The position numbers and the translations under genes are program-made. A DNA stretch of 64,000 bases from Rhabditophanes sp. KR3021 (Eukaryota; Nematoda; Chromadorea; Rhabditida; Alloionematidae), in the NCBI GenBank assembly GCA_963281155.1, contig CAUJLY010000004.1, positions 2,604,001 through 2,668,000 of the forward strand, written 5' to 3'. This document shows, piece by piece, positions 1 through 64,000 of the stretch. The notes beneath the pieces are model-generated. The model was not told the origin of the DNA and ran no database searches. It worked only from the letters and a program-made list of their open reading frames with translations. Numbering within the stretch: the first letter of the stretch is position 1; every line of letters begins with the position of its first letter.

Positions 1-1
1 C

Positions 2-418
2 AGACATGTTGTTGAAGATGCTATCACACACCCATCAAATTATGTTTTGAAACCCCAAACAGAAGGAGGTGGTGGCAACTATTTCGATGAAGATATTCCA
101 AGATTATTACAATCGTTAACACAAAATGAGATGAAAAGTTATATCTTGATGCAAAAGTTGTCTCCTTTAATAGTTGAAAATTATTTGGTTCGTTCAAACA
201 AAGATATCCAAAAGACTAAAGTAGTTTCAGAACTAGGGATCTACGGTTATTTGATTGTTGACAAAAGTGGAACTTATGAATCTCAATTTTCAGATGTATA
301 TCCTTACATGATGAGAACTAAGGAAGAAACAACAAGGGAGGGTGGAATTTGCATTGGAGCTGCTTGCCTTGATTCAATGTCATATCAAAACTTTACTGCT
401 CTTTTATCATTAGATTGA
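2..418 (+). CDS. GSS: Glutathione synthetase, C-terminal part (5' partial)
   Basis: This is the C-terminal end of eukaryotic glutathione synthetase, the cytosolic ATP-grasp enzyme that joins glycine to gamma-glutamylcysteine. The frame is open from the left edge, so the start lies outside the window. It reads VLKPQTEGGGG, matching the family's KPQREGGGN glycine-rich ATP-binding segment. ILMQKLSP and SELGIYGYLI, then MMRTK with a downstream glycine/alanine-rich GGICIGAACLD, follow in the expected order. The stop is TGA at 416-418. About 138 codons are visible, all in one exon. Identity is confident from the ordered motifs. The dimer N-terminal half cannot be assessed. Confidence 0.93.
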   Translation, partial: RHVVEDAITHPSNYVLKPQTEGGGGNYFDEDIPRLLQSLTQNEMKSYILMQKLSPLIVENYLVRSNKDIQKTKVVSELGIYGYLIVDKSGTYESQFSDVYPYMMRTKEETTREGGICIGAACLDSMSYQNFTALLSLD

Positions 419-749
419 CTCCAAAACTTTAATTGTTATATTTAAAACTGCTATATTTTAAAAGACTTAATTTAAAATGAGACTTATTACACACATTATT
501 AAGATATTTGATGACATAAACTATTGCAATGTGTCTCTCGTACAAACTTTGATTTCTTACTAAAAATAGACACATGGAGATGTACCATCGTTAATTAGCT
601 AACGCACGTGTTTAGTTGCAAAAGGTAATCGAACAAAATCCTGTTATTAATTAGTTTTTTGTCAACAAAAAAAGATGTAATCTAAAGTAGTTTCGATTTG
701 TTGACCATCATCATACAATAAATAAGATCTTATAAAAAATAGTCTTAAA
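419..749. other. Intergenic spacer GSS-DGAT2
   Basis: AT-rich spacer of about 330 bp between two plus-strand genes. I see no ORF, tRNA-like fold or repeat in it. Confidence 0.5.
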
Positions 750-1826
750 ATGTCTTTTACGAGCATTTCGTTAACATCTATTGAATGGATTCCTTTTAAT
801 ATCCCGGTTCATAGGCGGTTGGAAACATTAGCGGTGATTCATTTTATTGTAGTCTGGTTAATTTTCCCTATAGCTTGTCTATGGCTTCCTTTCTACATCT
901 TTATGTATACACCATTTTGGTGGAGTATACCTATCTATTTCATCTGGTTTATTTATGATTGGGAAACACCTCAGAAAGGTTCTAGAGTATCATTGAGATA
1001 TAGAAATTCGATTGTATGGAAGTTGTTTGCTGATTACTTTCCAATGAAATTGGTCAAAACGTGCGAACTTGATCCAGAGAGGAATTACATTGTCGGGTAA
1101 TGAATAGAGTATTTTTATTGTCATTAAATATTTTTTAGGTGTCATCCGCATGGAATACTTTGTATCGGATCTTTTACGACATTGTGCACTAATGGGACCA
1201 ATTTTAGAAGTCTTTTCCCCGGAATACGATCATATTTGATGACTTTGTCTGGTCAATTTTGGATACCCTTTCGAAGAGAAATCGGTCTAGCATTGGGCGG
1301 TGTTGAAAGCAGCAAAAAGTCTTTGGAATTTTTACTAACCAAAAATGGGAAAGGAAATGCTGTTGGAATAGTACTAGGAGGCGCACAGGAAGTTTATGAT
1401 GCTCATCCAAACACAAATGTCTTAAAAATTGCTAAAAGGAAAGGCTTTTGCAAGTATGCTTTAAAGTATGGTGCAGATCTAGTACCGTTGTATAACTTTG
1501 GTGAGAACGACGTTTACAATCAGTATTACACTGAACGGGGATCAGATTTGAGAGACATGCAGATGGAAATTGTGAAAAGATTTGGATTTGTTCCACCTAT
1601 AATAAAAGGCAGAGGTATATTTAACTACTCATTCGGGATGTTACCACACCGTAAACCTATATACGCCGTCATGGGGACTCCAATTAAAGTTGATAAGATT
1701 GAAAACCCCAGTAGTGAAGAAATAGACGATCTACACCGAAGATACATATCTGCTTTAAATACATTATTTCATGAACATAAACAAATTTTTGGATTAGAAC
1801 CTGATGCTTGTTTGCATATTTATTAA
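750..1826 (+). CDS. DGAT2/MOGAT-family acyltransferase
   Basis: Two exons, 750..1096 and 1139..1826, separated by a 42-nt intron, give 344 aa, the normal length for diacylglycerol or monoacylglycerol O-acyltransferase 2 family enzymes. These ER membrane proteins esterify di- or monoacylglycerol with acyl-CoA to make storage lipid. The diagnostic HPHG motif (CHPHGILCIGSF) is formed exactly at the splice junction, where NYIVG is followed by CHPHG, which fixes the intron phase. A long hydrophobic N-terminal stretch (about residues 28-65) is the membrane hairpin. Downstream NAVGIVLGGAQE and KYGADLVPLYNFGEND are family blocks. It cannot be told from sequence alone whether DGAT2, MOGAT or wax synthase is the closest relative. 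Confidence 0.93.
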
Positions 1827-2867
1827 ATTTGTCATGAAATGTATTGTTAAGTTATGAATTTAAGTAAATGTGTTAATTTAATTAAGTGAAATAAATGTGT
1901 TAATTTTAAGATTTAAAATAAACCAATTAATTGAATGACTAGATTTATTAAATGTGAGGGTTAAAGTAAAGTTGATATTTTAATTATCAAATATATTTAT
2001 GCGTGAAATATATATTGTTAGTCGAATAAATTTAGTGAAAGTGCAAATTATTAAAAAGGATGTATAATAAATGTTATCTCCACCTCATTTAATAAAGTTG
2101 TCTGGTTTTGGTGATCAAAAAGGTAAAACTTTTTGTTGATGCACAACTTTATGAGAATTATAATTTGCAGTAAGGTACCCTCTTAACATAACGCTGAGCT
2201 GATGACACTCGAATATGGTTTCGGCCACCTTAAATCACAAATGTAAAAGAGGAGTCGTCACATCGCTGCCGATGATAATAGCTTTTGTGCGTGTGCTGGC
2301 TTTTTGATGGTTCGACAAAAAATTTAATTGTTATTATCGCAAACATTCCCTCAAAATTTGTCGCTTGCGCTCTTTCAAATTTAATCTTTTTTAAATCAAA
2401 TTGTCTAATTTAATTAACAAATAATTGGCATAATTTTGATTAAAATTAAAGAATTATTCCTATATGTTTACATGTCTATTTTGTTAATGATCTGGGATTA
2501 CATTGCGTCTACTACTAGTATCACAAATTTTGATCTATTTTTAATAAGTCTCATCAAGTAAGACGTTTAATAATACAGACAATTTTTTAAAAATATTGAA
2601 CAATATTAGAAGTATACAAAAATATATAAAATATTTAATCTCGTCTTGTTTGAAGCTGATAACAATTTATACATATCACTGATTCCCTTTTCTTATCTTT
2701 TACTACTCATCAACACCCAAATACATACTTGTGATCACACCCAGTCATCGACAAAACTTTTTAACTTATTACTTGCTATCTATTTCTTTTCTGCCCTCAG
2801 ATTCAAACGCCAACTGTTCAACTGTAGGTGGCAGCAGATATACGTATTGTAAGCGAAAGCTGACGTC
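1827..2867. other. 1-kb intergenic region upstream of LGR gene
   Basis: AT-rich non-coding region. Short open frames around 2646-2958 overlap the LGR start and have no protein-like composition. No element or RNA gene recognised. It should hold the LGR promoter. Confidence 0.4.
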
Positions 2868-5800
2868 ATGGAACGTCGTTATGCTCCATCAAGCTTTTGT
2901 TTTCCATCCTATCAAGCTCTGGCCATTTTTTTTGCTGTCGTATGCTTGGGTTGTATAACACTGTCCAGTGGTAACGATCAGTCTTTTTACTATCCTGAAA
3001 AATTACATGATGTTATATCAAAGGACACATTGAAAGATCGAATTTGTTTGGAACTACTATCACAGGGGATGACATCAAATTGCCGTTATAGCAAAAACAA
3101 ATTCAGGTGTTGTGCTGTTGGGGCCTCAATTCATCAAATACCTGCTAATTTTACCCAACAACTGCAAGTTTTATTCTTGCTCAATACAAGCATTGAAGCT
3201 ATTACTGTTGAAAGTCTAAAACCATTTCGAAGTTTGCAAGAAATTATCATCTCACATTCCAATCATTTAACAATTGTTGAAGGATCAGCATTTGAACAAC
3301 TGCCAAATCTTTTACGAGTGTATGTTTGACATTAATTTAACTCTTATATCTTTAATATTAATTCCTAAACATTTCTATCTCTAATATCAATGTATTTATT
3401 ACTTCTTGTTTATCATTTTTAGATCGATTACATATTGCCGTAAACTCGAAGAAATTACCGGTTTGACTAAAAAATTACATGCAAATTAAAAACTATTATT
3501 GGGAACGGGCATAAAATTAGAAAAAATGTAAAACCCATATACTATAAGGCAATCAATTTAAATGATTGATGTAAGTTGTGAAGTGCTAGTATATGGATGT
3601 TTTAGGTACATTATTTTGTTTGACTGTCAGGAAGTATCTGAATTAGCTAGTGACTGTTGCAATTTGATAATAGCTGCATACTCGATTCCAAGAGCTTAAT
3701 TAACATGCACGGCAACAACTTTTTCCTTCTTCAGCCAAGCAGCGCTTCATTTTTTAAGATTTAGCGGAATTCCCCTTTCAGCTATTAATTCAGTTTGTGT
3801 GCAATGGTGGTAAACTCGATCTGTGATGCCACCACTAACACCCGCATACACAATCTTGCTCACGAATTCTTGAAAGGACTCATGATTAACGTCTCCCTCA
3901 TTTACAGTATTATGTAAATAGACTGACCATCTTCTTTAACATAATCAAGAACTTTAGAAACTCTTAACTCAGCCATCAGATTGTTCCAGAGGTCAATATT
4001 GTTGTGACTAAGATTCCTTGTGTAGATTTCTAGAACGGCTTTTCCTTGCTTTAACATATGAGCCATCTTCCACTCCCTAGCATCCATCTGACCCACAATT
4101 TGAATTAATGCTGAAACATCATCAGAGTCATAAAGCATACCATTGAGTCAATCATTCATCTTGATTACTTGATGTTGTGTCTCTTCACATACTAGAAGCT
4201 TCATCAACTTTACCAACCTTTATTGGGTCTTCATTTGATATAGAGCTATTTTTTGTCTCATTTTGAAGAAAACAAATCTAATTATAAAGTAATTAGAAAC
4301 CAACCAACTTACTGCAAAAAGACCTTTCATTTTTCAATTATTTTTCAAGACCTTTAAAACTAATTTTAACGAGTCATTTAAAAGTATATAAAATCGGGAT
4401 TTCAACATTAAATACATTTATTTTATAAATATTAATTTAAAAATATTGACAGGTGTCTTATTGAAAAAGAACTTCCGCATGAAATCATTGATTGTTTCTC
4501 ACAATTCACTGAAACGATTACCAGGCTTGGAAATGTCAGAGCATCATCCTCACGTCTTGGATATGATTGATTTTTCCCACAACCACATTGAGTATCTAGG
4601 TGATGGCCATTTAAAATTAATAAAAAGTCGCGTTGTTCGTCTAAACAACAATGAATTGAAAGAAACGGGAGCACAAGTATTTGCCCATTGTCACATACGG
4701 GAATTGCACATGAATAATAATATTGAATTAAAACGAATGTCTAAAAAAGTATTTGACAAATTAGAAGGCTTGCGGTTATTGTAAGATTTTTGTCTCTTTA
4801 GTTATATAAAAGCCACTTTTAGAAACTTATCTTCCACATCAATTACGGAATTACCTATCAATGGCTTACGAAATTTAACTACCCTGTCAATCAAAAATAC
4901 CGTTAAAATTAAACAATTGCCTCCAATATTAACGTTTACCAGACTGACTCGTGCAGACTTTACTTATCCGCACCATTGTTGTCTTTTTAAGTATGCTAAA
5001 AACATGATAGAAAACGAAAAAGTAACCTTTCTCAATAACTACAAGGAAATTCAAAATCGAGTATGCAATAAAGATTTGAAAAAAGCATCTCATAAAAAGA
5101 CAAAACGAAGTGTGGAAAGAAAGGAACGAATTGTTAACATGTTAGCTAATTCATCCCTAGCTTTTACACCTCAAAAACAATATTTGCTTTGGAAACCATT
5201 ATTAGATGCAATGCCAACAATTAAGGAAATTGCTTTAAATTGGGATTTGTTTGATGAGTTGGAAACAGAGGAAGTTGAAGAAGATGATAAGTGCAGTGAT
5301 ACGGCCGTTCAAAATTTCTACCATAATATTGTAAGCTTCATATAATGTGTTTTGTTTAAATTAAGAGTATAATAGGATGAGCTTTATGATAGTTAGACAT
5401 ACTATTGACAAATTATTTATTACAATTTAAAATACAAAACATCAGAAGTATCAACAAACTCGTTGATAATGAGATCTGCTACCTCTCTATTAAGTTGCGA
5501 GTTCATTTCAAAGTAGGGGTTGCCAGAATCCGCGTTTTTGATTTGAGGCTCGAAGGCTCTGATCAGGATCGATTCAATATCTTCAATGACTGCATCCGAT
5601 GATACTTCATTATTAATGCTGGAATGTCATTCTTTCCAAAAGACTTATCCGAATCATATCATTCACGAAGTCCTCCTTTCCATCGAAAAGCTTCTTTAGA
5701 TTAACCTTGTTTTCAAAGTCTTTACAATGTTTCTTTATTCTTGCTTCAAATACTTTAGTTTTGCCAATGTACTTGATAGCATCTTTCACACCACCTACCA

Positions 5801-8800
5801 TCCAATTTTCACCGCGTTTTCTTGGGTCCAGCAATAAATAAAGATGGAAGTCTCCCTTTTTAGTATCCTTGCCTTTGATGACTTTTAAAACTTCTTTTGC
5901 AGATGGTTTTTGATTATATCTCTTGCATTCATCAATGCACTCCTGACAGTCTCTATTTCTGAATCACGAACAATAGTCCTCTTTTTTGCTTGTCGAGCCA
6001 TAATAGTTAATAACATCAAGTATGGCGCGATGTTGTTGCACTAAAATTAAAGACATAATTATTACACTGTTGGAAAAAGCCAACGGCAATAAACCGAGCA
6101 AAGGGTAGACATTTTATTAAGCCAAAAAAACAACAGTGTAAATAAATTAATAAACACAAAATTTGGATGATAACTAAATATATGTTAATTATACAACATA
6201 CACTAATATAATATTAATTAGACGTGTAACCCTATGCCAGATATTTTGAATCCTTGTGAAGATATTGTTGGATACCCTTTTTTGAGAATCATAATTTGGA
6301 TAGTTTGGATATTGGCTATCATTGGAAACATCGGTGTGTGGATTGTTCTTCTTTCAGTTAAAAACAAACGCATGCGAATTCATTATCTTTTCATAATGAC
6401 TCTTTCCTTTGCTGATCTATTAACAGGATGCTATCTCGCCATCTTAGCAATTAAAGACAGTTTGACAGCTAATGAATATTACAACCACGCTGTCGATTGG
6501 CAAACAGGCTACGGCTGCACAATAGCAGGCTTCTTATCTGTTTTTGCATCGGAAATTTCAATAATATCTATGTTTTTAATTGCATTCGAAATTTACTACA
6601 ATACCAGAAATGCCATTTATGGGAAACAAATGAAGAGTCGGTGAGTTATGATTTTTTATATTTATTTAAAAAAATAAGCAATGTGGGAACTAGACATACT
6701 GGTTTATCACTAATAAAGGTTACACATAAATAGCAATGAATATAGTAATAATAAATATGTCATGTATATTACGTTAACAATAAGTATTTAATTCAATTTA
6801 AGACGTTTCTCATTATGTTCTTTGATTTTGACTAAAATGAGTGGGTCTTATTAGTTATATTTCGGGTGTTTATTATATCTATTGCCAAAACTGCCTTTCG
6901 TGCTTCCAAGTCCAAAAACTAATAATAAAGCCCCTGCTTCCTTTTTAGTGGCAGCTCTCTTTGCATTATAGATCTCGCCTCCGCTGGGACTATTATTCAC
7001 AAACTTCTTAGTTGACGCTTTTTTATTTCTAAGTCTTGCTAAATTCTTCTTTGAACATGATTCAAAACACCACCTTTTTCGACAGTCCTCATCTTCCTTC
7101 TCCAAATTTAAACGAGACTGTTTTATTTTGTAGTCCTTTGATTACTTTCCTTCTTTTGGTCATTCAGTCTTAGGGTTAGAATTGGCTGAGGCTGGATCTG
7201 CCTTGATCATATCTATCTCGATTTAGTTTCCCATTAGCCATTACATTGACATATCCGTCAAACAACCATTGCCCATCGTCCTCTTCAGCCACACTTTCTT
7301 TTTGAAAAAACTTTTTCTCCGTTTATTCCATTCTTCATTTGACAATTTCTTGAGATTTTGGGGAGGTTGATCAATAACACGAAATTCCGATTACATTCTT
7401 CCCCTTGAAAGAAGTAACATGTACCCTCCCAAATTGTCGTTCCATTTGATGAAACTCTTTTTCAAAAATGCATGGAGACCGTTTGGAGACATAAAGTAAA
7501 TCTGCCATTACTAAATTAGTGAGTTCTTTCTTCTCAGCTTCCTCGAAGATAAATAAGTATTTGGAACCTTTTTCATGAGATATATTGCAGCCTATGGTAT
7601 TGTCTAAATAAGATGTGATTAATTACTTTTGAATCTACTTATTAGTAAAAAATAGTACTGGCGTTTACCCACGAAAAGAATACAACGCGAAATAAATTAT
7701 CTTTAATTAAACGTCGTTATATCACAATAAATAAAACGAGACTTAGAGTCTTCGATAGAGTGGCCACTTTATGTATGAAGGATAAAGCGGTTAAAGCATG
7801 GGATAATTGGGCTAAAATAATCGGGGAATAAATAATGATAATATGATAACGTGGTCTGTAAAAGGTGGGGACCATTATTTGGAATAACTCAATTACTCAA
7901 CAATGATGAAAACTTAGTGTATAAATTTATCGTCAAGTAATTTTAGAGCGAAAAGGTGGAGGGGTAAAAATCAGATTAAATATTGTTTATCCTAGGAGTT
8001 GATTTTATTGGCTTTCATTTTTAATTTCGGCATTTCCTGGATCATAAGTTGATTAAGAGGTCGATTTAGTTGATAAAAACGGCATAAAATTGATAATAAA
8101 GGTACAAAATTGATTAAAGCAGCATAAGATTGTCAATACAGCATTGTGATTTGATTAGATATATTATACAATACATAATATTTTGAATATAATCATCAGT
8201 TTGTTGGTTAGACTATACCCTTTACAACGGCATACAGCATTATTTATTCGCATAAAGTTTTCAAAAAAATATCATTTTTTCTTGTAATCATTAATTTAAT
8301 TTTAGTTTTGCGTATGGATTGATAACATTTGCAATTGTTTTTGCTTTTACAATGGCTAGTTTCCCGTTAATGGGAATTTCTTCTTATCAAAGAACGTCAA
8401 TTTGTCTGCCCTTAGCAATAGAAAATTATTGGGATCAGGGATATATCATTTTCGGATTGTTTTTCAATTTGACTGCGTTTTTGGGAATGCTATTTTGCTA
8501 TATTTTAATTATTAGATTAATTAAGACGTCCTCAACTCCAAGCCGCCGTGAAGATAGACAAATGCTTATAAGGACTGGTCTTTTAATTGGAGCAGATATG
8601 CTATGCTGGATGCCTACGCTTTTTTTTGGGATAACAAGTGCCTTGAATTTTCCTTTAATGTAAGTTTGTATTTTTATCAGTCTTTTGAAAAGATAAGAGA
8701 AATTTGTATTGTTTCAAAATGTCTTTTTTATTAAAGATAAGACAGAAAAAATGTTGTTGGCTTTTAATAATACTAATATTTTATCATTCAGTTCTCTAAC

Positions 8801-9969
8801 ATCTGCGAAGCATATCCTCTTTTTTTGCCATCCTTTGAATAGCTGTTTGAATCCCTTCCTATATGTGTTCATGTCTAAAGTGGTTCAAAAAGGAGTAAAA
8901 AACAAAACTCAACCAATTTTGTCCCGACTATCTTTAGCTAACGAGAGAAATTCCACATCAAATTCATTATCCAGATTTTATAATTCACAACCTCCAGATG
9001 CTTTCGGGAGTAGTGCGTCATTACGAAGTCCGATATCCGTTGCATTATTAGGCCCGCCATTAACACCACTATCAGACGTATTTGAAATTGAATCAGCGTG
9101 TGATGATAATTACGCTCCTGTGTGTATAAGAACAAATAATTTGGCACCAAGGAAATCTAGCCGAGTGTCTTTCCAGGATGAGGTCATCTTTAAGGCCGCA
9201 GAGACTGCCAAATTCGTGAATGGTAGAAAATTGTCCGTTGTTCCTAGATCCAGGATTAGTGTTAAGCCAGATATGGCAGATATATCAGAAAATTCAAATT
9301 CAATGAACTCAGAGGATACTGATAAGGGAAAATATGAGAAGGAAAATGAAAAGGTGCGTCTGTTGTTTTACAATTTTTGATGTCTTTATTTATGATCATA
9401 TATGAGTCTTTATTCAAGCGTATTTAATTCCTCACTTTATCTGATCTAATTAAAAATACAATTTTAGACATCATCCAGATTAAAAAACTTTTCGTTTAAA
9501 AATATGTGGCCAAACAACTTTCGAGCTGCTCCTATTTTATCACTCTCTAGGAAGGATAGCGGGCGTGGAGATTCTTTTTCATCAACGGTAAGTGAATTCT
9601 TAAAAAGTCATTTTTATCCAATATGTTAATTAGATGTCGAGGCCTTCAGATGGTTGTGTGTGCTCTGCATTACTCTCAGCCGCGCATAGGACAGCCTTAA
9701 TAGATGGAGCTATTAATAAATTAAACTTGTACCCAGGAAGAAACAATGAAGTAAATGAAATAAACGACACTCAAACAAATTTAATTAATAAGGAGGCGAG
9801 AAGTTCTTTCTTGAGAGATGGTGTAAATTTGGGAGGCAAAGAGTCTGAAGGCATCAATGAAAACGATGCGTCTACTAAAAGAAGGGCATATTCCCTTACT
9901 TACGAGGACAAGAAAGATCCTCCAACACCTAGGACGGGCAGAGCAGCTACATTTTTTGTTGGTTCATAA
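2868..9969 (+). CDS. Leucine-rich-repeat GPCR, glycoprotein hormone receptor type (LGR1/FSHR-like)
   Basis: Nine exons: 2868..3319, 3423..3460, 4453..4780, 4823..5330, 6222..6640, 8306..8659, 8792..9353, 9468..9587 and 9634..9969. All phases agree and give 1038 aa. Order: signal peptide (about 1-38), cysteine cap, leucine-rich repeats to about residue 290, the LTYPxHCC-like hinge (ADFTYPHHCCLF), then NPCEDIVGY leading into the seven-helix domain. This layout is the family hallmark (FSHR, LHCGR, TSHR, invertebrate LGR1, nematode fshr-1), a Gs-coupled receptor for cystine-knot hormones. NPFLY is present at the end of helix 7. The ERW triplet at the end of helix 3 reads EIY, so the activation arginine is missing. 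The cytoplasmic tail is long (about 300 aa) and Ser/Thr-rich. Introns 2, 4 and 5 (992, 891, 1665 nt) carry antisense nuclease or unknown remnants; the others are 42-132 nt. Confidence 0.92.
3480..4340 (-). mobile_element. Decayed GIY-YIG (LEM-3/ANKLE1-like) element in LGR intron 2
   Basis: Antisense to the LGR gene. The minus strand reads a broken protein: a helical segment (4138 to 3902), then in a shifted frame FVSKIVYAGVSGGITDRVYH, which matches the GIY-YIG core of LEM-3/ANKLE1 nucleases (F..SIFYVGKG...R...H). Then follow VVAVHVN, IEYAAIIKLQQSLAN and QSNKIMYLKHPYTS. These line up with the copies at 29.5 kb (QTNQVMFL) and 37 kb (QSNQVMYKKHPTT). At least two frameshifts and several stops make it non-coding today. 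The outer ends also resemble those copies: near 3500 an A-rich block around AACGGG and ATAAAATTAG, and near 4305 a block around AAAAAGACC. Confidence 0.7.
5395..6010 (-). mobile_element. Decayed GIY-YIG nuclease remnant in LGR intron 4
   Basis: Antisense to the host gene. The minus strand starts with an ATG at 6005 (MARQAKKRTIVRDSE). After one frameshift it reads FHLYLLLDPRKRGENW and DAIKYIGKTK, followed by ARIKKH. This is the LLLDPR...YIGKTK...R.K.H signature of the LEM-3/ANKLE1 GIY-YIG fold. A second frameshift leads to AVIEDIESILIRAFEPQIKN and ADSGNPYFEMNSQLN, equivalent to the C-terminal part of the domain. It is a more divergent relative of the copies at 3.5, 29.5 and 37 kb. Not translatable as it stands. 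The host exons 5330/6222 join in phase without it. Confidence 0.7.
6840..7610 (-). pseudogene. Unrecognised decayed ORF in LGR intron 5
   Basis: Inside the longest intron of the window (6641..8305) the minus strand carries protein-like stretches in changing frames. One, running from about 7602, includes LFIFEEAEKKELTNLVMADL, then FEKEFHQMERQFGRVHVTFF. A later one, 7105..6851, is Lys/Arg-rich. I do not recognise the family. It is antisense to the host gene, like every other long-intron insert here. The rest of the intron (7610-8300) is non-coding and holds loosely repeated ATAAAATTGAT-like units near 8040-8120. Confidence 0.4.
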
Positions 9970-10349
9970 CAAATTAAGTACCCTTAAATTTATTTATATC
10001 CATCACATATCTTCTTGTCTTTATATCTTATTTCCGATGCCATATATTAATGCTTTTATATTTAAGCTATTATACATCAAAATACGTGCTCACTCTTTAA
10101 CATATTAAATACAACATTTTCATTGAAAGCTTTAAATTAATCCAATTCTTATTAATAAAAAATATAAACCTCAACTGCAAAACAAATCTTATGTTGTTGG
10201 GTGGTTGTGAGAATGTCTGATAATAACAAGTCGCATTCCATTTACTTAACTTAACAGGTGCATATTAAACTTTAGAAATTACATATTTGGCAATATTTAT
10301 AGCTTCCCAGATAAGCTCTATACGGCTGTACTTTTTATTTCCTAAAAAT
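9970..10349. other. Spacer LGR-gustatory-like receptor
   Basis: AT-rich non-coding spacer of about 380 bp between two plus-strand genes; an in-frame open stretch upstream of the chosen ATG at 10350 has no upstream ATG. Confidence 0.4.
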
Positions 10350-12102
10350 ATGGAAGAAACAACAAGAAATTATATCATCAAGCCTACTATTATTGAGACA
10401 TCCGTATCTGATGAAATATGCCAGATTGAATCACTTGATGGGGATGAGCCAAATGAAAAGAATGGAACTAAACTTCTGATAGATCAGGTGCGAAAAAACA
10501 ATGCCAAAAAACAGTCTTTTGCTTTAAATCTTGACCATAAAGAGGCTAACTGTCAGAAGAAAAATGCCTACAAGAATTTGGTTGTAAGTAATTTGAATTC
10601 CAGAAAGATTTCCGTAACCTCAACACTACTCGGTAATAATAAATTTATCGGGCTAAGTCGAAATCTTCATAGTATAACATTTCAACTCAAGCCATACCTG
10701 TATTTCCTGAGCTTCATGGGTTATTTTCCAATGCAAAAAAGGATAGAAAGGATGAATTTTCGGTCAAAACTTATTCGAAACATTATGTTCTACGGTATTA
10801 CTTTGACATTTATTTCAATCAATGTCACCTGTTTCATCAGCAACTTAAATATCGTTACATATTACCACAACACCTTTGGCTTTCTAAGTCCATCGTGTGT
10901 TTCTTTCATTTTATCTGGCCTTAAACCCCTTATTAATATTTTTTACTTGTCTATATTTTTGATAAAATCAGCAAAACATGTTCTTATGCTTGAAAAATTC
11001 GATGATATAGAATTATCATTCCGGAATGCATTTAAGACTTATCCTTCTATTTGTGTGTATAAGTTTGTTTCAATAGCTTTGGTACTAATTGCAACAATTC
11101 CCTCTTTAGCCTTGAGAGTCGTTGAAGTTATGGCTGTAGATGGGTTAGTTTTAAAAAGTAACTTAAATCAAAAATTTTCTTTCAGCCAATTGTACTCGTC
11201 ATTTTTTGTCAACATTAGTTATTGTCTCGTTCCTTTGTTAACACTGTGGAATGTCTTGCCATTACTTTACTTTGAGATTTGTAATCGTCTGGTGCGCTTT
11301 TGGTGTCGTACTTTGGTGAAGAATATTGAGAACGAAAACAAATTCAGAAAGTTCAATATAAGATTTTATTACATACAGTTTTTAAAAATAACTAAAGGTA
11401 GGTTTTACGTTGCTCATAATAACGTCTCATAATATTGATGTGTTTATCAATTCATGTATTATGTCTTATTTAGTACAACGACTCATTGGAAGAGTATTTA
11501 ATCCTTTTATATTTTTTTCAATGGCATTTTCATTACTGTTAGTGGTATTTGCCATTTACTTTTTGACCCAACAAAACAATTCCCTATTTGAACCGTTATC
11601 CTCAATCCAAGTAAGGAACGAAACATTCCGAGACTATCTGACTTTGAAAGTGAAATTTACATTAGGCTGGGCAACACTTCAAATATTTATCGCCCTTTTA
11701 TATATTTGTGTGATATGTTATACCGGTTTGAGAACAAACGAGCAGGTGAGCACTTATTCTGGCGTCATTAAAAATATTTTTGTTTTGAATCTTTCCATAG
11801 ACGAGAAAGGTAGTTAAAAGTATCTTGGAGTTAGTCCCTGTAGTGGATTGTGAAAGCGATAGATTTCAAGTGCAATGTTTTATTCACAAAATGCAAACTC
11901 AATACATATGGGGCATGTCCTTATGGAAGATATTGCCGCTAGAGCGAAATACATTCTTTACGGTAATTGAGATTAAGAAAGTAGTTTAAACATTCATTTT
12001 TAGATTGTCAGTGTAATTATTACATACTCTGTGATGCTTTTGAAAATTAAGGAAAATGAAACTGTTCCAGCTGTAATATTTAAAAATGTTACAATCACCT
12101 AA
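10350..12102 (+). CDS. Gustatory-receptor-like (insect chemoreceptor superfamily) membrane protein
   Basis: Four exons, 10350..11397, 11474..11745, 11801..11962 and 12004..12102, give 526 aa with consistent phases. A hydrophilic N-terminus of about 115 aa is followed by about seven hydrophobic helices (LIRNIMFYGITLTFISINVT, VSIALVLIATIPSLALRVVE, VFNPFIFFSMAFSLLLVVFA and others). The final short exon reads IVSVIITYSVMLLKIKEN. It follows a conserved-looking WGMSLWKILPLERNTFFT block. A C-terminal helix with TYhhhLLxx just after a short amphipathic link is the usual signature of Gr/Grl proteins, which act as ligand-gated channels. The canonical TYhhhhhQF ends in LLKIK here. Family-level assignment is moderately confident; ligand unknown. 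The start is the first ATG of the open frame. Confidence 0.7.
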
Positions 12103-12273
12103 TTTGTTTAAATAAAATGCATTAATTATTTTTAATATCTATGAAACGTGTGTAAAAGAGTAACTTTAGTCATTTCAAATCATTCTTATTGTTTTGAATG
12201 GAAATTGGGATTACGTCGTATTGAAATAGTTTAGTAGCTTCTAAAATGTCAATTCAAACATTTACTAACTAGA

Positions 12274-12814
12274 ATGTTTGAATGGTTTTTTGGAAAAGCC
12301 AATTATGAGCAGTTTAGCGAATCTCAGGTTAAAAGGATAATTGCAGAGATAGAAGATAAAAGAGTTAGTTTATTTGCTTTAATTAATTAAATTAATGTCT
12401 TAGATTGAAAGAGAATTAGCTATTAAGGAAATCTATGAGGAAAAAGAGAGAGCATTTAAGATAGCCGAAGCAAGAGAACAATTCTTTTGGACATGTCCCA
12501 CAGGAATTTTGATTTCTTGCCTATCAGCTTTCTCAACTTTACATCATAAAAATGTCTTGCATCTGTTGCCGATCGGACCAGCCATTGCATTCATAGCGTA
12601 CCAGAGCCATTTTGCCTTTGGCAATAAAACTGAGCTTATCATGAGTAAGTTGTTTAATTATTGTTATTTATTCTAATCTAATGTGCTTTTAGAAGATGCA
12701 GCACGTTTGTTAATGGACTCTTCCTCCAATATTGTTACCTTGAAACCACTTACAGTCGAAGATGTGGAAGAAAGAAAAAAATGTAGTAAACAAAATAGTT
12801 CAGAATCCTTTTAG
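12274..12814 (+). CDS. PLGRKT-like protein (plasminogen receptor KT family), copy 1
   Basis: Exons 12274..12363, 12404..12644 and 12693..12814 give 150 aa; the human protein is 147 aa. The N-terminal helix (RIIAEIEDKRIERELAI) leads to REQFF, two hydrophobic helices (FWTCPTGILISCLSAFSTLH and VLHLLPIGPAIAFIAYQ) and the FGNKTELIMKDA segment. This order matches PLGRKT, a two-helix membrane protein reported both at the cell surface and in mitochondria. The C-terminal lysine that binds plasminogen in vertebrates is absent (it ends ...SSESF), so plasminogen binding should not be inferred. The initiating ATG sits one base after a splice-acceptor-like TAACTAG. A paralogue follows 104 bp downstream. 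Confidence 0.8.
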
Positions 12815-12918
12815 TTGTTAAAGCATTTATATTTAATCATAAATGAATTTTTTATAATTGGTTAATTCCATCTACTTCAGCTTACCATTTTTTACCATTA
12901 CACACATTTTAGTTAACA

Positions 12919-13353
12919 ATGTCACTATCAGATTATCTTAACAGTTATTATACAAAAAAAATAGAAGCAGACATCAAACTTCATGAATTGATCAATGAAA
13001 GGGAAAAAGCAATTGAAATCGCTTCCTCAAGAGAAATGTTCGGTTGGCATGCGATGGGTGCTTCAACCCTGACTGCAGCTTTTATCTTTATCAGTCAAAT
13101 TACGAAAAACAAATTATACTCGCTGCCCATTGTATGCATTGTGATGACAACAGGCTATCAGTATGAAAAAATATATGGTGATCACCAACAGAATGTTAAA
13201 AGTAAGTATTCTACTTCCTTCTACTAAGTTATCAAGCACTTTTTAGAGGCTGCAGACCTAATTTTCTTAAAAGAACAAAAGTTACTGAAGCCAATTGGGG
13301 GTGCACTTACTTTGAAGCAAATTGACGACAGAATTAATCATTCAAGAGAATAG
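12919..13353 (+). CDS. PLGRKT-like protein, copy 2
   Basis: Exons 12919..13201 and 13247..13353 give 129 aa. It has the same plan as the upstream copy: an N-terminal helix ending in EREKAIEIASSREMFGWHAM, two hydrophobic helices (GASTLTAAFIFISQI and LYSLPIVCIVMTTGY), then QYEKIYGDHQQNVKKAADLI. SREMF corresponds to SREFL and QYEKIYG to QYDLGYG in vertebrate PLGRKT. The similarity to copy 1 is clear but modest, so the tandem duplication is old. A T-rich stretch ending CACATTTTAG lies 6 nt before the ATG, which would serve as a trans-splice acceptor. The C-terminus ends SRE, without a lysine. Confidence 0.78.
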
Positions 13354-13518
13354 TAAAATTTTATTTATTTATGACGTTAGGTAGTTGCAGAGGACGGAGA
13401 TGTTGTTTGACAATAAAATATAAAATATACTTTCTCGAACATTGTTGGAGTGTAATGTCTCTCTTTATATTTTATGATAAGCACATGTTTCTGATAATAA
13501 ATATTTTTGTTTTTAGTC

Positions 13519-14513
13519 ATGTCACTTTCCTCTAATATTACGATAGCTTCCGCTGTAGTGGCATCATCCATCTTAGGATATGTTATTTACAAACTTATTT
13601 TCAAGAAAAAGGTAATTATTTTGTTTCTTGTTTTTTATTCAATGAATGACTTCAATTTAGAAGGTACTCTTTGATCCCACCAATCCAACTGATAAGCATT
13701 CTCTAATGATAGAGAAAAATGAAATTATCGCACATAATGTTAGGAAAATGAAGCTAAGTTTTACTGACTGTGATGTGTTGAGTGGATTATCACCAGGCCA
13801 ACATGTTTCAATTCAAGGATTAATGGCTGATATCAAGCCTGCATTTAGAGTTCGCTTTTATTCACCAGTACATAAGCTAGACTTAACTGGTTTTATCGAA
13901 ATTATCTACAAGGAATATCCAGAAGAGTTACTAAACAAAAAACAAGGAGCTTTTTCACGTTACTTGGCATCAAAGAAGGTTGGTGAGCAAATTGCTGTAA
14001 GTGGGCCATACGGTTTTATCACTTATTACGGAAAGGGAACTTTTTTCATCAAAGCACAACAAAGGAAAGTAAACTTTAAACATTTAGTGATGCTAGCTTG
14101 CGGTAGTGGCATTACGCCAATGTTTCAACTGATTCAAAGTATTCTAGAAGATCAAAGTGACCAAACCAAAATTACTCTTCTCTATTCAAACAAACAAGTT
14201 GATGATATAATTCTCAGGTAAAATATATTCTTTCTCATGTTACAAATTGTTTTTGACACGTTTTAGAGAACAACTAGACACATATGAAAAACAAAATGAA
14301 CAGCGACTGAAGGTTATCCACACTTTGACAAGGCTAACTGAACAAAACAATTGGGAAGGAGAAACTGGCAGAATTGATAAGGACAAAATTGTAAAGCATA
14401 TGCCTCCTCCAAGTTCAGAAGTTTTTTGTTTAATCTGCGGCACTAAAGATATGAACGTCACATTAAAAGAAATAGCATCGAAATTAGGATATGGAAACAT
14501 TTATTGTTATTAA
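13519..14513 (+). CDS. NADH-cytochrome b5 reductase-like flavoprotein, copy 1
   Basis: Exons 13519..13611, 13661..14217 and 14267..14513 give 298 aa. The first exon encodes an N-terminal membrane anchor (ITIASAVVASSILGYVIYKL) as in membrane b5 reductases, which pass electrons from NADH through FAD to cytochrome b5. The FAD domain has SPGQHVSI (family PGQH) and RFYSPV in place of RxYTPV/S. GPYGFITYYGKG follows, then the NADH domain opens with ACGSGITPMFQLIQ (GxGxTP). The end CGTKDMNVTLKEIASKLG is the expected CGPPxM region, with T-K replacing P-P. These substitutions suggest a divergent paralogue. TTTTTAG stands 2 nt before the ATG. Confidence 0.88.
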
Positions 14514-14819
14514 ATAAATCTTATTTACGTTCTTTTACTGAATAATTAGTGCAAATAAATGTGATAATAATTTACGTGACATTACGTAAAGATGTTTCAT
14601 TTTTAAGTTTTTAGTATTGTTTGATGCAACATTGTTGTCTGAAGTTTCTACACTTTTGTAATTTTTAATATAAGATTATTGTATACTTATGCAATATTTA
14701 ATGTGACTGTTTGGTTAAGATACACAAAAACAAATTGAATGTCAAAAAAATGTTTTATTAAATACTAAACTAATAAATATTAAAAAGATAAAGGAATATA
14801 TTACTATAAATATTAGGGC
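14514..14819. other. Convergent 3' spacer
   Basis: About 300 bp between convergent genes; several AATAAA-type signals on both strands and nothing else recognisable. Confidence 0.4.
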
Positions 14820-16788
14820 CTAAAATCTTTTATTCTTTTTCTTAGCATACACAATAACTGATTTGTTGAGACCATTGATAACTTCTACATTCTCTTCATA
14901 AAGTTTACTTATTTTATCTCTGAATCCTTTGATTACATCCATACTGCCATAAAAACGTGTTCTTGTATTTAGGACAGAATTAGTTACTGTTACCTCATCC
15001 AAGACACTTCTTTCATAATTCTCAGACAATTCTCTTAAATTAAACTCTTTTGTGACAAATCTAGCGTCTCTTAAATATTTAATAATATCGTATTCAAAAT
15101 CTCTTGTTTGATAGGCAGATGAATTATTTGTCGGAGTCTTTTTGAGCAGTTGATAAGCCAAAGAGCAAAACTGCATGTAAGACTCATTGGTACAGTTAAC
15201 TTTCTCCCCATACTCTCCCCAATATCGGTCGATGTACTTAATGTGGTTCCGGAAGATCTTAACATAAATATCTATCTTAGTTTCATTCTTGATGTCAGGG
15301 TGCAACAGATAATCCGAAAGTATTCCAAGCATGATGTTGATACAAAACCCGTGATTACTTCTTTTATTTATCCAGTTCGTGATTTCGCTGATTGACTCCG
15401 GATATCTTGGATTGGCTTTTCGACACATTTCAACGAGCGGCAGATACATCTTGACACCTCCACAGGAAAGTTTTTTTGCCAAATTGGAGTAAATTGTGAA
15501 ATCATAATTCTGATCAATCTTAAATTCCATCGGAGCAAGCACTTCATTGAGACGCGAAACTTTGGCGCACATATCCAAAAGTTTCATTATGGCTAAGCCT
15601 TCATTTATCGTCTTTGCTTTTTCTTCAACTTGATCATATTCAAATTTTTGGTTCCAATCACGATATTGCTGGTTGATAGAATTGAAATCCACCGTATAAC
15701 CAATTAGACTCCTCTTTTCTGCCTCCCACCTGCTAACTGTCTTGCGTTTTTCCGTTTTCTTGGATCGTGAAGCAAATGCTTTTTTAAGAGCTTCGGCCGC
15801 TAAAAATAATTATTATTTGGATATCTATGATTAAAACTTACGACTAGTTCGGTACGTTGAATTGAGAAACTCATTCGGTGTCATGGAGTTTTGGTAACAG
15901 TCAACTTTGTTAACTGGTTCACGAAACGACATTTTGCTCGCTGATGATCTATTGTAAGTTAAAGGTGAAGTAGTTGATGAAGTCTTACTCTTGGTCCCAA
16001 CTTTTGATTTATCAGAAAGTCCAAATGATATTGGAATGAAAGCGGGATATTGTGTAGTAGGTTTTGACTTCATACTAGAAGGTTCCTTTGATCTACCAGC
16101 GTTTAGAATTTTCGGTTTTGAAACAAATACTAAATAAATGAATATATTATGAATAATGACAACAGAACTTACCAGGCACTTGACTTTCCATAAATTCGTC
16201 ACACAAAAGACCTTCTGGAGTCATTCCCAAAGAATCCGGGTATCTTTTAAAAAGAGAATTCCTAAACAATTGAGTTTATCGATATAAATAGATGTTCACT
16301 TACATTCTGATTATTTCTGAGCTCGTATAAAAGATCTTTTTTGAGGAAATGGACGAAGTATCAAGTAAGCTTAAGCAAAACCACAAATTCTTGTACGACG
16401 GTTCTAAAAACCGCCGAAGTATAATCAAGGCAACCAATCGAATTTTGTAGTATCTCCCATTAATCGAGCTCTGCTTTTTAACAGTACCACGTTCTGTGAT
16501 CCAATTTGTGACGTAATCGGTTTGAAGAATTTTGATCTTCTGACATCGATTGTTCTCCGTTGTTCCATTCATTAGTTCTAAGCGATGTTCCGAGGGCGTA
16601 TCCAAAAAAAGCCTCTCTAATTCTGACCAAGTCAAACTAATTTGATGATCTTTGTAAAGCAGCAGGTATGTAGCGTAAGGTACAGCTGCAACCCAAGAAT
16701 ACGATTTTCTTGCTACTTTTGACCAAAAATCCTTCTCCGTGAGTGACATACATTCCGAAATGATACCATGATGTGATTGGTCATCCAT
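14820..16788 (-). CDS. Unrecognised 613-aa protein
   Basis: Minus-strand gene with exons 16788..16304, 16261..16173, 16129..15842 and 15799..14820; all phases agree, and the introns are 42-43 nt. I do not recognise the family. The N-terminal 160 aa look globular (EKDFWSKVARKSYSWVAAV, ISLTWSELERLFLDTPSEHR). A middle 120 aa is low-complexity Ser/Thr/Lys-rich and basic (likely disordered). The C-terminal 300 aa are predicted by eye to be mostly alpha-helical, without membrane segments (AIMKLLDMCAKVSRLNEVL, YLPLVEMCRKANPRYPES). The regular helical C-terminus could be a HEAT-like or katanin-type helical domain, but this is a guess. It is single-copy in the window and flanked on both sides by b5 reductase paralogues in opposite orientation. 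Confidence 0.75.
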
Positions 16789-17184
16789 TTTGAGTAAAAA
16801 TATTTTAACTTCAAGATATTATTATCCGATAATTTAATTATTCGACTAAATCAAAACCCTGTTGGGAAAAAGTGCCTTTATATCCAAACGAGAGACAGCT
16901 TCTTTACTATCAGAAGGCTAGCTAAGACATAACCTAGTGTCGTTCGAATTAAATTTAGAGTATCCACATAGTTTTGGTTGGAACCAATACAATTTATATG
17001 CAAAAAATACAAGACAACCACGTATATGCATATATGCAACAGGGCAGGTATATTATAAGTACAAGATTCAAGGACTAAATATTTATTAATAAGTATACAT
17101 AGTCACATTCTTTAATACACGATTTTAATTTTTTACATGGGAATATTCAAGAAATATAATTTTTTATAAAATGTACTATGAACA
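16789..17184. other. Spacer
   Basis: About 400 bp of AT-rich spacer between two minus-strand genes. No coding or RNA feature seen. Confidence 0.4.
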
Positions 17185-18067
17185 TTAAAAACGAATCAAA
17201 TTACTTCTATCATGAGACAATGCAAGCAAGTTAGGTATGAGATTATCATCCAGCATTTGTGGCCTTCCACACTTAAGGATTCCATGTTCATTACTAGGTT
17301 TATCAACTAATTTCTCAAGTAATTCCTTGTTAATTCTGCCACTATAATAATCTTTGTAATGCCCATCTTTTTCCGTGACAATGAAAGTAACTCTCAATCT
17401 TTCCTTTTCTTTCTTAGCTAATTTTTCAATTTCATCCTTCATGATGATGTCTTTGACAGACTTGTTGGCGAAAATAAAATGTATTTTTGTTTTGTCCTCT
17501 TTGTTTCTTAGAATTTGTGTAATGACTTGCCAAATAGGAGTTAACCCAGTACCTGAAGAAATGTTAATTAAAATAAATGGATAGTTATGATGGCTTACCT
17601 GCGGCAATGGCCGTGAGCTTTTCAAACTTTTTAGTGGTGAAAGAACTTTTATCAGCAACTTTCACATCAAAATTGCCAAATCCATTGTAATTGACAAGTC
17701 CATAAGGTCCACTGAACGTAATAGAATCCCCAATCTTCAATGTTTCCAAGTATTGAGACATCAAGCCGCCATTAGGAAATTTGGGTGTCTTAGAATAAAT
17801 TTTGATAAAGAAGGTGACGGTGCCTTGAGTGTCATTGAAAGAAACAGGAGTATATTTTCTAAAAATGTCCACTCCATCAATGGTAGCATGGATGGCAATA
17901 TGCTCTCCCACTTTAGTTCCAAGGACATCACTTTTGTTAGGAAAAGCAAATTGGAATAGACGCGTGTCTGGTGTTAATTCATTCTTGGTGATCAGCTTCA
18001 GGATAACTTTATTTTCGTTTTCGAGAACATTCTGACCAACAGTATTAGCACAACACAAGAAACTCAT
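17185..18067 (-). CDS. NADH-cytochrome b5 reductase-like flavoprotein, copy 2
   Basis: Minus-strand exons 18067..17599 and 17552..17185 give 278 aa. The FAD-binding motif is canonical here (RKYTPVSF), followed by GGLMSQYLETLKIGD and GPYGLVNYNGFG. TAIAAG joined across the intron to TGLTPIWQVI makes the NADH-site GTGLTP. The C-terminal CGRPQMLDDNLIPNLLAL matches the CGPPPM nucleotide-discriminating loop with an R. There is no long N-terminal anchor when the ATG at 18067 is used; an in-frame upstream Met exists, but a TTTCAG acceptor-like site lies 2 nt before the chosen ATG. This copy is better conserved than the 13.5-kb paralogue and probably soluble or myristoyl-independent. Confidence 0.88.
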
Positions 18068-18463
18068 ATCTGAAATTAATAAAAGTAAGTACAAAACGTG
18101 CCTTATACATGTGACTAAGTTGTCATTTTCATCTACACTTAAATAAGGGGCTGTGGGAATGACGTTTCAAAGTAACAAATAAATATATCGAGAACTCCGC
18201 AGTTCGGTTAATCTTTGGTAAAAGTTTATGAGTTAATATTTATAGATAAAAATATTAATGATAAAAGCAACCAAATTCCTTTTTCAAAAAGATAAGGTGT
18301 CATTTTATTGATAGGAAAGTTTACTTTTTATGATATGTTGTAAACGAATATTTGTATCGTTTTAGTATCCAAATTTTGTAATTCTTTATATAAATGTATG
18401 TCAAGTTTGTTTGGAATGGAAAAAATAGACAACCAAATTCAAAACATTTTTATTTAAAAGAAA
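18068..18463. other. Spacer
   Basis: About 400 bp of non-coding AT-rich DNA between two minus-strand genes; nothing recognisable. Confidence 0.4.
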
Positions 18464-19987
18464 TTATTTAGATTTGACTTTTGTAGAACAAATATTGTCA
18501 GTCGACTTTCTTTTTTTGTGAGCAGTTAAAATGCTTTCTGGAATTGTGATAGTCTTAGCATAGTTTAATAATTCCTCTTTGCTAGAGGAATATTCTGATT
18601 CTACCCATTTTTCATAGCATTTACTCAAAAGATACTTAATAGATGGTCCTCCTTGAACTTTACCCGCTGGTCGTTCTTTTTGCTCTGTATCTGGCATAAA
18701 GTCGATTCCATTAACTGGGAAGTATGGGAAATGGAAAGTTTCAATCATCTCAAATATATCACTTGTGCAACAAAAGTAAATAGCTACTTGTTCATAACGT
18801 TCACAAATCAAAGGTCCGTTTTTAGTTGTGTCTCCGAAGTAAAATTCATATGTCAAAATTCTCTTCCATAAGTCTTGTTGATTAACAGTAGGATCATTAA
18901 TCTTATGACCATTTTCATTGCGAATTTCGTTGATGATTTCGCAAATCACCTTTTTCGGCTCTTGATATTTTGCACTTTTTGTTGAAAGTGTCAATATCGG
19001 ATTGATTCTTAAACAATGATGTCAAAAGTGTCATTGGCTTGATATTTTTTGCCTTGTTAGAATCATTTATCTTTCTAAAATAGGCCATGTCGCAATTCTC
19101 GGGCAAACCGAGATATCTTCCTAGATCACATTTGTTCAACATTATTTCCATAATTTCACTAGCGAAACGACCGGTCACAATCTTCTTTAATTCCAAAAAT
19201 AGTCGTTCACCACTAACATCTTTAAGACCCTTAGCGTTGTCAATGACTGCCGTAATTGTCCTTTCATCATGGTCATCTGAAGTAGTAGCGATTCTTCCAA
19301 AAAAGCGGAAGTACCGCAATATTCTGAGATAATCTTCTTGGATTCTTGTAACGGGATCTCCAGCGAATTGGACTTTCCTAGATTTAATATCCGCAACCCC
19401 TCCAGTATAATCAACGACAGTTCCATCTAGTTTCAGAAACAGTGAATTGACAGTTAAATCTCTGCGAAAAGCATCTTGCTGCCAATCGGTTGTAAATTTA
19501 ACTTCAGCACGTCTTCCATGACAGACAATGTCGTTTCTAAAATGATAATCATTTAAATCTATATTTTGGAAACTTACCTCAAAGTAGTCACTTCGAAATT
19601 TTCTTTATCATTAATCCTACATGTAATGGTTCCATGAGCCTCACCGTTCTTATTAAGCATTCTAATATTTGCCTTCGTAAACATATCTTTCATTTGAACA
19701 GGAGTAGCATCTGTAGCAAAATCAAGATCTGAAGGTTTGATCCCCATCATGAGATCACGAACAGCACCACCTGCCATTCTTAATTCGTAATTATTTGTCT
19801 TAAACAAATCACCGAGAATAGTCAGTTCTTCAACAAATAACTCCTTAAACTCAGGTTGTTCACTGATACTAAGTGTAATGGGTTCGATAGGTTGCATCGC
19901 GTATAATTTCTTTGTGCACGAATGCTTAATAGCTGTTGATAAGAATCTTGAACACCCAAGCTTTAAGTAATTCAAACTTGATAGCAT
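18464..19987 (-). CDS. TRNT1: tRNA nucleotidyltransferase (CCA-adding enzyme), with one frame break
   Basis: Minus-strand exons 19987..19578 and 19536..18464. CCA-adding enzymes add the 3' CCA to tRNAs in mitochondria and cytosol. The class II nucleotidyltransferase core is explicit: [20 protein letters not shown] followed by LDFATDATP holds the catalytic Dx[20 protein letters not shown] and the [18 protein letters not shown] neck/flexible loop follow. The start gives an Arg/Ser/Lys-rich presequence with [10 protein letters not shown], suitable for mitochondrial targeting; a second Met near MQPIEP could give the cytosolic form. Near 18949-18956 (five T on the plus strand) the frame must change by +1: KISRAEK continues as [10 protein letters not shown]. 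One extra base in the A5 run, from assembly or biology, explains it. Full length is about 494 codons. Confidence 0.9.
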
Positions 19988-20564
19988 AAAGTATGGCAAT
20001 GTCGTTCCAAACTATTGCGACATTTTCATGAAGCAATACACGCTTTTCAAATAACTTTCCATCTAAGATTGGAAAAGGTATTCAAAAATGGCGAGGAACT
20101 AACAAAATTGTTTTTATGCAATATCACATTTAAAATGATGCAAAGTAGTATTTATTTGAGAACATCCATGTTTTAAAAATAAAATTGAGAAAGTAATTGC
20201 CAAGTAATAAACAAATTATGTTTAAGATGGACTCGTGAAAAAAACTGCAGAACGTTTAAAATTAAATTGGCTTAGTTTTGACTTATTAAGGATCATTTAT
20301 CTGACTGTTTGAATGATGCATCATTGTTTATTTTAACATTACATTGATATTGACGAGGGTATGAGAGATATTTTTAATTATTGAGAAGACAGCGATACCA
20401 ACTTTTTGATTTATTAGGCAAAACATTGTGTAAATATGCAATATTTTAAGAACTACCCAAAATCTCAAATGGAAAGACACAAATACATCTCCAAACCTCA
20501 TTGAAGGGAAGAATCATCTATTTTACCTGTATTGCTTTGTGCGATCTCGTGTTGCCGTCAAATC
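19988..20564. promoter_or_regulatory. Divergent intergenic region TRNT1 / POLD3
   Basis: 577 bp between two head-to-head housekeeping genes, so both promoters must lie here. AT-rich; I see no clear TATA box, palindrome or CpG cluster. Assignment rests on gene orientation only. Confidence 0.4.
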
Positions 20565-21380
20565 ATGGATATTAGTACCACTTTGTCTGAAGGAGACCAG
20601 AACGATTGGGTTAATAAGGTAAAGAAATGTGTGTTCGACGAAGCTATCATTGTTACAAACTACCATATACAATCTATTAGTAACAATCTTACAGTCAGTG
20701 ATTGCTATTTCATTTTAAATAAGTTTTATCAAGAGCACAAGGAGCAACTTAGTACAGCTTGGGTCATTCATGGGGAAATGACAAACGTTCCCACGGAAAC
20801 AGAGATTTTGGAGCAAATGGGACAGATGGGGCTTGCTTCTCAAACTGCTCCAAATATGCCTTCTAATTCGTTTGTTTCCATTATCGCTGAAGAGTCAAAA
20901 GTTGAGGATCAAACCAGGAAATTGGCGAAGGTCATGGGCAAGTATATTTACAGTGTTCAGAAGAAAGGCGCTGCTTTACTCAACCCTACTGCCAACATGC
21001 ATCGAGATAACTATGCTCAAATATGTCAAATTGAGGATCCAAACGATATCAAAAAAATGAAAGTTGTCAAGGAGGAGATGAAGTCAACTGCCGAAGAAGT
21101 AAAAGAAGCAACAACTGGTGAATTTGTCAAAGAAGAATCAAATCCTGAAGAAGTTACGGAGGAAATACCTTCTACAGCAAAACATTTTACTAGACTCGAA
21201 AGCGATACAGAGGAAGATAAAGAAACTATCAAAAAGGATATTGTTGAAAAGCCCATTACAAAGAAAGGAGTTAGCTCATCAAAGACATCCACGCAATCTA
21301 CCCCCAAGCCAACATCCAAGACATCCGCAAAACCATCAAGTCACCAACCAACCATTAGCAGTTTCTTTGCTAAAAAGTAA
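20565..21380 (+). CDS. POLD3: DNA polymerase delta subunit 3-like (p66/POLD3)
   Basis: A single exon encodes 271 aa. POLD3 is the accessory subunit of replicative DNA polymerase delta that contacts PCNA. The N-terminus (VFDEAIIVTNYHIQSISNNL, VSDCYFILNKFYQEH) matches the winged-helix region of POLD3, where a short peptide chain modulates binding to the B subunit. The middle and C-terminal parts are highly charged and disordered. The very C-terminus QPTISSFFAKK is a textbook PIP box (Q-x-x-I-x-x-F-F) for PCNA binding. It is shorter than vertebrate POLD3 (466 aa) but similar in plan. The ATG at 20565 is the first in frame. Confidence 0.82.
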   Translation: MDISTTLSEGDQNDWVNKVKKCVFDEAIIVTNYHIQSISNNLTVSDCYFILNKFYQEHKEQLSTAWVIHGEMTNVPTETEILEQMGQMGLASQTAPNMPSNSFVSIIAEESKVEDQTRKLAKVMGKYIYSVQKKGAALLNPTANMHRDNYAQICQIEDPNDIKKMKVVKEEMKSTAEEVKEATTGEFVKEESNPEEVTEEIPSTAKHFTRLESDTEEDKETIKKDIVEKPITKKGVSSSKTSTQSTPKPTSKTSAKPSSHQPTISSFFAKK

Positions 21381-21618
21381 ATCTATAGAACATCTCTGGT
21401 ACATAAATGGAATTTTGAATACTTGTATTTTAATTTCAGCAGTATTTGCTCAATAAATAATCTCCTAAATTAATATTATTGTTTTTGCAATTGTTTCTAA
21501 ACAATATTGTTATGGGAGAAAAGTAAATTCACATAGTTAAATTAAAAAATAATTACAATTTCAGACGTATAAATAGATACCATTTTAATCTATTAATATT
21601 CAATTTCTGTTATTAAAT

Positions 21619-23577
21619 ATGGTTTCTCTTAACTTTATTAGTGAAAGTTTAATTGCAAAATATTCCTCAACACCATTTGCTGCTAAATTTGTTAAGTTTG
21701 ACCATGTAAGATATTACGTTGAAAATGCAAAGGAATCTTCAGAACTATTGTGGACTAGATATGGATTTAGTTTAATTGGTGTTGCCTACGGAGGTTTTGA
21801 GGAAAATGAATTTGCTACTGTTTCGTATGCTGTTTGTCAAAACAAACTACTTGGTATGAACAAATGTTGTAATTCAAAGAATTCGTCAATTCCAACAATC
21901 CTATAACTCAAACTGACAAAACAATTCCAATGGATTCCATAGTCGTTGCTAACAGCGCTTTTAATATCAATGTCAAAATCAACGAACGACAAACACAATG
22001 TTCTAATAAGGAAGAATGTGAAATCCTTAACTATATTATTGGATCAACTGCTCAATCTATTGCTTTCAGTACCAAAGACATCGTTCAAACTACCAAAAAT
22101 TTAATGAAAGAGGTGTTGAATTTGTTAAGGTCCCAGGCACTTATTATGAAAAAAGAACAATTGAATACAATGCAAAGTTGATTAGTTTGCAAATTGGATT
22201 AAAACAATTGAAAGAGTTGAATATTTTGGTTTGTTTTGACAATCACGATGGTTTTGGTCGCGATAATTTCAATCACTTTATGAATCTACTTAAACCAGAT
22301 TGTGAAGTTGTTGCCAAGGCTGCTGTTGGTGTTGAGTCAATTTGTGTTGCTGACAAGAATAGTGTTGATCGTAAGGTTCATTGTTTCGAATCTTTTATTT
22401 GGGAAAACTTGAGAAAGGAAGATTTGTGCGTTATTAAAGATGATAATAAAAATATCACAAACATTGAAAACAAAACAGGAAGACTTATGGTGGCTGTCAA
22501 TTGGACAAGAAATGAGGGATGGGCAGCTCCCGCAATCAAACCTTGCAAAGATCCTCAAATTAATCCAACGGTCCTTGGCTTACACCAATCTTTGACTGAC
22601 GGATTCAAGGTCTATCGAGGAGCCGACAACAAAATTCGTCTATTTAGACCAAGTTTGAGTATCAAGAGATTTAATCTTCTAGCCAGGAAGGCTTCTTTCC
22701 CAGTAAGTTATAATTCGTGGTTTATTTTAAAAAACATTTGTAGACTTTCAATAACGGACAATTTTTGAAAATTTTGGGTGAATTGATTAAACTCGATTTT
22801 CACCTTTTACCAGAATTTGGAGAAAAAGCTCTATATGTAAAGATTAATATTGTTGAGACAGAAGCACGTCTTGATGATTCGAAAATAAATGCTGTCGAAT
22901 TTTCCATTGTCACGATCCCTTCCGAAAAAATCACCAAATACAATTTAAAATGTGCAAATTTGTTAGTTGATCAAGGAATACATAAACGAATTACCGATAT
23001 TGCTTCAGCTCAAATTAAACATGCACCGAGTGCAGTAGGATCTTTCCTTAAAAAACACGCCAACAGTCACAATTGTTCTGAACTTCTTTGGCTAAACGGA
23101 GATAACAACACTATCTCTCAAACGTCAGCCCTGCATTTCTTCGTCTTCATGCGAAACGAAGCCGGAATAGATGAACTGATAACGGCACCTATGAACGACC
23201 AGGGTGTAAGTAACGGAACTACCAGACAAAGTATATTGGAGTTGGCGTGTAATTATCCTTATGTCAAAGTATCTGGAAGAACTATTACTTTCACGAATTA
23301 ATCCGAGCCATCGAGGAAGAAAGAGTAAGTGACATTGTTAGGTAAAATTAAATGATATAATCTAATTTAGGTTTATCAAATGTTCGGATCTGGTACATTA
23401 AAAACTATTACTCCGATCGAAACATTGGTTTGTTTGAAAGATGGTAAAGAAGAAAGTGTTCATTACACTGTTCGTTCAAAGGATGCAGATGTTGATATTA
23501 TGAATAAGTTGTTTAATCAGATAACTGAAATACAATTTGGGCAGCAAACTTACTCTGATTGGATTTTGAATTTGTAA
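21619..23577 (+). CDS. HPPD-like / branched-chain aminotransferase fusion, frame-broken
   Basis: Pieces 21619..21853, 21880..22702, 22744..23324 and 23371..23577. The first about 200 aa resemble 4-hydroxyphenylpyruvate dioxygenase: KFVKFDHVRYYVENAKESSE, SIVVANSAFNINVKINE, IGSTAQSIAFSTKDI, ERGVEFVKVPGTYYEK and LKELNILVCFD. The block with the first iron His (IDHCVGNQ) is missing, QHIA reads QSIA, and the segment with the Glu ligand is deleted. The same frame runs into a branched-chain aminotransferase: DNKIRLFRPSLSIKRFN, ELLWLNGDNNTIS, REMFGSGT-like YQMFGSGTLKTITPIETLV and TEIQFGQQTYSDWIL. The PLP lysine position is kept (SAQIKHAP), but the usual GGNY after it is not. Reading through needs a 26-nt intron (21854-21879), a -1 shift at 22097-22103 and a -1 shift near 23297. 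It may be a pseudogene, an assembly with indels, or a genuine degenerate fusion. Confidence 0.68.
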
Positions 23578-23950
23578 AATCATAAATACATACTCTTAAC
23601 CATAAATAAATAAATATTCGTACACACAAATAAATGAATAAATATTCGGGCACGCAAATAAGTGCCAATATTATTCACTACACACATTTAATTAAAGTTA
23701 GACTCAATTTAAAGTCAATCTCGAGTATAGATATTTATGTTGTTATTGTATGTGCTAGTGCAGGAGACAGGTCATGGTCGTAGCTATGCAGTTGGTCTAA
23801 CTATCTAAAGTCCCTCTCATTGTTAATCTTATCACGATACTCTGTTGATAGACGTCCACGTATGTAGAATCGACACAACAACTCGTGGTTTCAAACAAAC
23901 ACAATTTATTATTATTAAATTTATATAGTAATTCATAATCTTAATTAAAA
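23578..23950. other. Spacer with short AT-rich repeat
   Basis: Non-coding. At 23610-23670 a unit like AATAAATAAATATTCG occurs about two to three times with small changes. No gene seen. Confidence 0.4.
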
Positions 23951-24934
23951 ATGGGCGAAGGATGTTGTGATCACGTATGTTTAAATCGATATTTTAAGTT
24001 TAAATTACTTTTTGTAGGGTTCAGACCAACACAGTCATGGAACACCCCAAATGGGGAAAGACGAAGAAGCAATTGCCAAGCTTATTCGTTTTGATACGCC
24101 AAATAAAACTGCTATGTTTAATCAAAATGAGGTTCAGTATTTTGTGGGAGAAAAGGCCGTTACAACTTTGATCAATTCCAAGTATGGTCCAAATTCAAAG
24201 ACTCCTCTTTTTATGACCAGAGAAGATGTTGCTGCCTATATGCAAATGTTCCTAGAAAAAGGTCTTTTCTTTAGAAGTGTGAAAACTGTTTTAAAGAAGA
24301 AAGAAAAAAAAGGGACGAAGGTGGAAGAGACTGACGCAAAAACTGAAACTGAAAAGACCAAAAAGAAGGTCAAACTTTCAGTTCATCATGTGCAAACATT
24401 CATCGACAACAAAGATACTTATGTATGGAACTATAATCCTACACCTTTGTACAAAAAAATTATCGGAGTCGGATTACGTTAGTTTATGATTTCACTTCGA
24501 TTAATGGTTTCTTGTTTATAGTGGTCGGAACTATTGTTGTTTGCTTGATGCCTTTGTGGCCTGAATGGATGAGAACTTTAATTTACTACTTGGCTATGGT
24601 TGCTATTGGATTTATCGGAACTTTGATGGGATTAGCTGTGTTGAGATCAATCTTGTTCTTGGTGATCTTCGTTGTTACATTCGGAAAACACAGATTCTGG
24701 TTCTTGCCAAATTTAACAGAGGACTGTGGATTCTTTGAATCGTTCAAGCCAATTTATACATATGAATACCGTGGAAATGAAGAAGCACCCAAAGCAGTCA
24801 AAAAAGTAAAAGCTAAGGATAGTGATGCCGAAGAATCCGAAAAAGAAGATGGGAGTGTGTCTGATGTCAGTGAAAGCGAAAAACTCATCAAGAAAGGTGA
24901 GGAAGAATTTGTGATGGTTGAAGATAAACAATAA
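23951..24934 (+). CDS. SEC62: Translocation protein Sec62
   Basis: Exons 23951..23974, 24018..24477 and 24522..24934 give 298 aa. Sec62 is an ER membrane subunit that works with Sec61/Sec63 in post-translational import of short secretory proteins. The cytosolic N-terminus has IAKLIRFDTPNKTAMFNQNE, VQYFVGEKAV and MTREDVAAYMQMFLEKGLFF. A basic KKKEKKGTK stretch and YVWNYNPTPLYKK precede two close membrane helices (VVGTIVVCLMPLWP and YYLAMVAIGFIGTLMGLAVL). FGKHRFWFLPNLTEDCGF is the conserved post-TM block. The C-terminal tail is acidic/basic mixed and ends FVMVEDKQ. The first exon is only 24 nt; its ATG follows AATTAAAA. Confidence 0.95.
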
Positions 24935-25157
24935 ATATACTCATTAATCTATTATATGGTACATATGCGTTATTGCAAGTTATAATTTTATTTCCAATTA
25001 TAAAAGTTTTGTTATAAATTTTGGATTTCCAATTATATAGCTTTTAAATCTTCAATGGATTTTAATTTTAATATTTCTTATAAGTTTAACTATTTGTATT
25101 CGTATTTAGAATAAACAAGTTAAATAACCTATTAAAATGCTTTTATCACACGTAAAA

Positions 25158-25795
25158 TTAAATTGCTGCATACAAATTATGTTCCGTCAAAAATAAATCA
25201 AATTCCTTTATTTTTTCTTGACTCCGAAAGTAATTAAACTTCAAAAATAGAGACGCTGATGAAGCTTCATGTGTCAAAGAAGCTCTGTATGTACTACAAA
25301 TCATTTTAAGCAAAGAAAAGCTTGATGGAATACTATTAGGCATTTTAATTAAATCAAAAGAATGGGGCTGTAAAACTTCATCAATATCCCAGTAGGACTT
25401 TCTTCCTAATTCAAAATCTAGATTATCTAAGTCAATAAATTCATAACTTGTTAGCTCTTTCAAAGCTTTCATGTTATCGAATGACATCGATGTAGGGGAT
25501 ATAACAATTTGTACTTATCTTCTAATTCCTCGTACATCAGAACCTTCTATGACTAGTTTTTACAATAACTTCTTCATCGTCTGATATTTTAATAATTGTA
25601 GGCTTTTCTTTGAAACCATTTGGCAAAGTTTGTACTGCTAAGTAGTTTTTTAATTGAATGTAACTTACCAATTCCATCTTGAGTTGTATTGTTTCCACTA
25701 CCATCTTCTACTGAGGTTGATTCTTGCGTATTTTCTTTTCTAACATTCTTGAACAAAAGATACAAAGTATTTCCATCCCTGTATATAGCATAATT
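25158..25795 (-). CDS. Unrecognised small protein, minus strand
   Basis: Probable exons on the minus strand: about 25795..25669 (5' limit uncertain), 25637..25554 and 25513..25158, with short introns of 31 and 40 nt. The last exon contains SYEFIDLDNLDFELGRKSYW and FSLLKMICSTYRASLTHEAS; the first contains GNYAIYRDGNTLYLLFKNVR. No family recognised. No convincing ATG for the first exon was found, so the 5' end may be missing. The donor GTCATA of the second intron is weak. Moderate evidence that it is coding comes from the continuity of phase across both introns. Confidence 0.4.
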
Positions 25796-26218
25796 TCCTT
25801 TTTACATCACATAATTTCTTTTTTGCATCACATAATAATTTGAATGTTGCATCATGATATAAATTTGTTTTTTACTCTCTTTAAAATTACTTATTTGCAC
25901 TGAACTTTAAATGTTTTATAGATTCAAGCACACACCATCTAAAGTATTATTTCTGTTAATTTCAAAATCACTTCAAAGAAACGTCAAAAAGAGTACAAAC
26001 GTACTGGGAAAGTCCGAAATATTAATCGCAGCTACTCTGACAAAAATGAATAACTTCTATAAAAAGCTATTAATGTAAAGCAATATAAAAAACTCACGTT
26101 TAAGCGTGATTAGTTGAATAATTTATGGAAATCCTTGGGCGTCATTGCCAATTTGATTAAATATATAAAGCATTTGAAATTTGATTGAGAATGTCACTTC
26201 ACCGCTGTGTCTTTTAAT
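25796..26218. other. Intergenic spacer
   Basis: About 420 bp of AT-rich DNA between divergently transcribed genes. At 25795-25850 an ATCACATAAT-type unit occurs three times (CATCACATAATTTC, CATCACATAATAAT and similar). Nothing else seen. Confidence 0.35.
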
Positions 26219-28424
26219 ATGATTCCTATTAGGTATATTATTCTATTACTGTCAACTATAATTTTTAGTTGTATTGTTTCCAATACATTGACACTGAACT
26301 TCGCTATGGTTTGCATGGACAATGATAATAGTACTGAAAAATTACCGTATGATGACAAAGATATGAATTATTTCTTTTCAATTGTGGCGATCGGAAATAT
26401 AGCTGGAGCCATTCCTTGCGAATTCATGATAACTCATCTTGGAACAAAAAATGCGGTTTCGATTTACTTGATGATTTCGATAGTTTCAACTTTTTTGCTA
26501 CCTTATGCTTTACAAACATCTTACTGGTACGGAATGACACTTAGATTTTTCCAAGGATTTTCCTGGGCAATTACGCTGATTGCTAGTGGAACAACGACAT
26601 ATTCTTGGAGTACACTCAGTGCCGGGGGTGTATACATGACTTCTCTTTCGTTACATGGGCAAATAGCACCACTCTTCACTAGCTTGGTCTCTGGCCAACT
26701 TTGTGCACATGGGTTCGGATCATGGAGTATTTTCTACTTTCACGCAATTGTTTCTATTTGTTGCTTATGCATTTATTATACCATTCATAGTGATGAGCCA
26801 GAAAATAATAGATTTATTCCTCATGGGTCAGCTGAGATCTACCAAATCAAAGAAGGGAAAGACGATAACAACTCAAAAGACAAGAATCTCCACTTGGAAC
26901 CAGTCCCGTATGCTAAAGCTTTATTCAATCCTACCTTATTGCTAGGAAATGCGTCATATCTTGTCTTTTTCTTCGGATTCCATCTATGGCTTCAGTATGC
27001 GGGAATTTAGTAAATTTATAATTAACACTACAACTATTTAATGTCTATTACTTTTTCAGCTTTAATCAAAAGTTAAATTTCGATGTCGGTACTACTGGCA
27101 TAGTCGTTGGGTTGCCTTACATCGTAGCGATAGTATGCAAGTTCTTTGCAGGCTATATGTCGGATCGGGGCTGCAATTGTTTGTCACCAGTTCTCAAGCT
27201 CAAATTTCTCCATGGATCAACACAGCTCACAGTAGGAGTTTCGTTCATTGTAATGGGAATGTTTGCTACTCAATTTCCAGTTTTAGATATTATTTGTTTT
27301 ACCATTCAAGTTTCTGCTGGCGCCATGGTTTCGGGATCCATATTCAAGATTTGTCAACTAGTTTCTAGGCAACATTTCCACTTTATTATGGCTATTTGTT
27401 CAATTGCAAATAGTGTAGCTTTAATTATTGTTCCTACACTGGCTAGATTTATCATGCCAGAATATGAACTTATGGGAGTAAGTTTGAATTCCATTAGTTT
27501 GAATTTTTGAATTCACTATATTTCTTTACATTTTTTGATTTTTTTAACTTACTTGAATTATTTCAGTGGAAAATCTTTTTTTTCGGAATCGGAGGCATAA
27601 CAGTAGTAAGTATTAAAAATTTAATTAAAAGAATGAAGAAACACACAAAAAAAGTCAAAATACAAAAAATCATTAAGCGAGATATTCTAAATAGTTTTCT
27701 TGTATTTTGACATCAACTTAATTCCTTCACAAATATCACTATCATCTATTTCTCCGCACTCTCCATCCACACTGCTTTCCCCTTCATCAGATTCAGAAAG
27801 GTCTCCTTAATACCATAAACATAGTTCTTAATTCGGCCTCGCAGACTTGACACTTTATAAACAGTTTTTGACCATGCCAAAAAAGAACCTTCCAGATTTC
27901 TCTGGAGTAGTCTCTGGTGTCGATTTCTTCAAAGTTTCTCCCACCTGGCCCAGAGTGTTTTCCATAAAGACCGGTACGACGTGAGTGTTGGATATAATCT
28001 GTTGATGACGTCCATTCCAAGTTAATAGCACGATTATCATGTATGTTTCCATTTCTGTGGTTTACTTGAGAACCATCAGATCTTATTCATAGACATAGCC
28101 ACATATAATAGCTTTGGGTGTAATAGATTTGATCTTTTTATACATTCAGGAAGTTTAAGTCGAGCATGAACTTGGTTGATATCTTTTGGTATTGAAGTTC
28201 GTTAATGAGTTTTATTTATTTAGCCCAAAATAATTGACTTTGGGGGAGGATATATCTAGTTCTATTTTCACCTTTAATCTTTTTAAATAATATACAAACA
28301 TTTTTAGGTTGTAAATATCATATTTATATTCATAATGAAGACTGAAGCGGCTCCGTGGACTAAAACCGAAAATAGAATCAAAGCGGAAAGAAACCAAAGT
28401 AGAAAGGTCCGTCCTTTACTATGA
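26219..28424 (+). CDS. Major facilitator transporter, SLC17-like
   Basis: Exons 26219..27009, 27060..27477, 27567..27605 and 28308..28424 give 454 aa. A first helix (YIILLLSTIIFSCIVSNTLT, followed by NFAMVCM) and an extracellular loop with DNDNSTEK are typical of SLC17 phosphate/vesicular anion carriers. GNIAGAIPCEFMITHLGTKN is the helix 2-3 loop (normally GGxLAxRxGgk). MTLRFFQGFSWA continues the N-terminal bundle. The C-terminal bundle begins at LFNPTLLLGNASYLVFFFGF. The last helix (FFFGIGGITVVVNIIFIFIM) is split over a 702-nt intron and ends in a short hydrophilic tail. Substrate not inferable. The first ATG upstream (26191) opens a frame that stops at once, so 26219 was chosen. Confidence 0.85.
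27770..28170 (-). mobile_element. HNH-nuclease remnant in last intron of the SLC17-like gene
   Basis: Antisense to the host. The minus strand reads SQVNHRNGNIHDNRAINLEW and continues TSSTDYIQHSRRTGLYGKHSG, matching the HNH_3-type homing nuclease signature (VNHxxGxxxDNRxxNLEWxTxxxNxxHxxxTGL) nearly residue for residue. The open stretch runs to a stop at 27793. The part upstream of the HNH core is broken by stops and frame changes. Without it the host exons 27605 and 28308 join in phase. HNH domains of this class are known from phage, large DNA viruses and selfish introns, so an origin by transfer is possible but not shown. Confidence 0.75.
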
Positions 28425-29057
28425 TTAAAGTGCTTAGTCCGATTTTTTTTGTAAATGTTTTGTATTGTTTTTGTGCTGTTTTGTATAATAAGTAGATTTC
28501 TTTGTTTCATGTTAAATAAAGAATTATTGAGGATAAATCAAAAATTATTAAATTCAATTTAGTTTATTATTTGATCAATTTAAATAAATGACGGCCAAGG
28601 CGGGTGAAAGTATTAGATTATTTTACTTTAATTTCACTTGATTTAATTTATGTATCATTGAAATGTGTAGTCCGAAGTTTGTAACAATGTAATCTAGTAA
28701 TTTGATCTAAAATCACATATAAATGCGTATGTAAATTTGTATAGGCTCGTAGGAATGTGTTAAATGAAGGAGGGTTCAGAGGCCCACGACATATACATGC
28801 CAAAATTCCACCTCAGTTCCTTTTTCGTCAGTTTGCGCACCTTCTCTAGAGTCATCACAATTATATTATTCATGATGCGTCTATCATCAGCAACTACGAC
28901 GACATCATCTTCACCTACCGTCAATTGTTACACGACATGTCAACAGTTTGCTGGCACTAACTATGGTAGTATTCACTTTGGGAAGAAAAATGCCCATAAA
29001 GATAAGAATCAAAAAATGTGTAGTACGTTGATGTCAACGTCGTCGCACCCTTCTGGA
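28425..29057. other. Spacer before galactosyltransferase
   Basis: About 630 bp. An open plus-strand frame from 28764 runs into the galactosyltransferase start but has no protein-like composition before 29058. Treated as 5' flank. Confidence 0.35.
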
Positions 29058-31401
29058 ATGACCTGGGCAAAAAAGCTATACAGCTTTACAAGCAATATTA
29101 CCCTAAATCTACTGCTATTACAGTTTTTGTGGATTTTACCTTATTTGATGGTAAGTGTTGCTTTTTTAACGTGAAAATACTATTTTAATGTCTAGGTAAC
29201 AAACTATTTGGAACGATCGTTATTACCATTCAGATTTCTATGTTACACAGAGCCAAATTTATTATCAGTGGAAAAGCCATATCGTGGAGATTTTAATCAG
29301 TGTGTAAATCAGTTTTTCCCAAACCGACAATCCGAACCTACCGATTGTCAATTAAACACTTTTTTGGTACCCCTAATAAAACCTAATATATCAAAAAGTA
29401 TTGAGAATGTTATAGTTGTTAGAAGTGCTCCGGCTTCCCGTGAGTGTCTCTATTGTCTTCATTTATTAACACTTATTTTTAGGTAAGTAAAAAATCAATC
29501 AAGAAGCAATCAAAAATTTATTGGAAAACGGATAAAATTAGGTCAAACATTATTTAGATGATGTGTTTTTTGAGATAAGTGAGATGTTTAGAAACATCAC
29601 CTGGTTGGTTTGTCCAGAGGCATCGATGCTTGTAAGAATATCCTGGAGATCATGTACAACAGCATATTCATAGGCGAGTGCTTCGTTGCTAGATAAGTTG
29701 TCAAGATAGAAAGCTACCAGTTTTCTTTTACCATGCAAAACGTCCAAAATCTTTGTTTTCTTTGCATTCAAGGGTATGAATCTTGAGAAACGATGTTGAG
29801 CTACTGCTCTGTGCATATTAAATCTCGTTTTCAAAACATCGGAGGCACCGCAATAGAAGATGGCTTCCATAAATTGTTTGAAAGTTAACAATTTAACGTC
29901 AATCCCCTTTGGAAGGTCTAGCAAGACATAGAATGACTGCTTCCTTTAGACTTTCCTTAATCTTGTCCAACTATTGGCTTAGCATTTTCTTTGAGAAACA
30001 AAAGATTCATCCACTCGGTTAGTTTGCCATCAACTAAGTATCTAAAGTCCTCATTCTGCTTGTACTTCACTATCATATCAAACGACTAGCAGTCTCACAC
30101 TTAGACTCTTTTCCAGGGGCTTTTTAAAAAGAAAATTGGTAAGAATATATCTGTCCATAAATGCCTTGCTATATTTAGCGAGATCAAGTCCGTACAACTC
30201 AATCTTATCTTTAAAGTAGTTGTGGCATAATATTGACAAATCATCGTTGTGAGGTTTAGTCATGTCAGCTTTGTTTTTCTCCAACAAAGCCTTAAAATGG
30301 CCAATTACCAAATCTAGTTGTACCTCGTCTTTTTCCCTCTCAAGTTCATTCGTGGATACCTTTGCAAAAGACTGGCTTACTTGTTCGACAACTGCTGGTT
30401 TTATTGCATCCCATCTTTTCTGAGGGAAACTCTTGCTTGAATCACTCGTGTCTGGAACACTCTTTTCTTTGGTATATCAGAACTTTTGACCTCCACTAAT
30501 TTGTGTTTTGACATGTCGTTAAAGTTGATAATTGAGTTGAGGTAATTTAAAATGAACAAGCAATTTGCTCTAAAAAACACTTTTCAATATCTCTTTAAAA
30601 CACAACATGCATTATATTCATAACATTTATTAATTATTAATTCCCCCGAGCAGGTGATTACAGAGATTACATTCGAGATACTTGGAAAAAGACGTCTGAA
30701 CCTGAAATACCAGTAGTTTTTGTTTGTGGAAAAGGAAATTACGATTTGAAGAATGAGGAAAGCGTATATCAAGATATATTACAACTTGATTTCATTGATT
30801 CATACAAAAACTTGACTTTGAAAATGATGGGAATTTACGATTATTTCATTAAAAACAGCCAAGTTGAGGAAATTATTGTGATAAATGATGATACGATTGT
30901 CAATGCTACTTCTTTAAAAGAGGTAATTAATTAAATAATCAAACAAAAGCATTTATTTATTTATAGCTGACGCGGAAAAAATATACCAAACCAACAATGA
31001 TTGGGAAGGTATCACGAGGATATCCACGTCTATTTTTCAAATGGCTTCCGTGGTATGTGTCATCGGAAACATACAAACATAAATGTTATCCACCCTTTAT
31101 TCAAGTAAGCAATACAGTTGAAAGCATTTATTTATTTATCTAATTTATTTAGGGCTCATCTTTTATTATTAATAGACCAGCAGCTCAGCTAATTCATGAC
31201 AATATTTGTCGTTTCCCTTTTGTGCATTTAGATGATGTTTTCATGGGTATTATAACAAATTGTCTCGAAATCAAAAACCAGCATGAGGAAGGATTCGATC
31301 ACCACTGGTTAACTGAATTCGTTGTCTTTCACTATCAATATTCGCGATACACGGCAAACCAGATGAGGAGTTTTTGGAAACAAATACAAAATAAATTGTA
31401 A
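29058..31401 (+). CDS. Beta-1,3-galactosyltransferase-family glycosyltransferase (GT31)
   Basis: Exons 29058..29150, 29196..29439, 30654..30922, 30967..31104 and 31153..31401 give 330 aa with consistent phases. It is a type II Golgi enzyme: a short N-tail (MTWAKKLYSF) and one anchor helix (ITLNLLLLQFLWILPYLM). GT31 motifs follow in order: VIVVRSAPASRDYRDYIRDT (family VRSxxxxRxxIRxTW), QDILQLDFIDSYKNLTLK, the DxD equivalent VINDDTIVN, YPPFIQGSSFIINR and FVHLDDVFMGI (family EDVyxG). The first Asp of DDD reads N (NDD). The RDY/RDYIRDTW join is produced only when the 1214-nt compound intron 29440-30653 is removed. Confidence 0.9.
29483..30653 (-). mobile_element. Introner-like element with LEM-3/ANKLE1-like GIY-YIG ORF
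   Basis: It fills the second part of galactosyltransferase intron 2. Coding strand is minus, antisense to the host. Reading from about 30520 down: basic N-terminal region, a helical domain with DLSILCHNYFKDKIELYGLD, then DFRYLVDGKLTEWMNLLFLK. Last is the nuclease: LLDLPKGIDVKLLTFKQFME, AIFYCGASDVLKTRF and TKILDVLHGKRKLVAFYLDN, then EALAYEYAVVHDLQDILTSI and SGQTNQVM. The order F..AIFYxG...R...H, I...L...G, EA..YE matches the ANKLE1/LEM-3 GIY-YIG fold. The GIY-YIG part is an intact 124-codon frame; the N-terminal part has breaks. It starts GTAAGT right after the acceptor of a 43-nt intron and ends GAGCAG, so it is itself a GT-AG unit. Confidence 0.75.
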
Positions 31402-31711
31402 TAACTTGCCAAATTACTTGTGTTTCAAGACACAATGAGGAACTGTGGATACAGACATTTATTTTTATCTTTCGGGTACATACTTTTGTTGACTTCTATT
31501 ATTCCATTTGAATTGTATACATTATTTCTATTTTAAACTTTCTCAGTTTATTTTCAATTTTATTCTTAAAGTTATTTTTATCTACAAATAAAACATTTCG
31601 ATTTACACACCTGGATAGTGAATCATATATAAATTACACATTGAAAGTTATTATCTCTTTATATTTTGGTGAATTGGTTATTTTTGTATCTTTCCGGAAG
31701 TTTATTGAGAA

Positions 31712-31855
31712 ATGAGGTCGTTAAATTTAAGAAATATTTTTGCTGCATTCTACTTTTTGTTTAATACATTCTTATGTCTTTTTATCAATGCGGAATCTTT
31801 GCCAATTCAACGTTTAGGAAACAACGTTGATCCAAAAATTGTTGTTTTTGAATAA
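31712..31855 (+). CDS. Possible small secreted peptide precursor (47 aa)
   Basis: A short plus-strand ORF in the spacer between galactosyltransferase and ALG2. MRSLNLRNIFAAFYFLFNTF followed by LCLFINAESLP looks like a signal peptide with a plausible cleavage after INA. About 20 residues remain (SLPIQRLGNN...DPKIVVFE). There is no dibasic processing site. It may be a secreted peptide or a chance ORF; nothing identifies a family. Confidence 0.3.
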   Translation: MRSLNLRNIFAAFYFLFNTFLCLFINAESLPIQRLGNNVDPKIVVFE

Positions 31856-32122
31856 CAATGTGGATATAAACAACTTGAAGACAATTAGAATATGGGAAAA
31901 TAATAAGTATTGTGGAAGTATGGTGAAAACATGGAGAAAATATGATAAAAATTAACAACTGCAGCTGCTTTCATAAAAAGAACTCTAACTATATTCAACT
32001 ATTTTTGACTAAATTTTTACATTTACTGATTGTTGTAACATTTTATTACAAGATATTGTGTGTATTATAAATAAATAGTTTTTAATTGTATTATTTAAGG
32101 TTGAAAGTGAATAATTATAATT
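31856..32122. other. Spacer
   Basis: AT-rich non-coding DNA up to the 3' end of ALG2. Confidence 0.35.
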
Positions 32123-34328
32123 TTAGGCATGTGATCTGTCTACTTTTAAACTAGAGAATTGTTTGGAAGTGGCATCAACTAAAGAATCGGTTTGAACTCC
32201 TTGGAGAATTTCGTCATCGGCGGTCATCACCTTGAGAATTGCTTCATCGATTCGATTCCCATATCCTTTGGTGGAATATTCTCTATTGAAACGCTCTCTC
32301 TGGAATTGGTACTTATCATCGTTATCGAGATGTTCCCAGGTGACCTTTTGCATATGATGAATCATAGCGTCAGCTAACAAGTTGGCATCTGGCTCCTTGA
32401 TTTTGGTTCCAGTGATATTTTCAAAGACAGTTTCAGATGGACCACCACTGTCACAGACAATTACTGGTCTCCTCTGATCCAAAGCTTCAATGGGGACGAT
32501 TCCAAAATGCTCATCAGGTGGTGTGTACAAAGTGGTATCGCATTGTCTGTAAAGAGCAAATTTTTCATCCTCAGTCGGGCAGGTAATAAATTCAACCATA
32601 TCTTGAACATCCAACTCAATTACCATCTTTTTCAAAAGGTCGTAATAAATTTTTGATTCGGGAATGTGTGGCATTACGGATCCTGCTAATTGAACTTTGG
32701 CCTTGTATCCTCTCTTCTTTAAGATGGCTAAATCAAACGTTATTTGAAATTAAAAATAAAAACTTACCGGCACCTTCGACAATAAGAATTAATAAAATAT
32801 AAAATAAATTTGAAGTATTTTCAATTAATAAATTTGTTGTTTTTTAAAAGATTTACGTTTTCGTAATAAAATTATCAAATAAATAATTTAATGCCGTCAA
32901 TAGTTCATTAAGACTTTGAACTAAAACTTGAATATTGCCTACGAGCTATTACGTGTCCTATTTAAGATCAAATTTTGCCTATGTTAATCATTCTTAGATT
33001 ATTTTAGTGCTACAATATCGCCTCAACTGGTGTATTTTATATCTGCTGGAAAAGAAAACCCAGAAAAGAATGCGTGAATTTGCTCGTCAAGCCAGTATTA
33101 TGGGAAAACTAAATGCTAGGATCAAAGCAGCTGAAGATGAGAAAACTTGTGACGTCTACTTGCAATTGGACCCATCACTTCTTGATTTCACAGATGAATG
33201 GGACCTTGATTTGGACGAGATTGGCCAAAGCTACAACACCCATAAAAGAACGTGTGAGCATAGGTCAGATTTTAACTTCAATCTCAAATGGCTACTTCCA
33301 TTTAGCGACAAAGAACGATTTGTTCACGAAGTAACTAAGATGGGTAAGAGTTGATTGTTGTAAAAAAGACGTATCCATCAAAGGAAATCGCCGGGATTGT
33401 ACAATCTTAATTAATGCTCTACGTGGACAATTAACCAACTCTGAAAGTGGAAATCCCACTCTCGATTTTGTCAGTCAAATAAATCCTCGAGAAACAGAGA
33501 AGTGGCTCAACTAATCTTAAAAGAGTTCCCATTTGATGATCTCGATGAACGCGCATTATGCAATCTTGCATATTAATATTTTTGTTCCTAAATTTTTTGT
33601 TTTAATAAATATTTTGCATACCTTCGACAATAATGTCAAGTCTTTTTTCAGGCCAAAAGCGATTCATTGACAAGAAAATGTATTGCTTGTTAGCTGGACG
33701 GCACTTTCTACTAACTGGCTTGCAATTTACAGATAATGAATCGACATCACATGGAGGATAGACAACAATGATTTTGTCTCGGTTTACGGTAGGCATCACA
33801 CGGTGGAATGTATCTGCCGTAAAGTTTGAATTGACCATAATAACATCAGTACTCGAGAAGAGATGAGTTTCAAGTAAGCAAATAAGGGAAGAATACCAAC
33901 GATATAAGAAGAAACGTGAAGGAGTAACTAATTGTTGTGGGAAATGGCAGTAAAAGAGAATTTTACATTTTGGAAAACGGAATTTGAGCATTGGCACACA
34001 GGAAGCAGAATGGTCCATGATGATGACGTCAGGATTTAGGTCAGAAGAACAAACCATATGCATACCGAGGGCGGCATTTTGTGAAAACCAATCTCCGGGA
34101 TGACAGGGTACTTTTATTTCACGGATTTCTATAAAATAATAATTTATAATAAGCAAATAAATTTGATTTACCTATTCCTTTAAAATCTTCGTCTTTCCAA
34201 TATTTGTCAATCATAGTAGTGTACCAAATTACTCTATGCCCAGCAGCAGAAAAATGCCTAATTAGGGCAATCGTGCAGCGATCGGAGCCTCCGTTCCATT
34301 GCTCTGGGTGAATGATGACAATTTGCAT
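32123..34328 (-). CDS. ALG2: Alpha-1,3/1,6-mannosyltransferase ALG2
   Basis: Minus-strand exons 34328..34172, 34128..33622, 32773..32768 (6 nt) and 32727..32123 give 424 aa; human ALG2 is 416. ALG2 adds the second and third mannoses to the lipid-linked oligosaccharide on the cytosolic face of the ER. The GT-B fold is clear: IIHPEQWNGGSDRCTIALIR (family HPDLGVGGAERL), DHSASCVPMLKFRFPKCKIL, FYCHFPQQLVTPS, VIMVNSNFTADTFH, NRFWPEKRLDII, then the donor-site EHFGIVPIEALDQRRPVIV followed by CDSGGPSE (EX7E). The 6-nt exon GTGCCG is required: IVEG-A-AILKKRGYKAKV is in phase only with it. The 848-nt intron beside it is a transposon-derived gain. A second minus-strand frame overlaps the start (see 34262-34642). 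Confidence 0.93.
32772..33633 (+). mobile_element. Transposon-derived new intron in ALG2 with 14-bp target-site duplication
   Basis: On the ALG2 strand the 14-mer TTATTGTCGAAGGT stands at 33633-33620 and again at 32785-32772. The intron starts with the GT of the first copy (33621) and ends with the AG of the second (32774), so splicing leaves exactly one copy in the mRNA. The insert itself (32786-33619, about 834 bp) carries a plus-strand frame, antisense to ALG2: a 348-bp stretch (33007-33354) with RMREFARQASIMGKLNARIK. In a shifted frame it continues to KTYPSKEIAG, TILINALRGQLTNSES and LDFVSQINPRETEK. The latter recurs in an arrestin intron at 57.25-57.45 kb. No family recognised; AT-rich ends with no obvious terminal inverted repeat. 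Confidence 0.85.
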
Positions 34329-34642
34329 GCTTTCGAATCTCCGGCAACTGATTTTTCTGTAAACAATTCACGACGAATCCACCAAACTGCGCAAGAAAGT
34401 GGGACCGAAATAGGGATAGCAACGAAGTACAAACACAGGAATGCAATTCGGAATGAAAAAATAAACTTAAGTACGTCAAAAGGAGTAGGGATCTTTGACA
34501 GAAAGGAAGGACAGGAGTCTTTGGTAGTTAAGATATCTTCTTGATTACAATTTTTTTGACTACTAGTATTAGTATTTTCTCTGAATCTTAAGTTATCAGT
34601 AGATTTTTGTTCGACACAAGACGTAGTATTCACAGAGTACAT
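34262..34642 (-). other. Overlapping minus-strand frame with a membrane helix, at ALG2 5' end
   Basis: A 126-codon frame starting MYSVNTTSCVEQ contains a strong helix (IAFLCLYFVAIPISVPLSCA, followed by VWWIRRELF). It runs over the ALG2 start in another frame. It could be an N-terminal membrane extension of ALG2 separated by a one-base error, an upstream ORF, or chance. The ALG2 ATG at 34328 gives a normal-length enzyme, so I do not merge them. Confidence 0.3.
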
Positions 34643-35375
34643 GAAAAAGTTAAATGGTAAAAATAACCTAGTTTATCATAAAATAATGATGAGCGCTTGT
34701 GGCTGCAGTTGAAGAGTTATTCTGGAGACTGAGTTAAATAATTTACTAAAATACTACATTTGATGTGCCGATTAAAAGTAGGAGGATTCATTAAATTTGC
34801 ACTATATTTAGGTGGACATAATAACTTGCCATCTTAGACCATAGATACGACTGAACGATAAGCTTATGGTTGTCCTAATTTTGAAATTTGTCATTGATTC
34901 CTACATTCGATAAGACGAGAGGGAAAGGATAATTGGGATCAGTATAATTTATGCATTTTTGACAGATCTTCTATTTAGATTAGCCGAGAGGGAAAGGATG
35001 ATTAAACTACGTTTGTCTAAAATTAATTGGATATTTACTTGTAATTGAAAAACATATTTTTTAATTTTTACAAGGAAATCAAAAAATGTTTGATTGATGT
35101 CTAAAATTACTTATCTTTCCGTTACTATATACTTTAAATGTAATATCTTTATCTTACTATTATATAAGATTTTGGTTGATAAGGAATCTGATGCGAGTCA
35201 CTTATTTGCTTACTTTCACGTATGCAAAATAATAATACACACAAACAAAGATTAGATAATGATGTTTTTAATAATAAATAGTAGATAAAGCAAAAGTAAT
35301 ATGCACTTCGAAGGAAAGTAAAAAGTTCAGCGAATAATACTAGCAATAACATAATAAAAAGCTAGTGTTTTTAAA
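34643..35375. other. Divergent spacer with a short repeat
   Basis: About 730 bp between divergent genes. A 17-nt unit CGAGAGGGAAAGGATRA occurs at about 34916 and 34985. No gene seen. Confidence 0.35.
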
Positions 35376-38179
35376 ATGACGCTTCCTAATATACGTTTAT
35401 TATTAATAACTATAGTTGTTAGTTTCGCGGCTAATTGGCAATTTGGCTACCAGGTAAACAGATCGTTACGGTCAAATAAACGACATTTTTTAGATCACAT
35501 ATATAAATCCTGCTTACAATGTTTTTCGGAAGTTTGCCGAAGACATATCGGTTTCTCCGAATGATATTTCAAAAAGCGTCCCATTTGACGATGCCGATTT
35601 TTCATTTTGGTGGGGCATAATAGTATCTAGTTTCTATCCGGGAACAGTAATTGGCTTTGTGATAGTACCCTACATGATAAATCGTTTTGGAACACGGGCT
35701 TCATTTGCTTACTCATGCATTCCAGCCATTTTGGGTTGTCTTCTGCAATCTTTACCTCGATTCTTTGCCTATGATTGTAAGTTCACGCATCTTTTACAAC
35801 GATATCATCTAAGATGTCAAATTTGTTTTACTTTCAAATTCGTACATATTTGTTACAATAATTTATTGAAATATGTAGTCAGAAGTCACTTTAAACTTAA
35901 TTTTGTTTGATTAAATCAAATAGGTCGTTCAACATTTATACTTAATTTCAGACAAAGAAATATTTCCGATACTGCTCATTGTTGGAAGGACACTAATCGG
36001 CATTCAATCCGGATGTTCACTAAGTCTTCTCCCTCTTTTTATCATTGAGATCAGTGAGGAGAGCGAGAATTCATTTTTGTGTACCTTCCAGCAAATATCG
36101 CAAGCCACATGTACTCTACTTGGTAATTAAAAATTAATTCCCTAATATAAGTTCTGGTATACCTTTTAGGACTGCTGATTGGATCAAATGAAATTTTTAA
36201 GATAACAGAGTACAAGTATGAGTTTTTACAAATCGTAGGAGTCATTCCCACTTTATTGTTTTGGTGTTTTATAACACTTGCTCCAAATACGCCCTTTTTC
36301 ATATTGATGAAAAACTATAATCCAATTCGTATGTTTGGTATCAATCATAAATGAAAGTTGATATTTGTTTATAGACTATGCCAAGAGTGTTATTTATTAT
36401 CGAGGAAATCAGGCAGGTGACATAATGAAGTTGAAAGAACAAATGTTTCAAAGAGTGAAAAGTTCAGCAAAAACTAAAAACAAGTCTTTTACCAAAAGGA
36501 ATGTGTGGAAAGGTTTGGTAATTGGATGTATAGCAGCCATTTCATATGCATTTACAGCAGATGATATGATAGATTCATACTCATCGAATATGATAAGAAG
36601 TGCATTTCCACATCTGGCTGATCTGTGGATTGATTTGACAGCCGTATTCTTTGGCAGCATTTTATTAGTATGTTCTGTGTTTGGTAGTTTTTTGATTGAA
36701 AAATATGGAGCAAAAAAAAGTTTAGTTTATGGCTTGATAGGGACTGCAATTGCTAACGCAGTCGCTTCAATAGGTGATTATACTGGCTATTTCTATATTA
36801 CTGCTCTCGCCTTTTGTTTATCAAAAGTATTTATTGGATTAGGAGCTGGAGGACCGGTTGTTATTTCTATTGTTTTCATCTACTAATATTTCATTTTAGG
36901 GTAATGCAAGGGAACAATCAAACATTTATTTGAAAAGGGATAAAAATGACAAAATTAGACCAAACATTAACCAAGTGATATGTTTTTGTGACAAGTGGAC
37001 TTTATCAAGGATGATCTTTGAAATTCTCTTGACAGTAGTAGGATGTTTCTTATACATCACTTGGTTGGATTGTCCAGATGCATCGATATTTGTCAGGGTA
37101 TCTTGAAGATCAAGTATAACTGCATATTCATAGGCTAAGTCTTCATTACTTGTTAAGTCGTCAAGACACATAACTACCAATTGCCTTTTACCATGCAAAA
37201 TATCCATAATCTTGGTCTCTTTTGCATCCAAAGGTATGAATCTTGAGAAGCGACGCTGAGTTAGCACTTTGTGTTATATAATCTTGATTGCAAAATACTA
37301 GACACACCGCAATGCAAAATAGCTGCTATAAATTGCTTAGAAGATAACAATTTATGATCAACATTTGCTTTAATGTCTAGCAAATCATATAATGATTGTT
37401 TCCGTTTGCTTGTTTTCCTAGAAACAGATTTCTTTAGACTTTCCTTTAGCTTACTCAACAATTATTCGGGATCTAATAGATTGTCTTCTTTGAATATCTT
37501 TTTAACTTCAGCTCTCAACTTGCTACAGACTCTTCTTTTACAGCGATGAGTTAGATCCATTCGGTATTTAAATGTAGTGTAGCGTTTTCTAACTTGTGCT
37601 TCATAGCGATAATATTGAGCTGATACAACTTATAAATGAACAAGTAATCTACAAAAGACACTTTTTCAATATCTCTTTAAAACACAACATCCCTTATATA
37701 TTCAAATTTATAATATACATATTATTAATTATTAACATGCCATTCCAGCGTGGTTCTTGACATCTGAATTAGTTCCAGTTCATTCTCAAAATATCGCACA
37801 GTCAATGTCAACAGGATGCTTATTGATGGCAACTGGAGTAGTTACTTATTTATATCCCACTATAAACAAGAGTCTAGGATCATTTACACTTCTTTATATG
37901 GCTTCAATCCCTGCGTTGATTTTAGCAACAATTTTAGTGCTGTTCCTCCCTGAAGTGCACAAAAAGAATTACTCCCAAATTAACTATAAACTACGGGCTT
38001 TCTTCTTTTCCGGTCTAAATCATAAAGAATCCTCAAATGATGAAGAAAGAAATATAAATATGTACATAGTTCAACCGGAAATTGCAACTGAATATCCAGT
38101 AAACATTCTAAAAATTCAGAATTATGGAACGTGTGCCTCTGATATTAATAAACACACTCAAAGTCTAGGACTTTTTTAA
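35376..38179 (+). CDS. Sugar-transporter-like major facilitator (SLC2-type)
   Basis: Exons 35376..35453, 35494..35776, 35952..36122, 36170..36328, 36375..36856, a single base at 36900, and 37749..38179 give 534 aa. Only with the one-base exon is the frame kept (1173+1+431 = 1605). SLC2-type features: first helix with WQFGYQ (GLUT FGYxxG), extracellular loop, MINRFGTRASFAYSC after helix 2, LIVGRTLIGIQSGCSLSLLP, then FLIEKYGAKKSL in the C-half. FIGLGAGGP-AWFLTSELVP corresponds to the GPGPIPWFIVAEL helix 10. VLFLPEVHKKN ends the core (family FLPETKGK). Substrate unknown. The GGPAWF join shows that the element at 36901-37748 is removed exactly. Confidence 0.88.
36901..37748 (-). mobile_element. 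Introner-like element with GIY-YIG ORF, second copy
   Basis: It lies between base 36900 (exon base G) and 37749 (exon) and runs GTAATG...CATTCCAG, a GT-AG unit of 848 nt. Coding strand is minus, antisense to the host. SLYDLLDIKANVDHKLLSSK, QFIAAILHCGVSSILQSRL, then after a frame break near 37264 RFSRFIPLDAKETKIMDILH and GKRQLVVMCLDDLTSNEDLA, YEYAVILDLQDTLTNIDASG. These align along their length with the copy at 29.5 kb. Shared ends: CAATCAAA-ATTTATT near 36916 (29506 in the other copy), and TTTTCAATATCTCTTTAAAA then ATTATTAATTATTAA before the 3' splice site. It is shorter than the other copy in the N-terminal half. Confidence 0.75.
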
Positions 38180-38622
38180 GTAGCTTAATAGTGTTTACTC
38201 AACGTATTAATTTTGGTTATCTTGTTTGTTATTTTCTGTATTATTTTGGATATCTATTTTTAGCAATATCATATGAACATTTAATGAATCCTAAATAAAT
38301 TATTTAAAAAATGATAGCATAGATAAATTAGTTCTTATCATGGCGTTGACACAGAAGTTTTAATCATCGTGGAAAGCAAATTAATGGAATCGAACATTTA
38401 AAAGAGGGTTTTTTGCGGTCCAATAAAATAAATAGATTAATGTGCTCCGTTGTAATATCATAAAAAATCCATAATGACGGGTTCGTTTGTAGTCTTATAA
38501 AATAATTATCTAAACATTCATTACTAATTCAATAACGGTGATAAATTCTTAAATCAAAAAGACCATAAAAGGTAATCAACAAAAACATTCGTTCATGGAT
38601 GTAAATTCATTCTAACTTGAAA
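38180..38622. other. Spacer
   Basis: About 440 bp of AT-rich DNA between plus-strand genes; nothing recognised. Confidence 0.35.
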
Positions 38623-39993
38623 ATGCGGTTAGTGGTGCTACTTTTTAATTTAGTTTTAGCTGTCGGAGCTTCTGACCGCAAATTGCTTTTGATTCAGAGT
38701 ATATTTAGACATGGGTTAAGGTATGTGCAATATCACTGTTTATCATATAATATCTATTTACAGTTTTCATATAATATCTATCTACATTTTTCATTTAGAA
38801 CCCCGATATTTCCTTTCCCTGGAGACTTAGTAAAAGGCTCTGATTGGCCAGTTCCTTATGGTCATTTGCTACAAGAAGGAAAATTCCAAGAATATAACGC
38901 TGGTATAAGAGAAAGAAAAAGATACGTCGATGACTTACAATTTTTTGAATCAAATTTCACTATAAGCAAGGTAATTTACCTTTTTTATCTTCTAAAATAA
39001 CCCACATATCTAGGAAATCTATGTACGGAGTACAAACATGACCAGGTTAGTTTTATTACTTTTTGTCAAGATTAATTTTTGTTTAGAACAATTGATAGTG
39101 CCATATGGAGGTTTCAGGGATTTGTAACCAATGAAACTAGTGACTTTAAAAATGCCACACAAATTATAGTTCCCATTGATCCAGTAACAGTAAATACCGA
39201 CTTTTTCGGAACTTCTAAAACATGGGATGCTTTTTCATGTCCTAGGATCAACTTTTACGTTGAAGACTCTCACATAAATAAATATTTGGATCCCTTCAAA
39301 TCGGCTCTTACTGAAATAATAAAATACGGAACTTTGGTATCTAACAAAACATTAACATTTGATGATTTACTATCAATCTATGACACTGTTACAATTGAAA
39401 AAACTCTCGGATATCCAGTACCTGAATGGATAACAGATGTTATTTTGAATCAGTGTGGTAAACTGAATAAAAAGTATTGGGCGCTCGCATATGGTGTTCA
39501 GACACTCGGAGCTCCTATAAACAACACCCGCATTACCGTCAGTGGTGGAATAATAATGAAGAATGTTTTCGATAACATTCATAGAAAGATTCAAAACCCG
39601 AATTCACAAATAAAGTATTATGCTAATAGTGGACATGATATGAATATTTTTTCAGCTTTTAATGTTTTTGGAATAGAACGATTTATTTTTGGAGATGATC
39701 TACCGGCTTTTGCTTCAACCATAATGTTCGAGTTGTATCAAAATGGAAATGATTACGAAGTGTGTGTTTTATATGCTAAAGACTCCGACGCTCCATTTGA
39801 ACCAATTACCAAATATATTAACGGATGTAATGCAAAGGATTATTGCAAACTCGAAATTATTGAAAACGTCGCTTCTTCTTATATTCCTTCTAATATTACA
39901 GTGGCATGTGAAGCAACGAATGATACGAACACAATGCAAAAATTCAATTTACTGTGTATTATTTTCAGCATTATTTTGTGCTCTTTTTATTAA
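38623..39993 (+). CDS. Histidine acid phosphatase, secreted or membrane-anchored
   Basis: Exons 38623..38720, 38799..38970, 39014..39045 and 39087..39993 give 402 aa. A signal peptide (MRLVVLLFNLVLAVGA) comes first. The catalytic RHGxRTP motif (IFRHGLRTPIFP) is created across intron 1. VPYGHLLQEGKFQEYNAGIR and EIYVRSTNMTRTIDSA are the usual following blocks. The proton-donor motif is SGHDMN (family SAHDTT/N). A hydrophobic C-terminal end (FNLLCIIFSIILCSFY) suggests a GPI signal or anchor. Substrate not inferable; lysosomal/ectophosphatase role likely. The ATG at 38623 follows CTTGAAA. Intron 1 holds a 24-nt unit (TCATATAATATCTAT core) twice. Confidence 0.92.
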
Positions 39994-40452
39994 AAATAAT
40001 CAAAAACATGGATCTTTTTGCAAAAATTAAATACATTTGATTTTAATTATGTAATCTTGGATGATAATTTAATAAAACTATCAGATTATTATATCTTGAC
40101 ACACTTTAAAAAGGAAAAACAATTTAGCAACATTAATCGTGTATGAATCTTTATATAAAAATTCAATCAAAAAAGTCAATCTCAATATTTGAAAATTAAG
40201 ATTGAATTTGATCTATTTTTGAATTGAATAAATAAAAAGACATTTAATTATTTATTTATCATTTCTTTTAACAAACATTTTAGTAAGTTGTTTCAATAAA
40301 GCCTGTTTTAGCTAACCTTTTACAACCTTCAATTTCTTGTTTTAAGCTAATTTTCGAGCTTAAATTGGTTACATAGATAATTATAGTCTATTAAATTTGT
40401 CAACTTCCAGGTAAAGGTTAAAAGTTATCGAAGCCAGTATTATTCTACCCAA
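39994..40452. other. Spacer
   Basis: About 460 bp AT-rich spacer with an AATAAA shortly after the phosphatase stop; no gene seen. Confidence 0.35.
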
Positions 40453-41243
40453 ATGTCAAATAAGGTTAGTTTTAAATTAATTGCTTTATATCTAAATTGT
40501 TTTTATAGTTTATATCTTCTTCCGAAGTGGTGATCACTATAACCCTAATATGCTTATCTGTGGGATCAGCGCTATCTGTCATATTATTAGCTAATCATAT
40601 GTACCATCAAAGAGATTGCTGTTCTTCGACTATGGAACCAAGAGATGCTAATAATAATCTAAACCTTACGGCTAATAATGATGAGTCATCTATTAAACTA
40701 AAATGGGATGAATCTTTTAAATTATATTTACCAGAAAAGGTAGGTGATTAAAAATATCACATTCATTCCTTTTTATAGAATGCAACACTAATCAAAAGTA
40801 TTAATCGAAAAATATGCTATTTAATTCATTCAACAGATCTAGCCAAAAAGAGCCAAATTATTGAAATAATGAAGCAGATAAGTCCCCAGGAATTGTTTCA
40901 AGTTGCGGGAAATAATGGGTTTAAATTATGCAGTAATTTTAAAATTTTGTTAGCCAAATATAGGCCATCTGATACAGAATTTATCAGAAAAAGACGTGAA
41001 ACTGCTAAGAAACAAATACCCAGTTGCAAAGATCTACTATTAGATTGTACTCAGAATGTAATTGGAGAAATAAGCGAATGTGGAACATGGCAAGATGACG
41101 TCATGAAAATGGAGCGTGTCTGCTTGTCACCCACAGAATTTCAAGTCACCCTATACAAACCACTGGTATTGTCTCAAGCACGTTTCCACGATGATTTGAA
41201 AGCATTGTGCATTGAACGTGAAAAATTAGGACTGCCTTGTTAA
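40453..41243 (+). CDS. Unrecognised type II membrane protein (235 aa)
   Basis: Exons 40453..40464, 40509..40739 and 40779..41243 with consistent phase. A short N-tail (MSNKFISSSE) is followed by one membrane helix (VVITITLICLSVGSALSVIL). The remaining about 200 aa are hydrophilic with about 8 cysteines in the C-terminal half, which would be extracellular or luminal (KQIPSCKDLLLDCTQNVIGE, ISECGTWQDDVMKMERVCLS). That cysteine pattern suggests disulfides. No family recognised. The first exon is only 12 nt. Confidence 0.6.
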
Positions 41244-41339
41244 CCTGAAACAATTAATTGTTTGCAAGAGACAATCTAACTTAATATTAAGGTACAATCG
41301 TTTTTATTTAATTGATAATATATTTACAAATTAATTACA

Positions 41340-43018
41340 TCAAACACTGTCGAAATGAAATTTTTTCAAGTTAATTTTTGTTATATTGTTGAACTTTATA
41401 TGTACATTCTCTTCTTTTTCATAAAACTCCTCGTCAATTACAGTGATTTTGTAACGTTTAACGAGATTTGTAATCAGCAAAAACAGTTTAATTGAAACAA
41501 TGTCTGAGCCAACGCATTTTCTAGATCCACAGCCGTACACAATTAATTTATCAAGTAATGCTTTGTTAAGTTTGTTGGTTTCTTTGTTGATGAAGCGATC
41601 ACCTACCACAGCATCTGGATTGGTGAAGTTTTTGTCATTTTTGTGTACATTACACAAATTTGCCATTATCACAGTGCCTGCTGGTATGGTGTGATTTTTA
41701 AGCTTTACTTCCTTTGTCGCGGCATGTAGTAAACTAAATGGAACGATATTTGCACACCTGGTTAATTCAAAAATAGCTGAAGAACAATAAACTAGATTAA
41801 TTTTTTCTGATAAAGTTATTGTGTCAGCGTTATTATTCAAATTCATTTCTTTTCTCATTTCATTCTAAAAAGACAGACAACATCATTTACATACTGCTAA
41901 TTTATCTATACATTTAATAATCTACACATTTAATAGTATACACATTAAATAATACGCACATTAATTAATATAAACAAAAATTAATATGCACACTTACTTG
42001 TATTGACGGGTTTTTGGCGAGAAGGGTGATACATGCTCTAATCATTTCACTGGTCACATCATGACCAGATGTAAACAAGTTCAAGGCATTGTTTTCCAGT
42101 TGATCCTTAGTGAACAAACTATGAGAATCTTTGGATATTGCGATTCTTCTTAAATAAGCTTCGGTGAAACTCTGCGGCTCCTTCCTCTCGTCATAGAACA
42201 CCCGACTCTTATTCACTTCATCTTTGACAAATTGAAACATCTTGTTGACCCGAAAAACAAGTTTCCCTGTGACTAGTAAGAGAATGTGATACAAATACGG
42301 AAAATATGGTATATATTGCGCGAATATATAAGTCACATGGCTTCTTAATTGTTGGTTAGTCAATTCTAAATTTGCAATAAAAGTTCTCAAATTATAATTG
42401 TTATAAATTTCATATCGATAATTAAATATGATATCATGGAGAACATTGGCTACAAAAAACTTTGCTGGGAACGTAATATCAAAAGATTGCTTGTGTTTGC
42501 TTGATTCGATCATTGTGACAAAGTCTTGCACGCTTTTCAAGATACTAGATTCAATTTTATTCGTTTTTAAGCCAATGTTTCTTAAAAAGTGCAAGGTAGC
42601 TTTTCTTTGTTCAAGCCAATTCTCACCCATCGAAGTTGAGATTCCTCCGTTTGGGATCATTGATAATAAAATCTCGGGGTTCCGGAGTTGTCTGCCACAC
42701 GTGTCAATACCATTTAAATGAAGGCATTCATTAATAGAGTCAAAATCCATTAGTACAACAATTGGTACTGGCATGAAAATGGTAAAAACATTTCCAAATT
42801 GCTTAGACACTTCTTCTAACCATTCCTGTGTGTTAGTGAAATCAATCTAAATGTTGGCTGTACAGTGATAAATATACCCAACTTACTTGGTGAATGTTTC
42901 CTAATATAGGCAGGGCAAAAGGACCTTCAGGCAAAGTTGCAACTTTTTTATAAAATTTATAGCAATAAAATAAAATACCGGCAAATGCTAGATAAAGATA
43001 ATCAGACGGCGACACCAT
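41340..43018 (-). CDS. Cytochrome P450 (CYP2-like)
   Basis: Minus-strand exons 43018..42887, 42846..41998 and 41864..41340 give 501 aa, a standard microsomal P450 length. N-terminal anchor (YLYLAFAGILFYCYKF) and proline-rich hinge (LPEGPFALPILGNIHQ) are followed by CGRQLRNPEILLSMIPNGGI and the WLEQRKATLHFLRNIGL C-helix. The I-helix oxygen-binding motif is TSGHDVTSE (family AGxDTT). ExxR reads ELTR. The heme loop is YGCGSRKCVGSD (FxxGxRxCxG with Y for F), with the cysteine thiolate ligand present. A monooxygenase of the ER; substrate unknown. Confidence 0.94.
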
Positions 43019-43763
43019 TTTTGTAATCAGAATGATAATACATGTTTTGGTAACGAATCAACTTTAAATCAACAAAAGACACTCCTGCTGATCAGACAAC
43101 AAATAATTTTTGATAAGGTGGATATGCACCGTCCAAAACAATCAAACTTCACTGATGGCGACTTGCAAAAGATGTAGTTTTTTATTAGACGTCGTTAATG
43201 GGTACCGACGTTGACATTGTCACAAGTTAATAACCTTATCAAATTAGTCCCTTAGTTTATAGTCTAATTAGTTTTTAAAAAATGGCAATTAAGTATTTAT
43301 TTCAACTTATGTGATTCAATAAGTTGTAGTATTATTTCAACTTTCCCTACATATTAATTTGCATTATTAACAACCGTTTTGTGAATAAATAGTTGCTATT
43401 TGATATGTCATCTTTATAAAATAAACTCATCAAAAGACATCTACCCATGTGGTCTTTACAAAATTTGAACTGAAAGGTTGATGATTAAAGTTCAGAGTAC
43501 GTGTATTAACTGTATTTATATTAATCGTTGTTAAATCATTAATTTTGAAAGTATAATTTGACGTAAAGTCGCAAGATAGCATGTACGCGGGTCGGTTGAA
43601 CATGCCTTATTTTTTACTCAAAACTCACTTATTCTTCCCCCTTTTTTTGTTTTGGTAGATCGTTACTTTCCGACACAACTTAAAATGATGTAATTCAAAA
43701 ACGACATCATTCAAATAATTTTGCCGTTTAACAGAAGGTCGTCTAAGTTATTTTGTGTTTATC
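43019..43763. other. Divergent spacer P450 / CH-domain gene
   Basis: About 745 bp between divergent genes; AT-rich, no ORF or repeat of note. Confidence 0.35.
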
Positions 43764-46423
43764 ATGGATACTTTCAAGCAAATTTTTAAGAACAAAGACA
43801 ACAATGTCAATGATATAAGAGATTCACCATTAAAGAAAGGTATGTTGTCGTGTGATTCTCGTTGCATTTCATCTTTATCATCTTTTTAGATGATCGCAAG
43901 TATATGGATACGATTCAACGAAAAACTTATACTAAGTGGATAAATCACATCCTCAAGAATGGGGGGAGTGAGCATGAAGTAGACAAACTTTGCGATGATC
44001 TTGCGGATGGGGTAATCCTTGCCGAGTTATTCAAAATCTTCAGAGATGTTACACTTAGCATCTGCAAGAACAGAAATAATAAGAAATGTGTTTGTGTTAG
44101 CAATCTTAAAATTGTCCTGGATGCTTTCAAAGGAGAAGGATTGGAATTGGTGAACAACAACCCGTCCGATATTGTAGAAGGAAAGGAGAGTATTGTCTTG
44201 GGTCTTGTCTGGCAAATTATTTTGCACTATGAAGTCAAATACAACATTGATCAAGTACCTATGGCGATTATGGAGTCTGGGTCTGAAGCTTCAGTCTGTT
44301 CAATGAGTGTTGGATCTCCTGACAGAAGTTTGAAAGAAAACGAAGAAAAGACTCCTAAGAAGACTACTAAATTCTTCTCGTCTCCATTTAGAAGCAAGAA
44401 GGATAAGAAATCAGAATTGTATAGCAAGGTTATGCTCAAGTGGATTCAAAAGGAGATTAATGAGCCATATGGTTTGGCAATCAACAATTTTTCTGATGCA
44501 TGGAAGGATGGAGTAGCATTCAATGCGTTGTTGCATCGTTTATGCCCAATGCTTGTTAACATGGAACTCGTCAAGCGTGGATCTCCAAAAAACAATCTAA
44601 GAAGTGTTTTTGCCACAGCTGAAAAGTATTTCAAAATCGCACCACTTCTCGATGTAGAAGATATCCTTTACCTAACCGCTGAAAAGAATTCAATTGTCAT
44701 GTATGTGTCTCAATTCATGAAGCAAGATCCAAATCGTATGGTAGAAGAGATTCATGAAATAGGCGAAGACAATACCAATCATGTAATTCTTTCGGGTAAC
44801 AAACCTAAAGAAATGACTGAAAATAAAACTTCTGCCCCAAATGTTTTGTATGAAGAAAAAATGGGTGTTTCTGTAGATGATAGCTCTTCTGGCCAAATTC
44901 GTTTGGAAGGAGAAAGAATTGGAGCTCCTGTGGATACTTTTTCTAATCGAATTGTTTTAGAAGAAGAAACACACGATATTTATGAAGATAATGTTAGGAA
45001 TAGAATTACTTTGGATGACCTAACAAAGGGGGAAACCAAAGATAATACGCCAATTGTCGTCGATGAAGAAAGAATGGGAGGTCCTGTAGATACGTCTTTT
45101 GGTCCATTTTCTTTGGATGAAATAACAAATGAAACGTCTGAAGTTGGTACTTCATCTCCAGTTGCCTCGGATAAAGAAAGGAAGGAAGTAATTGAAGATA
45201 ATTTTTCAGATTTAATTGCCTCAGATGAAAAAGCAACCGTTGTTCCTCTAGATAATCTTCTCACTAGTCAAACTCATTTGTCAAGAGGGATAACTGAGAA
45301 GTATGAAGACAACACCGAGGATCTAGGGGTTTTGGATAATGTACCAAAAGAAATGAGTGAAGAAAATACTTCGGATTCAATCGTTTTGGATGCAAAGCAA
45401 ATCAGAGTTCCTGAAGATTGTCATTCGATTTCAATTGGTTTGGATGAAGAAAGAAACGGAGTTCCTGAAGATTGTCATTCAATTTCACTTGGTTTGGATG
45501 AAGAAAGAAGCGGAGTTCCTGAAGACATCACTTCTGTTCCAATTGTTTCGGATGAAGAAAGAAGTGGAGTTCCTGAAGACATTACTTCTGTTCCAATTGT
45601 TTTGGAAGGTAAAATGAATGAGATTTATGAAAGTAAAGCTGAGGATTCAATTATTTTGGTGGAACAAACAAAAGGTAAAGCTAGAGATAGTGCTCCAATT
45701 ACAGTGGATGAAGAAATAAAGGGAGTTCCTGTGGATGAAGAAATAAAGGGAGTTCCTGTGGATGAAGAAATAAAGGGAGTTCCTGTGGATGAAGAAATAA
45801 AGGGAGTTCCTGTGGATGAAGAAATAATGGGAGTTCCTGTGGATGAAGAAATAATAGGAGTTCCTGTGAATAACTCTATTTGTGACCAATTTTCTTTGGA
45901 GGAAGAAATCAAGGAGTTGATTAAAGATAATGTTGAGCATGAAATTGTTTTGAAGGAAGTAATTACGGAAATGCCAAAGGATAATGTTGAGGCTGGAATT
46001 GTTTTGGATGAGGAAACAAAGGAATTGCTTAAAGATAATGTCGAGACTGGAATTGTCTTGGATGATGAAGAAAAGCAAACACCCGATAATACTTCTCTAC
46101 CTCTACCTACCTTGGATGAAGAGAGGTGGACAACTGATTTCGATAACAAAATTGACCTATTAGATGTTCAAAACGTCTCAACCATCGTGAAAGAAGCACC
46201 CCATTCTAAGAACAACGCCGAAGTTTTGATCAACGAAGATCCTCAAAATGAAAGATTCAAATTTTATTTTCTTCTTTTTGCCATTTTGGCTATCTTGTTG
46301 AGTATGTATTTATTCGTTGATTGCTCCGCCGACTGCAATGAAAATTGCTCACCTCCTACCTTCTTCAATTGTCTTAAAAGAAAATTAAGAATCTCAAGAA
46401 CACATTCACACGTTCCATATTAA
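43764..46423 (+). CDS. Two-CH-domain, C-terminally membrane-anchored protein (calmin/nesprin-like)
   Basis: Exons 43764..43839 and 43890..46423 give 869 aa. A tandem pair of calponin-homology domains forms an actin-binding module: CH1 about residues 32-140 (KTYTKWINHILKNGG, LCDDLADGVILAELFKIF) and CH2 about 205-305 (MLKWIQKEINEPYG, FSDAWKDGVAFNALLHRLCP). A 450-aa acidic, repeat-rich linker follows. One C-terminal membrane helix (FKFYFLLFAILAILLSMYLF) precedes a 33-residue Cys-rich tail (VDCSADCNENC...HSHVPY). Actin-binding CH pair plus tail anchor is the plan of calmin and of short nesprins. The tail lacks the PPPX ending of canonical KASH domains, so nuclear-envelope placement is only a possibility. 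The linker contains perfect 9-residue repeats. Confidence 0.85.
45704..45865 (+). repeat. Six tandem 27-bp units in the CH-domain gene
   Basis: Six consecutive units encode VDEEIKGVP (units 5 and 6 vary: VDEEIMGVP, VDEEIIGVP). The first four are nearly identical at DNA level. Just upstream (about 45400-45610) a longer, looser unit of about 60 bp encodes LDEERxGVPEDxxSxxI several times. The in-frame unit length keeps the reading frame whatever the copy number. Confidence 0.95.
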
Positions 46424-47173
46424 TTTAACAATTCTATATAATGTTTTATTCTATAATTGATATTATATTTCACCAATAAAGTGTATTACATTAAATGATA
46501 TCTTATGTGCTTCTCTTAAATAAATTGAGTTTAAATTTTTTATGTTTTGCATAAGTTTATTTTGAATAAATCTTTTTAAATATTCCAATATTCTTTCAGT
46601 ATATTGTTTGCAATTAGGTCATTCATTCTTTTCAATAATTGTTATGATATTAAGAATAAAACAGAGGTGCACTATTAAATTATATTTTTAGAATTATTAT
46701 ATTATTCAATTAGGTTTATATAATTAAACTATAGTTGGGAAGTCGGTTTTTAAGTCCACTTTTTGTAAGCATTGGCCTTATTGACCTGACCTTTTTAAAA
46801 TGTTAGAATCGACCTAGGTTGGTGGGGCGAATTTATATTGTTTTAACAAATATAGTAAAAAAATAGAAAAGTGATTGTATTTGCGTGGTGGAAGAAGGCA
46901 TTTACTTGCAGTTTGTAATATGAACATGGCATTATTCAAATACTCTATTATTTGATTTTGATTTTTTCTTAAACAGAAAATGTTGTATTTTAATTTGTGA
47001 TGTTTAAAACTTTATTCCAATGCTCTCTGCATTTTATAGTTTTCCTGATACATAAATAAAATCGTTTAGGAATACATTTTTCATCTTCCTAAATTTAAAT
47101 ATCACGTATACGTTTTAGGAGTTCAGAATAGTCTACTATCAATTACTCGTGGCTCTCTCTAATTATTCAAGGA
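46424..47173. other. Spacer
   Basis: 750 bp of AT-rich spacer between plus-strand genes; no gene recognised. Confidence 0.35.
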
Positions 47174-49367
47174 ATGAATAACTGTTTAGACTCGCTTAAG
47201 AAAAGTTTTAACGAATGGGATATCCCAATAACTTCCAAATGGTGCCAAGAAGTGCTCAAACAGCACAAATCTGTTAATGTAAACGACTTGATCTTGCTAT
47301 TAATTGTTATCGTTTTAGTCTCAAGTAGATGTCTTTGAATTCGCATTCCAAAGATGGTTAAAAGAAGATATCTCACTAACAATAACATCACAACAAATTA
47401 ATTTAGTTGTAAAGGATGGAATTGAGTCGTTCAATGCAAAACATATTTTTCAGATCAATTCAATTGTGCGAATTGATCTATCGTTGCATTCACACTATTT
47501 AGAATTGACAGAGGAAGGAAAAAGCATCCATTTTTTTGCCGAACATGATGGCACTTTTTGTAACACTAAAGATGGGAATGAAACAAATGATGTGTTAGCT
47601 AAGCGAGTATTAAAAATCGAAATGACAGATGGCGTAAACACTTATTATGGGATTGAAAAGGAACTTATACCAGATTTAAACGAATTACTTGTGCCTGGAA
47701 CTAAAATTTTATTAAACGGTCTTATTTTGTGCTCATCGAAAACTTTTGTACTTCTAAAAGACAATATTCAGGTGTTAGGCAGTAGTGGTGTGTCATCGTG
47801 GGAAGCTAAAAGTAATGTGATCAAGAAACTTGAAGAACGGCTCAATATTCCGCAAGACAAATGCTATGAAGCTAAATGCGAAATAAAGAAAGTAGTGGCA
47901 GAGAATATGAAACAGATCCACAAACCAAATGTTCTTGGGCCAAAGAAAAGCAATGTTTCAGCTACTCCTGTTCTACCAAATCGTAATGCGGTTGAAATAA
48001 ATGATTTTATCCAGACAACACGACGACCCACAAACAATGTAAATGGTGGAAAAATCATGACAATTCCATCATTTCAAATTTATTCAAAAGTCATTAATCG
48101 TATTAATACTTCACAAAAATCATCGATGATCTCTACACCACAAAAATCGTTCATGTTTTCTACACCACAAAAATCGTTCATATTTTCTACACCACAAAAA
48201 TCATCCTTGTTTCCTACTCCTCACCAACTATCAATGTTTTCCACTCCACAAAAGTCGTTGTTTAATGTTTCTATCAGCACAAAAAGAACTCCTCTGAACA
48301 ACCATTGCCTTCCGATTCCTAATTCGTCATTCGATGGGAATTTGCACATGTTCCAAGAAGATTTTGTTACTCCACCAAATGCAAAAAAACCAATTGTTTC
48401 ATTGGAAAGAAATGGGAATCATTTAACAACTAAAAGAATCGCACTCAGTGAAATAAAACCAACAAGTAATAATGTTAGCAATTATAAAGCACCGTCATCT
48501 TTTAATACACCGAAAATTCAATTTGGAGATCAATTGAAGGAAGGGATAAATTCAGTAAGCCAATTCAAAAACTTCTATGCTAGAACTATGAGCAATGATG
48601 TAGATAGAGAAGCAGATATTGTAATGGCTAGTAATTATAGATCTAATGTTTTGAAAAAACCCATGGTTACATTTGCTAAAGAAAATACTGTTTATCCACC
48701 AGCAGGTATATTCAACACATTCCGCTCTAATGAAGATAGAAAAACAGAAGAAGACAAGGTTTTTTGGAACAATGTGCTGGAAATGCCTGATTCGCCGGTG
48801 TTGCAGTCTCAGGCAGTTAGTAATAAATCATTGACAAGTCAAGTTGGGACTAAAAGAATAAAGCAATCACCTTCAATTGAATATATTGGAACTTTTAATG
48901 GACCACCTGTTAGGAAGATTCAGTCGACGCAACAAGTATTTAGTCAAGCTGCCACGCTCAAGACCGAAACTATTGATGAAGCAATGCGTTCTGTACAACA
49001 AGCCTTTTTCTATCACGAAACATGCATTAAAGGCAAAGTCTCCCAGATAGTCACAAACATAAGTATAATTGAGAAAAAGTGGGTTATGAAAGTTGAATTG
49101 AGTGACTTCATAGGTAAAACATTAGTGTGTGAAATCGATCCTAACCTCCTTGTAAAATATATCGGAATGACGACTGAGGAAGCTAAAAAACTAAAGAAAG
49201 AAGGTAATCAAAAGGCCAAAGAGGATGCAAATCAACGAATGAATAAACTAAAAAAAGACTTAGTAAATAAACAGCTATTATTTACACTTGAAATTTATGC
49301 CGACTCAGGCCAATGTCCAATGATCAAGAATATTAAAAAAATAAGCGAACCAGACTTTTACATCTGA
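47174..49367 (+). CDS. RMI1: RecQ-mediated genome instability protein 1 (RMI1)
   Basis: Exons 47174..47278 and 47319..49367 give 717 aa (an alternative donor 6 nt upstream also keeps phase). RMI1 is the OB-fold scaffold of the BLM-TOP3A-RMI dissolvasome. The N-terminal helical part (FQRWLKEDISLTITSQQINL) leads into the first OB fold (KHIFQINSIVRIDLS, EMTDGVNTYYGIEKEL, VPGTKILLNGLI, FVLLKDNIQVLG), as in vertebrate RMI1. A 300-aa disordered linker with repeated STPQKS units follows. The C-terminal OB fold (about residues 580-717: IKGKVSQIVTNISIIEKKWV, MKVELSDFIGKTLVCEIDP) matches the RMI1 C-terminal domain. The ATG follows ATTATTCAAGGA. Confidence 0.88.
48109..48264 (+). repeat. Tandem 30-bp units in RMI1 linker
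   Basis: About five imperfect 30-bp units encode S-x-x-x-STPQKS (ISTPQKSF, FSTPQKSF, FSTPQKSS, FPTPHQLS, FSTPQKSL). Each carries an S/T-P-x-K sequence, the CDK consensus, so the array would multiply phosphorylation sites. Confidence 0.85.
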
Positions 49368-49517
49368 TCTATTTAATAATTAAACGAAATTGCATTTTTA
49401 ATCATCTTGTTCATAAAAGTTAAAAATAAATTTATTGAATAAGTGATGTATTTTTATTTGGTAATCAGGACAATGATTTAGATTCAAATCAAAAATGCTT
49501 TGTAACACTTATTGTTA

Positions 49518-51730
49518 TCAATTGAATATCCAATGGTTAAAAGTATCAGTATCACGTTCAAACAACTTTACATAAAGATCCCAATCCGTAATTTGACGTA
49601 AATTAACGCAAGTTAAAGCTCTACAATAGTCCCTTAAAACAGCAATATTTTGGAAAGGGGGCTTCAAGATATTGCAACTACATATTCTGGCATCCATGCC
49701 ATTATTTTCATGTAATTCAAATATCTTTGATTTGGTAAGGAATCTAGTCAGCTCGGGAATGGATGTTTTAACTATATATTCATTATACTGCTCATACAAA
49801 GTAGTATTTTCTTGAGCAGTACATATTACCCTTAGTATACGTATTTTTGGTGGAAACTCAAAGTTACTATGCCCAAGACAATTTAATGATAAGATCTCTA
49901 AATTTTGGAAAGGCAGGAAGTATATCGGCTTGTAAATGAAATACCGATTATGAACATTGGCGTTTCTCTCAACGAACTTAGAATGAATCACTGTATCAAG
50001 TTGTAGATATTGTTCATTGATAGAACTTCTCCGACTACTTCTTTGAGATTCTGTAGTAATATCTTCATTCATTGCATCATCAGCAACGTTATGATGTTCG
50101 AGGTCATTGGGGTTCAATCTCCATAATTGATCAATAACATTTTCAAAATCAAGATGCGGGTCAACACCTGGAATCAAAAAAAATATGTTATCGTAAAGGG
50201 GGCATATGAATTTATCTGAAGCTATATATTTTTGACTTACGTTCAATATCATCTTCAGCAATGACTTGATCACCCAAATTATGTTCTACATCTGGATCAA
50301 CAATATCCCTCTGGTCTATGTCAACTTGTTGTTCATCTTCCAAATTTAGTTGGAGAAGTTCTCCTTCTATGTCTTCTTGTTGTAAATCATTGTCCTCTTC
50401 GGGATTGATGGCATCTTCTGAGTAGTAACTTCTGATAGATGACCACGACTCATCTGAAAATATTTGGAACTCCTTCAAACTTGGAAAAGCATCGGCAATT
50501 GCTTGGCCGTATGTATCCGCAGCAATTTTATGTAACTTCAATGAATGAATAGTTTTTGGCATCGCCAAAATTAAATCTCTCAAAAAATGAATTCTTTTTA
50601 CCCGGACATTACCCCATAAATCACTACTTAACTCGAAGGATTTTAATCCCTCAAGTTGCTTCAACCCATCGAAATGATTCCTCAGGTTTTTAATATCCCA
50701 CTTTCCTTTCTTTGAAAAATCCAAAACAAGTGTAATAACATTTGTAAATTTCGGCAAATTAATATCGGACAAGTAGTGGCTAACAAATTCCGGATATCTA
50801 ATTTTCAAGAAACGAGTATCACATTTTGTATAATTGTAATCTGGAAGTCCTTCGATAGAAACATTTATTCCGAAATTTTGATATGTCACCATTGTCTTGT
50901 TGATACTTTTTACAGTCAATTGAGATAAGAAATATTCAGAAAACTTTTTTAACTTTTCAGAGTTAAAGATGGAAATTCGAACTTCTATTTTTTTTGAATA
51001 TAAGGATTTGATTAAAGAAAAAAAGTATTTAACATTCCTACTTTCTTCCTGAGTATCAAAAAAGACGATGTCGTTAAGTTCAATTGTAAAAGGTTTGAAC
51101 TTTCCAAATAATTTCCTTTTACATTTAGTAATACTTCTGAGCAAAAATATAGCAATATCCAGTTTTGAAACAGATATTGTAAAATCTTCAATATGGTTTG
51201 ATTGCTCAGATGAAAATATGTCTAGAGCAAACAGTTTAAGGCATCTTCCAATTTGTGCATTGTCATCCATGCTTTGTAAGTTTTCAAAATCCAACATCAA
51301 ATATACTTTTTTTTGCACCAACCATTTTTTCCCATAAACAATTTAGCCTTGTATTGAGAAGAAGAAACATCGGGTCATCTAGATTCTTTACCTCTTTCAG
51401 TTTTAAGTCTATTTTAAAAGTAACTAAGTCTGTAAAAAAATGTCTGGGAAAATTCTGTACAAGTTGGCCAAATTGCTCCTCTGTTTGAAAGGAAAAGTTC
51501 CAAAGAGCTTCGTGAATATTTTCGTGGGTGTAATCCATTTTCAAGTGATAAAGTTGATCAACTTCTAGTTTAACTTTTTTTGAACTAGATTCGTTAATTA
51601 AATTATAAAATTTGCGACATGTCTTTGCCAATTTAGTAGCTGTATCAAAACTCGCTGCTTCAATTATCATCTTCATAATTTGGGATTGTGATAAAGCATC
51701 TTTTACAGGGTTCCTTTTTCGTAATTCCAT
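49518..51730 (-). CDS. F-box-like/LRR-like protein, with one frame break
   Basis: Minus-strand exons 51730..50241 and 50167..49518, about 713 codons. The N-terminus (ALSQSQIMKMIIEAASFDTA, TKLAKTCRKFYNLINE) looks like an F-box (xxLxxIxxxxxxxxxxxLxxVCRxxxxL). The rest has irregular leucine-rich stretches (VITLVLDFSKKGKWDIKNLR, LEGLKSFELSS, FPSLKEFQIFSDESW, NLEILSLNCLGHSNF), as in F-box substrate adaptors. An acidic Glu/Asp/Gln segment lies around residues 440-480. Near 51308 the frame has to shift at an eight-A run: WEKMVGAKKSIF versus WLVQKKVYLMLDFE. The exon total is 3n+1, consistent with one extra A. Assembly error is the simplest reading. Family assignment is tentative. Confidence 0.6.
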
Positions 51731-52316
51731 TTTTAATAATTGTTTGATAGAAACAAATATTACTAGTCTGGAAAGTATTTGTAATAAAAAATATTAGTGA
51801 TCTAAAAAAGTTCTTTGATCAGTAAAACGTAAATGATTGCCTCCATGGAACTTAATATGTTACAAAAAGCAAATATTTTGCAATACAATGATGTCATATT
51901 ATTAAGACTTTAGAATTATTGCCATTCACTTTTAGTCAAAAATACATAACAGATTAAGTCGTAAACTTGGTTGATTGACAACCATTTTGATTTAAGATAT
52001 ATGTTAATATTATAAATATGCTTGGAATAGATTTATGTTAAATAATGTGTTTATAAAATCTAATAAAAGGTGTCAGTAAATAGTTATTGTCAGTACTCTC
52101 TGTTCAAATGCACTCCTGGTAAACAAAAATTGTCTATCACTTAAGGAGAAATTTGTGTTTAAATATATGTAACATTTGCAGAAACACACTTACCAAGATA
52201 CGGAATTTCGGATTTAATAGTGAAGAAATTTAAATTAGATGTGCCAAAATTTAGATATTTTATGTGCAAATTTGTTTGCTTTTTAAGTTACAATTTATGA
52301 TGATATTTCCCAAACG
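51731..52316. other. Divergent spacer
   Basis: About 590 bp between divergent genes; AT-rich, nothing recognised. Confidence 0.35.
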
Positions 52317-53106
52317 ATGAACAATCAAATGCAAGCATCCCTCTCAATTCCTTCTTTAGGACATTTTCCTTATCAAGATGAAATCACAACAGGAGTAAGT
52401 TTAAAATATTAAGAAACTGTATCAACATGTTTAGACTACTCTGATTGCTGTTGAGTATAAAGATGGTGTAATTGTTGGAACAGATTCTCGCACATCTAGT
52501 GGGAGCTTTATTGCTAGTCGTGCTACTGACAAAATCACACCTATCAGCAAGCAAGTTGTTGCCTGTCGTTGTGGGTCTGCTGCCGATACACAAGCTGTAG
52601 CCGATATGGTTAAATATACCTTGGATGTACATGAATTGACAAATGAAGAAGTTACCACTGTTTCCTTTGCGGCAAATGAATTCAGAAAGATTTTATTTAA
52701 CAACCGGGGAACTTTGTCTGCTGCTTTGATTATTGCCGGCTATGACAAACAACTTGGTGGACAAGTTTATGCAATTCCTTCTGGCGGAGTCTTAACAAGG
52801 CAAGCTGTTACGGCTTTGGGGTCTGGAGCTACTTATGTTCATACATATTTAGATTCTAATTGGAGACCAAATTTGACAAGGGAACAATGTATCTGGCTTG
52901 TCAGAAGTGCCGTTTATCTGGCTACCAGCCGCGATGGATGTTCAGGAGGTGTGATTAGAATTGCTGCTATTGATGAAAGTGGAACTGAGCGTTTCTTGTA
53001 TCGTCCTGATATTGGCAAATTCCCTGATCTTGCCAGACCCCAATCCTATCTTGGTATTCTCGAAGGCTTCAAAGGACACGAATTAAAGGAAGAACTTATA
53101 ATGTAA
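52317..53106 (+). CDS. PSMB6: Proteasome subunit beta type-6 (beta1, caspase-like)
   Basis: Exons 52317..52394 and 52435..53106 give 249 aa. This is the catalytic beta1 subunit of the 20S proteasome. The propeptide ends DEITTG, and splicing joins it to TTLIAVEYKDGVIVGTDSRT, so the nucleophile Thr1 follows Gly at the processing site. The intron falls exactly at that junction. CRCGSAADTQAVADMVKYTL, GVLTRQAVTALGSGATYVHT and SRDGCSGGVIRIAAIDESG are the standard blocks. The catalytic Asp17 equivalent lies in TDSR; the usual Lys33 reads as part of TDKITP. Confidence 0.95.
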
Positions 53107-54794
53107 ATTTTAAAAAACCTCTATACATGACTAGATAATTTAGCACTGCGTTTTAATAAAAGCTAATCTTGCATTTTCTAACCTTATATTAATCTAATTT
53201 TATAAAACATACTATTGATATAATGGAACATTATTGTAATCTTTGTATATACAAAATTATTCTAATTATGCTTATTGTTCATTCGGGTGCATTAAATCCT
53301 CTAGTATCAACATTTCAACTCAATATTACAAGTGATCTGCGTTATTTGTACTATTTTACCTTGCATATAATTATTTGTGTAGTTTTTGTCAACTTAATGG
53401 GGCAATGTAAATTTGTTTTCTGAGAATAATTTTGTGAGTTGAGATACTGAGTTGCTTACGATATCAACCTAAGTTCAATTTATTTCTATTTCTTAATGTG
53501 GTCAATTGCTGTCTTTTTAAATATTGTTGTAAGATGGAATGCCAAAGCTACAGCACGAAGAGCTGAAGTTCCTCACTAAATAAAGAACAATCTCCTGTCA
53601 GTGAAGTTGTCGACAAATGGTATGAAAACTTGTGTATTAACGATAGAATTGCTCGTCCAGAAAGAGCAAATCAAATGAAGATCCAACTACATTGACTGTT
53701 AAGGAATTGATGGCTGTAAACGCATTAATTAAAGTAAATTCAAACATAGCTACAAAATCAGAAAGCAGAAAGGCAATTAAGAGTAAAAAGGAGAAAAATT
53801 GTCTGATGAGTTAAAACTTTTTTATGATAAAAGCAGCATAATAAAAGGTAGCTGCTGAAAGACTCAAGAAGAATAAAGTTTTTAAGTGAAAATTTTGTAT
53901 TTTAACTTTTTATAAGCTACTTTTAAAGTGCAGTTAGTAGTTTGACTGTGTAGTCAAGAATTTTAAACGTGTATTTAATTAGTACGTTGAAACGGCTAAA
54001 TGAAAACAGTATTTTTTAGTCAATTCAATTTCCTAAAGATACCATTCCTTTTTATCGGGAGTATTCTTTTATTACATTGTAACTGAAAGCAGATAAATAA
54101 AGTATTTTTAATGAAATCGGTTATCAAAGTAATCTGTGTATTTGAGAAGAACGGGTTTGTTGGATACTAATTATTCGGAAATGAAGTACAATGTTTTCAT
54201 GATCCGAATTCTACGGCTATAATAATGGTTATAGTTGGTAATGAATGGGAGGAGTTAGATTCACTTTTGTCCGAGTGTGATTCTTGACGTTTAGATAACA
54301 AGAAGAATCGAAAGTGTACAATCTCAACGGGAATACCCCTGATGATTCAGAGATAACAACACTTGTAACACTTGTAATGACTTCTAGAAACCTAAATTAC
54401 AAGAATATGTTTTCTTTATTTCTTTATGTACAATTTTAGGTATCAACTCTAGAACTGCTGTCTTTAGTCAGGAAGACAAACAAAATGATATATTCCATTT
54501 TGATATTACTTTACACAAAAGGGCATTAAACAAATATTCTCTTGTTTTATTAATGTTTATGTCGTGTACGTTCACATTTTTAATTGATGTTTATGATTTA
54601 AGTCAATTGAATTTACAAGGTGCTTTCTTTAAATATATTATTGTTTTGAAATTGCAACTTATCTTTTGATTTACTTGATCATTTGACATTTAGCTGACAA
54701 AATTTAACCCAGATTGTCTTAAGAAGAAAAGTTTGGAACAAGCAACTGCTATTCTGATGCACTCAAATTTATTTGAATTAAGTTAGAATCAGGA
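53107..54794. other. Gene-poor region with a decayed ORF
   Basis: About 1.7 kb. At 53530-53720 the plus strand has protein-like fragments in changing frames (GMPKLQHEELKFLTK, then SPVSEVVDKWYENLCINDRI, ARPERANQMKI), which look like a pseudogene of an unrecognised protein. An open stretch at 53223-53423 is hydrophobic and without family features. The rest is AT-rich spacer. Confidence 0.3.
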
Positions 54795-55497
54795 ATGTTT
54801 TTCTCTCACATTATAAAGGATACTATTAGAGTGGAAAGTCGAGAGTTAGGACAAGATTTTACTACTATCCTGATTAGAAATATCAACAAAAAATATGGTG
54901 CCAAGGTAACTTTGACAAGATTTTCTATTTACCATTAATTCATTTCAGACAGTTCAAAATGTTGGTTTGTGTATTTGCTTCGAGTCATTTGTAAAAATGG
55001 ACGAAACATTTATTTTGCCTGGAGATGGTAATTTATTTACACCCGTTGTTTTCAAATATCTTGTCTGGAGGCCAATTTTAAATGAAGTTATTCAAGGATA
55101 TATTCAAAAATCAGAACCACATGGAATTACCATTTCTACATATTTCTTTAGCGATATTTTTATTCCGAAAGACAAACTGCCAAAGGTATCTAAATATTGC
55201 ACTACTCAGAAATCTTGGTACTGGTCTTATGAAGACGAAGATGGGAAAGAAGCAGCTCAATTATTCATGGATAAAGGAATGGTTGTTAAATTCAAGGTCA
55301 TTGAAACTGTTTGGGATGATACTCCTGTAAACTTGGATTTAAATCAAGCTTCAGAACCGCCAATGAAAGTAATCGGAACATTAGCAGATACTGGCCTTGG
55401 TGTTATTTCATGGTGGCTACCAAGTGATGAAGAAAAGGCTCAAGCTAAACAAGCCAGAATTGAGAGACAGGCTGAAAATGGTTCTCTGAATAAATAA
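54795..55497 (+). CDS. POLR3H: RNA polymerase III subunit RPC8 (POLR3H)
   Basis: Exons 54795..54905 and 54949..55497 give 219 aa (human 204). POLR3H with its partner forms the Pol III stalk, used in initiation at tRNA and 5S genes. The N-terminal RNP-like part has DTIRVESRELGQDFTTILIR, INKKYGAK and VQNVGLCICFESF. The second part is the S1/OB domain: ILPGDGNLFTPVVFKYLVWR, PILNEVIQGYIQKSEPHGIT and STYFFSDIFIPKDKLP. WYWSYEDEDGKEAAQLFMDK and the near-terminal GTLADTGLGVISWW complete the family pattern. Confidence 0.94.
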
Positions 55498-55597
55498 AAA
55501 TAAATGTTTTCGTTATTGTTAGTGTCTTAAATTAAAATTAAATTGTATCAAATTATTTATTGTACATTTTCAAATTATTTAGGCGTTTTATGTTATA

Positions 55598-58145
55598 TTA
55601 ATTGAGCAAATTTTGAACAGTCGGAGATTCGTACTCATTTCCTCGTAACCTCAATCTAGCAATTTCCTCATAAAAGACATCGTCAATTGATTTGCTGTTT
55701 AAATTATTGCCCGTTTCGATTGCTTTTGGAGTTTCTTCTTTGTCTAGAACTGGCTCTTCTGGGTCAGAGTCCCATTGAATTAAGTCAATTTCCTCTTCAA
55801 TCTTTTCTCCATTTAATCCATTTGACGAATTAGGCAGACCATCTGAAAAGCTTTTCTTTGTGTCTACTGGGCTATCAATTGGTTTTGGATGAGTCAGAGT
55901 AAACGGAAGCTCAGCTACAATGTCCCCACCTAAACAGTCATAAAGGTTAACATTATTAAAAGTTTGATTCTTTTACTCGAAGCGAGTAATTTGTGATGAG
56001 GTTCGATCCAATTAAAATGTATTTACATTCCAATTATATCATATAAATACATATGCAAATCATTGTGCGTTATATCCAATACATCTTATTAGATCAAGAC
56101 CATTATTAACTTTTTCTTATTGTTTTACTAATAATCACCTTCTTTGATCTCAAAGTCTACTTTAATTTAAAATATTTACATACAATTGTCTCAATTAGCA
56201 AAGAGTTTTGAAAAAAGAGTCTTCTATGACCGTCTAATTATATCAGATATGTTTTATCTGATCATTGCAACTACGAGATGTTAAGAAAAAGCAACAATAG
56301 TTATGAAGAAAAGCCAAAAACAGATCTAACTTAGACGTGACCCAAAAATAACAAGAAGTACAACCATCCTTCAAGATAATAGAGTTGAAGGTAAGTATCA
56401 AACAAGTAAAGCTGTTCAATATCATGACTTTTTTATGGGTGATTCGAAAAACTTGTCAAATTTCAAAGCAAATAGAATGAATAAAGGTGAAGTGAAGGCA
56501 GGGGAATTAAAATATTATCATTGAATAGCTAGGAAGCATTTGACATTGTCAAGAGAATTAGTGAATTAACCCTTATACAACTTTTTGCCAAAATATCTTC
56601 TAATGTCATGCCTTTTTGATTCTATAATTTTGATTGTTTTGTTACCTACAAATAAAAACTAGATTAGCATTAAGAGAGATCAACAAACCTAAAGCGCCGC
56701 CGAAGTAGGCTTTTACTCTTGCCTTGTATTGGACAACAATGCCCAAATTTTCTTTGTTTGTGGTTTTAGTTATAATTGTAGAACTAGCTAAATTAGTGTC
56801 CTCATGCTTTAATTGACCATCCAAAGCCAAACCTCTTTTGTCTCTATTCTTTTCGAGTAATGGCATCAATGAGTACACTTTCGACAAAGTAGCTCCAGGG
56901 CCCACAGGGAAGCCTTCAGTGCTTTCAATTTTAGCAACATCACAATTGTAGGAAGCTGTTGTAAACAAACAAATATCAGCCGTCTGCACAACAGCTACTT
57001 TTATCTTTTTGACTGAGCGATTGGAGTTGTTTTGGATGTGAACGTTAATTGCGATTGATTCACCATGATAATACATCTATAAACAAATTAACCAGTAACA
57101 ATTAGATAGAAGAGGAAACTTACTTCACGATCCAAAGACATTTCCAAATGCATTAGTCCTGGAAACACATGAAAAATAAGTTTTTAGATCAGCTGTCTAT
57201 TAATTTTGTATTTAGTTGAATACTAATTATTTATATATCTTATCAAAACGGAGTACCCATCCAAAAAGATTGCTAAAAACGTGGAAGCCATTCTCCTCAA
57301 TGCACTTGGCCACCAACTCACCAACAGCCAAAGTAGGAAGTCATCCTTAGATTTTGTATCGGCTATGAACCCTCAATTAAACTCGCGAGAATTAATTCTC
57401 AAGGACTTCTCAGAATGTGGATGCGAGGAGTACATTACGGAGTATTAAGATGTTTTTGTGTTTAAACGGATTTTTAACAATAAATTTTTCGGAGAAATTA
57501 CCTGGGCTCATAATAAATTCCTTGCTGACATCAATCATTGGTTGTGGTTTTTTGACCCACGGAGCATATGTCAATTTCCTAATAGCTAATCGGACGCTAT
57601 TATGCTTTTTCGGTTTATCATTAGCATCAACAGATCCCTCGACATATGTCTTAAGTTCGTAATCTACACCACATGGTTTCCCGGTATCACCAGTAGCTGG
57701 CTGGAGTGTAACAGAAGACGCAGAGAAGGGTGCAATTTCAAACCAAAAAGGATATGCATTGACACCGAGTTTCTTTTTTAACCTCTCCTGCAGCCTCGTC
57801 AATGGTCTATCTTTGAAAGTGTCTCCCATCGGAAAAACTTGAGCTTGCTCCGAAATTAAGTCTTTTCTAAAGGTTAATCCTAATACATCTAAATCTTCTC
57901 GTCCATACCGGAAAGCTGCCAGCAAATGTACCGTTATTTTTTTACCTGCAGTGATATATTCATCATCAATAAGCACCATACCATCAACTAAATCTACATA
58001 ATCACCTCTATCAATGAAGTCTCTCCGACCTAGGTACGTTGTTATCTTGCCATTTGGACTCGTCTTTTTAAAAACACTAAAATGTGATTATTAGGAGATT
58101 ATTATTAATTGCCTCAACTTACCGTGTTCCACCTTTACCGTTCAT
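55598..58145 (-). CDS. Beta-arrestin
   Basis: Minus-strand exons 58145..58123, 58076..57502, 57158..57124, 57076..56689 and 55929..55598 give 450 aa. Arrestins bind phosphorylated, active GPCRs, stop G-protein signalling and recruit clathrin and AP2. N-domain: [37 protein letters not shown] and [19 protein letters not shown]. The polar-core Asp region ([14 protein letters not shown]) and [13 protein letters not shown] are present. C-domain: [40 protein letters not shown]. The tail has DLIQWD (clathrin-box-like) and [15 protein letters not shown], which fits the AP2-appendage motif (D/E)xxFxx(F/L)xxxR. Introns 2 and 4 are long (343 and 759 nt) and hold plus-strand remnants. Confidence 0.95.
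56310..56516 (+). pseudogene. Decayed ORF in arrestin intron 4
   Basis: Plus strand, antisense to arrestin. After MKKSQKQI and a stop, a frame reads [40 protein letters not shown] and [20 protein letters not shown]. It is protein-like but unrecognised. The host intron (56688..55930) is bordered by TTTAGGT on both sides. Confidence 0.4.
57243..57450 (+). pseudogene. Remnant of the ALG2-insert family in arrestin intron 2
   Basis: Plus strand, antisense to arrestin. The frame [54 protein letters not shown] and CEEYITEY ends at TAA (57450). It aligns with KTYPSKEIAG...TILINALRGQLTNSES...LDFVSQINPRETEK inside the ALG2 insert at 33360-33500. Both are followed by a T-rich stretch and AATAAA. Only the C-terminal part is present here (host intron is 343 nt). 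Confidence 0.65.
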
Positions 58146-61100
58146 AAATAATTTATATCTCTTAAGTAAGAAAATGAGTAAATATAAGCAAATAGTAATG
58201 GATATAAATATAGTTATGTATTAAACGTATAGTAATATGGGAAAATCAGCTATGTGTAAATAATAATAAAGACGACAAAATATGAAATGCATCAAAAATT
58301 GCAAATGAAATAAGAATTGTATTATAAAATGAAATAGGAATTGTATTATAAAATGAAATTGTTGGGAATGACAAAAGACCATCTCTGTGATTATTATTTT
58401 TGTTAATTACCACCATTTATTGAACACCAACCAGCCTTGAAGGATATTAGAAAATAGGAAAAATGTATTAGCACATGACACCATACCGCAAACGATTCAC
58501 ATATCAATTAATCACGCTATACAAAACAATGACACATCCAAAACAATGCAAAATTATTAGTGTAAGTATATAATATACACACATAAACAAACGAAGCTTT
58601 AAAGTTGGTTTGTTGTGAAAGATTGGGCACATACCATTCACACAAGATATCTTTTAAGATTGCAGATGGAAGAATGGTAAATTAATTTAAAAGATTAAAA
58701 TTTAATTAACGATTTTAAATCTTTTGTGGAAAGGGAAGATAAAACTGGATTTAAGTGAATTTAAGTAGCTAGACTGTTAGTATTTAAAACTAGAAATCAG
58801 ATGATTTAAAAATAGTTTAAAGAAGAAATCAATTTGCAATTAAGTGCAACATCGTTTTTTATGTAAATAAAATCAATCTAACAAATATTGTCTAAAGATG
58901 CTTTATAAAAAGTGTCATAAACTATTATTAGGAAGTATAGTTTAAAAAGCATCATTCAAGAGTGTTATTTTAAAGTATTTGTTCAAAAATATTAGTTAGA
59001 TCCAATCTAATTCACATCAAAAAGGCGACAAATATTGGTGAAAGTTAAGGTGACTTAAAATGAAATGAATAGTTAATTAAAATAAATAAATAACATAAGG
59101 CAATTCGTTTTTAGTGGAAGTAAATTTAATGTTAAAGTGACTTTTATGCCATTACAAGTATTTAAAAAGTCATTTAAAAACTAATTAAGATAGATGGCAA
59201 ATGTAACGACTTTTGGGCCACCGTCCTATAGCAAGTCTCCGATATTAGAGTGGAAATTTAGGGAAATTTTATCAATCGCCATATATTACCAAATTGGGTA
59301 AATTTTGGTGGCACCACACAAAACGTCCACTTGACTTTTTTAAAGTAAGCATTTTGCAAGGCCTTCCTAGAACAGAGTGCAAAAAGACGTTACCATCTGC
59401 AATCTATATCAAAAATGCTATCGTTTTATAGACATATGTTGGAAAGAGAGTCTCTACTAGCAAATGAGAACAGACCGGAGACGTAAAAATCGAGGCGCAA
59501 ACTCACAAGAAAACCCTTTGACATTGTAATAAGCAGGGTGACGTTTTTTATTTGTAAACTTGATTGGTGTTTACAAAAAGTAATTGGCAAAGGGACAACT
59601 TATGTAGAGATCGAATACTTTTTTAAATATTTCGGAGCCAATTCGTGGAAACAATCTAAATGATGATGCGTTTACAGGGTTTATTTCGAAAATCAATGAT
59701 AATAGATTCCAATAGCATCTATATTTCCCATCATCTTATCATCCCACCAACGAACAATCAAATTAACAAATAAGATCCTTGATCTATTAATAACTTACAA
59801 ATAACGACCTCTTTTGCTTGATCAACCTATAAAGACATTTAACATATTGTTTGGTATTATCATCTAACTATCATCCAACTTTTGTTATATAAAACAGAAC
59901 CTGATATCAATTAAACAAAAACTACATTTTTGTATAAGCTGAATACAAAAAAAGAATAAACAAATATTAGGGAAGCGTCATGTAAAGAATCTGTATAACA
60001 TTAAAACAATGAATGTTATTTTTTGTATTCAAATATTTAAAAATATTCGTGCTAGATTAACATCTACAAAGCAATCAACATTTTTTAGCGATAAACGCAA
60101 TAATACTTTTTAAAGATTTGTGCACTATAAGTATTTATTTTAAAATATTATACCGCAACTTCAACTGTATCTTTAAATGTCAGTCGAGCATTAGGTGGGA
60201 TGAATGTGTGAGGCGATGATTTGATCATGGCAATAACACTCTACACAAAGATTTGTTTAAAAAGGTCCTTTTACAAAAATGAATGTATTGTATTAGATGT
60301 TACACTGTTTAGACTCTATTCAAGAGGTACAAGGCCATTCACATTACAGTCAACAAAAAAAGTTTAACCAAATATGGTCACCTATTAATGATAGATATTT
60401 ACTACTACAACTATATCAACGCAATTTCTTAAAATTAAGCAAATAAAGAATACATCTGCCATTTAAAGATAATTATTTTTAATTATCTCTAAATTGTAAG
60501 CACATATAAAAGTAACTATATAAAACAAACTATTAAATATCTCTATAAAAAATATGTGCTTCTAAAAGTTGAAGCTATAAAATATAGGTTAACATCCTTT
60601 TTGGCAAGAGCTTAAATTTAGGAAAATAGGTTATGAAATGATTGAATTATCAATTAATAGCATACTATAATTTAATCATTTAAGCCGCACATGTAAACAA
60701 GGATAATGAGGCAAAGTGGGGTATGTTTTTTATGAAAACATGACTGCCATATTTGTGAATTTAATGAATACATACATTAAAGAGGTAAACATTATTATAA
60801 TTACCTTTAAAGAAATAAGTATGCAATTTTTTATAAAATCCGCCTATTTGAAAGTATGTTGTAACAATTGATGTAGAGTCTCAAAAAAATGACGAAGCGG
60901 ATTATTAAAGAAATAGCACTTGACTGTCTCCACACAATGTTCAGTTAATTTTTATCGCCCCTTACTTGAGTGATTCGCATTTTGGGATAATTATTACGGC
61001 TCAAACAATTTACAGACTTTTTTAAATATTGTTGGATTATTCATGCATAATTAAAAAGTAAATATGTAGTTAATAAAGAAATTAATAAAATTATAACACT

Positions 61101-61344
61101 CTCCTTAAAAAGCTAGATTAGATTACACTGGATATATGACATACATTAAATAACATGAAATATTGTATAAAGTAAATGGGAAAGTTGTTACAAAAAAAGT
61201 TAATATAGTAAAGTTTATTTAAAAAGTTGGCAAAAAAGGACTATGAAAGGAAATAGCTAATGGGAATTCGCATTGCGTAGTAGCTTTGTGAAAAAGAAAA
61301 TATTTGAATTGTAATATAGCAAAAATAAGAGTATATATTTCATT
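58146..61344. other. 3.2-kb gene-poor region
   Basis: Strongly AT-rich with no open frame of interest on either strand, the longest empty stretch in the window. It lies upstream of beta-arrestin and could hold its 5' UTR exons or regulatory DNA. I see no repeat array, tRNA or transposon in it. Confidence 0.4.
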
Positions 61345-62187
61345 TCAATTTGATGAAATTATTAATGGAGTCGAATCATCTATTACGTACTTTGAATAAA
61401 GCGCTTTGTAATTTGAAGCTAAGATGGACATATAGATTAAAGAAATAAAAAGGAGTGTGTTTAAAATTGATAGAAAAATATTAATTGAAGACGAAGGATA
61501 AGAATCATACAACCATGTACTTGATGAAACTTCCTCGACTAAAGTTTCAAATTTTGATAACATGCAGGGACCTCCCCAGCTTTCTATTTCAATTTCCGTT
61601 ATTCTTTAATTTATCCCATTTTTATAGAACAATTTAATTTGATATGAATCATTTATCAGATGCAATTCAAAAGCAAAGTAACTTCCGTAAGGAACCGTTA
61701 AATTAATTCAATTAAAAAACAATGTAAATATTTAGTCAAAATTTACCCAAATTTTCATTAAAAACGGAATTGAATAAGCCTTAGCAAACATGAGAATGTT
61801 TATATCATAAACACCATACAATGCAATTTTATGATGAATTCTGCTACCTATTTTGCTTTTAATATTGCCAAGAAGGATGCCGTGATGCCATCCGTCATAA
61901 TATTTTGCATGCAAATCACAATAAGCCGATTCAACTCTACTAGTCAACTTGTTTGTGTACTCCAAAAACTCTGTATTGTTTGCCAAGCAGGAAGTCATAA
62001 AATAGAAGGCAAATGTTGCCTAGATTTTACACTTTCTACAACAGATTGAAGATTCTTGGAGGTAACGGGGATACGGAAGAAAGTTCTGGCCATTTTTTAG
62101 TATCTTCCTCAAGCATATCGTCTAATTTGGCTAATGAAGCTGTATTTTGCTTGCAATAATATGGACATTGGAAGTACATTCCAGGAC
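61345..62187 (-). CDS. Possible exons of an unrecognised membrane protein
   Basis: Three minus-strand stretches bounded by acceptor-like AGs. 62187..62049 reads GPGMYFQCPYYCKQNTASLA and LPPRIFNLL. 62019..61732 reads ATFAFYFMTSCLANNTEFLE and YYDGWHHGILLGNI. About 61590..61345 reads SWGGPCMLSKFETLVEEVSS, one membrane helix (INIFLSILNTLLFISLIYMS) and a short tail. The last piece resembles the end of a tetraspanin-type protein, but I cannot join the exons in one frame. They may belong to one gene, to two, or to a decayed gene. Confidence 0.3.
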
Positions 62188-62229
62188 CTACAACAATAAA
62201 TAATTAAATATGCATCTAAACCCTCTTAA

Positions 62230-63541
62230 GACATTGAAATGGATATTACATTTTGTTACAAATTCCTAAAAATAGATACGAAATCCCTCAACATACCTAC
62301 GTGATCCAAAGTATAATTTGTCTTGATGCTAATAGGTTTCTAAAGAAGCTTTTCGTTTCAAATCTGATAATCCGCCGGAAGAAACATTTCTCCAAGCAGA
62401 GCAAGTGCACATTCAGCCGTCCTATTTTGAAGACTCGAGATTGCGACTAAGTTGCCAAAAAGTGTAAAATTAGATGAATTTATATTAGTTTTGTATGTTA
62501 CAGCTAGTCTTTGTCCAAGTTTTAATAACATCTATATTCCTTCCAATTTTTAATATTAAACGGAGAGAGAATTACATACTTACATTCGTCAATTCACCAG
62601 GATTTATAGACATCAAAGTTTTGTTAGCAGGTAATTCGTTGGGGAAATCCTTAGAATATATTAATATACACACAAAATTTATATTATCGAAACGATCATA
62701 ATTACGCTGGTAGATGATAAAATATATTTTTTTAACACCTAATATGTATACAATAACTTTTTAAACGATATACATGAGTTTGATGAATGTCACAACCATC
62801 GTTTCTTAAAAACCCTGAAAAACCATTAACATTTAGTGTATTTTTAAAACTCATCATCACAAAAATGTTGATTTTTTGGTATTTATTTTTTTAATGTTCT
62901 GAGCCTAAAAAGTTGTTGAACTTAAAGTGTTTGATAGTTGAGTTATTAAAAAGATAAGCATATCTTTAATTCCTCCACCACCGAAATCATACATTTTAGT
63001 GCAATATTAAATTCTGATTTCTTCTTGATTAAAACCAGTTGTATAGTCAAAATATCATGGACAGGCCTTAAATAAGTTCAAATTGGCTAATAAGACTGAA
63101 GACCTTGATTTTTCCCAGACTTGCTCCAGGAATGAGCCCTAAACTGATATTATGAAAAAACCGTTGCACCAGTTTGTAGAGCTGGAAAAACTGAATTTAA
63201 TGGCATAAAATCAAGAGCTTACGGGGTTCGCTTGCTAGGACGACTAATAAGGTAGACCACAAGTGGTAAAAAATATTTTTTTGTAATATGTTTATAAGTG
63301 TCAAAATAGGTTTATATTAATCAACGCTCTTATGTAGAAAGTTAAAATCTCATTTGGTTAGGCCGCCTGAAAGGCAATGATAAAGAAAGGAAGTCTGGGA
63401 AAGGTGTATTCCTATTGTGGTATATTTAAAAAAGTAGCAACATTTTAAAGCAAGATCTGCTTAGTTTCGGTTAAAATATATACTCATATCCACAATTTAT
63501 TGTCATTAATTTATCTGTTAATAAGTATTTAGTAAGTATAT
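62230..63541. other. Gene-poor region near right edge
   Basis: Mostly AT-rich spacer. The minus strand around 62450-62350 has a short protein-like stretch after an acceptor (AISSLQNRTAECALALLGEM, FLPADYQI) that may be an exon of a gene I cannot assemble. Nothing else recognised. Confidence 0.3.
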
Positions 63542-64000
63542 TTAAGATGTCATGTGCATTATTCTATCAAATGAAAATTGTTGAATCTCGTCAGTTAAAT
63601 ATGGATCATTTGCTTTAACAATTTTTTTATAAGAGTCTGCAAACGTAGCTTCTAATTTTGGCATGAGAGAAATGTAATGACAAGATCCTGATTCTATAAC
63701 TTTAAATGCATTGGCTGCAAAAAGATTGACAAACTTAATAGAAACATCGTTGACTACATCTTTTTTCTGGGCCATTTCTAACAAATCAACATATTCTTCA
63801 AACAAAATAACAAGTTCCATCTGCTGTTGTTTAACAAACTTCATATGTGGTACGAATTTTTCATCAATCCTTTCGAAGAATGCATTTTCCAAGACTGTTG
63901 TTGTCAACGACCTCAATAGCACTTTAAATTCACCTTCTGAGAATATTTTCTTTAAGCTTAAAGCTTCAATATCAGGGGCAGTAATTTCATCAATTTTGGT
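63542..64000 (-). CDS. Unrecognised protein, 3' part (runs off right edge)
   Basis: An open minus-strand frame from the right edge to a stop at 63542, 152 codons visible. It reads TKIDEITAPDIEALSLKKIF, FKVLLRSLTTTVLENAFFER, KQQQMELVILFEEYVDLLEM and VVNDVSIKFVNLFAANAF. It is hydrophilic and predicted by eye to be largely alpha-helical, without membrane helices or recognisable motifs. The start and any upstream exons lie outside the window. No family assigned. Confidence 0.55.
   Translation of the reverse strand, partial: TKIDEITAPDIEALSLKKIFSEGEFKVLLRSLTTTVLENAFFERIDEKFVPHMKFVKQQQMELVILFEEYVDLLEMAQKKDVVNDVSIKFVNLFAANAFKVIESGSCHYISLMPKLEATFADSYKKIVKANDPYLTDEIQQFSFDRIMHMTS

What the first reader, a model, noticed from the sequence alone, without database searches (positions are those of the whole stretch)
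32768..33633. Recently gained intron in ALG2: 14-bp target-site duplication supplies both splice sites
The 14-mer TTATTGTCGAAGGT occurs on the ALG2 strand at both ends of the 848-nt intron. The 5' copy provides the GT (donor) and the 3' copy the AG (acceptor), so splicing leaves one copy and restores IVEG-A-AILKKRG. The gain lies 6 nt from an ordinary 40-nt intron and leaves a 6-nt exon (GTGCCG). Seen directly: the repeat and the phase. Established: introners create introns by insertion at AGGT with duplication of the target. Inference: the insert is a mobile element that acts as an introner.
Basis: partly seen in the sequence, partly recalled or inferred. Interest (0 to 1): 0.88.

Follow-up and report, generated by a model that had tools for sequence, protein, structure and literature searches.

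The report
Mobile introns carrying antisense nuclease genes
An extra intron in a worm's ALG2 gene belongs to a large family of mobile introns that carry, on their opposite strand, the remains of a DNA-cutting enzyme gene, which suggests that an animal can gain introns from elements bearing their own nuclease.

Summary
The genome fits Rhabditophanes diutinus KR3021 (nematode). TTATTGTCGAAGGT flanks an 834-nt insert in ALG2, making an 848-nt intron (32774-33621, - strand). The insert belongs to a dispersed family. In 17 of 24 examined copies reading frames place both splice sites at the element's ends. Within loci the 5' exon end matches the intron's own 3' end beyond chance (-9 to -3: P 0.0001; without ALG2 about 0.0015). 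So a target duplication marks the family, and the introner reading is supported.

One intact 443-aa copy lies antisense inside a ryanodine receptor intron. At least 139 loci match, three of them in this window. Nearest coding flanks are antisense 43 to 8 in 39 fetched loci. Copies show protein-level constraint. No Rfam match was found. The nearest published thing is the viral "shintron" (2025).

Not supported: that the gain is recent; that the duplication supplies GT in general; the 6-nt exon, which the KR3021 ALG2 protein lacks. That the nuclease drives movement is inferred.

The parts
32774..33621 (-). 848-nt spliceosomal intron of ALG2 = the inserted element plus duplicated target bases
   Evidence: reading frame restored; copies elsewhere end at splice sites
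33620..33633 (-). upstream (exonic) copy of the 14-bp target duplication
32772..32785 (-). downstream copy of the 14-bp duplication; contains the AG acceptor
   Evidence: family-wide within-locus match
32786..33619 (-). 834-bp inserted element (introner), given on the strand on which it is spliced
33160..33546 (+). remains of the GIY-YIG nuclease gene, antisense to ALG2; four stops inside the match
   Evidence: (E 1.4e-31 to the L011 copy)
32768..32773 (-). possible 6-nt exon GTGCCG; absent from the KR3021 protein
32728..32767 (-). ordinary 40-nt intron next to it
33622..34128 (-). ALG2 exon upstream of the element (its start read by eye)
57159..57501 (-). second family member: 343-nt intron of an arrestin gene, SPG|LMHLEM
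   Evidence: Arrestin_C runs across the junction; DNA similarity to L093 runs from about 11 nt after the donor to the acceptor
57236..57412 (+). GIY-YIG gene remnant antisense in the arrestin intron
5331..6221 (+). third family member: 891-nt intron of a rhodopsin-type GPCR gene (LRR part read by eye), HNI|TCNPMPDILN
   Evidence: 7tm_1 downstream of the junction
5420..5963 (-). GIY-YIG gene remnant antisense in the GPCR intron

Best explanation
The ALG2 insert is a decayed copy of a mobile spliceosomal intron. It inserts into exons at sites resembling TTGRAG^G, duplicates roughly 9-14 bp of target (14 in ALG2), and is spliced out: the AG lies in the downstream target copy, the GT is made of a G at the target plus element sequence, and the branch-point-like TTATTAAT is the element's own. 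In full-length copies the opposite strand carries a gene for a two-domain GIY-YIG nuclease with zinc-finger-like motifs. Shown by sequence: element ends at the splice sites in the curated copies, locus-specific target duplication, antisense nuclease remains, protein-level constraint between copies. Inferred: that this nuclease cuts the target and drives the spread in the manner of a homing endonuclease (perhaps one nick per domain giving a stagger of about 14 nt), followed by copying of the intron into the break.
For: Family: 47 BLAST matches including the insert itself; 139 distinct loci among the 150 scored of 550 candidates for the nuclease part. Intron = element: in 16 of the 17 curated copies a TTATTAAT-like motif lies 5-17 nt before the AG (L009 has lost it), and the donor lies at the other shared end. 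Of 24 subfamily copies frames fixed both sites in 17. Ten joined proteins were tested: in 7 of 10 a Pfam domain runs across the junction, and eIF4A-III (L009) and IDH3-gamma (L018) chains align without a gap at the junction. Duplication: within-locus matches at -9..-3 are 63 of 119 against 45.9 on permutation (P 0.0001); without ALG2 56 of 112 against 43.0 (P 0.0014). Without ALG2, -12..-3 gives P 0.0005, -16..-13 gives P 0.78, and only the register aligned on the splice sites is significant among seven offsets; in the 8 copies whose junctions are domain- or structure-verified P is 0.0016. Nuclease: intact 443-aa ORF in L086, PF01541 26.3 bits against cut-off 22.6, two stretches, antisense in a 2022-nt intron of a ryanodine receptor gene (E 3.8e-32, no gap at the junction). 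Orientation in 39 fetched loci at threshold 12: antisense 43, same strand 8, undetermined 27. Ka/Ks 0.11-0.62 in the 21 of 30 listed pairs where Ks could be computed. No Rfam family in 10 sources.
Against: No RNA-seq was available, so splicing is deduced from frames. The ALG2 copy's own 94-aa ORF has no Pfam match, and the other copies tested reach GIY-YIG only below cut-off or not at all. Structure models are poor (pLDDT 51 and 61) and the fold searches gave nothing. Junctions were curated by eye: 7 of 24 were dropped and the script's first choice was overridden in 10 of 17. In the 7 where it was kept, P for -9..-3 is 0.025, and without ALG2 (6 copies) 0.15, not significant; positions -12..-10 alone without ALG2 give P 0.07, so the length of the duplication is soft. 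If coding segments of both strands within 250 nt of the nuclease hit are ignored, the orientation count falls to 30:7 (thresholds 9 and 15: 32:15 and 26:6). The Ka/Ks pairs are the 30 with the highest protein identity and were chosen for open frames, which lowers Ka/Ks. One intact ORF (L097) was not seen inside an intron and is not in the orientation count. No experiment or empty allele shows movement by the nuclease.
Confidence: 0.66

Rival explanations
1. The introns are moved by another machinery, for example reverse transcription at a nick by a LINE or Penelope-like element acting in trans, and the GIY-YIG gene is cargo or only helps to nick. The introner nature stands, the engine differs.
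For: A duplication of about 14 bp fits target-primed reverse transcription (recalled); degenerate tandem repeats at the end next to the antisense stop codon in L011 and L018 (read by eye); a LINE-endonuclease-like ORF beside L097, read by eye; Penelope elements carry GIY-YIG with a reverse transcriptase.
Against: No reverse transcriptase domain in the 443-aa or 479-aa intact ORFs; the nuclease gene shows constraint. The genome was not searched for an RT or transposase element with the same ends.
Confidence: 0.22
2. An ordinary transposable element that carries a GIY-YIG gene settled inside introns that already existed; antisense orientation was merely tolerated.
For: Antisense copies in introns are better tolerated in general (recalled); some copies are fragments.
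Against: Both element ends coincide with splice sites in 17 curated copies and the duplication crosses the exon-intron border in register.
Confidence: 0.07
3. The ALG2 case alone is a local duplication of 14 exon bases with filler DNA, unrelated to mobile introns.
For: The exact 14-bp repeat.
Against: The filler is a multicopy family with the same ends at other introns.
Confidence: 0.02
4. Clade-specific host nuclease genes nested in introns spread with their host introns for host benefit, not as selfish elements.
For: Protein constraint; intact copy in L086.
Against: Many of the listed matches hold stop codons and sit in unrelated genes, and the introns show target duplications.
Confidence: 0.03

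Closest known systems
Spliceosomal homing introns ('shintrons') of mirusviruses (PMC12768974, passages seen)
   Same: GT-AG introns that hold endonuclease genes, GIY-YIG among them, without group I/II signatures
   Different: Those are viral and favour particular virion genes; here an animal nuclear genome, unrelated host genes, a target duplication, an antisense gene with two GIY-YIG domains, and many decayed copies. The passages I saw do not give the strand of the viral genes.
Introners (PMC9860276, first part of the text and passages seen)
   Same: Similar introns at many sites with similarity up to both splice sites; target duplications; splice sites partly taken from the target
   Different: The paper speaks of non-autonomous elements, cites 3-9 bp repeats for earlier families, finds introners in only two animal groups, and its main text never uses the word nematode; here the element carries a nuclease gene and, in ALG2, a 14-bp duplication
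Penelope-like elements (PMC3846280, passages seen)
   Same: GIY-YIG endonuclease, target duplications
   Different: No reverse transcriptase found here; two GIY-YIG domains and zinc-finger-like motifs in the intact L086 copy; copies are introns
LEM-3/ANKLE1-type GIY-YIG (PF22945)
   Same: Weak similarity (E 0.002 and 0.0025)
   Different: Below the curated cut-off; no LEM or ankyrin family was listed for the intact copy

Membership tests
Introner | Several introns of one genome alike up to both splice sites | tested here: met
Introner | Target duplication specific to each locus | tested here: met
   17 of 24 subfamily copies, junctions curated by eye; not significant in the 6 uncurated copies without ALG2
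Introner | Spliced in RNA | not testable with these tools
   no RNA-seq; frames and domains across junctions only
Introner | Absent at orthologous sites of relatives (gain) | not testable with these tools
   no related nematode genomes held
Introner (DNA-transposon type) | Terminal inverted repeats | tested here: not met
   ALG2 copy only; such repeats are not obligatory
Shintron | Spliceosomal intron containing a homing-type endonuclease gene | tested here: met
   L086, (intact); ALG2, arrestin and GPCR copies only remnants
Shintron | No group I/II intron signature | tested here: met
   Rfam gathering thresholds, 10 sources
Shintron | Preference for particular target genes | tested here: not met
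   unrelated host proteins in the tested copies
Shintron | Homing shown or alleles with and without the intron | not testable with these tools
   one assembly only
GIY-YIG nuclease | Pfam PF01541 above curated cut-off | tested here: met
   L086 26.3 bits against 22.6; the other copies tested are below cut-off or without match
GIY-YIG nuclease | GIY-YIG fold | tested here: inconclusive
   low-confidence models, no match
Penelope-like element | Reverse transcriptase in the same ORF | tested here: not met

The most novel reading that the evidence does not exclude
An animal genome holds an autonomous introner: a spliceosomal intron that encodes its own tandem GIY-YIG nuclease on the opposite strand and uses it to cut exonic TTGRAG^G sites and copy itself into unrelated genes, with one nick per domain producing the 14-bp duplication seen in ALG2. 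Introners and homing introns would then be one continuum, and part of this genome's introns would be descendants of the element.
Probability: 0.45. Interest if true: 0.93.

Novelty: new variant of a known kind. Interest (0 to 1): 0.86.

Why it matters
How spliceosomal introns are gained is a long-standing question. Introners are reported from only two animal groups, a survey of 104 nematode genomes could not find source sequences for the gains it detected in Caenorhabditis and reports no gains in Strongyloididae, and endonuclease-bearing spliceosomal introns were announced in 2025 for viruses, said there not to have been seen before. A family that joins the two, in a nematode kept on bacterial plates, would make the mechanism testable: cleavage of a defined target, splicing, and empty against filled sites between strains.

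Tried and rejected
The pattern, with up to 3 mismatches, gave 22 places against 1 for the control pattern read backwards. Structure prediction of the 443-aa ORF and of its C-terminal 160 residues gave low confidence, and Foldseek and VIA-align gave no meaningful match. Protein searches: single sequence none at E<=0.001; profile 4 hits, all Rhabditophanes KR3021, three of the four under names that look spurious (DUF695, SBDS_C, GLOBIN). The viral-contig search could not start, so viral relatives were not looked for. Phase bias (15 of 17 in phase 1) was considered as a sign of targeting, but a GAAG^G motif in coding DNA already gives 64% phase 1 (P 0.026), so I do not lean on it. The L021 junction (MNIG|GEVL) has an upstream exon that does not join in frame and is the weakest of the 17; without it and ALG2 the test at -9..-3 gives P 0.0024. 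L009 has lost the acceptor-side motif and its acceptor was set from the protein.

Rows dropped and rules that lean: L015, L017, L028, L068, L069, L071 and L091 were left out of the duplication test because their donors could not be fixed by frame. The script's first junction was overridden in 10 of 17 (L009, L011, L012, L016, L018, L019, L020, L021, L026, L067). The first orientation count (47:4, with 27 undetermined; 54:5 and 40:5 at the other thresholds) ignored same-strand segments within 250 nt of the nuclease hit as the element's own frame, which favours antisense. With only overlapping segments ignored it is 43:8 (50:9, 40:5), and with both strands ignored within 250 nt 30:7 (32:15, 26:6). 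Context was judged only for the 39 fetched loci with a nuclease hit (chosen by similarity, not by context), not for the other loci of the 139; L097 was fetched later and is not counted. Of the ten joined proteins two had no Pfam match (L012, L014) and L009 matched only downstream of the junction in Pfam. One joined piece (L070) had no match among solved structures.

Not in print: the listings showed no report of this in Rhabditophanes or of nuclease-bearing spliceosomal introns in animals; I read passages of five of the listed papers. The library lacks most subscription papers; a 2025 PNAS paper on introners and horizontal transfer is recalled and was not seen.

Full report
What was checked. 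The 14-mer and the 848-nt spacing are real and not expected by chance. The gene is ALG2. The genome has 44,845,725 bases in 6 contigs. The size, the number and lengths of scaffolds, and an ALG2 protein identical within the shared exons to that of KR3021 apart from two residues, fit Rhabditophanes diutinus KR3021 v.2 (PMC10676810, passages seen). The tools give the genome no name, so this is an inference.

The insert is a family. BLAST of the insert against its own genome gave 47 matches, itself included and some of them pieces of one locus. Twenty loci were fetched; in gene-sense orientation the shared sequence begins at or near a donor and ends shortly before an acceptor in most copies. A further 20 loci were fetched from the longer lists.

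Intron equals element. I scored junctions by reading frame and splice-site fit in 24 subfamily copies. For 17 a junction could be fixed by frame, in 10 of them against the script's first choice. The open frames on both sides join (ALG2). Joined proteins from ten of these were searched: seven have a Pfam domain that runs across the junction (M41 peptidase, protein kinase, astacin, isocitrate dehydrogenase, 2-oxoacid dehydrogenase acyltransferase, beta-helix, AAA). One (L009) matches Pfam only downstream but aligns without a gap to eIF4A-III. The isocitrate dehydrogenase piece aligns without a gap at the junction to the IDH3 gamma chain. Two (L012, L014) have no Pfam match; their names (UNC-45, fatty acid transport protein) are recalled. 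L070 had no solved-structure match. Two introns, L016 and L019, start with GC.

The duplication is a property of the family. Comparing the last bases of the 5' exon with the last bases of the intron, position by position, matches within a locus exceed those between loci: at -9 to -3, 63 of 119 against a permuted mean of 45.9, P 0.0001; without ALG2 56 of 112 against 43.0, P 0.0014. With all 17 copies each position from -12 to -3 shows an excess. Without ALG2, -12 to -3 gives P 0.0005, -12 to -10 alone P 0.07, -16 to -13 P 0.78, and of seven offsets only the one aligned on the splice sites is significant (P 0.0017). In the 8 copies with domain- or structure-verified junctions P is 0.0016; in the 7 with the script's own junction 0.025, and in those without ALG2 0.15. 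The method is modelled on the one used for introners (PMC9860276, passages). ALG2's exact repeat, -12 to +2, is thus the best-preserved example of a duplication that has decayed elsewhere; its usual length is firm to about 9 bp and soft beyond. The second base of the donor is usually the element's, because 11 of 17 downstream exons do not have T there.

What the element carries. On the strand opposite to the host gene there are protein-coding remains. Of six open-frame pieces tested, two match GIY-YIG models weakly (LEM-3_GIY-YIG E 0.002 in L019 and 0.0025 in L015, GIY-YIG E 0.006 in L015) and four do not; five further pieces match PF01541 below its cut-off. A 157-aa query hit 550 candidate places of which 150 were scored, all at E below 1e-7, 139 distinct loci when merged at 3 kb. 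One copy, L086, has an open 509-codon frame with an ATG giving 443 aa, two GIY-YIG stretches, 26.3 bits against a cut-off of 22.6, and two zinc-finger-like motifs (read by eye). It lies antisense in a 2022-nt intron of a ryanodine receptor gene: the joined exons match RyR chains, E 3.8e-32, with no gap at the junction. The donor is 101 nt from the antisense stop codon. A second intact frame, L097, was not seen inside an intron. Ka/Ks between copies is 0.11-0.62 in 21 of the 30 listed pairs (Ks could not be computed in 9), and third codon positions vary most in 29 of 30, tied in one. The 30 are the pairs with the highest protein identity, and open frames were chosen, which lowers the ratio.

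Orientation. A codon model trained on 46 long ORFs was used to find the nearest coding segment on each side of the nuclease remains in 39 fetched loci. Ignoring only segments that overlap the remains, 43 sides are antisense, 8 same strand, 27 undetermined at threshold 12 (50:9 and 40:5 at thresholds 9 and 15). Ignoring both strands within 250 nt gives 30:7 (32:15, 26:6). A first rule that ignored only same-strand segments near the remains gave 47:4 and leans towards antisense. In this window all three copies found by tblastn lie antisense in introns: ALG2, an arrestin gene and a rhodopsin-type GPCR gene. The arrestin intron and L093 are alike at DNA level almost from donor to acceptor.

Relatives. 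No protein at E<=0.001 for the single sequence; a profile found four fragments, all from Rhabditophanes KR3021. No Rfam family was found in ten sources including the window, so no group I or II intron signature. Structure models were too poor to help.

Interpretation. The best reading is an introner that bears, or once bore, its own GIY-YIG nuclease. That the element creates introns I hold at about 0.9; that the nuclease drives its movement at about 0.6. The nearest published relatives are the shintrons of mirusviruses and introners. It is like both and fully neither: no preference for particular genes in the copies tested, and a nuclease gene that the introner passages seen here do not describe.

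Age. The ALG2 copy is not clearly young: its nearest copies are 76-81% identical over the long matches and its nuclease frame holds four stops. Its perfect duplication may be luck. Rhabditophanes diutinus is said to reproduce only by meiotic parthenogenesis, which would starve a homing element of new targets; this is a thought, not a result.

Limits. 

Noticed in passing
G000 contig C6 (11.2 Mb): Only 6 of the 139 nuclease loci lie on C6, 34.7 expected by length (P 1e-10; loci from a capped list). By number and length C6 may be R. diutinus Chr6, which PMC10676810 calls syntenic to the S. ratti X chromosome; that match is my inference.
   Followed up: partly
L011, L018, donor end of the element: Degenerate tandem repeats of roughly 17-30 nt, read by eye, between donor and antisense stop codon.
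   Followed up: no
L097:81-1610: Second intact GIY-YIG frame (509 codons, 479 aa taken from 171) without a clear first GIY-YIG domain (one stretch, below cut-off), near a LINE-endonuclease-like ORF read by eye.
   Followed up: partly
UniRef proteins P0073, P0074, P0076 of KR3021: Fragments of the nuclease family are named DUF695, SBDS_C and GLOBIN proteins.
   Followed up: no
window 32768-32773: If skipped, ALG2 loses two residues in a conserved stretch (IVEGAAIL to IVEAIL), as in the KR3021 protein.
   Followed up: partly
L016, L019: Two of the 17 curated element introns use GC donors.
   Followed up: no
G000:C3:396736-396945: Best PF01541 match of the genome (56 bits, 220-aa frame), probably the host's own GIY-YIG gene (SLX1-like, recalled).
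   Followed up: no
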